This document shows, piece by piece, positions 1-50,954 of a stretch of DNA of 50,954 nucleotides. The DNA is taken from NCBI GenBank assembly GCA_031272545.1, contig JAISTP010000029.1, positions 1 to 50,954 of the forward strand, in the 5' to 3' direction. Source of the stretch: Bacilli bacterium (GTDB lineage: Bacteria; Bacillota_I; Bacilli_A; JAJDGJ01). A program made the translations under genes and the position numbers. Each line of letters starts with the position of its first letter. The first letter of the stretch is position 1. The notes under the pieces are model-generated. The model did not search any database and was not told the origin of the DNA. It saw only the letters and a program-made list of their open reading frames with translations.

Positions 1-39
1 ACAAGCGATAAAGATTATAATATCCAGATAATTTTAAAT

Positions 40-59
40 AATATGGTTTTAACCATATT
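40..59 (-). terminator. weak hairpin after metK
   Basis: Arms AATATGGTT (40-48) and AACCATATT (51-59) form a 9-bp hairpin just beyond the metK stop. The minus-strand sequence after it is A/T-rich but has no clean T run, so termination efficiency is doubtful. Confidence 0.35.
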
Positions 60-63
60 AATC

Positions 64-1227
64 TTATAAATCTAAATACTCTCTAATTTGATCAACCATA
101 TCTAATTTTTCCCAAGGTAAATCTAAATCTTGACGGCCCATATGACCATAAGCCGCTACTTGTTTAAATATTGGTTTATTTAAAGATAAACGCTTAATAA
201 TACCACCAGGTGTTAAATCAAATAAAGCTTTAATACATTTTAATATATCATTTTCTAAAACTTTATTAGTATTAAAAGTATCAACACTAATACTAATTGG
301 TTCAGCTACTCCAATAGCATAAGATAATTGAATTTCTACTTTATCACATATTTTGGCACCAACTAAATTAGTCGCAATATGACGTGCCGCATAAGCAGCA
401 GAACGATCAACTTTAGTTGCATCTTTCCCTGAAAAAGCACCACCACCATGTTTAGCATAACCACCATATGTATCCACAATAATCTTACGACCAGTTAATC
501 CTGTATCACCATGAGGACCACCAATATGAAAAATACCAGTTGGATTAATTAAAACATTAAAATCACTATTTAAACCAAAAGATGTAACTACTGGTTTCAT
601 AATATGTTCAATTATATAAGTATGAAATTCATGTTCATTATAATCAATATCATGTTGGATAGACATTAAAACAGTATCAATACGAGGTTTATGTTCATCA
701 CTATAATCAATAGTAACTTGTGATTTCATATCTGGTCGAGCCCACTTAAATAAACCTTGTTTGCGTTGATTAGTAGCTTCACGCACCAACTTATGAGCTA
801 TTACTATTGCTAGAGGCATATTCCCTGCTGTTTCATTACATGCATATCCAAACATAATTCCTTGATCGCCTGCTCCTAATTTATCAACACCTTGAGCAAT
901 ATCACCACTTTGTTCATGCATAATAACTTCAATATTTGCACTAGTTGGATCAAAATCAATTTCTGCATCATGATAGCCAATTTCTTCAATCGTTTCTTTT
1001 GCTATTCTAATAATTTCCGGTTTAATAGTTTCTTTATTATATTTTTTATTACGAAACTCACCACCTATTATTAATCTTTGTGTAGTAATAAAACATTCAC
1101 ATGCACAACGTGAATTTTCATCACTAGCTAATAAAAAGTCTAAAACACCATCACTTATTTGATCACAAATTTTATCAGGATGTCCCTCACTAACTGATTC
1201 TGAAGTAAACAATTTTCTTTCTTCCAT
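64..1227 (-). CDS. metK: S-adenosylmethionine synthetase
   Basis: Makes S-adenosylmethionine from methionine and ATP in the cytoplasm. The 387-residue length is normal for the family. Both signature stretches are visible: GAGDQGIMFGYA at about residues 118-129 and GGGAFSGKDATKVDRS at about 261-276, and the N-terminal GHPDK motif lies at 15-19. A GAGGAG ribosome site lies about 9 nt before the ATG. The gene is a single unit: a SAM-I riboswitch with its own terminator fills the leader, so product feedback on transcription is expected. Nothing in the protein looks unusual, and no other assignment is plausible. Confidence 0.98.
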   Translation of the reverse strand: MEERKLFTSESVSEGHPDKICDQISDGVLDFLLASDENSRCACECFITTQRLIIGGEFRNKKYNKETIKPEIIRIAKETIEEIGYHDAEIDFDPTSANIEVIMHEQSGDIAQGVDKLGAGDQGIMFGYACNETAGNMPLAIVIAHKLVREATNQRKQGLFKWARPDMKSQVTIDYSDEHKPRIDTVLMSIQHDIDYNEHEFHTYIIEHIMKPVVTSFGLNSDFNVLINPTGIFHIGGPHGDTGLTGRKIIVDTYGGYAKHGGGAFSGKDATKVDRSAAYAARHIATNLVGAKICDKVEIQLSYAIGVAEPISISVDTFNTNKVLENDILKCIKALFDLTPGGIIKRLSLNKPIFKQVAAYGHMGRQDLDLPWEKLDMVDQIREYLDL

Positions 1228-1284
1228 TCTTTAATCTCCTCTACATAAAATATATTAAATTTAATAAATGTCTTATTGTTTTTA

Positions 1285-1316
1285 ATAAATAAAAACACCT
1301 AAGATAACTAGGTGCT
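1285..1316 (-). terminator. SAM-I riboswitch terminator hairpin
   Basis: On the minus strand the arms CACCTA (complement of 1309-1314) and TAGGTG (complement of 1296-1301) are followed by TTTTTATTTATT. It lies between the aptamer and metK, the expected place for the off-state terminator of a SAM-I riboswitch. Confidence 0.8.
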
Positions 1317-1326
1317 ACTATGCTAT

Positions 1327-1406
1327 CTTATCTCTAGAAATTACCACCTAACTTAATAGGTTGGTGTGATATCATCAGGTCTAGTCCCTCCATCACTCTT
1401 GATAAG
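1327..1406 (-). ncRNA. SAM-I riboswitch aptamer (S box)
   Basis: The closing helix pairs CTTATC (complement of 1401-1406) with GATAAG (complement of 1327-1332). Inside, the minus strand shows the conserved S-box segments AAGAGTGATGGAGGGAC, a GATGATATC-like core and GGTGGTAATTTC. Position upstream of metK and the following terminator hairpin fit a transcriptional OFF switch that closes when SAM binds. Confidence 0.93.
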
Positions 1407-1441
1407 TATTTTTATCATTTATTTATTAAATTTGCATAACT

Positions 1442-1470
1442 ATTTTATCAAATATTAATTATATATTCAA
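1442..1470 (-). promoter_or_regulatory. promoter for metK leader
   Basis: Minus strand TTGAAT (complement of 1465-1470), 17-nt spacer, TAAAAT (complement of 1442-1447). It lies just upstream of the SAM-I aptamer, so the transcript would start around 1435 and carry the whole riboswitch. Confidence 0.65.
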
Positions 1471-1527
1471 GTTAAATAACCTAATAATATAATTAAAGAT
1501 AATTTACATTTGTAATAATTCACTTAA

Positions 1528-1558
1528 TTGACATATTATACTTTTCTAATTGTAGTAA
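1528..1558 (+). promoter_or_regulatory. possible promoter for the 1583-2618 operon
   Basis: A perfect TTGACA (1528-1533) lies upstream of the unknown membrane operon, but the best downstream hexamer (TAGTAA, 1553-1558) has a long 19-nt spacer. A second option is TTGTAA (1510-1515) with TATTAT (1534-1539). A promoter here is likely because the operon diverges from metK; the exact hexamers are uncertain. Confidence 0.4.
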
Positions 1559-1582
1559 AATATCATAGGTAGGTGAAGAGAA

Positions 1583-2068
1583 ATGATAAATGCTTCAAAT
1601 AAATCTATAGCTTTTATATTAGGTACAATAATGAGTATTCTATCTTGGATAATCATATTTTTTAATATTGTTTTAAGAATTGTTACCTTGAATAGCATTG
1701 GTGTATCAAGTATTGATACTATTGGATTTCTCTTTACAACATTATTAATGAGTGCTTATACATTTTATATTCTCTTTAAAATTAATAATGTTTCTTATTT
1801 CCCCATCCTTTTGATATTAATGCATATTGCAACATTAAATGGGAGTGCTATTGCAATAATATATGTTATTGTCGATATTATAATAATGTTTTTATTAACT
1901 ACTGAATCATCATTATTTGGTAAAAATACTAAGACAACAACATATACTAAATCATCATATACTAATTACTATAATAATAATAACTATAATGATACTAATT
2001 TTAAAAAAACTAATAATCAAAAAGCTGATGATGATGATATTTTTGATGCCGAATATAAAACAAAATAG
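1583..2068 (+). CDS. unknown four-helix membrane protein with Asn/Tyr-rich tail
   Basis: Not recognised. The 161-residue product starts with about four hydrophobic segments (roughly residues 8-30, 45-65, 70-85 and 90-112) joined by very short loops. A hydrophilic, probably cytoplasmic tail from about 115 is rich in Thr, Tyr and Asn and ends in an acidic run (ADDDDIFDAE). An AGGTGAAG ribosome site precedes the ATG. The next gene starts 10 nt downstream and also encodes a membrane-anchored protein, so the two are probably co-transcribed and may act together. It diverges from metK. No catalytic motif is visible, and no function is proposed. Confidence 0.75.
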   Translation: MINASNKSIAFILGTIMSILSWIIIFFNIVLRIVTLNSIGVSSIDTIGFLFTTLLMSAYTFYILFKINNVSYFPILLILMHIATLNGSAIAIIYVIVDIIIMFLLTTESSLFGKNTKTTTYTKSSYTNYYNNNNYNDTNFKKTNNQKADDDDIFDAEYKTK

Positions 2069-2078
2069 GAATGATTAA

Positions 2079-2618
2079 ATGAAACAGATAAATGAAGATA
2101 ACAAACTTAATATTAATTTAAAAGCACTAAAGGAATCACAAGAAAAAAAAGATAGTTTTTATCGTGTCAATAGTGATGAATATCGTGCTAAATTAGAAAA
2201 AATAAAAGCTGATCGTGAAGCTGCAAAAAAAGCAATAATTAATAAAGTTAAGGAACAAGATAATAATACTATTATAAAACCTCAAAAAGAAATTACCATT
2301 GAAAAGAAAGTTGAAGTTAAAAAAAGAGCTACTAAAATTAAAGATACCTTGTCATTTGTGAAAAATAAAAGAGAAACTAAACCAATAGATATTGATTTAG
2401 CTCAAGAAAAATTATCTTATACCTTACAAATGGATAAAATAAGTGATGTAGATCGTAGACGATATCGAAGAGAAAAACAAGAATTTGCGGAAGCTAAAAT
2501 ATATGATACCTTTTCTAAATTAGATCCACAATTATCTAAATTTTATTATATAATATGTACTTCATTATTATTCATTACTATTGTTACAATATTAATAATT
2601 TACTTTACTAAAAAATAA
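2079..2618 (+). CDS. unknown charged protein with C-terminal membrane anchor
   Basis: Not recognised. 179 residues. The first 150 are very polar and Lys/Glu-rich with heptad-like helical stretches (about 14-75 and 100-140), and a single hydrophobic segment at about 155-176 is followed by KK. With no N-terminal signal, this looks like a tail-anchored protein whose bulk faces the cytoplasm. It follows the multi-spanning protein by 10 nt, with AGGAATG as ribosome site, and ends at a strong terminator. A scaffold or partner role with the upstream protein is conceivable but is only inference. Confidence 0.75.
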   Translation: MKQINEDNKLNINLKALKESQEKKDSFYRVNSDEYRAKLEKIKADREAAKKAIINKVKEQDNNTIIKPQKEITIEKKVEVKKRATKIKDTLSFVKNKRETKPIDIDLAQEKLSYTLQMDKISDVDRRRYRREKQEFAEAKIYDTFSKLDPQLSKFYYIICTSLLFITIVTILIIYFTKK

Positions 2619-2626
2619 ATTAATAT

Positions 2627-2658
2627 AAAACTAGTTACATAATTAGTAACTAGTTTTT
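2627..2658 (+). terminator. terminator of the unknown membrane operon
   Basis: Arms AAACTAGTTAC (2628-2638) and GTAACTAGTTT (2646-2656) are followed by TT on the plus strand, just after the stop at 2618. Confidence 0.8.
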
Positions 2659-2663
2659 ATTGT

Positions 2664-2695
2664 AAAAAGTACTACTAATTTTAGTAGTACTTTTC
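2664..2695. terminator. bidirectional terminator between convergent genes
   Basis: Arms AAAAGTACTACTAA and TTAGTAGTACTTTT form a 14-bp hairpin with A run and T run on either side, so it can end amt on the minus strand and back up the plus-strand terminator. Its outer AAAAGTACTA arm recurs in the terminator at 4202-4231. Confidence 0.8.
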
Positions 2696-2715
2696 ATTAT
2701 AAATAATTTATTTAA

Positions 2716-3954
2716 TTATAGAACACCTTCATCATAAGCATTTTCACCTAAAATAGCAGCATCTAAACCTTTTAATTCAACTTGTTCACTAACTCTTACT
2801 GGAATAAATTTGTTAATGACCCATAAAATAACATAAGTAAAGATAAATGCATAAATAGCAGTACCAATAATAGTCAATACTTCTTTAATAAAGAATAAAC
2901 CTCCACCAAAGAATAACCCATTTGCACCATTAGCATTAATTGATGTTGAAGCAAGAAGGGCTAACATGATAACACCAATTACACCACCAACGCCATGTAC
3001 ACCCCAAACATCTAAAGCATCATCAATACCATGTCTATTTTTAAATTCAACTGCAATATAACATCCAATTCCAGCCACAATACCAACAATAGGTCCAGCC
3101 CACATTGGAATGAAACCAGCTCCAGGTGTAATAGCAGCTAACCCAGCAATAGAGCCTGTAAGAACACCAACAATCTTCGGTCTTTTACTACGAATAATAT
3201 CAATAAATAACCAAGTTATTGTCGCAAACGAAGCAGCTAAATCAGTGATTAAAAAAGCATGAGCGGTTAAGGCATTAACACTTAATTCACTACCAGCATT
3301 AAATCCATACCAACCAAACCATAATAGACCAGAACCAATAGCAACTAATGGAATACTATTAGCTGTTGAATCTTTATCAACTCTTTTACCAACAAATAAA
3401 ACTGATGCTAAAGCCGCAAATCCAGCAGTAACATGAACAACAATTCCACCGGCAAAATCAAGAATACCAATACTTGCTAAGATTCCACCACCCCATACCA
3501 TATGGCAAAATGGATAATAAACAAGAATCTGCCATAAAGTTAAGAAAATAAAATAAGCTCTAAAACTAACACGATTAACAAAAGCACCAGTAATTAAAGC
3601 AGGTGTAATAATCGCAAACATCATTTGAAATGATATAAAAACAAATTCAGGTATATTAGGATTACCACTAAAAGCAGTATTTAGCGTTATGCCATGGAAA
3701 AAGGCTTTATCTAAGTTTCCTAAAATACCAAAAAAATCACTATGGCTAGCTATGTTACCACTAAAACATAAAGAATACCCAAAAATAAACCAAAGTACTG
3801 TTGTCCATCCTAAAGAAACAAAACTTTGAATCATAATACCTAAAATATTTCTTTTAGTCGCAAGACCACCATAAAATAAAGCTAAAGCTGGTGTCATTAA
3901 CATAACTAAACTTGATGATAATAACATAAAACCAGTTGCTCCAGTATCAAACAT
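2716..3954 (-). CDS. amt: ammonium transporter (Amt family)
   Basis: Polytopic inner-membrane channel for ammonium/ammonia. 412 residues with about 11 hydrophobic segments. Family marks are clear: FYGGLATKRN at 27-36, the twin pore histidines in VVHVTAGFAALAS (His about 174) and VWGVHGVGG (His about 320), WFGWYGFNAGSE at 212-223, and an Asp (about 166) before the first His. The ATG has GAGGAGATG about 8 nt upstream. No GlnK/GlnB partner gene is next to it, although amt and glnK often sit together, so any PII partner must be elsewhere. A strong bidirectional terminator follows. Confidence 0.96.
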   Translation of the reverse strand: MFDTGATGFMLLSSSLVMLMTPALALFYGGLATKRNILGIMIQSFVSLGWTTVLWFIFGYSLCFSGNIASHSDFFGILGNLDKAFFHGITLNTAFSGNPNIPEFVFISFQMMFAIITPALITGAFVNRVSFRAYFIFLTLWQILVYYPFCHMVWGGGILASIGILDFAGGIVVHVTAGFAALASVLFVGKRVDKDSTANSIPLVAIGSGLLWFGWYGFNAGSELSVNALTAHAFLITDLAASFATITWLFIDIIRSKRPKIVGVLTGSIAGLAAITPGAGFIPMWAGPIVGIVAGIGCYIAVEFKNRHGIDDALDVWGVHGVGGVIGVIMLALLASTSINANGANGLFFGGGLFFIKEVLTIIGTAIYAFIFTYVILWVINKFIPVRVSEQVELKGLDAAILGENAYDEGVL

Positions 3955-4201
3955 TTAAAACATCTCCTCATATTTCTTTACTAACTCATTTTACCACTTT
4001 TATATAGAAAATATTGTTTAAAATAATTAATATAACGTTTACAAATCACAAATATAAATATAATTATTAAAAATAAAATTAAAATAAACTTTTTTCATTT
4101 ACATCTTACTATTTAGTGAAACTAATAATAATAATTAATTATATAAAGTAGCTTATTTTAGTAATCTAGTTAAAAAAGAAAAAATAATATTTAATAAAGA
4201 C
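3955..4201. other. A/T-rich gap upstream of amt
   Basis: No gene is seen. It must hold the amt promoter, but no convincing -35/-10 pair was found. A near-palindrome ATATAACGTTTACA (4030-4043) resembles a catabolite-responsive element at 12 of 14 positions; this is weak evidence. Confidence 0.3.
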
Positions 4202-4231
4202 AAAAGTACTATCTTAAAAGATAGTACTTTT
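4202..4231 (-). terminator. terminator of the small DNA-binding-like gene
   Basis: Arms AAAGTACTATCTT (4203-4215) and AAGATAGTACTTT (4218-4230) with a 2-nt nominal loop. On the minus strand the hairpin is followed by TTTTGTCTTT. Confidence 0.8.
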
Positions 4232-4252
4232 ATTACCCTTTATTTAAATTAA

Positions 4253-4462
4253 TTATTTTCTTGATCTTAAAGAACCTAATTCATCAAGTTCTTTAATTTT
4301 CATTAAGTCATCTTTAAGAACAGAAATATCTTTTTCTAAACTATCAATATAATCAACTAACTCTGAAACACAACGAGAACGATTACCATCAAAACGATCA
4401 TTTGCAATCGATTGCACTAATTCAAGATTCTTATCACTTAAATAAATTAATACCTTTGCCAT
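4253..4462 (-). CDS. small ribbon-helix-helix-like protein with coiled-coil tail
   Basis: 69 residues. The N-terminal part (VLIYLSDKNLELVQSIAN) has the strand-then-helix pattern of ribbon-helix-helix DNA-binding proteins, followed by SRCVSELVDYID as a second helix. From about residue 40 a charged heptad helix (LEKDISVLKDDLMKIKEL) could form a coiled coil. GGGGAGAG lies before the ATG. The gene stands alone between its own promoter and terminator, with no toxin partner next to it, so it is more likely a stand-alone regulator than an antitoxin. The family call rests on pattern only. Confidence 0.6.
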   Translation of the reverse strand: MAKVLIYLSDKNLELVQSIANDRFDGNRSRCVSELVDYIDSLEKDISVLKDDLMKIKELDELGSLRSRK

Positions 4463-4510
4463 TTTTATCTCTCCCCTTCATTTAATTCTTCATAAATAAA
4501 TCTTTCTTAA

Positions 4511-4539
4511 ATCCTATCATTTTATTTAATACTTGTAAA
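4511..4539 (-). promoter_or_regulatory. promoter of the small DNA-binding-like gene
   Basis: Minus strand TTTACA (complement of 4534-4539), 17-nt spacer ending in TGA, then TAGGAT (complement of 4511-4516), giving an extended -10. It lies about 50 nt upstream of the start at 4462. Confidence 0.5.
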
Positions 4540-4603
4540 GTATAACGTATATAAAATTATTAAAAAATACTTATAATATTAACTAATATAAACTAAAATA
4601 TCT

Positions 4604-5242
4604 TTATTTAATTAAATCTACACTAGCACTAGCACCAATACGATTAGCTCCTGCTTCAATTAATGCTAACATTTTTTCTTTTGTTCTAATTCCACCACTA
4701 GCTTTAATTAAAACCTTATTTTGTACTACTTCTTTAATTAATTTTATATCCTCTACTGTAGCGCCACCTGTACTAAAACCAGTACTAGTTTTAACAAATG
4801 CTACTTGAGCTTTTAAACATATTTCACATGCTTTAATTATTTCTTCTTTAGTTAATAAACAAGTCTCAATAATTACTTTTACTAAACAAGGAGCTACATT
4901 AACAACGACTTTTTTAATATCATCTAAAACATAAGGATAATCTTTATCTTTTAAAGCACCAATATTTATAACCATATCTATTTCATTAGCTCCATTGTCA
5001 ATAGCATCACATGCTTCAAATACTTTAGTAGCAGTAGTTGTAGCTCCTAAAGGAAAACCAATTACAGTACATATTTCAACATCACTATCTTTTAATAGTT
5101 CACTAGCAAACTTAACCCAATATGGATTAAGACATACTGTTTTAAAGTGATAAGTTTTAGCTTCATTACAAAGTTTAATAATATCTTCTTTTCTAGCATC
5201 AGCTTTTAAATTAGTATGATCAATATATTTATTTAATTCCAT
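4604..5242 (-). CDS. deoC: deoxyribose-phosphate aldolase
   Basis: Splits 2-deoxyribose 5-phosphate into glyceraldehyde 3-phosphate and acetaldehyde in deoxynucleoside salvage. 212 residues, class I aldolase TIM barrel. [10 protein letters not shown] at 7-16, the Schiff-base lysine in [14 protein letters not shown] (Lys 151), the proton-relay lysine in [10 protein letters not shown] (Lys 180) and [11 protein letters not shown] (Asp 89) are all present. The start overlaps the murE end by 14 nt and has AAAGGAGA inside murE, so translation is probably coupled. Its place behind two unrelated genes is unusual; no other deoxynucleoside-salvage gene is nearby. Confidence 0.96.
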
Positions 5243-6677
5243 GAGCTTGCATCTCCTTTAAAATACGAGTAACAATATTTATATCTCCTTCATAATAAAC
5301 ATAATCATTACCAATAGCATTATAATCATCATCAGCTTTCGCAAGAACAAGTACAGTATCATCTTTATTAGCATGTTTTAAAGCATATTTAATAGCACTA
5401 GGACGATCTTCTATTTCAATAACTTCAGTGTTACTTATTCCTTTTTTAATCATATTATTAATATCACTAACTTTTTCAGTTCTTGGATCTTCTAAAGTTA
5501 AAATAATTAAATCACAATATTTATCAGCTATTTCTCCTAAAACAGGTCTTTTTTCACGATCTCTATCGCCACCAGCACTACCAAATATCGCAATAATTCT
5601 CTTTTTTGCTATTGCTTTTGCATATTCAAATACTTTTTCAAAACCATCAGGTGTATGAGCATAATCAACTATTACATTAAAAGATTGGCCATAATCAATA
5701 GACTGAACACGACCAGTAGGAAACTTAATATTTTTTAATAAAGGTCTAACATCTTCAAAAGCAAATCCTTCACAATATAAAACAATTAAGACTGGTAATA
5801 AATTATAAACATTAAATAAAGCTACCATATTAGTTTCAATCAATACTTCACTATCAAATATCTTTAAAGTAAATGAAGTACCATCTTTACTTAATTTAAT
5901 ATCTTTAGCCATAACATCAGCATCATTATTAATACCATAACTAATTACTTTAGCATTAGTATTTTCAGCATAATCTTGATATGTAGCATCATCTTTATTA
6001 AGAATAGCTATATTATCACTATTTAAATTTTCAAACAAAATTCTTTTAGCTTCTTGATATTTTCCCATACTACCATGAAAATTAACATGTTCAAAAGTTA
6101 AATTAGTCATAATAGCATACTTAAATAATAAACCATAACTTCTTTTTAATGCTAAAGCATGACTTGATACTTCAAGAGCACAATAATTAATATTATCATT
6201 AACCATATCATTAAAATATTTATTTAATTCAAGTGATTTAGGTGTTGTATAGTGATTATGAAAAACTTTATCACCATATTCAACATCAATAGTTCCAATA
6301 TAACCACAAGAACTTAATTGATTTAATAATTCTTTTAATACCCATCCTATTGTAGTCTTACCATTAGTTCCAGTTACTCCTATTAAATTTAATTTAGATG
6401 AAGGATTATCATAAAATTTAGCACTTATTAAGGCCATTTCCTTATTAATATCTTTTACTTGATAATAATAAATACCTTCTTGTTTATTAAAAATATCATC
6501 GGTATGAACAATACAAATTGCTCCTTTTTTAATAACTTCATCGATTATAGTATGAGCATCAAAATTAGCTCCTTTTAATGCAAAGAACAAAGTATTATCT
6601 TTAATATCACAACTATCTTCACTTAGATATAAAATATCAAGATCACTATCACAATCTATTAAATTACTTAATTTCAT
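5229..6677 (-). CDS. murE: UDP-N-acetylmuramyl-tripeptide synthetase
   Basis: Adds the third residue (meso-diaminopimelate or a diamino acid such as lysine) to UDP-MurNAc-dipeptide in peptidoglycan synthesis. 482 residues. The ATP loop VTGTNGKTT lies at 101-109, ALEVSSHAL near 165, [16 protein letters not shown] and [13 protein letters not shown] further on. The specificity loop reads EDPRTE at about 396-401: diaminopimelate enzymes usually have DNPR, so the Arg is kept but Asn is replaced by Asp, leaving the substrate uncertain. It starts inside the end of mtaB (14-nt overlap, GGGGG ribosome site) and ends inside the deoC start. No murF or mraY is nearby. Confidence 0.95.
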
Positions 6678-7965
6678 TTATAATATCCCCCTTAACTATT
6701 GGTACAACATTAGTAATTTTAACTAAATATAATTTATTAATTTGAGCATCTTTAACATAAACTTTAATATAATTATCACTATGTCCACTATATAGTTGCT
6801 CATCTTCATGATATTCTTCAATTAATATCTCCAATTCTTGATTAACAAATTCTTTAATAAATGAAAGATTACTTTGAAAAGCTAATCTCATTACTTTATT
6901 AACACGTTCTTTTTTAATATTCTCAGCTATTTGATTAGGCATACTTGCAGCAGGTGTATTCTTTCTTTTAGAATAAGGAAAGACATGAATATCCATAAAA
7001 TTACATTCTTTTATAAAAGTTAAACCTTTTTCAAATAATTCATCACTTTCATTAGGAAAGCCAACAATGATATCAGTAGTAATTGCTATTTTAGGTATCA
7101 TTTTCTTTATTTCATTAATTCTATTTAAATACTCGCTTGTCGTATATTTACGATGCATTAATTTTAAAATTTCATCAGTACTGGCTTGTAAAGGAATATG
7201 TAAATGTCTAACTAAACGTTTATCTTTTTGCATGATAGTTAATAAAGTATTACTAACTTGATTAATTTCTATTGAAGAAATACGTAATCTTTTTAATCCT
7301 TTAACTTCATTTAAAATATCACTTATTAAATCATCAAAAGAATAATTACTTAAATCAAGACCATACCCACCAGTATGAATTCCTGTTAAAACTAATTCTT
7401 GATAACCTTGCTTAACTAAAGCTTTTGCTTCATTAATAATATTATCTTTATGACGTGATCTCATCAAACCACGAGCATAAGGAATAATGCAATAAGTACA
7501 AAAGTTATTACATCCTTCTTGAATCTTTAAATATGCTCTAGTATTATGCGTATAAGAAGTTTGATTAAATTCTTCAAATTCTTTAACATCCATAATATTA
7601 TCAATAACTATTTCTTGTTTATTCTTATGATGATTATTAACTTTTTCAACTAATAAATGTCTTTGATTAGTTCCTAAAATAATATCAACACCATCTATTT
7701 TAGCTATTTCTTCAGGACTAACTTGGGCATAACAACCAAAAGCAACAACAATAGCATCTTTATTTCTTTTAATTGCTTGTCTAATCATTTTCCGTGATTT
7801 AGCATCACCAGTATTAGTAACTGTACAAGTATTAATAATATAAACATCCGCAATATCTTTAAAATCAACTTGAATATAATTATCAGCTTCAAACATACGA
7901 GCTATAACATTAGATTCATAATTATTTACTTTACATCCTAAATTTTGTATCGCAAAAGTCTTCAT
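6664..7965 (-). CDS. mtaB: tRNA t6A37 methylthiotransferase
   Basis: Radical-SAM enzyme that converts t6A37 to ms2t6A37 in tRNAs reading ANN codons. 433 residues: N-terminal UPF0004 domain with cluster cysteines at about 11 (NLGCKVNNYES), 47 and 78; radical-SAM motif CNNFCTYC with Cys 152, 156 and 159; C-terminal TRAM-like segment from about 375. The NLGCKVN start distinguishes MtaB from MiaB. It is first in a mtaB-murE-deoC unit and follows a terminator after rsmE, so it probably has a promoter in the short gap 7966-8003, though none was clear. Confidence 0.95.
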   Translation of the reverse strand: MKTFAIQNLGCKVNNYESNVIARMFEADNYIQVDFKDIADVYIINTCTVTNTGDAKSRKMIRQAIKRNKDAIVVAFGCYAQVSPEEIAKIDGVDIILGTNQRHLLVEKVNNHHKNKQEIVIDNIMDVKEFEEFNQTSYTHNTRAYLKIQEGCNNFCTYCIIPYARGLMRSRHKDNIINEAKALVKQGYQELVLTGIHTGGYGLDLSNYSFDDLISDILNEVKGLKRLRISSIEINQVSNTLLTIMQKDKRLVRHLHIPLQASTDEILKLMHRKYTTSEYLNRINEIKKMIPKIAITTDIIVGFPNESDELFEKGLTFIKECNFMDIHVFPYSKRKNTPAASMPNQIAENIKKERVNKVMRLAFQSNLSFIKEFVNQELEILIEEYHEDEQLYSGHSDNYIKVYVKDAQINKLYLVKITNVVPIVKGDIINEIK

Positions 7966-8002
7966 TTCATCATTCCTAACTTTTTAATTATATCATAAAT
8001 AA

Positions 8003-8029
8003 CAAAACAAAAAGAGCACTATTAGCTCC
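8003..8029 (-). terminator. terminator between rsmE and mtaB
   Basis: On the minus strand the arms GGAGC and GCTCT (one G-U pair) are followed by TTTTTGTTTTG. The stem is short, so some read-through into mtaB is possible. Confidence 0.55.
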
Positions 8030-8057
8030 ATTTATCTTAATTATAATTAATTATTAA

Positions 8058-8762
8058 CTATTTCATTAAATTAGCGATAATCCCGCAACTAACAATAGCA
8101 GCTGTTTCACAACGTAGGATACTCTTTTTTAAATTAACATTATTAAAGTTATTATCTTCTAATAAATTAATTTCTTCTTTACTAAATCCACCCTCAGGCC
8201 CAATAACAATCATTGTATCTTGCATATATTCTAAATCAGTTATATTAATATTATTATTATTATTTTCATAAGCAACTACTTTAAAAAAATCTAAATCAAT
8301 AATATCATTAAGACTATCTTTAATAACTAAATCCATTAACGTATTACGATGAGCTTGTTCACAAGCTTCTTTAATAATCTTATGCCATCTATTTAATTTT
8401 TTATCTATTTTAGATTGATCTAATTTAATATTAGAATATCTTGTTTGTACAACAATCATTTTACTAACACCAATCTCACTAGCTTTTTGCATAATTAATT
8501 CAAGTTTATCACTTTTAACTAAACTCATAACTAATATTAATTGATAATTTAATTCATTATTAATATCTAATTTATCTTGAATTATTATTTCATTATCTAA
8601 TACACTTGCAAGATATTGAACCTTACTTTGATAATCACAAATAATAATATTATCATAATTTTTAGCACGCATAACTTTAAAAAGATGATGCAAATCATCC
8701 TTACTTAAACTTACTTTATTATTATTAATTGAACTTGTTTCAACCATATATTGTTGCATCAT
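8058..8762 (-). CDS. rsmE: 16S rRNA m3U1498 methyltransferase
   Basis: SPOUT-fold methyltransferase that makes 3-methyluridine at 16S rRNA position 1498. 234 residues. Diagnostic pieces are QKASEIGVSKM, RWHKIIKEACEQAHR, VIGPEGGFSKEE and ILRCETAAI, the last two forming the SAM-binding knot. The start is a double ATG; the second has better spacing from GGTGAT. rsmE often lies next to prmA, which is absent here. It lies between two terminators and so is probably transcribed alone. Confidence 0.93.
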   Translation of the reverse strand: MMQQYMVETSSINNNKVSLSKDDLHHLFKVMRAKNYDNIIICDYQSKVQYLASVLDNEIIIQDKLDINNELNYQLILVMSLVKSDKLELIMQKASEIGVSKMIVVQTRYSNIKLDQSKIDKKLNRWHKIIKEACEQAHRNTLMDLVIKDSLNDIIDLDFFKVVAYENNNNNINITDLEYMQDTMIVIGPEGGFSKEEINLLEDNNFNNVNLKKSILRCETAAIVSCGIIANLMK

Positions 8763-8780
8763 ATCACCATTACAATTATA

Positions 8781-8813
8781 ACATAAAAGAACTATTACCT
8801 AGGTAATAGTTCT
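8781..8813 (-). terminator. perfect-palindrome terminator after the 8822 gene
   Basis: A 26-nt perfect palindrome (8788-8813) with half-arm AGAACTATTACCT. On the minus strand it is followed by TTTATG. Its centre is CCTAGG, like the two palindromes at 48445-48504. Confidence 0.7.
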
Positions 8814-8821
8814 AAGACATC

Positions 8822-9346
8822 TTATTTTTTCTTAACATTAACATATTTTTCAACATTTTCATCTTTAAATATTCCTTTTTTAACTAAGAATTGATAAAGA
8901 GGCGGTACTAATAAACCAGCAATGGCTATATTAATAGCTGTTTTCATACTATCAGGAGAAACTATTAAAAAATAAGCTTCACTAGTAAATGGTTTATCAA
9001 TAAAATTTGCAAATGGTAATATGTAAGCAATACCAATTAATAAAACACCAACTGCCACAATAAAATTTAATTTACTCATACTTAAAGCTGCTAAAAACAT
9101 AACAATAAATATAATTACTGCACCAGCTATACAAGAAGCTACTCCTATAGGAAAATTATTAAAAATATTAATTATGACAAAACTTAATACGGCAATTAAT
9201 ACACTTTTTAAATCTTTAAAAAGAAACAAGCATAAAAATGGTGCCACCCATTCTAATGAATAACTACCTAATTTAAAAGTAGACATTGCGCACGCAATAA
9301 GCGTTAAACAAATAACTAAGATATAATCTGCTTTACTAAGATTCAT
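8822..9346 (-). CDS. multi-spanning membrane protein, possibly an ECF S-component-like transporter subunit
   Basis: About 174 residues from the ATG at 9346, chosen because AAGGGTGA lies at the right spacing; a GTG nine bases upstream is in frame. Five to six hydrophobic segments, several with Gly/Ala-rich faces (FPIGVASCIAGAVIIF, INIAIAGLLVPPLYQF), resemble the small substrate-binding subunits of energy-coupling factor transporters in size and layout. No substrate motif is recognised. The start overlaps the end of the 44-residue membrane protein, so the two are probably translationally coupled and belong to the tadA-dnaX-recR operon. Confidence 0.6.
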   Translation of the reverse strand: MNLSKADYILVICLTLIACAMSTFKLGSYSLEWVAPFLCLFLFKDLKSVLIAVLSFVIINIFNNFPIGVASCIAGAVIIFIVMFLAALSMSKLNFIVAVGVLLIGIAYILPFANFIDKPFTSEAYFLIVSPDSMKTAINIAIAGLLVPPLYQFLVKKGIFKDENVEKYVNVKKK

Positions 9347-9470
9347 TATCTTCACCCTTATTTCCTTTTTTTCTAGCTAATACTAATAAAATAATTGCTA
9401 TAAGACAAATAACAATTAATACAATACCAATAATTAATGGTACTGGACTAGCTCCTAATACATATAACAT
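9336..9470 (-). CDS. 44-residue single-helix membrane protein
   Basis: Short reading frame between the aminotransferase and the 8822-9346 membrane gene. The product begins MLYVLGASPVPLIIGIVL, has one long hydrophobic helix (about 10-31), then RKKGNKGEDNES, so the tail is probably cytoplasmic. A strong GGGGG ribosome site lies 7-8 nt before the ATG, and the stop overlaps the next gene by 11 nt. Spacing of 12 nt from the aminotransferase stop fits an operon. It could be a small partner of the downstream membrane protein. It is easily missed because of its size. Confidence 0.7.
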   Translation of the reverse strand: MLYVLGASPVPLIIGIVLIVICLIAIILLVLARKKGNKGEDNES

Positions 9471-9482
9471 AATAATTCCCCC

Positions 9483-10679
9483 TTATTTTAATTTATGTAA
9501 TGCATCTTTCATTGCCTTAATTGCTTTAGTTAAATTTTCTGTTGAATTAGAATAAGCTAATCTTAAATAATTCTTAGCCGCAAAACTAACAGCAGAAATA
9601 ATCGCAATATGAGCTTCTTCTAATAAATACATACTTAAATCATCTGCATTTTTAATCACATAATTTTGATATTTTCTATTAAAATATTTATCTACTTTAA
9701 TCATTAGATAAAAAGCACCATGTGCTTCCACCACTTCAATATCAGCTATTTCACTTAATAATGACATACATAAATCACGACGCTTTTTAAATTCTTTAGC
9801 CATATCGCTAACAAATGATTGGTCTCCCTTTAAAGCTTCAATAGCTCCATATTGAATAACTGAAGTACTATTTGAAGTTAAATGAGTATGTAAATCAATA
9901 AATTTATCAGCTAAATATTTACTTGGTAAAGCCGCATATCCAATTCTTAAGCCAGTCATGGCATAAGCTTTTGAAAAACCATTTACGGTAATTGTTAAAT
10001 CATGAATTTCTTTACTAAACGAACCAATAGATTCGTGTTTAACATTATCAAAAATTAATTTTTCATATACTTCATCCGCAATTATATAAAATTGATGTTT
10101 AATAGCTAAATTTGCTAGTCTTTGTAAATCTTCACGATGATAAACAACACCTGTTGGATTATTAGGTGTATTAATTAATAAACATTTAGTTTTATTAGTA
10201 ATGGCTTTTTCAATTGCATCAACATCCAATTGCCAATCATCTTTAGTATTAACTACTATTGGTACGCCACCAACCGCTTTAGCTGTATCAATATAAGAAG
10301 ACCAACAAGGGGCAGGAATGATAATTTCATCACCTTGATTAAGCAATAATAAATTAAGATTAAATAATGCTTGTTTTGCTCCAGTACAAACAACAATCTG
10401 ATTAGCTGGATAGTCTAAATTATTATCATCTTTTAATTTTTTTGAAATTAATTCTCTTAATTCTGGTAATCCTTGAACAGGCAAATACTTTGTTTTACCT
10501 TCATCTAAAGCTTTTTTAATCGCTTCAATAACATTTTTAGGTGTTGTAAAATCAGGTTCCCCCACATTTAATGCTATAACATCAATTCCCTTTTGTTTAT
10601 ATTCAACAATCTTACTTAATAAAGCCATTGTTGGCGAAGCATGAACATCGACAATATTTTTATTTATTTCTAAACTCAT
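9483..10679 (-). CDS. class I/II aminotransferase (aspartate-aminotransferase-like)
   Basis: PLP-dependent fold-type I aminotransferase, 398 residues from the ATG at 10679. This start is chosen because GAGGAA lies 8 nt upstream and it follows the recR stop by 4 nt; an upstream in-frame start would run into recR. The PLP lysine is in NGFSKAYAMTGLR (about residue 237), NTPNNPTG and ADEVYEKLIF are present, and NVGEPDFTTP is typical of subgroup I-gamma aspartate aminotransferases. The substrate cannot be fixed from sequence: aspartate, or another amino acid such as alanine or an aromatic, is possible. Confidence 0.88.
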   Translation of the reverse strand: MSLEINKNIVDVHASPTMALLSKIVEYKQKGIDVIALNVGEPDFTTPKNVIEAIKKALDEGKTKYLPVQGLPELRELISKKLKDDNNLDYPANQIVVCTGAKQALFNLNLLLLNQGDEIIIPAPCWSSYIDTAKAVGGVPIVVNTKDDWQLDVDAIEKAITNKTKCLLINTPNNPTGVVYHREDLQRLANLAIKHQFYIIADEVYEKLIFDNVKHESIGSFSKEIHDLTITVNGFSKAYAMTGLRIGYAALPSKYLADKFIDLHTHLTSNSTSVIQYGAIEALKGDQSFVSDMAKEFKKRRDLCMSLLSEIADIEVVEAHGAFYLMIKVDKYFNRKYQNYVIKNADDLSMYLLEEAHIAIISAVSFAAKNYLRLAYSNSTENLTKAIKAMKDALHKLK

Positions 10680-10683
10680 TTTA

Positions 10684-11289
10684 TTATTCCTCTTCCTTAA
10701 AATCTTTTCTATTTTCAAATGCTTTTAACATAGTTAAATCATCTATATAGTCTAATTGTGAACCCATTGGCATACCATAAGCAATTCTTGTTATTTTAAC
10801 ATTAAAATCATGTAATTCTTTACTTAAATATAAAGCGGTAGTTTCTCCTTCAATACTAGGAGTAGTCGCAATAATTATTTCTTTAACACTATCATCAATC
10901 CTACTAATTAATGAATCAATATTTAAATCTTGAGGCATAATACCTTTATTAATTTTAATATCGCCACCTAGAACATGAAAGACACCATTAAATGAATTCA
11001 TCTTAGATATTGCATAAATATCTTTATAATTAGATACAACACATATTATTGAATGATCTCTATTATCATCAGCACATACATCACAAATATCATTTTCACT
11101 TAAACTATGACATATTTTACAATATTTCTTATTAAGGCCTAAATCATTTAAACTTAAAGCCATTTTCTTTAAATTATCTTCATTCATTTCAAGTAATTGA
11201 AAGGCCATTCTAATAGCACTTTTTTGACCAATACCTGGTAATAGTTGTAAAGCTTCGACAACATCATTAACATACTTAGGATAATTCAT
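10684..11289 (-). CDS. recR: recombination mediator RecR
   Basis: Helps load RecA at gaps with RecO. 201 residues: helix-hairpin-helix LLPGIGQKSAIRMAF at 16-30, four-cysteine zinc site (Cys 57, 60, 69, 72), Toprim domain with VVSNYKDIYAI and TPSIEGETTALYLS, and the Walker-B-like end YGMPMGSQLDYID. It shares one base with ybaB and lies in the conserved dnaX-ybaB-recR order. Confidence 0.97.
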   Translation of the reverse strand: MNYPKYVNDVVEALQLLPGIGQKSAIRMAFQLLEMNEDNLKKMALSLNDLGLNKKYCKICHSLSENDICDVCADDNRDHSIICVVSNYKDIYAISKMNSFNGVFHVLGGDIKINKGIMPQDLNIDSLISRIDDSVKEIIIATTPSIEGETTALYLSKELHDFNVKITRIAYGMPMGSQLDYIDDLTMLKAFENRKDFKEEE

Positions 11290-11585
11290 TAAAATAAACC
11301 AGGAATATTTAAATTACCTGTTGCTCCTTGCATTAATTTAGTTGTTTCATCATCAATATCTTTAAATAATTCATTAATCGCAACAACAATCATATCTTGT
11401 AACATTTCTACATCATCCATTAACTCATTATCAATATCAATACTAATAATTTGTTTATTACCATATGCTTTTACATCAATACCTTGCGTTATTTTACTAA
11501 ATTCTGAGCTTTCTAATTCAGCTTGTGCCTTTTCAATTTTAGCTTGCATTTGTTGTGCTTGTTTCATCATTTTATTAATATCCAT
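11289..11585 (-). CDS. ybaB: nucleoid-associated protein YbaB/EbfC
   Basis: 98-residue DNA-binding dimer of the YbaB/EbfC family. The start MDINKMMKQAQQMQAKIEKA and the PGLF end are typical. It lies between dnaX and recR, overlapping each by one base, the usual arrangement in Bacilli (yaaK). Confidence 0.95.
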   Translation of the reverse strand: MDINKMMKQAQQMQAKIEKAQAELESSEFSKITQGIDVKAYGNKQIISIDIDNELMDDVEMLQDMIVVAINELFKDIDDETTKLMQGATGNLNIPGLF

Positions 11586-13630
11586 TATTCATCTTCCTTT
11601 ACTATAATATTATCAAAAACACTACGCGCCCATTTTAAACCATCATTTTCTTCTACTTCTACATCTTCAAAGATAACTGCATCTTTATTATTATTTATTT
11701 TTTTAAACTGAGGTAGAATTTCTCTAGGCTCAGGTAGTGTTTTAGCTTTATACTTTTTAACATAATCTTCTTTTAAATCATGCCAAACTAAAGTATCTAC
11801 TGCTACACAATAAGTATTGTGTCCAAGTAATTCGTTAGTAAAAATATACAAATCTTTTTGATACTCATTACTATTAATTAATAACACATTAGCTGGTTGC
11901 TTACATGTTAGAATAATCGCTTTATCACATGCAACTACTGGCGTACTATCAATTAAAATACCAGCAGCTTTCTTCGTATTAATATTATATAAATAACTAT
12001 TAATATTATTCCATTTCTCTCTTACTTCATTAAGTTTTTTCTTACTTGATTGCAGTACTATATTAAATAAATCATCATAGTTAATATCAATTTGACTATT
12101 ATTCATTTCACCTTTATCATCACTTATAGTTATTTCATTATCATTAATAATATTTTCTTCTATTACTACTTCTTTGTTTTCATCTTTACTTTGAATATTA
12201 TTATCAACTATATCTTCCTTAAATGGATCACTATCATCAATATAAATATAATCTTCTTCCCTATCATTATTTTCATTAATATCAATTTCTTGTTCATCAC
12301 TAAACATTGACATCTGATTATCATCAATAACAATATTATTTTCAATAGTTTCTTCTTCTTCAACATTAAAAGCTGGATAAGTATGATCATTTACTTCAAT
12401 AACATTATCTTCTTTATTAACAATATTATCTTCACTAACTTCTATTTCTTGATTATTAATTATATTTTCCTCAATAAAATCATCTTCAATATCAATATTT
12501 ATTTCATCAACTTCTTCATTTATCATATCATCTATTACTTTAGTATCTTCTATATTATTAGTTTCTTCAACATCATTACTAACTAAATTTTCTTTTAAAA
12601 CAACATTATCATAATCACTTTTATTATTAATTGTCTTAATTAAAGCTAATTCTAAATATAATCTTTTATTATTATCAAATTTTAATTTATTTAAAGCATC
12701 ATCTAATTCATTAACAAAATTAAGTAAGAATTGTTTATCATTAATATTATTAACTAAATCATCCATTGCTTTATCAAGTAATGATTGTAATACAAAATGA
12801 AAATCAATTGATTTTTTAGCCATATCTTCTATTAAAGATAAACATTCATTAAGATTACCTTGTAAAGTATTATTATAAATATCATTAACAACATTATCAC
12901 TTACTAAATCTAAAGCTTCAATAGTAGCATTTAAAGTAACATTATTATTAGCATAAATCATTACTTGTTCTAAAGTACCTAAAGCATCTCTCATCCCACC
13001 ATCACTTAAACGTGCAATGATAGCTAAAGCTTCATCCTCATAAGTAGCGTTTTCTTTTGATAAAACATTTTTTAAACATGCAATGATATCAGTATCACTT
13101 AATTTCTTAAAATCAAATCTTTGACATCTTGATTTAATGGTATTAGGAACTTTATGAACTTCAGTTGTAGCTAAAACAAAAAGGACATGTTCTGGTGGTT
13201 CCTCTAATGTTTTTAATAAAGCATTAAAAGCTGCACCGCTCATCATATGAACTTCATCAATAATATAAACTTTTTTATGCCCTCTTATTGGCGCATATCT
13301 TACTTTATCAATTAAATCTCTTACTTCTTCAACACCATTATTACTAGCCGCATCAATTTCAATAACATCAGGGTGAATATTCTCTTTAATTAATAAACAA
13401 TCTTCACAAGCATCACAAATATTTCCATCAACAATATTAGTACAATTAACCGCTTTCGCAAGTAATTTAGCCATAGATGTTTTACCAGTTCCTCTTGGAC
13501 CTGTAAAAAGATAAGCATGACCAACACGATCATATTTTATGGCATTAGTTAAAGTTGTCGCAATAGCTTCTTGGCCAAAGACTTCTTTAAATGTTTGTGG
13601 TCGATAACGACGATATAATGATTGATACAT
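11585..13630 (-). CDS. dnaX: DNA polymerase III gamma/tau subunit with long acidic linker
   Basis: Clamp-loader ATPase. 681 residues, longer than the usual 500-560. Walker A GPRGTGKTS at 44-52, zinc cysteines 63, 72, 75 and 78, Walker B VYIIDEVH at 121-128, LEEPPEHVLFVLATTE at 142-157, SRC arginine finger near 167-169. Residues about 345-515 are a low-complexity Asp/Glu/Asn/Ile linker, and 520-681 a C-terminal domain. QMSMF at 439-443 inside the linker resembles a sliding-clamp-binding motif. No convincing slippery heptamer for a gamma frameshift was seen. It follows tadA by 3 nt and shares one base with ybaB. Confidence 0.96.
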   Translation of the reverse strand: MYQSLYRRYRPQTFKEVFGQEAIATTLTNAIKYDRVGHAYLFTGPRGTGKTSMAKLLAKAVNCTNIVDGNICDACEDCLLIKENIHPDVIEIDAASNNGVEEVRDLIDKVRYAPIRGHKKVYIIDEVHMMSGAAFNALLKTLEEPPEHVLFVLATTEVHKVPNTIKSRCQRFDFKKLSDTDIIACLKNVLSKENATYEDEALAIIARLSDGGMRDALGTLEQVMIYANNNVTLNATIEALDLVSDNVVNDIYNNTLQGNLNECLSLIEDMAKKSIDFHFVLQSLLDKAMDDLVNNINDKQFLLNFVNELDDALNKLKFDNNKRLYLELALIKTINNKSDYDNVVLKENLVSNDVEETNNIEDTKVIDDMINEEVDEINIDIEDDFIEENIINNQEIEVSEDNIVNKEDNVIEVNDHTYPAFNVEEEETIENNIVIDDNQMSMFSDEQEIDINENNDREEDYIYIDDSDPFKEDIVDNNIQSKDENKEVVIEENIINDNEITISDDKGEMNNSQIDINYDDLFNIVLQSSKKKLNEVREKWNNINSYLYNINTKKAAGILIDSTPVVACDKAIILTCKQPANVLLINSNEYQKDLYIFTNELLGHNTYCVAVDTLVWHDLKEDYVKKYKAKTLPEPREILPQFKKINNNKDAVIFEDVEVEENDGLKWARSVFDNIIVKEDE

Positions 13631-13633
13631 TTT

Positions 13634-14071
13634 TTATTCCACCCTTTTTCTTGCAAAATAATTACTTAATATTTTAGAACATTCTTCCTGAAGAATGTTA
13701 GGCACCCACAAAATTTTTTTACATTCTTTTTTTTCATTACTTATTATACTACCATTATCTAAATCAAAGGCACCAAAGATAACTTTTTCTAATCGTGAAT
13801 TAATTATCGCACCTGTACACATTAAACAAGGTTCTAAGGTAACATATAATTGGCATTGGCTTAAATCCTTACTTTTTAAATATTCGCTAGCTTGTTTAAT
13901 AACTAATATCTCCGCATGAGCTAAAGGACTATTAAGTTGTTGATTCATATTATGAGCTTGCGCAATTATTTTATCTTGATAAACAATGATAGCACCGACA
14001 GGAACCTCATCTTCTTGTAAAGCTAATTGGGCTTGTTTTAAAGCTACTTTCATATATTTAATATCTCTCAT
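13634..14071 (-). CDS. tadA: tRNA adenosine(34) deaminase
   Basis: Converts A34 to inosine in tRNA-Arg(ACG). About 145 residues. Zinc-binding HAE (54-56 counted from the upstream GTG) with the catalytic Glu, and PCLMC (83-87), are intact, and EVPVGAIIV is typical. The ATG at 14071 is preferred; an in-frame GTG lies 6 nt upstream and neither has a strong ribosome site. In Bacillus subtilis tadA, the SRP RNA gene, dnaX, yaaK and recR are neighbours; the same set occurs here, with the SRP RNA upstream of tadA. Confidence 0.95.
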   Translation of the reverse strand: MRDIKYMKVALKQAQLALQEDEVPVGAIIVYQDKIIAQAHNMNQQLNSPLAHAEILVIKQASEYLKSKDLSQCQLYVTLEPCLMCTGAIINSRLEKVIFGAFDLDNGSIISNEKKECKKILWVPNILQEECSKILSNYFARKRVE

Positions 14072-14124
14072 TAGCACATCTTTCTTTTCTAATATTATAA
14101 AATTTATTTACTCTTATCTATTAA

Positions 14125-14203
14125 AATAGCCAGCACATTATAGTTACTCCTTAAGGCTGCTACTTTTCAGTCCTGACCTGGTTCGAAGGCTATAATTGCC
14201 AGC
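14125..14203 (-). ncRNA. ffs: signal recognition particle RNA (small 4.5S-like)
   Basis: The minus strand carries the domain IV core: GGTCAGGACTG, AAAAGTAGCAGCC and flanking pairing arms. The ends GCTGGC...GCTGGC pair through G-C and G-U pairs, and ATTATAG pairs with CTATAAT. At about 75 nt it is the short form lacking the Alu domain. A promoter sits at the right distance, and a U-rich stretch (TATTTTAAT) follows. Confidence 0.92.
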
Positions 14204-14209
14204 ATCTAA

Positions 14210-14238
14210 ATTTTATCATTTTTATTAGTTAAATACAA
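14210..14238 (-). promoter_or_regulatory. promoter for SRP RNA
   Basis: Minus strand TTGTAT (complement of 14233-14238), 17-nt spacer, TAAAAT (complement of 14210-14215). The predicted start is the G at 14203, matching the RNA 5' end. The same transcript may continue into tadA. Confidence 0.75.
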
Positions 14239-14257
14239 TCTTGTACATAAGATATTT

Positions 14258-15481
14258 CTAAACCTTATTATAATAATATTTATGTAAACTATCATCAATT
14301 TGTTTTTTTACTACAAAACGATTAATTACAAAAGTAATAAAGAAAACACAAGCACTTGCTATTAAAGGAAAGAAAATATAATAAGAAACAAACATTCCTC
14401 CAAGAAAAGCTCCTACAACCATACCTAATCCTTGAACCGCTTGATTTAAACCAACTAAAGCTCCTAATTCATGATGAATATCAACCTTAACTAATAAATC
14501 TTGTACTGTTGCTAGAAAGACTGTATTTAATAAAGTTGCTAGTGTTAAACCAATCCACATCATAGCGGGATTAATATAAATTACTAAGCAAGCAATCATT
14601 AAACAACCAACACTTAATAAAGAAAGATAAGGTAAATAAGCATGTAATTCTCTTTTACCATTAAAAATTAATCTTTGAATAATAAAACTAGTTATCCCTC
14701 CAAATAAATTAAAGAAAGCCACAAATAATCCTACAAAAGTTGTTTCATAATGAAATTGATTTGCTAAAATAACAGCTACTTGTGAAATAGCTAATTGATA
14801 ACTAACTATATTTAAAAATGTAACTAATAAAATAAATTTTAAACAAGTATCATTGTTTCTTTTTAAAATCTTAACATCTTCTTTAATGATATTAAAATTA
14901 ATATCTTTTAAATGAGATTCTTCTTCTTTTTTAGCACTATCTACATACTTAAATAAACAAATGCCTGCTACAATTGCTAAAATAGCTTGCATTAGAAAAG
15001 AAAAGCGAGGATCTATTGCAGTTCCAATGTATCCACCTATTGAATAACCTAAAAAGACACCAATAGGAATAAATAAAGTTCCAAATCCTAAGAACTTGCT
15101 TCTATTACTAGCATTAGTTTTTTCAGAGATATAGGCAAAATGAACTGTGTTAGTAACAGCCGCAAAAACTCCCGCAATAAAACGAAAAATTATTAATAAA
15201 ATAGGAGCACTAAAAAAAACAAAACCAAGTTGTCCTATACAATAACCTAGTGGACCAATAAATAATACTTTATTACCAAATCTATCCGCAATTTGTCCCC
15301 ATAATGGCGCAAAAATAAATTGAGCTAATGACATAGTCGCAAATAATAATCCTGTCATAAAAATAGGCGCATTAATATTAATAATGAACTGTGGTGTAAC
15401 AGGATGACCCATATTAAAAACGGTAAACACAAAAAGGTGTAAACCTAAAAAACCATATAAATGTTTAGTATTAGAATTCAT
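14258..15481 (-). CDS. MFS transporter, probable drug or metabolite efflux
   Basis: 407 residues, about 12 membrane segments. The loop 2-3 motif GQIADRFGNKVLF (near 61-73) is the Major Facilitator Superfamily signature, and YISEKTNASNRSKFLGF near 114-130 marks the 4-5 loop seen in TetA-like exporters. The overall pattern suggests the DHA1 exporter group. The substrate is unknown. It starts a row of three transporter genes but lies downstream of them in transcription, with 49 nt between it and the neighbouring EamA gene. Confidence 0.88.
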   Translation of the reverse strand: MNSNTKHLYGFLGLHLFVFTVFNMGHPVTPQFIININAPIFMTGLLFATMSLAQFIFAPLWGQIADRFGNKVLFIGPLGYCIGQLGFVFFSAPILLIIFRFIAGVFAAVTNTVHFAYISEKTNASNRSKFLGFGTLFIPIGVFLGYSIGGYIGTAIDPRFSFLMQAILAIVAGICLFKYVDSAKKEEESHLKDINFNIIKEDVKILKRNNDTCLKFILLVTFLNIVSYQLAISQVAVILANQFHYETTFVGLFVAFFNLFGGITSFIIQRLIFNGKRELHAYLPYLSLLSVGCLMIACLVIYINPAMMWIGLTLATLLNTVFLATVQDLLVKVDIHHELGALVGLNQAVQGLGMVVGAFLGGMFVSYYIFFPLIASACVFFITFVINRFVVKKQIDDSLHKYYYNKV

Positions 15482-15530
15482 TTAATCACCAGTCTTATTA
15501 TAATACAAAAACATAATAATTAAATATTAA

Positions 15531-16430
15531 TTATTCTTGTTTTGATAAAAAGAAAAGATATTTATTAGGAGCTAATAACACAAATAAGGACATAATCATT
15601 ATTAAAGCTCCAATAATGAATTGTAAAGTAATATGAGTATGAAAAATAATTATATCAAACATACTACCAAAAATAGCTTGTGTTGAAATAAGAATCGAAG
15701 CTAAGACTTCACTAATGTATTTAGAAGCCCATGCTTGTATTGAATAACAAAAAGCCATACAAACAATACTTAGATATAATAATGAAAGAATATTATCTTT
15801 ATTAAATGCAATAGTAATATTAGAATGATTAAATAAACATATAATCAAACCACCAATACTTACGACAAGAGCATGAACAAAAATTAAGTTCATCGCATTA
15901 GCTTTAGAAGAAAAACTTTTTAAAGTTACTACTTGCATCGCAAAACCAAAAGCACAAAGAAAAGCAAAAAAATCACCAATATTAATATGTGATAAATCAT
16001 TAAAATTTAAAGTTAAAAAACTAACACTAATAATAGCTAATACTAAGCCTATGATATGTCTTTTTTTAATGATGCTTTTATTAATAATAAAAGCTAGAAA
16101 AGGAACTAAGCAAATACTCATACTAGAAATAAAGGCAACTTTAGATACTGAAGTAGTTAAATAAGATAAATTTTGAAAATACATAGCCCATAAAATACAA
16201 AGGCCAATAACAATACCACCAATAATATCAATCTTAGCTATCTTAATAATATGTTTAAAATTAACAATGAACAAACAAAAAGCTCCAATAATAAATCTAG
16301 TAAAAACTAAGGCTTCACTACTAACATTATTATTGACTAATTGTGATGAAGCAATAAAACTTAAACTCCAAAAAATAGTTATTAATAAAGTTAAAATTAC
16401 TGCTTTATTTCTTAAACTTTTATCATTCAT
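15531..16430 (-). CDS. EamA/DMT-family transporter (copy 1)
   Basis: About 299 residues, ten hydrophobic segments in two EamA repeats (around 10-145 and 150-290), typical of drug/metabolite transporters exporting amino acids or other small metabolites. The start is a double ATG behind GAGGTAGA; the second gives better spacing. It shares long identical stretches with the next gene (for example SFIASSQ versus SFIFSSS, YSIQAWASKYISEVL versus YSIQAWASKYVGEVL), so the two are tandem duplicates. Confidence 0.88.
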   Translation of the reverse strand: MNDKSLRNKAVILTLLITIFWSLSFIASSQLVNNNVSSEALVFTRFIIGAFCLFIVNFKHIIKIAKIDIIGGIVIGLCILWAMYFQNLSYLTTSVSKVAFISSMSICLVPFLAFIINKSIIKKRHIIGLVLAIISVSFLTLNFNDLSHINIGDFFAFLCAFGFAMQVVTLKSFSSKANAMNLIFVHALVVSIGGLIICLFNHSNITIAFNKDNILSLLYLSIVCMAFCYSIQAWASKYISEVLASILISTQAIFGSMFDIIIFHTHITLQFIIGALIMIMSLFVLLAPNKYLFFLSKQE

Positions 16431-16452
16431 CATTCTACCTCACAAATAAAAA

Positions 16453-17361
16453 TTATGTTCTTTTATAAATAAGTCTAATAATAGGTAAATATTTTATTGG
16501 AGCCATTAAAACATATAAGGCAATTGCCATTAAAATAGCACCTATGATTAATTGAAAAGTTATCGGCGTTTTGAATATCATAACATCAAAAGCACTACCA
16601 AAAATAGCTTGTGTTGAAATTAAGATGCTAGTTAGTACTTCTCCAACATACTTAGAAGCCCATGCTTGAATTGAATAACAAAAAGCCATGGCAATGATAC
16701 TTAAATATAATAATGAAATAAGATTATCTTTATTAAAAGCGATACCAATATCACCTTTATTTAACGTCGTAATTAAAAAACCACCTAGTGAAACAACAAT
16801 AGCATGAATAAAAGTAAGGTTTGCAGGATCAACTTTACTAGCAAATTTCTTAATCAAAACAACTTGCATCGCAAAACCTAAAGCTGAAAGTAAAGCGAAT
16901 AAATCACCCATATTGATGGTAGCTAAATCATTAAAATTTAAAGATAGAAAACATACTCCTAGTACCGCAAAAAACAAACCACAGAGATGTCTTTTTCTAA
17001 TTTTAGATTTATTAATAAAATAAGCCAAAAAAGGAATGAAGACAATATTCATACTAGAAATAAAAGCTATTTTAGAAACACTAGTCATCATAAAACCAAC
17101 ATTTTGAAAATATATTGCAAAAAGAACTGATAAACCTACTAATAAGCCACCTAATAAATCATATTTAGACATTTTAATAATATTTTTAAAATTAATAATA
17201 AATAATACAAGAGCACCAAGTCCAAATCTTGAAAATAATAATATTTCACTACTTACCTTATGATGCATCATACTTGAAGAAAAAATAAAACTTAAACTCC
17301 ATAAAATAGTTATAAATAATAAAGCAATAATAGCTTTTTTGTGAAATATACTCTTACTCAT
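16453..17361 (-). CDS. EamA/DMT-family transporter (copy 2)
   Basis: About 302 residues from the ATG at 17361, which overlaps the YbaK stop in ATGAGTAA; an earlier in-frame codon lies deep inside YbaK and is less likely. Ten hydrophobic segments in two EamA repeats; paralogue of the adjacent gene 22 nt downstream. Overlap with the deacylase gene suggests one transcript for all three. Substrate unknown. Confidence 0.88.
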   Translation of the reverse strand: MSKSIFHKKAIIALLFITILWSLSFIFSSSMMHHKVSSEILLFSRFGLGALVLFIINFKNIIKMSKYDLLGGLLVGLSVLFAIYFQNVGFMMTSVSKIAFISSMNIVFIPFLAYFINKSKIRKRHLCGLFFAVLGVCFLSLNFNDLATINMGDLFALLSALGFAMQVVLIKKFASKVDPANLTFIHAIVVSLGGFLITTLNKGDIGIAFNKDNLISLLYLSIIAMAFCYSIQAWASKYVGEVLTSILISTQAIFGSAFDVMIFKTPITFQLIIGAILMAIALYVLMAPIKYLPIIRLIYKRT

Positions 17362-17818
17362 AATTCTTACCAATATCAATATAATCTAAATATGGAGTTA
17401 TTCTTTCAATATCTTTTAAACTAATTTTCACAAGATGATTACTATCACCAGCTCCAGGATATATTACTTCATTTCTTTTAATCGATTCATCAAAATAAAT
17501 TTTTATTTTAGATAAATCTAGATCAAAAGGACATACTCCTCCACGTTCATAACCAGTACATGCTACAAGCTGTTCATCATCAACCATTTTTGATTTAATC
17601 TTAAAAGTTTTTCTAAACTTAGAACTATCTATTTTAGCATCACCACTCATTAAAACTAATACCGGTAAATCATTAGTTTTAAATACTAAAGATTTTGATA
17701 TTTGTTTTAATTCTACATTTAAAGCTTGTGCTGCTTCAATAGCACTATGGGCAGTATCTACTGTAATAATATCATTTTCAAACCCATTATTTTTTAAAAA
17801 CTCAATCGCTTTGTTCAT
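17354..17818 (-). CDS. YbaK/EbsC-type aminoacyl-tRNA deacylase
   Basis: 154 residues, single YbaK/ProX domain. SLVFKTNDLPVLVLMSGD, the catalytic-type Lys in the first half and GYERGGVCPFDL with the GxxP-like loop are family marks. These stand-alone domains hydrolyse mischarged tRNA such as Cys-tRNA-Pro or Ala-tRNA-Pro; which one cannot be told here. It is first in a unit with two EamA transporters; the link in function is unclear. Confidence 0.88.
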   Translation of the reverse strand: MNKAIEFLKNNGFENDIITVDTAHSAIEAAQALNVELKQISKSLVFKTNDLPVLVLMSGDAKIDSSKFRKTFKIKSKMVDDEQLVACTGYERGGVCPFDLDLSKIKIYFDESIKRNEVIYPGAGDSNHLVKISLKDIERITPYLDYIDIGKNYE

Positions 17819-17840
17819 AAATAATTTCTCCTTTTCTTAT

Positions 17841-17866
17841 TAAAAAAACAAGAAATAATCTTGTTT
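17841..17866 (-). terminator. terminator of the L,D-transpeptidase gene
   Basis: On the minus strand AACAAGA and TCTTGTT pair around a 5-nt loop and are followed by seven T. The hairpin directly abuts the stop codon. Confidence 0.75.
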
Positions 17867-19032
17867 TATTTTTTAATAGTAACTGTATCACCAGCTCTTA
17901 AATATTTATAAAAATATTTAGCATCTGCATTTCTCATATTAATGCATCCATGTGAACCATCCCATTTATAATATGAGCCACCAAATGAACTATATGTACG
18001 CCATGAAGCATCATGTAACCCAACTCCGCCAGTATTAGCTAATGGCATCCAATAATTAACATGTAAACGATAATCATAACCTACTGTTCTACCATCCAAT
18101 ATAAAATCAGTAGTCTTATAAGCTATTTTATAAGTTCCTAATGGGGTAGGAGTTACTCCAGCACGTCCTGTTACTACTAAGGCAGTTCTCATTTTCTTAC
18201 CTTTTACATATAAAGTAGCTTTTTGTGAACTAATTTCGACAATTACTCTTGTACCATAGTATTTAGTATAATAATTAACTATTTTACCTTTTACTTTTTT
18301 ATAATAATTAGTTTGCGTTAATCTATAAGTATGATTTTCAAACTTAGTTTTAGCTGAATAATAATAACGAGCTGTTACAAACTTTTTCGCATAATCATAT
18401 TTTAAAGAACTTGTTAAATAAGATCCTTTATAATAGAAATTATATTGATAAGAAATTTTTGACCAATGATTACCAAATTTAGTATTTTTCTTAAAGATAT
18501 ATTCTTTAGTAACTTTATTATTTTCAAATCTAATTACTATTTTAATAGTACCATTACTATTGTAATAAAAATTATTATAATAAGCTATTTTTTTACTATG
18601 ATTTCCATACTTAGTATTATTTTTATAATAATATACAGCAGTTACTTTATTATTAACAACTTTATTAGCAATATTCATTGTCCCATTACTTTTATAATAA
18701 AAATTAAATGTATAAGCTATTCTCTTGCTATGATTACTATAGTAAGTATTAGATTTATAATAATATTCTGCAGTTACTTTATTATTAACTACTTTATTAG
18801 CTTTATACATAGTTCCATTACTATTATAATAAAATTTATAACTATATAATAAAGCATCATCACTTTCATCATCATTATCTTTATCATTATAATAATTAGT
18901 TTGTACTACTTGATTATTATTATTTTCTACTTCCTTAACTATTGTCTTAGCACTTAAATTAGTTGAAAAATATATCGTTACAAAAAATAAAAATATAAAC
19001 ATAAATATAATTTTAATTTTATTTATTTTCAT
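17866..19032 (-). CDS. secreted or anchored L,D-transpeptidase with Tyr-rich repeats
   Basis: 388 residues. Residues 5-28 form a signal/anchor helix ending in LSAKT. Residues about 62-236 hold four imperfect repeats of about 43 residues with the theme YYNSNGTM ... NNKVTAEYYYK ... NHSKKIAY. The C-terminal YkuD domain (about 258-388) has PTPLGTYKI, GLHDA (His 340) and the catalytic SHGCINMRNAD (His 361, Cys 363). It forms 3-3 peptidoglycan cross-links or attaches proteins outside the membrane. The repeats resemble wall-binding spacers but match no repeat family known to me. GGGGTGA precedes the ATG. It diverges from the GT2-TagF gene. Confidence 0.92.
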   Translation of the reverse strand: MKINKIKIIFMFIFLFFVTIYFSTNLSAKTIVKEVENNNNQVVQTNYYNDKDNDDESDDALLYSYKFYYNSNGTMYKANKVVNNKVTAEYYYKSNTYYSNHSKRIAYTFNFYYKSNGTMNIANKVVNNKVTAVYYYKNNTKYGNHSKKIAYYNNFYYNSNGTIKIVIRFENNKVTKEYIFKKNTKFGNHWSKISYQYNFYYKGSYLTSSLKYDYAKKFVTARYYYSAKTKFENHTYRLTQTNYYKKVKGKIVNYYTKYYGTRVIVEISSQKATLYVKGKKMRTALVVTGRAGVTPTPLGTYKIAYKTTDFILDGRTVGYDYRLHVNYWMPLANTGGVGLHDASWRTYSSFGGSYYKWDGSHGCINMRNADAKYFYKYLRAGDTVTIKK

Positions 19033-19053
19033 TTAATCACCCCAACTTAGATT

Positions 19054-19062
19054 AGTATAACA
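19054..19062 (-). promoter_or_regulatory. extended -10 promoter for the L,D-transpeptidase
   Basis: Minus strand TGTTATACT (complement of 19054-19062) is a TGN-extended -10 about 20 nt before the ribosome site. No good -35 is present. Confidence 0.5.
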
Positions 19063-19145
19063 TATATTTAAAATAGTTTGCATAAAAACAATTAAATATA
19101 TTACTAAAATTATGTTAATAATATAAATTCTAATTTACACTTTTA

Positions 19146-19174
19146 TTTACTAAGATTAAAAATTATAGTATTAT
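19146..19174 (+). promoter_or_regulatory. promoter for the GT2-TagF gene
   Basis: TTTACT (19146-19151), 17-nt spacer, TATTAT (19169-19174), about 40 nt upstream of the start at 19215. Confidence 0.6.
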
Positions 19175-19214
19175 ATATATCATAAACTTTAATTAAAGGA
19201 TATGATAAACTATT

Positions 19215-21383
19215 ATGAAAAAATATAAAGTATCTTGTATTATACCAATATATAATGTCGAATATTATATTGAAGAATGTATTGATTCTGTTGTAAATCA
19301 AACTATATTTGAAGATGTAGAAGTTATTTTAATTAATGATGGAACACCAGATAATTCAATTGAATTATGTCAACCTTATTTAGATAAATATGATAATATT
19401 CAATTATTTAATTATGAAAATGGTGGATTATCAAAAGCAAGAAATCGTGGTGTTACTCATGCTCATGGTGAATATATTGCTTTTCTAGACTCTGATGATA
19501 TTCTAGCCGAAAATGCTTATGAATTAATGTATAACAATGCTAAAGAATATGATTGTGATTTAGTATGTGGATATGTTTTAAGATTTAATGATGATAAGAC
19601 ATATACTTCAAAAATTCATAAAATTGCCTTTGATGGTAATTATTATGGAGTAACATATAAAGATATTCCTCATGTTGAATATGATACAACTTCATGGAAT
19701 AAACTATTTAGACGTAGTTTTTATTTAGAAAATAACTTTGCTTTTCCTGAAGGTATTCTTTATGAAGATATTGCTGTTTCAAGTAAAGCTCATGTCTTAG
19801 CTAAAAAAATGTCTTTTATGAGTGATGATGTTGTCTATTATTGGCGTTCGCGTCCAGGTTCAATTACAAGAAATAGATTAGATGAAGATAATTTCCCGCA
19901 ACGAGTGGTAGCTATTAAAGTCGCCTTAGACTTTTTAGAAGCATCTAATCATAAATATGATGATTATCTTGAAAAATTTCTAACTAAAACTTTTGATTTT
20001 GACTTAATTATATTTGTTAATTTATTTTCAGTAGGAGATAAAGTATTTAGAAATAATATAGTAAATTATTTACATGATATAATTGGTAAACATAAAGAAG
20101 TTATTAGAAATGACTTAAAAACTGTAAATAAAATAAAATATAGATTGATATATGATAATAAACAAACTGAATTAATTAATTATTTAAATCATATTACAAA
20201 AATAAATAAAATTAGAAAGAGAAATAAAAGAATTTTAAGATCATTAAAAAGCCCAAAACGCCTAAAAAAATATGCTATAAAATTAATTAAAAGAATATCA
20301 TATCGTTTCTTTCAATTATTACCAATTAATAATAAAAAAATATTCTTTGAAAGTGATTGGGGCGGAAGTTATAAATGTAACCCAAGAGCAATATATGAAT
20401 ATATTATTGATAATAATCTAGATTATATTTGTGCTTGGTCATTTAAGGATAAACATACACCTATAAAAGGTCATGCTAAAAAAGTTAGAAGATATTCAAT
20501 AGGATATTATTATAATTTAGCTACAGCCAAATATTTTATTAATAATGTCAATTGGCCTAATGGTGCTAAAAAAAGAGATGGTCAATTTGAAATAGAAACA
20601 TTTCATGGTACATTTTTAAAGAAAATGGGCTTTGATGTTGCTTCAGAAGTAGATACACCTAATAAATATAATGGTCTAAAGAAAAGAGTTTCACGATATG
20701 ATTGTGGTATTGCTCAAGGTAAATATATGAGTACTAAAATAAAAGAAGCATTTTTATTACCTAATTTAGAAATTCTTGAAACAGGATATCCAAGAAATGA
20801 TGTTTTATTTCAAGAACATGATATTAATAAATTAAAAGAAAAATACAACTTACCTTTAGATAAGAAATTAATATTATATGCACCAACATTTAGAAATAAA
20901 GTTTCATTTAATATTAAAATGGATTTAGATAGATTAAGAAAAGAAGTTGGTAATGAATATATTATTTTATTTAGATTACATTACATGATTAAAGATAATG
21001 TTGATTTTGAAGAGTATTATCCATTTATTCAAGATGTTTCTGATATAAAGAATTTGGAAGAATTAATGTTAATTAGTGATGCTTTAATAACTGATTATTC
21101 TTCAATTATGTTTGATTATTCAATTCTTAATAAACCAATGTTATTCTATATATATGATTTACCTTATTATAGTAGTATTAGAGGAATATATTTTGATATT
21201 GAGAAAGAGTGTCCTGGACCTATTATTAAAAAAGAAGAAGAAGTTTATATAGCTATTAAAGATCTATTTAAAAATAGTGTTAACTATAATGATAAATATC
21301 AAGAATTTAAAAATAAGTTTGTTACATTTGAAGAAGGTAATGCTTGTCAAAAAGTAATAGAACGTTTACAACAAGAAAAATAA
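19215..21383 (+). CDS. GT2 glycosyltransferase fused to CDP-glycerol glycerophosphotransferase (TagF-like)
   Basis: 722 residues. Residues 5-230 are a GT-A family 2 glycosyltransferase: VSCIIPIYNVEYYIEECIDS at the start and metal-binding DSDD at 92-95. A basic linker (about 300-370) precedes a TagF-like domain (about 373-722) with ETFHGTFLKKMGFD, LEILETGYPRND, LILYAPTFRNK and DYSSIMFDYSIL, the marks of CDP-glycerol/ribitol phosphotransferases. It probably makes part of a teichoic-acid-like polyol-phosphate polymer at the cytoplasmic membrane face. It has its own promoter and terminator and converges on the exporter gene tagH. Confidence 0.88.
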   Translation: MKKYKVSCIIPIYNVEYYIEECIDSVVNQTIFEDVEVILINDGTPDNSIELCQPYLDKYDNIQLFNYENGGLSKARNRGVTHAHGEYIAFLDSDDILAENAYELMYNNAKEYDCDLVCGYVLRFNDDKTYTSKIHKIAFDGNYYGVTYKDIPHVEYDTTSWNKLFRRSFYLENNFAFPEGILYEDIAVSSKAHVLAKKMSFMSDDVVYYWRSRPGSITRNRLDEDNFPQRVVAIKVALDFLEASNHKYDDYLEKFLTKTFDFDLIIFVNLFSVGDKVFRNNIVNYLHDIIGKHKEVIRNDLKTVNKIKYRLIYDNKQTELINYLNHITKINKIRKRNKRILRSLKSPKRLKKYAIKLIKRISYRFFQLLPINNKKIFFESDWGGSYKCNPRAIYEYIIDNNLDYICAWSFKDKHTPIKGHAKKVRRYSIGYYYNLATAKYFINNVNWPNGAKKRDGQFEIETFHGTFLKKMGFDVASEVDTPNKYNGLKKRVSRYDCGIAQGKYMSTKIKEAFLLPNLEILETGYPRNDVLFQEHDINKLKEKYNLPLDKKLILYAPTFRNKVSFNIKMDLDRLRKEVGNEYIILFRLHYMIKDNVDFEEYYPFIQDVSDIKNLEELMLISDALITDYSSIMFDYSILNKPMLFYIYDLPYYSSIRGIYFDIEKECPGPIIKKEEEVYIAIKDLFKNSVNYNDKYQEFKNKFVTFEEGNACQKVIERLQQEK

Positions 21384-21412
21384 AACAGTGAAATTAATCA
21401 CTGTTTTTTTTT
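21384..21412 (+). terminator. terminator of the GT2-TagF gene
   Basis: AACAGTGA and TCACTGTT pair around AATTAA and are followed by at least six T. It directly follows the stop and abuts the convergent tagH stop. Confidence 0.85.
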
Positions 21413-22598
21413 AATCAAAATTACTTGCTTTTTCTTTTAAAGTATCTACTTTAAAAGATAATAAATGATTGTCATCTTTGATATCAACTTGTAATTGTTC
21501 ATCTTCATAATCATCTTTAATGTTTTGTTCGACAAAGATAACTTGATTATATAACTCATTCTCCATATTTTTATGATGATATTTAAATGCAAAATAACCA
21601 CCATCTTTAATATCGACAATGTTAATCATACAATCTAAAATATCATCGCTTACTTTTTCTGTGGTAAATGGTAAAGTTTCATCTTCAAAAACAACACTAT
21701 CATCAGTACTAAAATGAGTTAGAATTAGTTCAAAATCATCATAATTATCATTAATAAAGACTTGTTCATTAGCTCCTAAACCATAATTAAATCTAAGACG
21801 TAGCATGTTTTCATTAAGCTCATACTCATTAAATGTAACTAAAGGTACTTTTTCTAAATTAAGATTATCCGCATGATAAATAGCTAACCCTTTACGTACA
21901 GGACCATCATAAACAACTTTACCAGCTTTTAAATAAATAACACGATTACAAAATTCACTAATTAATGCTTCTGAGTGAGAAACAAATAAAACAGTCTTAC
22001 CAGATTTAAGCATTTCTTCTGTTTTAGCACGTGATTTTTGTTGGAAGTTTTTATCACCAACCGCAAATACTTCATCAATGATTAAGATATCAGGATCGGC
22101 ATTAACAGCTAAAGCAAATCCTAAACGAGCTGACATCCCTGATGAATAAGTTCCTAAAGGCATATCAATATATTCTCCAATATCTGCAAATTCTATTATT
22201 TGATCAACATGTTTGTCTAAATATTCTTTACTTAATCCTAATAACGAACCTTTAAAATATAAGTTCTCACGACCAGTAAGTTCTCTTTTAAAACCAGCTC
22301 CTAATTCTATTAAAGAAGTAATTGTTCCATTAACATTCACTTTTCCAGAAGTAGGAAAATAAATACCAGATATTATTTTTAAAATAGTAGATTTCCCAGC
22401 ACCATTTTTACCAAGAATTCCCACTACTTCACCTTTTCTGACTGTAAAGCTAATATTATCTAGAACTTTAAATTCTTTAGTAAAGCCTTTTCTAGTAAAA
22501 AGCCAATAAAAGACCATATAATCTTTTTTAAAATATCTAAATATTTTTCTAATATTTTTTAATTCTATCATTACTTTGTTATTGTTCTTTTTCATCAT
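21411..22598 (-). CDS. tagH: teichoic-acid/polysaccharide ABC exporter ATPase (TagH-like)
   Basis: About 395 residues from the double ATG behind AGGAG. Walker A GILGKNGAGKST, signature YSSGMSARLGFA, Walker B DILIIDEVFAVGD and LFVSHS mark the TagH/Wzt-type ATPase with TSLIELGAGFKRELTGREN. Beyond about residue 245 is an extra C-terminal domain of about 140 residues with beta-like acidic sequence, possibly a substrate- or surface-sensing domain as in some Wzt proteins. It pairs with the permease gene 7 nt upstream. Confidence 0.92.
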   Translation of the reverse strand: MMKKNNNKVMIELKNIRKIFRYFKKDYMVFYWLFTRKGFTKEFKVLDNISFTVRKGEVVGILGKNGAGKSTILKIISGIYFPTSGKVNVNGTITSLIELGAGFKRELTGRENLYFKGSLLGLSKEYLDKHVDQIIEFADIGEYIDMPLGTYSSGMSARLGFALAVNADPDILIIDEVFAVGDKNFQQKSRAKTEEMLKSGKTVLFVSHSEALISEFCNRVIYLKAGKVVYDGPVRKGLAIYHADNLNLEKVPLVTFNEYELNENMLRLRFNYGLGANEQVFINDNYDDFELILTHFSTDDSVVFEDETLPFTTEKVSDDILDCMINIVDIKDGGYFAFKYHHKNMENELYNQVIFVEQNIKDDYEDEQLQVDIKDDNHLLSFKVDTLKEKASNFD

Positions 22599-22605
22599 AA
22601 CACTC

Positions 22606-23439
22606 CTAGACAAAATCTGCATATATTCTTCTTAAACGATATTGAATATAACATCCAAGTAAGAATAAAATAATTACGAATATAGCAAATACTCCTATTT
22701 CACTTAAAGGTGGAAATTTACCTAAACAAATAGCATTTCTAAAAGAATTAATTAAGTGATAAAAAGGTGTTTTATTTAAAATATGAGCTAATGTTTCTGA
22801 ATGTAATAAACGAGGTAAATCATTTGTAGCTGACCAGAATATTGGCATAAAATAAAATAATATTCTTACAATTGCTTTATATAATTCTCTAAAATCTCGT
22901 GAAATAGTATAAAAACCAGACATAAATAGACTATAAACAACACCAAAGATAAAAGAGGCAAAAACAGAATATAAAAGGCCAAATATATTAATATTTAAAC
23001 CAAATTTATCAAACCAAGATAGAAAAATTAAAACAACAGCTAACATAATAAAAGTTGAAAATCTTTTAATAAATAAAGCTAATGTTTCAAATGTTGGAAT
23101 TACTAAGATTGGAAATTTAATTTTAGAAAAAATATGTTTATTTCTAATAATACAATTAACTCCTGTACCTAAAGTATCATTAATTAAGTACCAAGCAGTT
23201 AAACCAGTAAATAAGTACATTAATGTTGGCATACCATCAATATGACCATCTTTACCACCTCTAATTGCTATCATGAAAAATCCATACGCAACAAAAAAGA
23301 CAGCATCTCTAAATACATTCCACCACATTCCAAGTGTAGTCTTTTCAGTATCTGCTTTTGCGGATGCATAGGCTAATTTAAAAATATATTTCTTATTTTG
23401 TTTATGTTCTTTAAAAAATTCTTTAACTTCTTTTACCAT
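22606..23439 (-). CDS. tagG: ABC-2 type polymer export permease (TagG-like)
   Basis: 277 residues with about six membrane helices and the ABC-2 permease pattern (EKTTLGMWWNVFRDAVFFVAY at the start, FYFMPIFWSATNDLP in the second half). With the TagH-like ATPase it would flip a completed teichoic-acid-like polymer across the membrane. It has its own extended -10 promoter just upstream and follows the galE terminator, so it can be transcribed independently of galE. Confidence 0.92.
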   Translation of the reverse strand: MVKEVKEFFKEHKQNKKYIFKLAYASAKADTEKTTLGMWWNVFRDAVFFVAYGFFMIAIRGGKDGHIDGMPTLMYLFTGLTAWYLINDTLGTGVNCIIRNKHIFSKIKFPILVIPTFETLALFIKRFSTFIMLAVVLIFLSWFDKFGLNINIFGLLYSVFASFIFGVVYSLFMSGFYTISRDFRELYKAIVRILFYFMPIFWSATNDLPRLLHSETLAHILNKTPFYHLINSFRNAICLGKFPPLSEIGVFAIFVIILFLLGCYIQYRLRRIYADFV

Positions 23440-23463
23440 ATTTTACCACTCCGTCTGCTAACT

Positions 23464-23492
23464 ATTATATCATAATATTTTTAGTTACTGAA
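23464..23492 (-). promoter_or_regulatory. extended -10 promoter for tagGH
   Basis: Minus strand TGATATAAT (complement of 23464-23472) is a perfect extended -10. A weak TTCAGT (complement of 23487-23492) lies 17 nt upstream. Confidence 0.65.
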
Positions 23493-23510
23493 TATTAAAG
23501 TTAAATAGAT

Positions 23511-23530
23511 AAAAAAGTGGCTAGGCCACT
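23511..23530 (-). terminator. terminator of galE
   Basis: On the minus strand GTGGC and GCCAC pair around three bases and are followed by TTTTTT. The hairpin overlaps the galE stop codon. Confidence 0.8.
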
Positions 23531-24488
23531 AATTTTGATTATTTTGCCACATATCTAAAATAATATCATCTAAATTATTAATTTCAGTTTCCCAACCAAG
23601 AATCTCTTTAGCTTTTAATGAAGATGCTACACTAAAATAAGGATCACCAATTCTTCTAGCTGTAATAGTATAATCAACTTTTTTATTTAATACTTTTGCT
23701 GTTGTATTAATAACTTCTAAAACAGAAAAACCTTTACTACTACCTAAATTATAAATTCCTGAGATATCATTATTATTCATAATTTTTTCTAAACCAACAA
23801 TGTGTGCTTTTGCTAAATCAATAACATGAATATAATCACGAATACAAGTTCCATCACTCGTTGGATAATCATTACCATAAACTTCTAATTTAATATTATT
23901 TTTAACCGATGAAATAATTCTTGGTATTAATGTTGAAAATCTTTCAATAGGCCAACCAATTTTACGACCTCCTGCAACATTAAAATATCTAAATGAAATG
24001 TAATTAATATTATGAGCTTTATTAGCAGCTTCAATAATTTGTTCACCCATTAATTTAGATAAACCATAATTATTAACTGGTGCTGTTGGTTCTTCTTCAG
24101 TAATTTTATCATCATTCATTCTTTCACCATATATTGCGGCTGTACTTGAAAAAACAATACTATTTACTTTATTATTAACCATACAACGTAATAAATTACT
24201 AGTTCCAGCTACATTTGTTTCATAATAATCTAAAGGCAATCTAGAACTTTCTTCAACATTTAATTTAGCCGCAAAATGAATAACGCCATCAATATGATTA
24301 TCTTTAAAAACACTATTAAGTTTTTCATAATCACAAATATCTATTTCATAAAATTTAGCTTTTTTATTAACAGCCTCAATACTACCAGTACTTAAATCAT
24401 CAACTACTATGACATTATATTTATCAATTAATAAATCAACTACATAAGAACCGATATATCCAGCTCCTCCAGTAACTAAAATATTCAT
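23529..24488 (-). CDS. galE: UDP-glucose 4-epimerase
   Basis: 319 residues, extended short-chain dehydrogenase. Rossmann motif TGGAGYIGSYV at 6-16, catalytic Ser in VFSSTAAIYGE, and YGLSK with catalytic Tyr-Lys. It interconverts UDP-glucose and UDP-galactose (or the N-acetyl forms) and would supply sugar for the surface polymer made by its neighbours. It lies 13 nt behind the large TagF-GT4-GT2 gene and is probably co-transcribed with it. Confidence 0.95.
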   Translation of the reverse strand: MNILVTGGAGYIGSYVVDLLIDKYNVIVVDDLSTGSIEAVNKKAKFYEIDICDYEKLNSVFKDNHIDGVIHFAAKLNVEESSRLPLDYYETNVAGTSNLLRCMVNNKVNSIVFSSTAAIYGERMNDDKITEEEPTAPVNNYGLSKLMGEQIIEAANKAHNINYISFRYFNVAGGRKIGWPIERFSTLIPRIISSVKNNIKLEVYGNDYPTSDGTCIRDYIHVIDLAKAHIVGLEKIMNNNDISGIYNLGSSKGFSVLEVINTTAKVLNKKVDYTITARRIGDPYFSVASSLKAKEILGWETEINNLDDIILDMWQNNQN

Positions 24489-24501
24489 ATTTTTCCCCTT
24501 T

Positions 24502-27500
24502 CTAATATATATTCAACTCTTTATAGTTATAAGCAATAATTCTTGCTAGTTCATCAAATCGTTCAAAATTATTATCTAGTGCATAACTAATTAATCTAAA
24601 ATTTCTTTGTGGAAATAAGATTCTTGGATAAATATAATAATCATACTTACAGAAGATTTTACCAATTGTTTTAAACAATTCTTTTTTATCCTTATCACTA
24701 TAAGTTAAATATTCTCTAATATATATTATTGTATCATGATTTATCGCAAATCTTAAAATATATGGTTTTTGTGATTCTTCAATATAATGCCATAATTTAT
24801 CAAAAGTTTCCATTCTATCTTGGTAATTTTTTACTGTTTTTGATGTTGTAATTGAAGAATGGGCTTCTCTTACATTCCACTGATAAACAGGTTGGTTTAG
24901 AATACCTAATTTTTCAATCTTATTATATAATTTAGCAGTAAATAATTTATCTTCATATAAACCTTCTTCAAAAAGAATATTATTATCTAATAACATTTGT
25001 TTACGATACATTTTATTAGTACTTAAAGTATCTGAGAAGTAAGGTAAAATATTGTTATGATCAATTATTTTATTTTTTTTATATAAAGTTAAAAACCAAT
25101 CACTTACTGATTTATTATCTACATTAAATCTAACTGTTCTAGCACTAACAACATCAATATTATTAACTAATAAATAATTAACCATACAAGTAATAGCACC
25201 TTTGTAAATAACATCATCTGAATCTAAAAAGAATACAAATTCTCCTTTAGCTTTTTCAATACCATAATTTCGAGTTAATCCTAACCCACCATGTTCTTTA
25301 ATATAATAATTAATATTAGCTAATGGATACTTATTTACTATATCATTTATTGTATCTTCAGGGCCATCATTAACAATTATCATTTCGATATTAGGATATT
25401 TTTGTGCTAAAACTGATTTTATGGTTTGTTCAATAGTAGCACTAGAATGATAATTAGGAATAATAATAGAAACTAATGGTTTATTAGTCATTTTAGATAA
25501 AATATTCTTTTCTCTTTTATTACCAACATAATTATAATATTCACTCATTCTATGTTGATTAAAAACAACTTTTTTAACGTTTCTTTTTAACCTTTTATAT
25601 TTTCTTCTTACTATATTGTTAATATTACGTTTGCTTTTTATTTTATTATTGTCTTCTTTATTAACATTATTATTTAATTTCTTTTGTAATAATTCTTCTT
25701 GATCAATTTTTCTAAACAATTCATTCCATATACTAAATATAGTTTCATTAGAAAATTGCTCATATTTATTTTTAGTATCATCTATATTTAATTTATTAAT
25801 TTCGCTCATTTTATAAGCAAATTCATCATAATTAAATGGTTCTATTAAAAATCCTGTTTTTTTATCATCTACTACATCACTAGCAGCCGTAAAAGAATTA
25901 AAAATAATAGCTGGTTTTCCATAAGCATATGCTTCAATAATAGTTAAAGGTAACCCTTCACTTTTTGAAACTAAAATAAGAGCACAATTTTCTATAAATA
26001 TCTTTTCTTTATTTGATTCATAACCTTTTAGTATTAAAATATTATCTAATTTATTAACTTTTATTTCTTCTTCAAAAGCTTCTTTTTCTGGTCCAGTACC
26101 ATATATATTAATTTTAAATTTTTTATTTTGTTTTTTTATAGCAATACCTAAATCTATTAATCCAAAAATATTTTTATCATTAGCAAGTCGTCCTATATAA
26201 GCAAAATTATTATAATTCTTACTTTCAATAGGATGATAAGCCTCTATTGTTGAATTTGGAATGTATATTAATTTATTAGCTACTTCTTTATTAAGATAAG
26301 GTCTAATTAAATCAGCATTACTTTTAGTTAAGAAAGCAAGATACTTATAATTATGTAACTTATTATTATTTAAAGCATCTAAATGCCATCCATATAATTC
26401 TTTTTTAATAACATCTTTAGTGTCACCATGGAACATTAGAATTGAATTTTTATTATTTTTTAAATATCCTTGGAATTTTAAATGAGCACTAAATTGTAAA
26501 GTTATAAAATAACCATCATTATTCCATAGAATACTTTTTACTGTACCAGGATATTTTTCATAAGAAATAGCAATATCTAAGTAAGTTGTATCAATAAAAT
26601 GTAATCCTGAAGGATTATTCGCAAATTCTTTGATTGCTAAAACAATAATCTTGCTATTGTAATGTTCTTTATAATAACGAGCCATATTCTTAATAAATGA
26701 ATGAATTCCACCTATTTCATTTAAATCATTTATTAAAAAGATAATATCTTTAGTATGTCTTTTACTAGTATCAAAATTAAGGGCTTCAACTATTTTCTTT
26801 GTGGAAGTACCATTTTCGTATGGATAAAAATATTTACTTAATTTTGTATTATCACAATCTAATCTTGTTTGTAATACATTATATAATTCATCTTCTGTTG
26901 TTACTATTTGCTTTGGATTAATAAAATCTTTAAAATCAAAATAAACACCTCGATCTTTAAAATATTCTTCTTGATTATATTGAAATAAAACAATCGGTTT
27001 ATTTAATAAAGAATAATCAATAATTAATGAAGAATAATCACTAATTAACATATCACTTACTATCATTAAATCAATTATTTGTGAATAATTAGTTTTATCA
27101 ATAACTTTATGATGTCTACCTTCAAGTTTAGATAAATAATGAAGTTTAGTTACTAAAACATATTCTTCATTATCCGAAATACTATTTAATAATTTATCAA
27201 CATCAAAAGGTAATTGATAAGCACCATCTTTTTGATATGTTGGAGCATATAAAATAATCTTTTTATCTAAAGGTAAGTTTAACTTTTTCTTAATATCATT
27301 AACTTTATTTTTTTGAGCAAACAATGAATCTATTTTTGAACATCCAAGTTCTAATATTTCACCATCATACATCATTGCTTTTCTTAAAAAAGTATTAGTA
27401 TAAAAAGGTGACATTGAAATCATTACATCATAAGCATTGCCATAATTAATAGTATTATTTATTTCTTCAGGAGCAAAATCATTAAACATTTTTTTGTAAG

Positions 27501-27804
27501 GTATTCCATGCCAAACAGATACCCACTTACCATGAAAATTTCTTTTAGAATGAATATTTAAAGTACCAGCATCAATAACATAATCAGCTGTTAATTTTAA
27601 ATTTTCAGCTAAAGAAGTTTTATCTTTAACAACTTTATAACGATAATGTTCTAAACAGTGGACATCATCTGAAATATCTTTTAAGATAATATAGACATTA
27701 AAATCTTGATAATAATAATCCACAAAATTTATTACATCACCCAATGCTGATTTACTATAAGCTGTGGGGACAAGTAATAAAGTTTTTTTAATCTCACAAT
27801 CCAT
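24502..27804 (-). CDS. three-domain TagF-like / GT4 / GT2 polymer synthase
   Basis: About 1100 residues from the ATG at 27804, chosen because AGGAG lies 9 nt upstream. Positions below count 12 residues longer, from an upstream in-frame codon. TagF-like phosphotransferase about 20-360 (VWHGIPYKKM at 109-118, ILYAPTYQ near 208, LISDYSSLIIDYSLLNKP near 275). GT-B family 4 glycosyltransferase about 370-720 (CALILVSKSEGLPLTIIEAY). Basic linker. GT-A family 2 domain about 785-1000 (SIIIPNYHSSATIEQTIKSV, LDSDD). The order mirrors the GT2-TagF gene. It probably builds and decorates a polyol-phosphate polymer in the cytoplasm; exact sugars unknown. galE follows. Confidence 0.88.
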   Translation of the reverse strand: MDCEIKKTLLLVPTAYSKSALGDVINFVDYYYQDFNVYIILKDISDDVHCLEHYRYKVVKDKTSLAENLKLTADYVIDAGTLNIHSKRNFHGKWVSVWHGIPYKKMFNDFAPEEINNTINYGNAYDVMISMSPFYTNTFLRKAMMYDGEILELGCSKIDSLFAQKNKVNDIKKKLNLPLDKKIILYAPTYQKDGAYQLPFDVDKLLNSISDNEEYVLVTKLHYLSKLEGRHHKVIDKTNYSQIIDLMIVSDMLISDYSSLIIDYSLLNKPIVLFQYNQEEYFKDRGVYFDFKDFINPKQIVTTEDELYNVLQTRLDCDNTKLSKYFYPYENGTSTKKIVEALNFDTSKRHTKDIIFLINDLNEIGGIHSFIKNMARYYKEHYNSKIIVLAIKEFANNPSGLHFIDTTYLDIAISYEKYPGTVKSILWNNDGYFITLQFSAHLKFQGYLKNNKNSILMFHGDTKDVIKKELYGWHLDALNNNKLHNYKYLAFLTKSNADLIRPYLNKEVANKLIYIPNSTIEAYHPIESKNYNNFAYIGRLANDKNIFGLIDLGIAIKKQNKKFKINIYGTGPEKEAFEEEIKVNKLDNILILKGYESNKEKIFIENCALILVSKSEGLPLTIIEAYAYGKPAIIFNSFTAASDVVDDKKTGFLIEPFNYDEFAYKMSEINKLNIDDTKNKYEQFSNETIFSIWNELFRKIDQEELLQKKLNNNVNKEDNNKIKSKRNINNIVRRKYKRLKRNVKKVVFNQHRMSEYYNYVGNKREKNILSKMTNKPLVSIIIPNYHSSATIEQTIKSVLAQKYPNIEMIIVNDGPEDTINDIVNKYPLANINYYIKEHGGLGLTRNYGIEKAKGEFVFFLDSDDVIYKGAITCMVNYLLVNNIDVVSARTVRFNVDNKSVSDWFLTLYKKNKIIDHNNILPYFSDTLSTNKMYRKQMLLDNNILFEEGLYEDKLFTAKLYNKIEKLGILNQPVYQWNVREAHSSITTSKTVKNYQDRMETFDKLWHYIEESQKPYILRFAINHDTIIYIREYLTYSDKDKKELFKTIGKIFCKYDYYIYPRILFPQRNFRLISYALDNNFERFDELARIIAYNYKELNIY

Positions 27805-27853
27805 TATAATGCTCCTTAATCTGTTAGTAGTTATAATCAACTTTTATCTAGTT

Positions 27854-27884
27854 AAAAAAATCAAGAAAATTAAATTTTCTGATT
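27854..27884 (-). promoter_or_regulatory. terminator-like hairpin in the leader of the three-domain gene
   Basis: Minus strand: AATCA and GAAAAT pair with ATTTTC and TGATT, with one bulged base, followed by seven T. It lies between the predicted promoter (27925-27953) and the start at 27804, so it could act as an attenuator. Confidence 0.5.
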
Positions 27885-27924
27885 TCTTTTACTATAAATA
27901 GCTTACTATCATGTTCTATTTATT

Positions 27925-27953
27925 ATTTTAAAAAATATAATAAATAACCTCAA
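27925..27953 (-). promoter_or_regulatory. promoter for the three-domain gene
   Basis: Minus strand TTGAGG (complement of 27948-27953), 17-nt spacer, TAAAAT (complement of 27925-27930). This gives a leader of about 115 nt. Confidence 0.6.
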
Positions 27954-28181
27954 TAAAATTTTAACATAAATATATTACACTTTAAATAATTTTTATTATT
28001 TTTTTAACAATAACGTTAAAAAATATCAATTCATTATCAAAACTTAAATATTTTATAGGTAAAATATATAAGCATAATATTTATTAAAGTTAAGTAGATA
28101 CTATTATCTTAATACTTATTTCTTTTCATAATATTAATCTTTATTTAAATTATTACAATATATTTATATTATTCACTCTAT
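27954..28181. other. A/T-rich gap, no gene
   Basis: Together with 27805-27953 this makes an almost 400-nt gap. Only very short frames occur. A small palindrome TAACGTTA (near 28012-28019) is the only other structure seen. Confidence 0.4.
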
Positions 28182-28208
28182 AAAGAAAAAATAGCATTAA
28201 TGCTATTT
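28182..28208 (-). terminator. terminator of rpoE
   Basis: A palindrome with half-arm AAATAGCATT (28189-28208) overlaps the rpoE stop. On the minus strand it is followed by TTTTCTTT. Confidence 0.75.
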
Positions 28209-28571
28209 ATTTTCTTTTGTTGCTTTTGGTTCATCATCTTCGAATAATACTTCATCAGTATCTTCTTTAGTTATTATTCCATCTTCACTTTCAATAACAT
28301 CATCATCACTATTGGCATAAATATCATTCATATCAATGTGAACTTTATCAAAAGAATTATTTTCTCTTAAATCCCAAACATTCTCACCTAAAGTAATAAA
28401 ACGAGAATCTAAAGAAAGATCAGTATAGAAACTAGATATTAAATCATCAGCTTCATCATCACTTAAAGATAAATCATTTTTAATGAAATCCCATATTTCA
28501 TAAAAATTTAATCCTTCAGCTCTTTCTTTTAATAAATGATATGCGACATCAGTTTTTGATAAATTATTCAT
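28203..28571 (-). CDS. rpoE: RNA polymerase delta subunit
   Basis: 122 residues. N-terminal HARE-HTH winged-helix domain (about 1-75, with VAYHLLKERAEGLNFYEIWD and DSRFITLGENVWDLR) and a disordered acidic tail (about 85-122, rich in Asp and Glu). Delta aids polymerase recycling and is found in Bacilli and relatives. It is last in the HD hydrolase-DUF1934-argS-rpoE operon, 10 nt after argS. Confidence 0.95.
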   Translation of the reverse strand: MNNLSKTDVAYHLLKERAEGLNFYEIWDFIKNDLSLSDDEADDLISSFYTDLSLDSRFITLGENVWDLRENNSFDKVHIDMNDIYANSDDDVIESEDGIITKEDTDEVLFEDDEPKATKENK

Positions 28572-28581
28572 TATTTTCCTC

Positions 28582-30231
28582 CTACATTTTTTCTAAAGCT
28601 TTAATACCTATTAAATCTAAGGCATTTGCTAAAGTTATCTTACAAGCCTCTAACAAGTACAAACGAGCACTAGTTAAAGACATATTATCACGATTAATGA
28701 CCTTGCACTCATTATAATATGAGTGAAATAAACTTGCAAGTTTATTAATATAATTAGTAATACGATGAGGCGCTCTAATTTTAGCTGCATCCATTACTAC
28801 ATTTGGGAAATCATTAATATGTTTAATTAAATTTATTTCTTTTTCATTAGCTAATAAAGAAGCATCTAATTCTTGAATAGTTAATTCTTTTGCTAATTCT
28901 AAAATACTACAAATACGAGCATGAGCATATTGAGCATAATAAACAGGATTATCATTTGATTTAGAAGTAGCTAATCCTAAATCAAAATCAAAATGTGAAC
29001 TACCAGCACGAGATGCAAAGAAATATCTAACTGCATCATTTCCTACTTCTTCACATAATTCTCTTAAACCAACTGCATTACCAGTACGTTTAGACATTTT
29101 AACTTCTTCACCATCCCTTATTAAACGAACCATTTGCACAATATCAACATCTAATAAGTCTTTTTTACCAGTAAATATTTCAATAGCAATCTTCATTCTT
29201 TTAATATAACCATGATGATCAGCACCCCATAAATTAATCATATAATCAGCACCATTTTCTATTTTTTGCATATGATTAGCAATATCAGGTGTTAAATAAG
29301 TTAAAGTACCATCACTTTTTACAAGAACACGATCTTTATCATCACCATATTCAATAGATTTTAACCATAGTGCACCATCTTTTTCATAAGTCGCATTATT
29401 TTCTTTTAATATAGTTAAAGCTTTTTCAACTTTTTTATCATCATAAAGTTTTTGTTCACTAGTCCATACATCAAACTCAACATTAAAATCTTTTAAATCT
29501 TTTTTTAATTTATCTAATTCAAATTGTAAAGCTGTTTGTTTAAAAAATTGATAAGCTTCTACACTATCATCATTAAGATATTTATCTTTAATTAAATTCT
29601 TAATTAAAAAAGCAATATCTTTAATATCATCTCCATAGTAGCCATCTTCAGGCATAGGTTTTGTTATATCAAATAATTCATGATATCTAACAATCACACT
29701 CTTGGCAAGATTATCAATTTGATTACCTGCATCATTAATATAATACTCTCTAATAACATTAAAACCAGCTTTTTTATATAGTCTCGTAATTGAATCTCCT
29801 AAACTAGCTTGACGAGCATGTCCTAAATGTAAATCTCCTGTTGGATTGGCACTAACATATTCTACATTAATTACTGGATGTTCTTGTAAAGGCCATTGAC
29901 CATAAGCTTCTTTTAAATTAATGATATTTTTTATTGAAGCAGCTAAGTTTTCTTTATTCATAAATAAATTAATAAATCCAGGACCAGCAATCTCTATTTT
30001 TTCAACATCAACACTTTGATAATCAAAAACATCTTTAATTTTATTTGCTAAATCAAGTGGTTTTAAACCAAAAGTTTTACTATGTTTTAAAGCTACATTA
30101 CTAGCATAATCACCATTTTTATTGTCTTTAGGTATTTCGATAATAATATCATTATCATTTAATGAATTATTTTCAATATCATTTAATGCTTTTAATAAAG
30201 CTTGTTTTAATTTACTTTCAATTAATTCCAT
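28582..30231 (-). CDS. argS: arginyl-tRNA synthetase
   Basis: Charges tRNA-Arg. 549 residues, class I. N-terminal Arg-specific domain (about 1-105), HIGH-type motif HLGH at 135-138 within NPTGDLHLGHARQ, KMSKRTGNAVGL as the KMSKS-type motif, and a C-terminal anticodon-binding helical domain. The start overlaps DUF1934 by 14 nt with GAGGAG upstream. No T-box leader is present. Confidence 0.97.
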   Translation of the reverse strand: MELIESKLKQALLKALNDIENNSLNDNDIIIEIPKDNKNGDYASNVALKHSKTFGLKPLDLANKIKDVFDYQSVDVEKIEIAGPGFINLFMNKENLAASIKNIINLKEAYGQWPLQEHPVINVEYVSANPTGDLHLGHARQASLGDSITRLYKKAGFNVIREYYINDAGNQIDNLAKSVIVRYHELFDITKPMPEDGYYGDDIKDIAFLIKNLIKDKYLNDDSVEAYQFFKQTALQFELDKLKKDLKDFNVEFDVWTSEQKLYDDKKVEKALTILKENNATYEKDGALWLKSIEYGDDKDRVLVKSDGTLTYLTPDIANHMQKIENGADYMINLWGADHHGYIKRMKIAIEIFTGKKDLLDVDIVQMVRLIRDGEEVKMSKRTGNAVGLRELCEEVGNDAVRYFFASRAGSSHFDFDLGLATSKSNDNPVYYAQYAHARICSILELAKELTIQELDASLLANEKEINLIKHINDFPNVVMDAAKIRAPHRITNYINKLASLFHSYYNECKVINRDNMSLTSARLYLLEACKITLANALDLIGIKALEKM

Positions 30232-30634
30232 TAGTATTCTCCTCTATTTCTATTTTAAATGTTATTTTAGATAACAAAGTGTTATTATCAAAAATACCAT
30301 ATCTCATAAATAATTCTTTATTATTAATTACATAATCAATAAGTTTAATATCTTGAATTAAGTTGATATCATGAGTTAATATCTTAACATATCCAGTATT
30401 ATCAAGACAATAAATTATTATTTTCTTATTAGCAGAATTTGCTTTTATAATAAATTCATTTTCATTATAAGCAAGATGATAACTAGTATTAATATTATCA
30501 TCTAAATAATAATCTAAATAATAGTATTCTTCATCATTATAATAATTAGCTAAACATTGATAAGTATTTTCTTCAATAAGTTCGTCGTTTTCATTAAAAT
30601 TAATACTATTTATTTTAAGTAATACATTATTCAT
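30218..30634 (-). CDS. DUF1934 family protein (YwiB-like)
   Basis: About 138 residues from the ATG at 30634, chosen for its GGAG site 8 nt upstream and because it overlaps the HD gene stop. Beta-rich, no signal peptide, consistent with a small calycin-like beta-barrel of DUF1934, which in Bacilli is often just upstream of argS (Bacillus subtilis ywiB-argS). The function is not known. It ends with TGA, one of two TGA stops in the window. Confidence 0.75.
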   Translation of the reverse strand: MNNVLLKINSINFNENDELIEENTYQCLANYYNDEEYYYLDYYLDDNINTSYHLAYNENEFIIKANSANKKIIIYCLDNTGYVKILTHDINLIQDIKLIDYVINNKELFMRYGIFDNNTLLSKITFKIEIEENTNGIN

Positions 30635-31862
30635 TAAGAACACTCCGATAATCTTGATGGTAATATAACTTTAATTCAATTTTATCTTTAGCACTATTAA
30701 CAATTGCTTCCACAAGATTAGACGCATTAGCTAATTCTTCAATTTTATTATCTTTAGTAATAATATTAATACTTTGTGAATTTATTTCTCCATAATACTT
30801 ATAAAAAGATGATTTAGCTTGTAATATTTCGAAAAAATAATTCTTTTTTATTGTATCATCAACTATTTTATTTATTAAATTAAGTCCTTCTTGTTCACTA
30901 GATATATCTAAAGCTTTAAATAACTTACGATTAATAAAACAATAACTTAATTCTTTTAATATATAATCTTCTTCATTAATAAAGTTTTTAAAGTAATAAA
31001 TGAGAATACTCTCATCTAAAAGAAGATAATCTTCAATATTTATTATCTCATTTTTTAAAAAAGGAATAAGTAAGTTAATATCATGTTTAAATGAATAATT
31101 ATTTTCATATAATTCTTTAACTCTTCTTAATAACTTATTTAATATAATTTCATATGAATTAGCTGTTTGATGTAAATAAACTTGCCAATACATATGATAT
31201 CTAGCAAAGATATAATCTTCTAAAGCATGAACACCACTTTCTTTAAAGACAATAATATTATCTTTAACAACCATGCTTCTTAATAATCTTTCTAAATCAA
31301 AATGACCATAACTAACCCCACAATTAGTCGCATCACGTAATAAATAATCCATTCTATCAGCATCTACTTGACTTGAGATTAATTGAATTAATAATTTATT
31401 AGAATGAGTATGATTGATAACAGCAGCTACATTGCTTGCTAAATGTGAATCATATTTATTTAAAACTTTATTAATATTAGAATCTTCACATATTATTCGT
31501 TGTGACATATTTTCATGATCAGTATTAAATACATCTTCAAAGGCATGTGAATATGGACCATGACCAATATCATGAAGTAAACCAGCACATAAAGCAACTA
31601 TTTTATCATAATTACTTATTTCTTCTTTAATTACTTCATTGATGATACGATTAACTAAATGATAAACACCTAATGAATGAGTAAAGCGAGAATGTTCAGC
31701 GGAAGGAAAAACCATAAATGTTCCTCCTAATTGGTGAATTCGTCGTAAACGTTGCATTTCAGGAGTATTAATTAAATCCCATATTATTTGATAATTAATA
31801 GTAATATTACCATGAATATTATCCCGAATAACTTTTGTTTCAAACATTAACTCATCAACCAT
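30627..31862 (-). CDS. HD-domain phosphohydrolase (YwfO/dNTPase-like)
   Basis: 411 residues. HSRFTHSLG at 57-65 and HDIGHGPYSHAFE at 97-109 provide the metal-binding HD residues; SSQVDADRMDYLLRD near 164-178 gives the distal Asp. This is the pattern of deoxynucleotide triphosphohydrolase-like proteins of the YwfO group. GAGGTG precedes the ATG. It heads the operon with DUF1934, argS and rpoE. dNTPase activity is plausible but the true substrate is unknown. Confidence 0.88.
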   Translation of the reverse strand: MVDELMFETKVIRDNIHGNITINYQIIWDLINTPEMQRLRRIHQLGGTFMVFPSAEHSRFTHSLGVYHLVNRIINEVIKEEISNYDKIVALCAGLLHDIGHGPYSHAFEDVFNTDHENMSQRIICEDSNINKVLNKYDSHLASNVAAVINHTHSNKLLIQLISSQVDADRMDYLLRDATNCGVSYGHFDLERLLRSMVVKDNIIVFKESGVHALEDYIFARYHMYWQVYLHQTANSYEIILNKLLRRVKELYENNYSFKHDINLLIPFLKNEIINIEDYLLLDESILIYYFKNFINEEDYILKELSYCFINRKLFKALDISSEQEGLNLINKIVDDTIKKNYFFEILQAKSSFYKYYGEINSQSINIITKDNKIEELANASNLVEAIVNSAKDKIELKLYYHQDYRSVLNE

Positions 31863-31904
31863 TAAAACACCTCTTTCTAATTGAATATTATACCATATTT
31901 ACTA

Positions 31905-31938
31905 GACAAAAAAATAAAAAGGACTGTATTTGTCCTTT
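31905..31938 (-). terminator. terminator of the first esterase gene
   Basis: On the minus strand AAAGGAC and GTCCTTT pair around a 7-nt loop and are followed by TTATTTTTTT. It lies just after the stop at 31944. Confidence 0.75.
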
Positions 31939-31943
31939 ATATA

Positions 31944-32798
31944 TTACTTCATCACTAGCTTACCACCAGATACCCATTTATCACTTGGTTTCAATCCAAG
32001 CCATTTTAAGGCATGTTCGATTCCTTTATCCCAGAAATCCCAATCATGTTCACCAGGACCTGTAACCCAAGTTACATCATAACCCATAGCAATCATTTTA
32101 TCTTTAAAAGTAACATTATATTCATATAACCAATCTTCAGTTCCACACTCTGAATAGATCTGTGGTAATGGTTTACCACTATCTTTTAGTGCTTGAGCTA
32201 AAGCATAATAATCAGTTTTTAAATTATTTTTTCCTAATAATTCACTAATATCTTCAACACCAAACATTGTTTCATATTGTCTTTTAGTATAAATAAACTC
32301 CCTACTTTCATTATTAGTAGCCATCATCATTTCTAAATTAAAACCACCACTTAAAGCAATTACTTTAGAGAAAGTATCAGGATATTCTAAAGCTAACATT
32401 AAAGCTCCATATCCTCCCATTGAACATCCTCCAATATAAGTATCTTCTCTTTTATTTGATAAATTAAAAGTATTACGAGTAAATTCAATTAATTCTTCAC
32501 CTATTAATTTACCATAATAATCACCAGATATTTCTGAATCACGATAGAATTTATTATCTCCATCTGGCATTACAACACAAATATCTAATTCATCAGCTAA
32601 ACGTTGAATACGAGTTTGATAATTCCAACAAAAATAATTATCTAAGATACCATGTAATAAATATAACGTTTTCATTGCCGGTGCTTTCTTAGGTTTATCT
32701 TCATCATTAATATATGTCTTATCTGTTGGTAAGACAATAGTAAATTTCGCAAATCTTAGTAAGTTTTGTGAAAAAAAGTTTACTTCAGCTACTGCCAT
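31944..32798 (-). CDS. esterase, PF00756-like alpha/beta hydrolase (copy 1)
   Basis: 284 residues, esterase D/FrmB-type alpha/beta hydrolase without signal peptide. LLHGILDN at 47-54 is the oxyanion loop, the nucleophile lies in GGCSMGGYGAL (Ser 126), and GPGEHDWDFWD near 249-259 gives the His. Related enzymes include the tributyrin esterase EstA of lactococci, which hydrolyse short-chain acyl esters. A paralogue lies at 49837-50676. GGAGG precedes the ATG. It is a single gene. Confidence 0.88.
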   Translation of the reverse strand: MAVAEVNFFSQNLLRFAKFTIVLPTDKTYINDEDKPKKAPAMKTLYLLHGILDNYFCWNYQTRIQRLADELDICVVMPDGDNKFYRDSEISGDYYGKLIGEELIEFTRNTFNLSNKREDTYIGGCSMGGYGALMLALEYPDTFSKVIALSGGFNLEMMMATNNESREFIYTKRQYETMFGVEDISELLGKNNLKTDYYALAQALKDSGKPLPQIYSECGTEDWLYEYNVTFKDKMIAMGYDVTWVTGPGEHDWDFWDKGIEHALKWLGLKPSDKWVSGGKLVMK

Positions 32799-32933
32799 AG
32801 TATTTCCTCCTATTTTCTAATATTCATAATATATAGATAATAACATAATTAATAATTATTTAGTACCTTAAATTAATAAAAATTAATTATTTTTACATTA
32901 TAAATATATTTTAAACAATAATTTTGGTACTTA

Positions 32934-32964
32934 TAAAAAAATCAATCATTAATAAGATTGATTA
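32934..32964 (-). terminator. terminator after the decayed ferredoxin gene
   Basis: Minus strand AATCAATC and GATTGATT pair around an 8-nt loop and are followed by at least six T. It lies 27 nt beyond the ancestral stop of the decayed gene. Confidence 0.8.
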
Positions 32965-32990
32965 AAAAATATATAATTTTAATATTTTAA

Positions 32991-33799
32991 CTATTTATTA
33001 GTTATATTATTAGCTTCAATAATTTCTTTTAATGAAACATTAGGATTTAATCATCGTACTGTTGATTTCTCATTTTTAAATGAAGAGCATTCTCAAAACA
33101 AAGATGGATACAGGCCATACAATATTCACATTTATTGCTAAAAATAATTTCTTTATTAATATTATCTTTAAAAGAAATGTTATATACTGGACATACTTTA
33201 ATACAAGTTGCACATTTATTACATTTATTATCAATAATATAATTTTGAGCTTGTTTGCCATTCATCACTAATTTAGAACCTATCTTAACCAAAAAAGTAA
33301 TAAATCTATCTTTATTAGATACTTCTGCTTTATTATGCTTAAAGTTTTTAATATCTGAAATAATATTATCTAGATTAGTTTTAACATTCTTCTTTGGTAA
33401 TCTTTCTTTTATTTCATAATTAATATCAAATTTAGGAAGATAATTACTAACCATGGCTAGATGTGCTACATAATCAATGTGATAACCTAAATGTAGTGCT
33501 TGTTGTTGAAGATTATATAAACTAGATAAAATAGTACCACCACATGTTTCTATAGCAAAAATATATTCAGCTTTAAATTTTGTTTTCTTTAAAAAGTTAT
33601 TTACCATTTTAGGTGGAGCATAACCATAAATAGGGAAAACAAAACCAATTATTTCATCTTGATATTCTTTAATTGTTTTAACAATAACTTGTGGTATTGA
33701 AATAAGTTTTACATTACTAAAATTATTAGCAATCACTTTTGTAAGACTTAAAGAATTACCAGTTGCACTAAAATAAAAGATAGTAATATTTTTATCTAT
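32991..33799 (-). pseudogene. decayed flavodoxin/2[4Fe-4S] ferredoxin (EFR1-type)
   Basis: The open part (33047-33736) encodes a flavodoxin-like core (GFVFPIYGYAPPKMV) and two 4Fe-4S motifs, CNKCATCIKVCP and CEYCMACIHLC. Upstream the same frame continues with the FMN-binding start ITIFYFSATGNSLSLTK (to about 33799) but no ATG, GTG or TTG begins it. Downstream, after a one-base deletion in an A run (33073-33077), another frame carries LNPNVSLKEIIEANN, typical of the family end, interrupted by TGA (33051-33053) and ending at 32991. A shortened protein from the internal GTG would lack FMN binding. It lies 20 nt after murA. Confidence 0.7.
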
Positions 33800-33820
33800 C
33801 TTTTCGTTTATTATTTTTTA

Positions 33821-35086
33821 TTAATCATCACTTTTTTTCTCACGCCATATTTTAGCACCTAATGAAGATAAAACTTCATCTATTTTAGTATAACCACGAT
33901 CAATATGATAAATATTATCTATTTCAGTTATTCCTTTAGCCATTAAACCTGCGACAATCATGGCGGCTCCACCTCTTAAATCAGTGGCACTAACTTGAGC
34001 TCCATTTAAATTATCATTCTTTTCGACAATAGCCATATTCATAAAAGTACTTACTTTAGCACCCATTTTTTGCAATTCCAAAACATGTTTAAAACGCTCT
34101 GGATAAATACTATCAGTTATTTTTGAAATACCATTAGCTTTCGTTAATAAAGCGGTAAGTGGCTGTTGTAAATCAGTCGCAAAACCTGGATATGTTTGAG
34201 TAGTTACATCAATAGCTTTATATTCATTAAAAGATTCTTTAACAACTATACTATCTTCACATATTTCTAAATTAACACCCATTTCTTTTAATTTAGAAGT
34301 TAGAGAGTCTAAATGTTGAGGAATAATATTATCAATAACAACATTTTCACCAACTGCCGCTGCTATGATTAAATATGTTCCTGCTTCAATACGATCAGGT
34401 ATTATTTCATGAATACATGAATGTAGATAATCTACTCCTGTAATAGTTATTTCATCAGTACCGGCACCTTTAATCTTAGCGCCCATTTTATTAAGTAAGT
34501 TACATACATCAATAATTTCTGGTTCTTTAGCTGCATTTTCAATAACAGTAATGCCTTGAGCTTTCGTAGCCGCAAGAATGATATTAATAGTTGCTCCTAC
34601 TGAAGCAAAATCTAAATAAATATGACTACCAACTAAAGAATCAGTTTTTAAATGATAACCATCATAATCATCTATTCTTTCAACACCTAATGATTCAAAA
34701 CCTTTAATATGTAAATTAATTGGTCTAGGGCCTAGATAACATCCACCAGGCATCTTCATTTTAACTTCATTAAATTTACCTAATAAAGAACCCATAAAAT
34801 AATATGAAGCTCTTAATTTAGAAGCTAAAGAATTAGGTAATTCTTTGTTTTTCATATTCTTAGGATTAGCAATAAATTCATCACCTTTTAAAGTTACTTC
34901 AACATCTAAAAATTCAAGAATTTCAGCTAATACTTGAACATCACTAATATTAGGAACTCCTTGTAAAATTACTTCTTCATCAGCAAGACATAAAGCTGGT
35001 ATTAAAGCTACAGTTGCATTTTTAGCACCATGAATTTTAACTTTACCATTTAATTTATGTTGACCATCTATTTTAATAACTTCCAT
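33821..35086 (-). CDS. murA: UDP-N-acetylglucosamine 1-carboxyvinyltransferase
   Basis: First committed step of peptidoglycan synthesis: transfers enolpyruvate from PEP to UDP-GlcNAc. 421 residues. KNATVAL gives Lys 22-Asn 23, LRASYYFMG follows at 91-99, and the catalytic loop KMPGGCYLGPRPI holds Cys 116, so fosfomycin sensitivity is predicted. The ribosome site (GAGTGATG) is weak and distant. It follows thiI and precedes the decayed ferredoxin gene. Confidence 0.96.
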   Translation of the reverse strand: MEVIKIDGQHKLNGKVKIHGAKNATVALIPALCLADEEVILQGVPNISDVQVLAEILEFLDVEVTLKGDEFIANPKNMKNKELPNSLASKLRASYYFMGSLLGKFNEVKMKMPGGCYLGPRPINLHIKGFESLGVERIDDYDGYHLKTDSLVGSHIYLDFASVGATINIILAATKAQGITVIENAAKEPEIIDVCNLLNKMGAKIKGAGTDEITITGVDYLHSCIHEIIPDRIEAGTYLIIAAAVGENVVIDNIIPQHLDSLTSKLKEMGVNLEICEDSIVVKESFNEYKAIDVTTQTYPGFATDLQQPLTALLTKANGISKITDSIYPERFKHVLELQKMGAKVSTFMNMAIVEKNDNLNGAQVSATDLRGGAAMIVAGLMAKGITEIDNIYHIDRGYTKIDEVLSSLGAKIWREKKSDD

Positions 35087-35152
35087 TATTTAACATCACT
35101 CTTTTTCTTATTAATATTAAAGCTTATACATTATACCTTAATTATATGAATT

Positions 35153-36355
35153 TTAAAACAAATCATCATCGATGTTTAAAATATCATTAATTGTATTTTT
35201 ATTAATAATTATTGTTTCTACTTTATTAATACATTCTTGTACTTCTTTATCATAATCAAAACGCTTTTCATTTTTAATTACTTTATCTAAATGGGGATGA
35301 GTTACAGGATTACTTGGTAAGAATATTGTACAACAATCTTCATATGGTAAGATACTTAATTCATAAGTATTAATCTTTTTAGCAAGATCAATTATTTCTA
35401 ACTTATCTAAACAAGCACAAGGTCTAATGATTGGTACATTAGTAACTTCATTAATTACCACCATACTTTGTAAAGTTTGACTTGCGACTTGAGCAATACT
35501 TTCACCATTAATAATAACTTCGATATTTTTTTCTTTAATAATACCTTGGGCAATCCGATACATCATTCTTCTTAAAATAGTCATTGAATAAGATGCATCA
35601 CAATATTTATTAATAGCTAATTGCATCTGTGTAAAAGAAACATTATATAGTACAACTTCATCAGTATATGCTAAATACTTACTAGCTAATTGTAATACTT
35701 TATTTAAAGCTTTTGCGGAAGTATATGGTGGTGAAGCAAAATGAATACATTCTACTTTTACGCCCCTTTTCATAGCTAAATAACCAGCTACTGGTGAATC
35801 TATGCCACCACTTAACATCAATAAACCTTTACCGCTAATACCTACTGGATAACCACCAGCACCATTTATTTTTTCAAAAAAGATATAAGCACTTGCATCT
35901 TGTCTAATATCAATATTAATTCCTAATTGATAATGATGAACATCTACTTTTAAATCAGTTTCTTTTAATATTCTGCTAGCAATTTTACGATTAATTTCAT
36001 CACTAATCATTGGATAAGATTTATCACCACGTTTAGTAATAACTTTAAATGTTTGATACTTACTAAAATCTATTATTTCCATAATAGCATCTTCAATTAC
36101 TTGATATTCTTTACTTACTTTCTTAGCTAAAGAAAATGATTGAATACCAAAAACATCTTTTAATTCATTCATTATTTCATTAACATCATAATCTTTGAAA
36201 TTAAGATACATACGATCACGATGAGATCTAATATCAATATTTTGATAATGAGATAATTTCTTTTTAATATTTCCTTCTAAACGATCAATAAATAACTTTC
36301 TATTTTTTCCTTTAGTATTTAATTCACCGTATCTTATTAAAATTACATCTTGCAT
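35153..36355 (-). CDS. thiI: tRNA 4-thiouridine synthetase
   Basis: 400 residues: N-terminal ferredoxin-like/THUMP region (about 1-165), then the PP-loop SGGIDSPVAGYLAMKRG at 182-198. The rhodanese domain of the enterobacterial form is absent, so sulfur must come directly from a cysteine desulfurase. The partner is presumably the NifS-like gene at 39198-40340. In Bacillus subtilis nifZ and thiI are adjacent and near ezrA; here the restriction-modification operon lies between them. Confidence 0.95.
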   Translation of the reverse strand: MQDVILIRYGELNTKGKNRKLFIDRLEGNIKKKLSHYQNIDIRSHRDRMYLNFKDYDVNEIMNELKDVFGIQSFSLAKKVSKEYQVIEDAIMEIIDFSKYQTFKVITKRGDKSYPMISDEINRKIASRILKETDLKVDVHHYQLGINIDIRQDASAYIFFEKINGAGGYPVGISGKGLLMLSGGIDSPVAGYLAMKRGVKVECIHFASPPYTSAKALNKVLQLASKYLAYTDEVVLYNVSFTQMQLAINKYCDASYSMTILRRMMYRIAQGIIKEKNIEVIINGESIAQVASQTLQSMVVINEVTNVPIIRPCACLDKLEIIDLAKKINTYELSILPYEDCCTIFLPSNPVTHPHLDKVIKNEKRFDYDKEVQECINKVETIIINKNTINDILNIDDDLF

Positions 36356-36371
36356 ATTTAACTCCTAACTA

Positions 36372-36412
36372 AAAACATAACTACTATATTATACTATAAA
36401 TAGTTATGTTTT
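36372..36412 (-). terminator. inverted repeat between the restriction gene and thiI
   Basis: Arms AAAACATAACTA (36372-36383) and TAGTTATGTTTT (36401-36412) with a 17-nt loop; TTTTTAGTTAGG follows on the minus strand. It could end the restriction-modification operon, though it lies right before the thiI ribosome site. Confidence 0.5.
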
Positions 36413-36460
36413 ATGTTTTGTTTCAAAATAATTACTTAAAATGAGAGTGAATTATGTTTA

Positions 36461-37330
36461 TTAAAGATTATTATTTAATTTATTTAAGACTCCATTTTTT
36501 AAATCATTTAAATTATAAATATGTTCCATTATTTCAAATGTTTCTTTTAGATTATTTTTAGCTGTTTTCCATCCGATTCCATCAGTAATCCAAATAAATT
36601 CAACATTATCAATTTCTTTAGTTTCAGTTGCAATCATTTTATAAGAACGAGCTGTTTCATTTAATTTAGAACCGCCACCAGAATAAAAATTAACTTCAAT
36701 CAAATAAATTTTATTATTTTTTTTTGCGACAAAATCAAATCTTTTTACAGTTTCACCATTATTAGTAACATTAGATAAATCTAAATTAAATTCTTTTTCT
36801 ATTTCATGATTTCTCATTTCTTTAAATAGAGATTCATTTAATTTAAAACCACAATCTTCAAAATATTTTTGAACGATATTTTCCATAATTTGTCCAGTTC
36901 TATTTTTACGAGCATTAGTATCCATTCCAACTTCTACACCTGTTACATAATCATAGACACTTGCTATTAAATGATTAGATAATAAATCAAATAATCCTGT
37001 TTTTTCCATAAATATTGCATATTCTTCATTAGTATAATTTTTCATCTTAAAATCAAAATAATATTCATCTTCAAAATCTTTTATTTTAACAATTTCATCT
37101 ACCCTTTTTGCAATTAAAATTGGAATGACCTTTAATATTTCTGGATATTCTTTAAGTAAATATAAGAAATCATCTTTAATATTTTTGCTTCCTATTAAAC
37201 TATTAATAATATTCAAACTTATTTTTATTTTATCTACTTTTTCATATACTCCTTCAAAATTAGTATAGTATTTCCAATCAGCAATACTATCTTTCATTGT
37301 ATTTAGCCATTTATTAAAATCTCTATTCAA
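36461..37330 (-). CDS. dpnB: type II restriction endonuclease, DpnII/MboI family (GATC)
   Basis: 289 residues. GMDTNARKNRTGQIME at 135-150 is a hallmark of DpnII-type enzymes, and RFDF (Asp 199) with IYLIEVNFYSGGG (Glu 212) fits the PD-(D/E)XK-like core. The expected target is unmethylated GATC. The start codon is TTG with AAGGTG about 10 nt upstream; no better start exists. It is third in the operon after two methyltransferases, the same order as DpnII of Streptococcus pneumoniae. GATC specificity is inferred from family and partners. Confidence 0.88.
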   Translation of the reverse strand: MNRDFNKWLNTMKDSIADWKYYTNFEGVYEKVDKIKISLNIINSLIGSKNIKDDFLYLLKEYPEILKVIPILIAKRVDEIVKIKDFEDEYYFDFKMKNYTNEEYAIFMEKTGLFDLLSNHLIASVYDYVTGVEVGMDTNARKNRTGQIMENIVQKYFEDCGFKLNESLFKEMRNHEIEKEFNLDLSNVTNNGETVKRFDFVAKKNNKIYLIEVNFYSGGGSKLNETARSYKMIATETKEIDNVEFIWITDGIGWKTAKNNLKETFEIMEHIYNLNDLKNGVLNKLNNNL

Positions 37331-37375
37331 TTAATCCAACACCTTTCTTATAAATATATTTTTTAAATATTTAAA

Positions 37376-38137
37376 TTATACATCTTTTAATCTCTTTTTT
37401 ACAATTTCTATATATTCTTGTTTATTTTCTATTCCAATACATTTTCTTTTAAGTCTTTTTGCTACAACAGCAGTTGTTCCACTACCTAAAAAAGGATCTA
37501 ATATAACATCATTTTCTTTTGTAGAAGCAAGAATAATTTTTTCTAAAATATATTCAGGTTTTTGCGTAGGATGTTTGCCATATTTTTTTTCATTTTTATT
37601 AGTTAAAGAACCTGTCCAAACATCTTTCATTTGCTTGTTATTATTTAATTTTTTCATTAAATCATAATTATAATAATGTTTTGCATTCTTATTATTTTTT
37701 CTAGCCCAAATAATAGTTTCAGTTGAATGAGTAAAATATCGACATGAAATATTAGGTGCTGGATTAGTCTTTTGCCAAGTAATATTATTTAATATTTTAA
37801 AACCCTCTTGTTCTAAAGCCATACCAATAGAGTATATATTATGAAAAGTACCAGTTATCCAAATAGTACCATTTTGTTTTAAAACTTTTTTAGCTAATTT
37901 TATCCAAGTTCTATTAAAAAGATGTTTTTCTTCTAAGGAACCTATTTTATCCCAATTACCTTTATCAACGCAAACAACTTTACCTCCTGAATTAGATATT
38001 CCTCCATTACTCAAAAAATATGGAGGATCTGCAAAAATCATATCGACGCTTTCTTCAGCTAATTCCTTTAATTTTGTAAAACAATCATCTAAATATACTT
38101 TTACATAATCATCACAATAACAATATTTGTTACTCAC
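37376..38137 (-). CDS. dpnA: adenine-N6 DNA methyltransferase, DpnA type (second methylase)
   Basis: 253 residues, beta-class amino-methyltransferase: ADPPYFLSNGG (DPPY 37-40) comes before DPFLGSGTTAVVAKR (214-228). DpnA of the DpnII system methylates GATC also in single-stranded DNA, which protects incoming transforming DNA. GWDKIGSLEEKH-like and HPTQKPEYILEKI stretches are typical. It starts with GTG behind AGGAG, 21 nt after the first methylase. A link to natural transformation in this organism is inference. Confidence 0.88.
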   Translation of the reverse strand: MSNKYCYCDDYVKVYLDDCFTKLKELAEESVDMIFADPPYFLSNGGISNSGGKVVCVDKGNWDKIGSLEEKHLFNRTWIKLAKKVLKQNGTIWITGTFHNIYSIGMALEQEGFKILNNITWQKTNPAPNISCRYFTHSTETIIWARKNNKNAKHYYNYDLMKKLNNNKQMKDVWTGSLTNKNEKKYGKHPTQKPEYILEKIILASTKENDVILDPFLGSGTTAVVAKRLKRKCIGIENKQEYIEIVKKRLKDV

Positions 38138-38158
38138 TTATATCACTCCTACCTTTAA

Positions 38159-38983
38159 TCAATAATTTTTTATGATAACTTCTTGTACAACACCACGAGA
38201 AGATTTTTTTGAGCTTATTAATCTATTAACATCTACTATTATTGTTGTTTTTTCATAATCTTTATATAAGTCTAAAATTTCTTTAGTTAAAGAATTTGAT
38301 AACATCACATTAACTCCTTTACTATCCAATTCTTTAAATAAATCTCTTAATCTGAGTTGTTCATCATAATCAAAGCCTTTTTTTGTATATGAAGTAAAAG
38401 CACTAGTTTCAGATATTGGCATATAAGGTGGATCAAAATAAACAAAATCACCTTTCTTAGCATTTTTTACTGCTTCTTCAAAATCAAGATTTGTTATCTT
38501 AATATCGTTATTATTTAAATACATACTTATTTCACTTAGTAATTCTTTATCCACAATTTTAGGGTTCTTATAAGTACCATAAGGAACATTAAATTGGTTT
38601 TTTGAATTAACTCTATATAAACCATTCCAACAAACCCTAAGCATATATAAAAGTCTAGCGGCTTTTTTAGTATCGCTAATTTGATTATAAAAACTGGTTC
38701 TATCTTGTTCTCTAATTTTTAAATAAAATTCTTTGTTATTATTTTCTTTATATTTTTTTAACAAATTTATTAATTCATCTAAATTATCTCTTATTTCTAT
38801 ATATGTAGTAACTAAATCTTTATTATAATCATTTATATGTGCTTTGTTAGGAGCAATTTCAAAAAATAATGCTCCACCACCAATAAAAGGTTCATAATAT
38901 TGATTATAATGTTTTGGCATATTTTCTTTTAATATAGGTACCAATTGTCTTTTACCACCCGCCCATTTAATAAATGGCTTCAT
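38159..38983 (-). CDS. dpnM: Dam-type adenine-N6 DNA methyltransferase (DpnM type)
   Basis: About 274 residues from the ATG at 38983; an in-frame ATG nine bases earlier abuts the AAGGG ribosome site and is unlikely. FIKWAGGKRQL at the start, YEPFIGGGALFFEI and YFDPPYMPISETSAFTSY (DPPY at about 184-187) make it an alpha-class Dam/DpnM enzyme methylating adenine in GATC. It is first in the restriction-modification operon and ends with TGA. The promoter is at 39018-39045. Confidence 0.92.
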   Translation of the reverse strand: MKPFIKWAGGKRQLVPILKENMPKHYNQYYEPFIGGGALFFEIAPNKAHINDYNKDLVTTYIEIRDNLDELINLLKKYKENNNKEFYLKIREQDRTSFYNQISDTKKAARLLYMLRVCWNGLYRVNSKNQFNVPYGTYKNPKIVDKELLSEISMYLNNNDIKITNLDFEEAVKNAKKGDFVYFDPPYMPISETSAFTSYTKKGFDYDEQLRLRDLFKELDSKGVNVMLSNSLTKEILDLYKDYEKTTIIVDVNRLISSKKSSRGVVQEVIIKNY

Positions 38984-39017
38984 AAATATCATCCCTTGCT
39001 TATAATTTATCTACTTC

Positions 39018-39045
39018 AATATACACAATTTCTTAAGAATTACAA
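39018..39045 (-). promoter_or_regulatory. promoter of the restriction-modification operon
   Basis: Minus strand TTGTAA (complement of 39040-39045), 16-nt spacer, TATATT (complement of 39018-39023), about 25 nt before the dpnM ribosome site. Confidence 0.6.
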
Positions 39046-39091
39046 AAATAATTTTTAATAATTAAATTTAAAATACATTTTAACTAATTAA

Positions 39092-39160
39092 CTATTTACT
39101 AAAATAAATTTTAATAAACTGCAATAATTTAACTTTACTAAAGTTTGTTTTAGTAAATAG
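39092..39160. repeat. 17-bp inverted repeat upstream of the restriction-modification operon
   Basis: CTATTTACTAAAATAAA (39092-39108) and TTTGTTTTAGTAAATAG (39144-39160) match at 16 of 17 positions around a 35-nt loop. The loop holds AACTTTACTAAAGTT, so TTTACTAAA occurs three times in 60 nt, as in an operator cluster. Confidence 0.65.
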
Positions 39161-39170
39161 ATAGATTTAA

Positions 39171-39200
39171 TAATTTATTAAAATATATTTTAATAAATTA
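39171..39200. repeat. 30-bp perfect A/T palindrome at the nifS stop
   Basis: Half-arm TAATTTATTAAAATA followed by its exact complement. It includes the nifS stop codon and could serve as a weak terminator, but it contains no G or C and no T run follows. Confidence 0.6.
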
Positions 39201-40340
39201 ACCATTTACTACTACATTATCTAATATCTTAATTAATTCTTGATAAAAGATATCAATCTCATCTATGGTAGTATCTAAAGATAAGCTTACTCTAAAAGCA
39301 CTGTCTTTTAAATCATCACTAATAGGTAATGAATCAATTACTCTACTTCTTTTTACATTAGTACTACATGCACTCTTAGTACTAATATATATTTCTTTAG
39401 CTTCTAAAGCGTTTAAAATTACCTCTGGTTTATAATTTGGTATTGAAAAATTAATAACATAACAAGAGTTTTTTTCAATATTGGAATTAATGTGAATACA
39501 AGAATCACTTTGTAGTAACTTAACTAAATAATTAAATCTTTCTTTTATAAAATTATTCTTTTCAAGTTCTCTTCTTTTTTCAATAAACAATCTTAATGTT
39601 TTCACAAGTGCAATATTATAAAAATAATTAGATGTTCCGGCGCGTAAATGAAATTCTTGTTGGCCACCTGAAATTAATGGTAATAAAGTAACATTGCTTT
39701 TCTTATATAATAAGGCACTACCTTTAACACCATTTATTTTATGAGCTGAAAAAGATCCTAAATCACAATTAGTTAGATTTAAATCATATTTACCAAATGC
39801 TTGAACATAATCAATATGAACAATTATATTATTATTTTTTAGTTTAATATCCTGATAAATATCTTCTACTTTATTAATTGAACCTATTTCTGAATTTATT
39901 TTCATAACACTTATTAAGATAGTATTATCTTTAATATTATTTAGAATATCTTCATTACTTATTTCACCATATTTATTAGGTTTTAAATAAGTTACTTCAA
40001 AACCTAATTGTTCTAATTGTTTCATACTTTCATAGACTGAACTATGTTCAATTATAGAAGTTATAATATGATATTTACCTTTATTTAAATATTTAAAAGC
40101 TATTCCTTTTATCGCCATATTATTAGCTTCACTACCACATGAAGTAAAGATTAATTCATTATCTTTTACATTTAATAATTCAGCTATTTTTATACGAGCT
40201 TCTTCTTGTAAATTATTTATTTTTACTGCGGGAAGATAAGGACTATCAGCATTCATATAATAAGTATCATATAATTTAGTTATTGTTTTTTTAACTTCAT
40301 CATTTAATTTTGTCGTTGCGGCATTATCTAAATAAATCAT
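39198..40340 (-). CDS. cysteine desulfurase (NifS/NifZ-like)
   Basis: 380 residues, PLP-dependent. YLDNAATTKL at 3-12, EHSS with His 99, PLP lysine in SFSAHKINGVKG (Lys 201) and the catalytic cysteine loop STKSACSTN (Cys 325). It would supply persulfide sulfur to ThiI for 4-thiouridine, as NifZ does in Bacillus subtilis. It follows ezrA. The end of the gene is repeated upstream of the restriction-modification operon. No iscU or sufU is adjacent. Confidence 0.93.
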   Translation of the reverse strand: MIYLDNAATTKLNDEVKKTITKLYDTYYMNADSPYLPAVKINNLQEEARIKIAELLNVKDNELIFTSCGSEANNMAIKGIAFKYLNKGKYHIITSIIEHSSVYESMKQLEQLGFEVTYLKPNKYGEISNEDILNNIKDNTILISVMKINSEIGSINKVEDIYQDIKLKNNNIIVHIDYVQAFGKYDLNLTNCDLGSFSAHKINGVKGSALLYKKSNVTLLPLISGGQQEFHLRAGTSNYFYNIALVKTLRLFIEKRRELEKNNFIKERFNYLVKLLQSDSCIHINSNIEKNSCYVINFSIPNYKPEVILNALEAKEIYISTKSACSTNVKRSRVIDSLPISDDLKDSAFRVSLSLDTTIDEIDIFYQELIKILDNVVVNG

Positions 40341-40344
40341 TTTA

Positions 40345-40382
40345 TTCCTCCTAAAAATAAGCTCCTATTATCGATAGGAGCT
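40345..40382 (-). terminator. hairpin between ezrA and the cysteine desulfurase
   Basis: Minus strand AGCTCCTAT and ATAGGAGCT pair around 5 nt and are followed by TATTTTT, then AGGAGG, the ribosome site of the next gene. It overlaps the ezrA stop. It may reduce rather than abolish read-through. Confidence 0.65.
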
Positions 40383-42104
40383 ACTCTTTAATTCTTTACT
40401 ACGATATTCAAGTAATTCTTGTTTAACTTCTGGATGCAAGAATTCAACTGCTTCAATCGCCGTACTTAATGCTTTAGTATATTCACCATTGCCAAAGAAG
40501 ACTTCACTTCGTGATAACATAGTTTCTATTTCTGGATATGAAGAACGATATCTATTCGCAAAAGTAATAGTATTTTCAGCCATTTGAGCTGTTTTTAATA
40601 AATTACGTGAATTATCATATAATTTATAAACATTATCTGTTGCTTCACTACAAACAATTTTAGTTTTATTAATATCTAATGGGGTAGCTTTTAATAGTTC
40701 ATCTACTTGTCCTACACCATCTTTACATTGTTCAATACTGTTATAATAAGCTTGTGATAAAATAGGTAAATTCATTAAACGTAATCTTGCTTCACAATCT
40801 TTAATAATATAGACCATATTATCATGTTGATCTAGTAATCTTTTCTCATCTATTTGAAGTTCTTCTAAATGATTAAGATAAGCATTTAAAGCAATTTTTA
40901 AACCATCAACACGTGGTAATAAAACACTTATTTGATTATTTAATTCACTAGCGATAAAACGATCATTTTCAAATTTCGCTATGATATTATTTTTACGCAT
41001 AATACAATTTAATAAAAGATTAGTTTCCATATTTAAATTAGCTTCTTCATTATCTAAAATATAATATTTTAAATTAACTTTTTGAAATTCACTATTAGCT
41101 TCTTTACATATCTTATCTGCATCAGCACACTTTTCACTTAATTCTTTTAAAGATAATTCTAATTTTTCATTAGCTCTAACTTCTTCATCAAGTTCTTTCT
41201 CTATTTTATTTAACTCACTATTTGCATCTTTAATTGAATCATGAATATTATCTAAAATAACTTCATTATTTTTTGTTAAAGCATTATTAATAACACTATT
41301 AACTTCTTTTAATCGATTAGGAATATCTAAATGTGATATATGATATTTTTTCGCAAGTACTTCTTTATAACGTTGTTCGACTTCTTCAAATATTTTAGGT
41401 AATTCAATTCTTAATTCTTCTAATAATATTGGTAAGTTATTAAGTATATCTTTTATTTTTAATAATTCTCCTTCTAAACTAGCAGCTTTTAGTTTAGCTT
41501 TATCAACTTGTGATTCATTTAATAAAACATCAATATTCGCAAATGAATCTTTAATATTATCAAAATAACGTTCTACAGCATCATTGAATGGAGCATAACT
41601 TTCGGTATTAGTCGTATACATTTTTTTATAATTACGAAATAATTCTTTTTGATTAGTTAACTCTTCTCTATTTTTTACATCTATTTGGGTTGCTACAGTT
41701 AATTCATCTAATAAATTATTATATTTACTTTCATAAGCGACAATCTTATTGGTTAGATTATTTAATTTAATATTACTTTCCTTATATTTACGAGCATATA
41801 TTAAAGATTCGATATCACTAATATTTTTCTTAATATCTTCGCCATCTTCTTTTGTAAGTTGATGATAAGTATGAACCCATCCTTCAAATTTTTCTTTAAC
41901 ATCGTCTGATTTAGGCATTAAATTAACTTTATTTAATAGATATTGAACTGGTAAAGCTTTAAGAGTATCAACTCTATTTTGTAAATTATCTAATTTAGTT
42001 AATCTATTTTTCTTTTTAATCGATACTGTTGCTAGTAAAGCTATAACAAAAATTATTAAAATTAAAACGATAATTCCAATAATTATTTTAAAGTCTAAGT
42101 TCAT
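40368..42104 (-). CDS. ezrA: septation ring formation regulator EzrA
   Basis: 578 residues. One N-terminal membrane helix (about 7-28, IIIGIIVLILIIFVIALLA) with the bulk cytoplasmic, made of long coiled-coil, spectrin-like helical repeats; DNLQNRVDTLKALPVQ and WVHTYHQL after the helix are typical of EzrA. It restrains FtsZ ring assembly and links division to wall synthesis. Length matches the family (about 560-580). Neighbourhood with the cysteine desulfurase matches Bacilli. Confidence 0.93.
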   Translation of the reverse strand: MNLDFKIIIGIIVLILIIFVIALLATVSIKKKNRLTKLDNLQNRVDTLKALPVQYLLNKVNLMPKSDDVKEKFEGWVHTYHQLTKEDGEDIKKNISDIESLIYARKYKESNIKLNNLTNKIVAYESKYNNLLDELTVATQIDVKNREELTNQKELFRNYKKMYTTNTESYAPFNDAVERYFDNIKDSFANIDVLLNESQVDKAKLKAASLEGELLKIKDILNNLPILLEELRIELPKIFEEVEQRYKEVLAKKYHISHLDIPNRLKEVNSVINNALTKNNEVILDNIHDSIKDANSELNKIEKELDEEVRANEKLELSLKELSEKCADADKICKEANSEFQKVNLKYYILDNEEANLNMETNLLLNCIMRKNNIIAKFENDRFIASELNNQISVLLPRVDGLKIALNAYLNHLEELQIDEKRLLDQHDNMVYIIKDCEARLRLMNLPILSQAYYNSIEQCKDGVGQVDELLKATPLDINKTKIVCSEATDNVYKLYDNSRNLLKTAQMAENTITFANRYRSSYPEIETMLSRSEVFFGNGEYTKALSTAIEAVEFLHPEVKQELLEYRSKELKSSSYR

Positions 42105-42181
42105 CGATAACCACCTCTTATTTATTTTATCATAAAGATAATTAAAGATAAATGAATACCATAGTATAAATACTTTTTTTA

Positions 42182-42190
42182 TGCTATAAT
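42182..42190 (+). promoter_or_regulatory. extended -10 promoter for the thioredoxin-like lipoprotein
   Basis: TGCTATAAT is a perfect TGN-extended -10 about 22 nt before the start. No good -35 is seen. AGTATAAATACT just upstream is a short palindrome of unknown meaning. Confidence 0.6.
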
Positions 42191-42212
42191 CTATCCGTTA
42201 GGAGTGGAAATA

Positions 42213-42626
42213 ATGAAAAAAATATTAACTTTATTAACTTGTGTAGCGATAGCATTTGTCTTTGTTGGTTGTAGTAGTAAGGGTGAAGTAAAGGAAATTA
42301 AACCAAGTTCTATATCAGAAAGAATGGATAATAAAGAAACATTTGTGGTAGAATTTGCTAGTACGACATGTTCTCATTGTATTGCTTTTGCGCCAATCTA
42401 TGAAGGATATGCTAAAGAAAATACTGATATACCTTTTTATCGTATTTACATTGATAAAGTAACAGATGATTATGAAAGTGATATTCTTAATGATTTAGCT
42501 AATAAGTATACTATTGGTGGTACACCAACTACTTTATTCTTTAAAGATGGTGTTTACAAAGGACAAATTGTTGGTACTGTAACTAAAGAAGAACTAGCTA
42601 GTAAAACACAACAATATTTAAAATAA
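42213..42626 (+). CDS. thioredoxin-like lipoprotein
   Basis: 137 residues from the ATG at 42213, with AGGAG at 8 nt; a GTG nine bases upstream is part of that ribosome site. A lipoprotein signal ends in the lipobox FVGCSS (Cys 20), then a thioredoxin fold with FASTTCSHCIAF (Cys 53 and 56) and GGTPTTLFF with the cis-proline. It probably works on the outer face of the membrane as a thiol-disulfide exchange protein. No CcdA-like partner is next to it. A terminator follows directly. Confidence 0.88.
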   Translation: MKKILTLLTCVAIAFVFVGCSSKGEVKEIKPSSISERMDNKETFVVEFASTTCSHCIAFAPIYEGYAKENTDIPFYRIYIDKVTDDYESDILNDLANKYTIGGTPTTLFFKDGVYKGQIVGTVTKEELASKTQQYLK

Positions 42627-42650
42627 GAGATTTCTCTTATTTTTATTTTA
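42622..42650 (+). terminator. terminator between the lipoprotein gene and mntP
   Basis: AATAAGAGA and TCTCTTATT pair around 2 nt and are followed by TTTATTTTA. It overlaps the upstream stop and ends 3 nt before the mntP ATG. Confidence 0.75.
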
Positions 42651-42652
42651 TT

Positions 42653-43213
42653 ATGATAATTACCATTTTATTAATAGCCATTGCTCTAGCAATGGATGCT
42701 TTTACTGTATCAATCTGTTTAGGTTTATCTTTAAAAGATATTAAGATAAAAAATAGTTTAATCATTGGTCTTTATTTTGGTTTCTTCCAAGGCTTTATGC
42801 CATTAATTGGATATTTTTTAGGTAGTCATTTTGCATCGTTGATTAGTCAATTTGATCATTGGATTGCTTTTGGTCTATTAGCATTCATTGGAATTAAGAT
42901 GATTTATGAAGCTATTAAACATAATAGTTGTGAAGTAATAAATAATCCTTTACAAACAAAAACATTAATACTTTTAGCAATTGCAACTAGTATCGATGCT
43001 TTTGCTGTAGGACTATCATTTAGTATTTTAAATATACCATTAATTGGTAGTATATTAACTATTGGTATTATAACTTTTATCTTATCATTTATTGGTTCAA
43101 GAATAGGTCATAAGTTAAGTTATAAATTAAAAACTAAAGCTGAAATATTAGGAGGAATCATCTTAATTATTATTGGTATAAAAATACTCTTAGAACATTT
43201 GAATATCATATAA
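42653..43213 (+). CDS. mntP: manganese efflux pump MntP
   Basis: 186 residues with six membrane helices in two repeats. The repeated conserved Asp motifs AMDAFTVSICLGL (helix 1) and SIDAFAVGLSFS (helix 4) are diagnostic of MntP/YebN. It exports Mn2+. No ribosome site precedes the ATG: the upstream bases are the T-rich tail of a terminator. No Mn-sensing yybP-ykoY riboswitch fits in the gap, so expression may be by read-through or leaderless; this is inference. Confidence 0.93.
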   Translation: MIITILLIAIALAMDAFTVSICLGLSLKDIKIKNSLIIGLYFGFFQGFMPLIGYFLGSHFASLISQFDHWIAFGLLAFIGIKMIYEAIKHNSCEVINNPLQTKTLILLAIATSIDAFAVGLSFSILNIPLIGSILTIGIITFILSFIGSRIGHKLSYKLKTKAEILGGIILIIIGIKILLEHLNII

Positions 43214-43241
43214 AAAATCTTTCATTAGAAAGATTTTTTTT
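43212..43241. terminator. bidirectional terminator between mntP and folT
   Basis: AAAAATCTTTC and GAAAGATTTTT pair around 4 nt, with A run and T run on either side. It serves both convergent genes. Confidence 0.85.
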
Positions 43242-43243
43242 AA

Positions 43244-44134
43244 TTATTCATTACTATTTATTATTTCATTTTCATTAGCAACATCATTCATTAAATGTTG
43301 TTTAAATTGTTTAGGAATATATCTAATGATTAATGAAATAACAATAATATTTAAAGGCAACATGATTATTGCTTTAATCATTCTGGTAATCATGCCAATA
43401 TACATAGGTACTCCATACATTAAATTAACCCATAGTGAAGTTAATATAATATGACATATAACTTCAACACTTAATACAATTAATGATAATTGAGGAATAG
43501 ATATTTTATATTGTGAAGATAAAACTAATTTCTTTTGCATTATAAAATTAATGATACAAATTATAATCGCAATAATAATTAAACTAATTAAAATCATATA
43601 TCTAATACCATCATTTAATTGTGTTTTATTTTGATCAATTGAGATTACATCAACATTAAATAAATATATTCCTGAAAATACAATAATAGCTAGTAAAACT
43701 GAAATAATAATCATATTAATTAATGTTTTATTAAATTGTTTAGTCCAACGATAAAGAATACAAGGAATAAAAATTGATAACATTGCGGTTAAGGTAAAAC
43801 CAACATATGGCATAGAATTATCACCTGAAGCACTTGCGATTAACATTCCTAAAATATCAGTTACTAATCCTGCTAATAGACACAACTTAGGATTAATTAA
43901 TAAACCTAAACTAATAGAAACAGCTGAAGCAAAAGATATTACAAACATTGGCTGAGAAGGTGGAAATTTTAAAGCAATAAACTTATTCAATATCGCAATT
44001 ATTACCACAAATAAAGCTACTAAAGCAATATCTTGAACACTAATTTTAGATTTATCATTTTTAAATGCATAGAAAAACAAAGCTAAAATAACTAAAATAA
44101 CAATAATACTTGAAATAATTAAACTTAAATTCAT
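43244..44134 (-). CDS. folT: folate ECF transporter S component
   Basis: 296 residues, longer than most S components. About seven to eight membrane helices, with FASAVSISLGLLINPKLCLL, AGLVTDILGMLIASASGD and YVGFTLTAMLSIFIPCILYRW resembling the substrate-binding helices of FolT. An extra N-terminal helix (about 1-25) and a middle variable loop (SIDQNKTQLNDG) are unusual. It would bind folate and work with the shared ECF module EcfA/A'/T encoded elsewhere. The THF riboswitch in its leader supports the folate call more strongly than the sequence alone. Confidence 0.85.
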   Translation of the reverse strand: MNLSLIISSIIVILVILALFFYAFKNDKSKISVQDIALVALFVVIIAILNKFIALKFPPSQPMFVISFASAVSISLGLLINPKLCLLAGLVTDILGMLIASASGDNSMPYVGFTLTAMLSIFIPCILYRWTKQFNKTLINMIIISVLLAIIVFSGIYLFNVDVISIDQNKTQLNDGIRYMILISLIIIAIIICIINFIMQKKLVLSSQYKISIPQLSLIVLSVEVICHIILTSLWVNLMYGVPMYIGMITRMIKAIIMLPLNIIVISLIIRYIPKQFKQHLMNDVANENEIINSNE

Positions 44135-44162
44135 AAAAAAAGCCTCCTATAATTATAGAGAC
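44135..44162 (-). promoter_or_regulatory. folT leader hairpin overlapping the ribosome site
   Basis: Minus strand GTCTC and TATAA pair with TTATA and GAGGC with one bulged G, followed by seven T and then the ATG. The 3' arm contains AGGAGG, the folT ribosome site 8 nt from the start. It may work as riboswitch terminator and/or mask. Confidence 0.7.
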
Positions 44163-44177
44163 CACTAAATAAAAATA

Positions 44178-44255
44178 ATTAGCGGATGCAATAACTTAAG
44201 ATGCAGTATTAATCAACATCCCATATTAATACTTAATTAAGTTATCTACTCTAAT
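44178..44255 (-). ncRNA. THF (tetrahydrofolate) riboswitch
   Basis: The minus strand shows conserved THF-aptamer blocks: AGAGTAGATAACTT near the 5' end, ATGGGATGTTGAT in the middle and TTATTGCATCCGCT at the 3' end, with ATTAG/CTAAT as closing helix and AACTTA/TAAGTT as an inner helix. Its place before a FolT-type gene matches the known distribution in Firmicutes. Confidence 0.9.
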
Positions 44256-44261
44256 GCAACA

Positions 44262-44290
44262 ATTATAATACAAGAATTATCTTATTACAA
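44262..44290 (-). promoter_or_regulatory. promoter of the THF riboswitch-folT transcript
   Basis: Minus strand TTGTAA (complement of 44285-44290), 17-nt spacer, TATAAT (complement of 44262-44267), placing the transcript start at the edge of the aptamer. Confidence 0.75.
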
Positions 44291-44330
44291 TATTAAAAAT
44301 AAAGTATATTAATTAAACATTTTAATATTG

Positions 44331-44359
44331 TTTATAAAATCATTACTAAATGTTATAAT
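44331..44359 (+). promoter_or_regulatory. promoter for the AI-2E-type permease
   Basis: Extended -10 TGTTATAAT (44351-44359) with TTTATA (44331-44336) 17 nt upstream. It diverges from the folT promoter. Confidence 0.6.
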
Positions 44360-44382
44360 TATCAAGAAAAGGATGTGAAGTA

Positions 44383-45429
44383 ATGAGTACAACTGTAAAA
44401 ATGATTAAAATATTACTTTTTTTATTAATATTAATTTTATGTATTCTTATTTTTCCTACAATAAAACCTTATTTTAATATTATTGTTAATATAATAGTTA
44501 ATATTTTTGTGGCATTTGGATTAGCTTATGTATCTTATCCTGTTATAAAATTTTTAAAAAGTAAAAAAATACCTAGTAAAATTGCTTCATTAATTACTAT
44601 TATTTTATTATTTGGCTTAATTGCTGTAATAGTTTATTTAATGGTTAGATTAGTTTATCCACAAGTAATGCATGTTACCGATTTAGTTTCTACTACTAAA
44701 GGTGGAATCCAATGGATTCAAGAAAATCCAAATTTAAATAAAGTTATCGATTACATAATGCCTTATTTAGATAAGATAGGTCAAGCTTCATTAGATTATT
44801 TATCTAATATAACACAAACAATAATTAATAAATCAACCAGCTTTATTATCTCAGCAGTCTTTGTAATTATCATGTATCTTTATATTATCTTTGATCATGA
44901 AAATATCATTAGTAATTTAAAAACTAGATTAGTTATTGGTACTAAAAGATATGCTTTCTTTAAAAAATTAAATCAAGCATTATTAAAATATCTTAAAGCG
45001 TTAGCTATTATTTGTGCTATTACCTGTGTTGAATATGGTTTAATTTATAAAATAGCTGGACATCCTGATTGGCTTAGCTTAGCCGCTTTATGTGCCTTCT
45101 CTAATTTAATACCATATTTTGGTGGTATCATTGTTAATTTAATTGCCTTATTTACCGCAATCTTTGTTTCTAAAACATTATTCTTTATCATTTTAGCTTT
45201 AGTTATTATCATGCCTAATATTGATGGTAATATCATAAATCCTTTAGTATATAAGAATACCGTTAAAATAAGTCCTATTGTTGTTTTACCAGCAATGATT
45301 GTCTTTAGTGGCTTGTTTGGTTTTCTTGGTATTGTCTTAGTAATACCAGCTATTATTTTTATTAGAATATTTAAAGAATTCTATGGTCAAAATATTAAAA
45401 ATTATATTATTAAAACATGGAATGGTTAA
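44383..45429 (+). CDS. AI-2E family transporter / PerM-like permease
   Basis: 348 residues, seven to eight membrane helices with a soluble segment after helix 3 (about 100-150). The C-terminal part LCAFSNLIPYFGGIIVNLIA and DGNIINPLVYKNTVKISPI is the conserved core of this family. Members export autoinducer-2 or ions (some act as Na+/H+ antiporters), so the substrate is open. AAAGGATGTG precedes the ATG. Own promoter and terminator. Confidence 0.9.
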   Translation: MSTTVKMIKILLFLLILILCILIFPTIKPYFNIIVNIIVNIFVAFGLAYVSYPVIKFLKSKKIPSKIASLITIILLFGLIAVIVYLMVRLVYPQVMHVTDLVSTTKGGIQWIQENPNLNKVIDYIMPYLDKIGQASLDYLSNITQTIINKSTSFIISAVFVIIMYLYIIFDHENIISNLKTRLVIGTKRYAFFKKLNQALLKYLKALAIICAITCVEYGLIYKIAGHPDWLSLAALCAFSNLIPYFGGIIVNLIALFTAIFVSKTLFFIILALVIIMPNIDGNIINPLVYKNTVKISPIVVLPAMIVFSGLFGFLGIVLVIPAIIFIRIFKEFYGQNIKNYIIKTWNG

Positions 45430-45430
45430 T

Positions 45431-45462
45431 AAAAAACTTCTTATTTAAATAAGAAGTTTTTT
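45431..45462 (+). terminator. terminator of the PerM-like gene
   Basis: A perfect palindrome with half-arm AAAAAACTTCTTATTT ends in TTTTTT; it directly follows the stop. Confidence 0.85.
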
Positions 45463-45510
45463 AATTGTGTTTATTATTTAACTATTGAGCATATCATATT
45501 ACTTTATACA

Positions 45511-45532
45511 AACTTAATAGTATGATTAAGTT
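45511..45532 (+). promoter_or_regulatory. inverted repeat, possible operator for the aldehyde dehydrogenase gene
   Basis: AACTTAAT (45511-45518), 6 nt, ATTAAGTT (45525-45532). It lies 31 nt before the start, where a promoter is expected. TATGAT (45521-45526) or TATAAG (45532-45537) could be the -10, but no clear -35 exists. Confidence 0.45.
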
Positions 45533-45563
45533 ATAAGTAATAGATATGAAAGGAGAATGGCTT

Positions 45564-47045
45564 ATGAAAGAAAAAGCTAACATTCAAGATGAATATTTAA
45601 TGTATATTAATGGAGAATGGACTAAAGGAAGCGAAGGTAAAACCTTAGATGCTATTAGTCCAGCCAATGGTGAACATCTAGCTACAATAATTGATGCAAC
45701 AAATAAAGATGTTGATATGGCAATTGAAGCAGCTAATGTTGCTTTAAAAGAATGGCGTAAAACAAGTATTGAAGAAAGAAGCACTTTATTATTAAAGATT
45801 GCAAATTTAATTGATGAAAACAAAGAACACTTAGCATTAGTTGAAACATTAGACAATGGTAAACCAATTAGAGAAACAATGAGTATAGATGTACCACTTA
45901 GTGCTGATCATTTTCGTTATTTTGCTGGAGTTATTAGAAGTGAAGAAGGAGCTGCTCAAGTATTCGATGAAGATACTTTAAGTATTGTTTTAAGAGAACC
46001 AATTGGTGTTGTTGGACAAATTATTCCATGGAACTTTCCATTGTTAATGGCTGCTTGGAAATTAGCTCCAGCGCTTGCTATGGGAAATACAATAGTAATT
46101 CATCCATCATCTTCAACATCATTAAGTATTCTTGAACTTGCGAAATTAATGGATCAAGTATTACCAAAAGGAGTAGTTAATGTAGTTACAGGTAAAGGAA
46201 GTAAATCAGGTGAATATATGTTACATCATGAAGGACTTGCTAAATTAGCTTTTACTGGTTCAACTGAGGTAGGATATCGTGTCGCAAAAGCGGCAGCTGA
46301 TCGTTTAATTCCATCAACATTGGAATTAGGTGGTAAATCAGCCAATATCTTCTTTAATGATTGTAATATTGAAAAAGCAATTGAAGGTGCACAACTTGGA
46401 ATCTTATTCAATCAAGGACAAGTATGTTGTGCTGGATCTAGAATATTTGTCCAAGAAGGAATTTATGATAGTTTTGTTAAAGAATTAATAAGTGCTTTTG
46501 AAAAGATTAAAGTAGATTTTCCATGGAAAGAAGATACTCAAATGGGCGCACAAGTTAATGAAGGACAAGCAGAAATAATCTTAAATTATATTGATATTGC
46601 AAAAAAAGAAGGCGCAACTATTGCTACTGGTGGATATCGTTTAACTAAAAATGATTTAGATAAAGGTGTTTATATTGCACCAACATTAATAACAGATGTT
46701 GATAATAAGATGCGTGTAGCTCAAGAAGAAATATTTGGACCAGTTGCTGTTGTCATTAAATTTAAAGATGCTGAAGATGTAATTAAAATGGCTAATGATT
46801 CACAATATGGTTTAGCTGCCGGTGTATGGACCAAAGATTTAAATACAGCTATTAAAGTAAGTCGTGCTTTAGAGTCAGGACGTGTATGGGTAAATACTTA
46901 TAATCAATTACCAGCTGGAACACCATTTGGTGGTTATAAAAAATCAGGTATTGGTCGTGAAACATATAAATCAATGATTGATGCTTATTCTCAAACAAAG
47001 AATATTTATATTAGTACTAGTGATAAAAAACTAGGATTATTCTAA
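45564..47045 (+). CDS. NAD(P)-dependent aldehyde dehydrogenase
   Basis: 493 residues from the ATG at 45564, chosen for GGAG at 8 nt. Catalytic Asn in PWNFPLLMAAWKLAPAL, Glu in TLELGGKSANIFF (about 254) and the nucleophile in GQVCCAGSR (about Cys 288); GSTEVG and EEIFGPVA are family marks. The usual KPSE/KPAE cofactor-binding motif reads HPSS (VIHPSSSTSLS), so the Lys that holds the NAD(P) adenosine ribose is replaced. It oxidises an aldehyde to a carboxylate; the substrate is unknown. It is a single gene behind a possible operator. Confidence 0.93.
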   Translation: MKEKANIQDEYLMYINGEWTKGSEGKTLDAISPANGEHLATIIDATNKDVDMAIEAANVALKEWRKTSIEERSTLLLKIANLIDENKEHLALVETLDNGKPIRETMSIDVPLSADHFRYFAGVIRSEEGAAQVFDEDTLSIVLREPIGVVGQIIPWNFPLLMAAWKLAPALAMGNTIVIHPSSSTSLSILELAKLMDQVLPKGVVNVVTGKGSKSGEYMLHHEGLAKLAFTGSTEVGYRVAKAAADRLIPSTLELGGKSANIFFNDCNIEKAIEGAQLGILFNQGQVCCAGSRIFVQEGIYDSFVKELISAFEKIKVDFPWKEDTQMGAQVNEGQAEIILNYIDIAKKEGATIATGGYRLTKNDLDKGVYIAPTLITDVDNKMRVAQEEIFGPVAVVIKFKDAEDVIKMANDSQYGLAAGVWTKDLNTAIKVSRALESGRVWVNTYNQLPAGTPFGGYKKSGIGRETYKSMIDAYSQTKNIYISTSDKKLGLF

Positions 47046-47063
47046 AATATTATTAGAATATTT

Positions 47064-47106
47064 AAAAACCAAGTATTTAGTATAAAACTAAGAACTTGGT
47101 TTTTAT
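47064..47106. terminator. bidirectional terminator
   Basis: AAAACCAAGT and ACTTGGTTTT pair around 19 nt; the loop has a small inner pairing TTAGT/ACTAA. It serves the aldehyde dehydrogenase gene and the convergent pseudogene. Confidence 0.75.
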
Positions 47107-48407
47107 TTACTTATTACCTTAATAAATTGGTTAATCGCATAAAGCGGTATTGAAAAAATATTATCCTTTATATTAAAATTTAATAATGAACACTTAATGC
47201 ATATACTAGGATTATATTTATTAATATATGATGCTAAACTTTTAGCTTTTACATTTAATCCTGATTTTACTTCTATAGGAATAATAGTATTATTATAATC
47301 AACAATAAAATCTAATTCTGCTGTATTTTTTACTGTACTCCAATAATATAGATCAATAGAATCTAAACAATTTAATTGTTGAAAAACAAATTGTTCAGCT
47401 AAAGCTCCTTTATAATTAGATAAAAGATTACCATCTTCTTTTATTGACTCATATTCAACTTTATACATTCTTGATAGTAGACCAATATCATTAAAATAAA
47501 CTTTAAAAATACTTTCTTTTTTTTCACTTAATAAAGGAACACTGATATTCTTTACATTGTATAGTTTATAAATCAATCCATATTTTTCTAGCCATGTTAA
47601 TGAATTTTAATATTTTTTTGAATTAGCTCCAGTACTAATATTACTATATTTAAAAATATTATTTTCTTTAGCAAGTTGTAATGGAATAGAATCTAAAGTT
47701 GCTAAATTTTTAATAGATTAATCATCTGTTGAATGTTTATTAATATCAGTTTTATAATTACTTAATATTTCATCTTGTATTGCATTAGCCATACTAATAT
47801 TTTTATTAATGCTAAAATTATAAACTACTTCAGGCATACCACCAATAATGTAATATAATTTTAATAATTCTATAAATTTACTCGCAAATTTATTAATTAA
47901 ATCTAATTTTAATGCATTAAGTAAATTTAAATAATTATCCTCCTTTAATACCATTAAAAACTCTTCAAAATCCATAGGATACATATTAATGGTATTTACT
48001 TTACCTACAGGAAAGCCAGTTTTAGATAATTTAATTCCAAGCAAAGAACCAGCACATGCAATATGATAATCATTATTATCTTCGTTAAAATATTTTAATG
48101 ATGTTAAAGCTCTAGGTGCTTCTTGAATTTCATCAAAAATTAATAAGGTATTATTCTTTATTATTTTAGTATTAAAATAAGTTTCAATTTCAAAGATTAT
48201 CCTATTAGTATCATAATCATTATCAAATATTTTCTTTAAAAAATCATCTTTTCCAAAATTTAATTTAATAACATTATCATATAATTTCCCTAAAGCATTC
48301 TCTAAAATCCATTTTTTACCTACTTGTCTTGCATCTTCAATTATCAAAGGTTTTCTATTAGCACTTTTTTCCCATTCAATTAATTTTTTAGTTATCTTTC
48401 TTTCCAT
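47103..48407 (-). pseudogene. AAA (AAA_14) / DUF4143 ATPase with two in-frame stops
   Basis: One frame of 434 codons, the normal length of this family, is cut by TAA at 47718-47720 and TAA at 47607-47609. The reading continues sensibly through both (SIKNLATLDSIPLQLAKENN after the first, NSLTWLEKYGLIYKLYNV after the second). The N part (from ATG 48407) holds DARQVGKKW where GARQVGKT is expected, so the Walker A loop has lost Gly and Thr, and LLIFDEIQEAPRAL as Walker B. The C part is the DUF4143 domain with ELDFIVDYN and PIEVKSG, a PD-(D/E)XK-like core. The substrate of the intact family is unknown. Probably inactive. Confidence 0.8.
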
Positions 48408-48444
48408 GATAACCACCATTATTAATAACATCATTTATCACTTT

Positions 48445-48472
48445 TGCCTATTATTCCTAGGAATAATAGGCA
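48445..48472. repeat. 28-bp perfect palindrome (CCTAGG centre)
   Basis: Half-arm TGCCTATTATTCCT, exact. No T run follows on the minus strand, so it is not an ordinary terminator for ctfB. It lies 6 nt from the next palindrome and shares its TTCCTAGGAA core. Confidence 0.7.
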
Positions 48473-48478
48473 TACAAA

Positions 48479-48504
48479 AGCACTTTTTCCTAGGAAAAAG
48501 TGCT
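48479..48504 (-). terminator. 26-bp perfect palindrome, likely ctfAB terminator
   Basis: Half-arm AGCACTTTTTCCT, exact. On the minus strand it is followed by TTTGTATG. It lies 26 nt after the ctfB stop. Centre CCTAGG as in the neighbouring palindrome and in the terminator at 8788-8813. Confidence 0.65.
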
Positions 48505-48530
48505 GTATAATAAATATAATTTAAATTTTG

Positions 48531-49172
48531 TTAAAAAGTTTTAACATTATCAGCTACTTTTACTTCAGCTTCAGTTAATGATAATACTTCTTCAACACTA
48601 CTTTCTGAAGCAACTTCAGTTAATAATAAGTAATTATCTTTTACTTCAAAGACAGCTAATTCAGTAACTATCATATCAACACATTTCATACCAGTTAAAG
48701 GTAACTTACATTTTTTTAATATTTTAATAGCTCCTTTAGCTGTATGAGTCATAGCTACAATTACTTTTTTAGCACCAGTTACTAAGTCCATGGCACCACC
48801 CATACCAGGAATTAATTTACCTGGAATCATATAATTAGCCATATTTCCTTCTTGATCAACTTCTAAGCTTCCTAAAACAGTAGCACCAACATGCCCACCT
48901 CTGATTAAAGCAAATGATAATGCTGAATCAAAGAAAGCACCATAATCAGTAATATCAGCACTTGTTCCTCCAGCATCAGTAATATAAGGATCGGCTTCTT
49001 TACCTTCTAAACCAATTAATCCAGTCATTCCATTTTCTGATTGTAATACTACTTCAATACCATCAGGAATGTAATTAGCAACCATAGTTGGTAAACCAAT
49101 TCCTAAATTAACTAGTTCACCATCTTTCATTTCTAAAGCTACACGACGAGCTATTTTTTCTTTTGCATCCAT
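48531..49172 (-). CDS. 3-oxoacid/acetate CoA-transferase subunit B
   Basis: 213 residues. The catalytic Glu lies in LQSENGMTG (Glu about 46), and GIGLPTMVANYIP and PGMGGAMDLV are family marks. With the adjacent subunit A it moves CoA between short-chain acids (acetoacetate, acetate, butyrate types; AtoA/ScoB/CtfB group). Which acids cannot be told. It starts directly after the A subunit and ends at a palindromic terminator. Confidence 0.92.
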   Translation of the reverse strand: MDAKEKIARRVALEMKDGELVNLGIGLPTMVANYIPDGIEVVLQSENGMTGLIGLEGKEADPYITDAGGTSADITDYGAFFDSALSFALIRGGHVGATVLGSLEVDQEGNMANYMIPGKLIPGMGGAMDLVTGAKKVIVAMTHTAKGAIKILKKCKLPLTGMKCVDMIVTELAVFEVKDNYLLLTEVASESSVEEVLSLTEAEVKVADNVKTF

Positions 49173-49823
49173 TTACATTTCCTCCTGTATTACATAATCT
49201 ACAAGTACACCTGGTATTTTAATAAGATTAGGATCTAAATGATCAACAATTTCTTCAGCAGCAACAATAACTTTTTCACCACTTAAAGCCATTACTTCAT
49301 TAGAATTAATTCTAGTACCTCTTAATACACAATTCCCAAAATGATCTGCTTGATAAGCTTGAACTATCGCAACATCACCTTTAATAGCTTCTTCTAATAT
49401 ATAATCTTTACCTTTAATATTAATAATTTGTCTACCTTTTGCGACTTCAGTTCCAACACCAGTAGGTGTTAAAATTCCACCTAAGCCACAACCGCCAGCT
49501 CTTATTGCTTCAACTAAAGTACCCATTGGTAATAATTTAACTTCCATACTACCATCTTTCATTTTATCTTGAGCTACTGGATCTTTTCCAATATGAGAGA
49601 CAACTAATGTTTTAATATTTCCACTAGCAACTAATGGTCCAATACCATTATCAGGAAAAGAAGCATCAATGGTATAAACTGTTAAATCTTTAATATTATT
49701 ATTTATAATTTCATCCACAATTACTTTAGGTGTTCCTCCACCTAAAAAACCAGAAGCTAAAACATGCATCCCATCTTTAATTACCTCTTTAACAATACTT
49801 TTATCTACAACTTTACTTTTCAT
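49173..49823 (-). CDS. 3-oxoacid/acetate CoA-transferase subunit A
   Basis: 216 residues, AtoD/ScoA/CtfA group: GGGTPKVIVDEI near 28-39 as the CoA-binding loop, GTLVEAIRAGGCGLGGILTPTG near 101-122 and ADHFGNCVLRGTRIN near 160-174. It works as a heterodimer with subunit B, whose start codon follows its stop without gap. It lies 13 nt after the second esterase gene. Confidence 0.92.
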   Translation of the reverse strand: MKSKVVDKSIVKEVIKDGMHVLASGFLGGGTPKVIVDEIINNNIKDLTVYTIDASFPDNGIGPLVASGNIKTLVVSHIGKDPVAQDKMKDGSMEVKLLPMGTLVEAIRAGGCGLGGILTPTGVGTEVAKGRQIINIKGKDYILEEAIKGDVAIVQAYQADHFGNCVLRGTRINSNEVMALSGEKVIVAAEEIVDHLDPNLIKIPGVLVDYVIQEEM

Positions 49824-49836
49824 ACACTCACTCTTT

Positions 49837-50676
49837 CTATAATACTAATTTTCCACCTCGAACACTTTTAGTATCCAAAGGTATATTTAACCATTCAATC
49901 GCTTTTTTAATTGCTGGATTCCAATAATCCCAATTATGTTCTCCTTCACCTTCTAGCCAAGTCACATCATAACCTAATTCAAGTAAATAATTTTTAAACT
50001 TAACATTATAATTGTTTAAAAAATCTTGTTTGCCACAAGCTAGAAAAATATCTGGTAAAGGTTTATTATCATCAATTATTTTTTTGGCCATATAATTATA
50101 ATCCCATTTTGAATTATTAATATCTTCTAATTTTTCAACTCCAAAAATATTTTCATATTGTTTTCTAGTGAAAAAGGCTTTTTGTGTATCATCAGCAGTT
50201 AAAATCATTTCTTTATTAACACCACTAGATAAACCAATAACTTTACTAAATGTTTCTGGATAATTAAAGGCTACAATTAATGCTCCATATCCACCCATTG
50301 AATAACCACCAATAAAGGTATCTTCTCTTTTATCAGATAAATTAAAAGTTTGTCTAGTAAACTTAACTAATTCTTCACCAATTAATTTACAATGATATTC
50401 ATCATTCACTTCTGAATCAACATAGAATTTATTTTCTCCAGCTGGCATTACCACACATAGATTATAATCATTAGCAAGTGCTTGAATATTAGAATATGAA
50501 TCCCAAATAGTATGACCATTTAATAAACCATGTAAAAGATATAAAGTTTTATACGGTTTTTCTTTTAAAGGTTCATCTTGTTGGTTTAAATATATTTTAT
50601 CACTTGGAATAATGATATTAAAAGTTGTAAATCTACGTAATGATTTAGCATAAAAATTCATTGTTGCTAAAGCCAT
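49837..50676 (-). CDS. esterase, PF00756-like alpha/beta hydrolase (copy 2)
   Basis: About 279 residues from the ATG at 50676, with GGGGTGAT upstream; this start also matches the paralogue (MALATMNFYAKS versus MAVAEVNFFSQN). Nucleophile in GGYSMGGYGAL (Ser about 126), oxyanion loop LLHGLLNG and GEGEHNWDYW with the His. Its close paralogue at 31944-32798 is a single gene. Being first in an operon with a CoA-transferase suggests a role in short-chain acyl-ester metabolism. Confidence 0.88.
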   Translation of the reverse strand: MALATMNFYAKSLRRFTTFNIIIPSDKIYLNQQDEPLKEKPYKTLYLLHGLLNGHTIWDSYSNIQALANDYNLCVVMPAGENKFYVDSEVNDEYHCKLIGEELVKFTRQTFNLSDKREDTFIGGYSMGGYGALIVAFNYPETFSKVIGLSSGVNKEMILTADDTQKAFFTRKQYENIFGVEKLEDINNSKWDYNYMAKKIIDDNKPLPDIFLACGKQDFLNNYNVKFKNYLLELGYDVTWLEGEGEHNWDYWNPAIKKAIEWLNIPLDTKSVRGGKLVL

Positions 50677-50828
50677 ATTTATCACCCCTATATTATATAA
50701 TTATAAATTTACTACATATAATATTTTAAAGTTATTTAATTAATAATTCAATGATATTAATAAAATAAATAATAAATAAACAGTTTATTAGTTAAATAAT
50801 TAAATTTATAACTATTTTATAGATAGAA

Positions 50829-50954
50829 TTATTGTGCATCATCTAAAGTTCCACAAATTAGAGGTTCATCAAGTTCTTTTTTATTTCCTAATAAAATAAC
50901 GATACATAAAATAATACCAATTAATAAACCAGCTGCAGCTCCACCAATATGAGG
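50829..50954 (-). CDS. C-terminal end of a rhomboid-like membrane protein (partial)
   Basis: Only the last 41 codons lie in the window. PHIGGAAAGLLIGIILCIVI resembles the last conserved helix of rhomboid intramembrane proteases, whose catalytic His sits in a HIGG motif, followed by a short acidic tail. The assignment rests on this one motif; another polytopic membrane protein is possible. Confidence 0.55.
   Translation of the reverse strand, partial: PHIGGAAAGLLIGIILCIVILLGNKKELDEPLICGTLDDAQ

What the first reader, a model, noticed from the sequence alone, without database searches (positions are those of the whole stretch)
44135..44290. THF riboswitch whose output hairpin is both terminator-like and covers the ribosome site
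The folT leader has a promoter, a complete THF aptamer, then a bulged hairpin directly followed by seven T and the ATG. The 3' arm contains AGGAGG, the ribosome site. The same fold could therefore stop transcription and hide the start, a compact two-level switch.
Basis: partly seen in the sequence, partly recalled or inferred. Interest (0 to 1): 0.55.

Follow-up and report, generated by a model that had tools for sequence, protein, structure and literature searches.

The report
Folate-sensing switch hiding a start site
An RNA switch in front of a bacterial folate-uptake gene has one small hairpin that covers the ribosome's landing site and also looks like a weak stop signal for transcription; it is a good new example of a design already described for other RNA switches.

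Summary
On the minus strand, a TTGTAA-17-TATAAT promoter, a THF riboswitch (RF01831, 40.9 bits) and a hairpin carrying AGGAGG in its 3' arm, followed by seven T and ATG, precede the only folT found in the genome. It is not chance: no other of 88 SD starts sampled in this genome has a comparably terminator-like hairpin. Eight other leaders, nine in all from three families, keep the same layout, with compensatory changes in both competing helices. Two corrections. The aptamer is not complete: P4 is missing, although the sister genus has it. And the two levels are unequally supported: SD hiding is conserved in 9 of 9 leaders; terminator character varies and is absent in one. The merged hairpin is common in Clostridial THF riboswitches (d>0 in 16 of 69 starts against 0 of 219 neighbouring starts). 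'Dual' platforms with the RBS inside the terminator hairpin were named in 2007 (PMC2258182). Verdict: a real, well-supported new member of a known kind; ligand binding and termination remain untested.

The parts
44262..44290 (-). Promoter TTGTAA-17-TATAAT; puts the transcript start close to the first base of the aptamer
   Evidence: consensus scan (16 such sites found, 16.5 expected, so the scan alone proves nothing); TTGnnn-17-TATAAT kept in all four family members
44178..44255 (-). THF-I riboswitch aptamer (P1, P2, P3, L3-J2/1 pseudoknot letters GGAUG/CAUCC) without P4
   Evidence: RF01831 40.9 bits, E 1e-7; P4 present in sister genus L005, L006
44162..44185 (-). Anti-P1 (ON) hairpin: CCGC (44185-44182, part of J2/1 and P1) with GUGG (44165-44162); -7.2 kcal/mol
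   Evidence: outer four pairs 9 of 9, inner pairs covary
44141..44163 (-). Output (OFF) hairpin, SD sequestor and terminator-like: GGUCUCU (44163-44157) with GGAGGCU (44147-44141), -6.3 kcal/mol
   Evidence: seven pairs standard in 9 of 9 leaders, basal pairs covary
44143..44148 (-). Shine-Dalgarno AGGAGG inside the 3' arm of the output hairpin
   Evidence: sequence; 8 nt from ATG
44135..44141 (-). Seven-T tract directly before the start codon; the first T closes the hairpin as a G-U pair
   Evidence: only run of 6 or more among 90 SD-start spacers
43244..44134 (-). folT, folate family ECF transporter S component, 296 aa; the only copy found in the genome
   Evidence: TIGR04518 77.8 bits; own-genome search

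Best explanation
A THF-I riboswitch OFF switch with a merged, 'dual' expression platform. Without ligand, CCGC at the 3' end of the aptamer pairs with GUGG; this takes away the two basal G's of the output hairpin, leaving a 5-pair core of about -1.7 kcal/mol that neither stops polymerase nor hides the SD well, so folT is made. With reduced folate bound, J2/1 and P1 are locked in the aptamer, GUGG is free, the basal pairs close, and the 7-pair hairpin hides AGGAGG. While the RNA is still in the polymerase, the same hairpin and the U tract behind it can end some transcripts just before the AUG. Shown by sequence and comparison: the anatomy, its conservation, covariation of both helices. Computed: the change in SD accessibility. 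Inferred: folate binding, OFF logic in the cell, and partial termination. SD hiding is probably the main action; termination is the less certain part.
For: Aptamer and gene. Nine leaders of three families keep CCGC..GUGG and the SD hairpin; seven sequestor pairs standard in 9 of 9, with G-C to A-U in a basal pair; anti-P1 position 6 A-U/C-G/G-U and position 7 A-U/U-A. Modelled SD opening cost higher when bound in 9 of 9 (3.6 to 5.6 in the window; up to 3.3 to 10.6 elsewhere). Removing the two basal pairs takes the hairpin from -6.3 to -1.7 kcal/mol. Terminator character: d -2.8 against a next best of -33.5 in 88 starts; real 3' ends of the genome have median -1.55 (46 ends). Across THF riboswitches from the scan, SD-overlapping terminator d>0 in 16 of 69 starts against 0 of 219 other starts in the same loci; T run of 5 or more in the spacer 17 of 69 against 6 of 219.
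Against: The hairpin is weaker by energy than 38 of 45 hairpins found at convergent 3' ends. d is below 0 in the window and -12 to -16 in its three nearest relatives; G184 has only three T and d -41.8. For the window itself the computed gain on binding is small (2.0 kcal/mol) and 15 of 150 shuffled platforms reach it; G184 likewise (21 of 150) and G002 (10 of 150). With another transcript end, G002 shows no gain. The free-state ensemble still pairs the SD mostly (unpaired 0.21 free, 0.16 bound). No binding, RNA or expression data.
Confidence: 0.56

Rival explanations
1. Translation-only OFF switch: the hairpin hides the SD on full-length RNA, and the U tract is just a permissive, T-rich spacer or lengthens the stem by G-U pairs with GUG.
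For: Sequestor conserved in 9 of 9 leaders while the T run falls to 4 (three leaders) and 3 (one); the hairpin is weak; a further G-U pair with the U's just after the stem is possible in all nine (columns -3/-4); T is 40% of SD-start spacer letters in this genome.
Against: A run of 7 T is unique among 90 spacers; 8 of 9 leaders have 4 or more T where only 7 of 90 and 15 of 132 background spacers do; the same T excess appears in THF riboswitches of other clades.
Confidence: 0.34
2. Transcription-only switch: the hairpin is a terminator and its overlap with the SD is a by-product of a short leader.
For: Terminator score near the median of the genome's real terminators; a conventional terminator platform is seen at the SAM riboswitch in the same window.
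Against: The SD-pairing stem is better conserved than the U tract; the terminator score collapses in G184 while the SD stem stays.
Confidence: 0.05
3. Decaying riboswitch: loss of P4 has cost ligand control, and the leader is a relic.
For: P4 and most of the junction are lost in both species of the genus; the window scores lower than the sister genus (40.9 against 59.7 and 62.7); the window shows a small computed switch.
Against: Promoter -10 to ATG is strongly conserved between the two P4-less species while flanking DNA is not; the L3/J2-1 pseudoknot letters and P1 are intact; another genus keeps P4-less aptamers in 10 of 11 matching genomes; the pseudoknot site alone is reported as essential for gene control (PMC9881143, passages).
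Confidence: 0.05

Closest known systems
THF-I riboswitch (Rfam RF01831), Gram-positive folT leaders
   Same: P1-P2-P3, L3/J2-1 pseudoknot letters, folT downstream, strand exchange between P1/J2-1 and an anti-P1 helix
   Different: P4 and with it the three-way-junction site are missing in this genus
'Dual transcription and translation attenuation' platforms (Barrick and Breaker 2007, PMC2258182), described there for riboswitch classes known before THF
   Same: terminator-like hairpin within 10 nt of the start codon with the RBS in its 3' side
   Different: here on a THF aptamer; a weak hairpin; switching through two basal pairs
Clostridial folT-type THF leaders found here (e.g. L058, L098, L068)
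   Same: AGGAG(G) in the 3' arm of the output hairpin, T tract, ATG a few nt after the hairpin end
   Different: hairpins of about -18 to -30 kcal/mol and d up to 37; in L058 the anti-helix overlaps the upper part of the 5' arm rather than the base (read by eye)
SAM-I riboswitch before a metK-like gene in the same window (1325-1408, minus)
   Same: same genome, riboswitch leader
   Different: conventional terminator placed well before a separate SD

Membership tests
THF-I riboswitch (RF01831) | score above the curated gathering score | tested here: met
   40.9 bits against 36; with default filters not reported
THF-I riboswitch (RF01831) | P1, P2, P3 helices and conserved GAGUA / GGGAxGUUG / GCAUCCGCU | tested here: met
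   alignment; same letters in G001
THF-I riboswitch (RF01831) | pseudoknot L3 (GGAUG) with J2/1 (CAUCC) | tested here: met
   complementary letters present in window and G001-G003; pairing itself not measured
THF-I riboswitch (RF01831) | P4 helix and inverted three-way junction with second ligand site (canonical form; the curated score does not require it) | tested here: not met
   3 nt in place of 15; same in G001; present in G002, G003
THF-I riboswitch (RF01831) | folate uptake or synthesis gene downstream | tested here: met
   TIGR04518
THF-I riboswitch (RF01831) | binds reduced folates | not testable with these tools
   needs in-line probing or ITC
Dual transcription/translation attenuation platform (PMC2258182) | RBS in the 3' side of the hairpin, hairpin within 10 nt of the start codon | tested here: met
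   hairpin ends 44141, ATG at 44134, SD 44148-44143
Dual transcription/translation attenuation platform (PMC2258182) | hairpin qualifies as an intrinsic terminator | tested here: inconclusive
   d -2.8, just under 0, but above 21 of 46 real 3' ends and above all 87 other SD starts; Rnall, the 2007 program, was not available
Dual transcription/translation attenuation platform (PMC2258182) | mutually exclusive anti-helix that uses aptamer bases | tested here: met
   CCGC:GUGG in 9 of 9 with covarying inner pairs
Dual transcription/translation attenuation platform (PMC2258182) | ligand-dependent termination and translation | not testable with these tools
   needs transcription and translation assays

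The most novel reading that the evidence does not exclude
A minimal THF riboswitch: a single-site, P4-less aptamer that starts at about +1, joined to a single weak hairpin that is at once terminator and SD cover and is worked by a two-pair basal latch, the transcribed control unit taking about 125 nt up to the AUG; P4 loss arose independently at least twice, and merged terminator/SD hairpins are a standing design of THF riboswitches rather than an oddity.
Probability: 0.4. Interest if true: 0.45.

Novelty: new member of a known kind. Interest (0 to 1): 0.33.

Why it matters
If true, this leader is a very small natural test case for two open points: whether a hairpin as weak as -6 kcal/mol with a good U tract terminates and hides the SD in the same molecule, and whether the second THF site (P4/three-way junction) is dispensable in nature. 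The enrichment of U tracts between SD and AUG in THF leaders (17 of 69 against 6 of 219) makes the dual design testable across a whole riboswitch class.

Tried and rejected
Rfam with default filters did not report the THF riboswitch, so family-based whole-genome counts were replaced by patterns. folT homologues further out in the class (L007-L014) showed no THF aptamer. A viral-contig scan for folT relatives gave none. The exact platform pattern was found only in the four family members among 395 class genomes; a looser one gave 13 genomes, of which I kept nine (four family members and five with RF01831 hits) and rejected four as chance (L200, L205-L207, no RF01831). L181 looked like chance and was dropped; L183 (a THF leader with another platform) was looked at and not used further. 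These are related genomes, so the Fisher values overstate certainty. Anti-P1 energies printed are off by one base and are not used; one search replaces them. The constants of the terminator score d (d'Aubenton-Carafa form, ViennaRNA energies) are recalled, so d is used mainly for ranking within this report.

Full report
What is there. The finding lies on the minus strand, in the leader of folT (43244-44134), about 121 nt from the first aptamer base to the ATG. folT is a folate-family ECF transporter S component (TIGR04518, 77.8 bits over a cut-off of 60) and the only such gene found in the genome. Rfam with permissive filters gives a THF riboswitch, RF01831, at 44255-44178, 40.9 bits against a gathering score of 36, E 1e-7. 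The default filters missed it in the window and in the whole genome, a warning for surveys of AT-rich genomes. A TTGTAA-17-TATAAT promoter ends 6 nt before the first aptamer base. The promoter scan alone finds as many sites as chance (16 against 16.5), but all four genomes of the family keep TTGnnn-17-TATAAT in this place.

Output hairpin. After the aptamer come GUGG (44165-44162), the stem GGUCUCU/GGAGGCU (44163-44141, -6.3 kcal/mol), a seven-T run (44141-44135) and ATG (44134). AGGAGG (44148-44143) is in the 3' arm. The favoured stem is unbulged, seven pairs of which three are G-U.

Is it more than chance? I took 325 kb of the window's genome (window included) and 400 kb of a relative. Among 90 starts with an SD core of at least five, the folT spacer is the only one with six or more T in a row; runs of four or more occur in 7 of 90 here and 15 of 132 in the relative. 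Scoring SD-overlapping hairpins as terminators (d'Aubenton-Carafa form; constants recalled), folT has d -2.8, the next best of 88 starts has -33.5, and the best of 127 starts in the relative has -36.6. The folT leaders of the three other family members score -15.8, -16.2 and -12.5. At 3' ends between convergent genes d has median -1.55 (46 ends) and -1.2 (66 ends); random coding windows exceed -20 in 4 of 259 and 4 of 350. By energy the folT hairpin is at the weak end: 38 of 45 hairpins at convergent 3' ends of this genome are at -6.5 or lower. It is thus terminator-like for a start site, and an average to weak terminator as terminators go.

Comparison. The four genomes of the family keep GTGGTCTCT..AGGAGGCTTTT exactly. 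A looser pattern over 395 class genomes gave 13 genomes; nine have genuine THF leaders, in three families (f1, f9, f21; RF01831 at 48.7 to 77 bits for the five outside f1), and four are chance. Two of the downstream genes outside f1 were tested and are folT-family proteins (63.1 and 80.9 bits over 60). In all nine, the seven pairs of the sequestor are standard pairs; the basal pairs change together (G-C in four, A-U in four, G-U in one; next pair G-U or G-C). In the competing anti-P1 helix the outer CCGC:GUGG is invariant (the pattern itself required CCGC and GUGG, so this is partly by construction), position 6 is A-U, C-G or G-U in eight of nine, and position 7 is A-U or U-A in nine of nine. 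Both alternative helices are therefore supported by compensatory change.

How it switches. CCGC is part of J2/1 and P1, which the bound aptamer uses; GUGG supplies the two basal G's of the sequestor in this family. Losing them takes the hairpin from -6.3 to -1.7 kcal/mol. With P1 and J2/1 forced into the bound form, the cost of opening the SD rises in all nine: 3.6 to 5.6 in the window, 3.0 to 7.6 in G001, 3.3 to 10.6 in G322. Against shuffled platforms the rise is convincing in G001, G044, G322 and G239 (0 of 150 each), fair in G143 (2) and G003 (5), and weak in G002 (10), the window (15) and G184 (21). With a slightly different transcript G002 shows no rise. The logic is OFF with ligand, as expected for an uptake gene.

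Two levels? T runs in the nine are 7, 4, 5, 6, 5, 6, 4, 4, 3 and best d values -2.8, -15.8, -16.2, -12.5, -2.9, -6.7, 1.1, -5.3, -41.8 (its anti-P1 energies are wrong by one base and replaced). So hiding the SD is the constant, and terminator character is usual but absent in G184. SD-overlapping hairpins with d>0 occur in 16 of 69, against 0 of 219 other starts in the same loci; T runs of five or more in the spacer in 17 of 69 against 6 of 219; T makes up 50% against 27% of spacer letters (Fisher values, not corrected for relatedness). Many Clostridial leaders have a much stronger version, such as L058 and L098 with d 32 and 37. The other 53 of 69 do not reach d>0, and some have a separate upstream terminator, so the merged form is one design among several.

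The aptamer. In the Rfam alignment the window has 3 nt where the model has 15, the place of P4. G001, the other species of the genus, is the same; G002 and G003, the sister genus, have P4 and score 59.7 and 62.7. Short, P4-less matches also make up 10 of 11 hits in the genus of L067, an Anaerococcus record (11 of 31 genomes matched), and 2 of the 72 kept hits by length. In passages of PMC9881143 only the pseudoknot site is said to be essential for gene control and the junction site to matter for folding; passages of PMC6800512 say that some THF-I aptamers bind one ligand. The P4-less form fits that, and looks like a variant rather than a relic: between G000 and G001 the leader from -10 to ATG is strongly conserved while flanking DNA is not.

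Known or new. PMC2258182 (passages) describes platforms in which the RBS lies in the 3' side of a terminator hairpin, calls them dual expression platforms, and classifies riboswitches as such when a predicted terminator is within 10 nt of the start. folT here fits that geometry. Searches (listings) showed no paper that reports this for THF riboswitches, but the founding THF-I papers (Ames 2010, Huang 2011) and Wilt 2021 are not held and Trausch 2011 was not read, so I do not claim that it is unreported. PMC11477058 and PMC10907184 were seen in passages only.

Verdict. A real and well-conserved THF OFF switch with a merged SD/terminator-like hairpin: a new member of a known kind, with a P4-less aptamer as its most unusual part. 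Ligand binding, termination and translation effects are all untested.

Noticed in passing
window 1227-1408 (-): SAM-I riboswitch (RF00162, 55.9 bits) before a metK-like gene (64-1227), with a conventional separate terminator well upstream of the SD: the same genome uses the ordinary design there.
   Followed up: partly
L067, L104, L184-L191, L193, L194: P4-less THF aptamers in the genus of an Anaerococcus record, keeping GCGTTAAGTG (one with AGCGTTAAGTG) and ACGAA; looks like an independent loss of P4.
   Followed up: partly
whole genome G000 / RF01831: Rfam's default filters miss this above-threshold THF riboswitch in the window and the whole genome; AT-rich THF riboswitches may be under-counted.
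   Followed up: partly
L197 281-1480 (-): In f21 the folT-family domain is the C-terminal part of a 400-aa protein with a long N-terminal extension behind the same THF leader.
   Followed up: no
window 14121-14212 (-): Bacterial small SRP RNA (RF00169, 57.6 bits).
   Followed up: no
L095, L100, L101, L132: Some THF leaders have a strong terminator 73 to 146 nt before the start, separate from the SD: conventional transcription platforms coexist with the merged kind.
   Followed up: no
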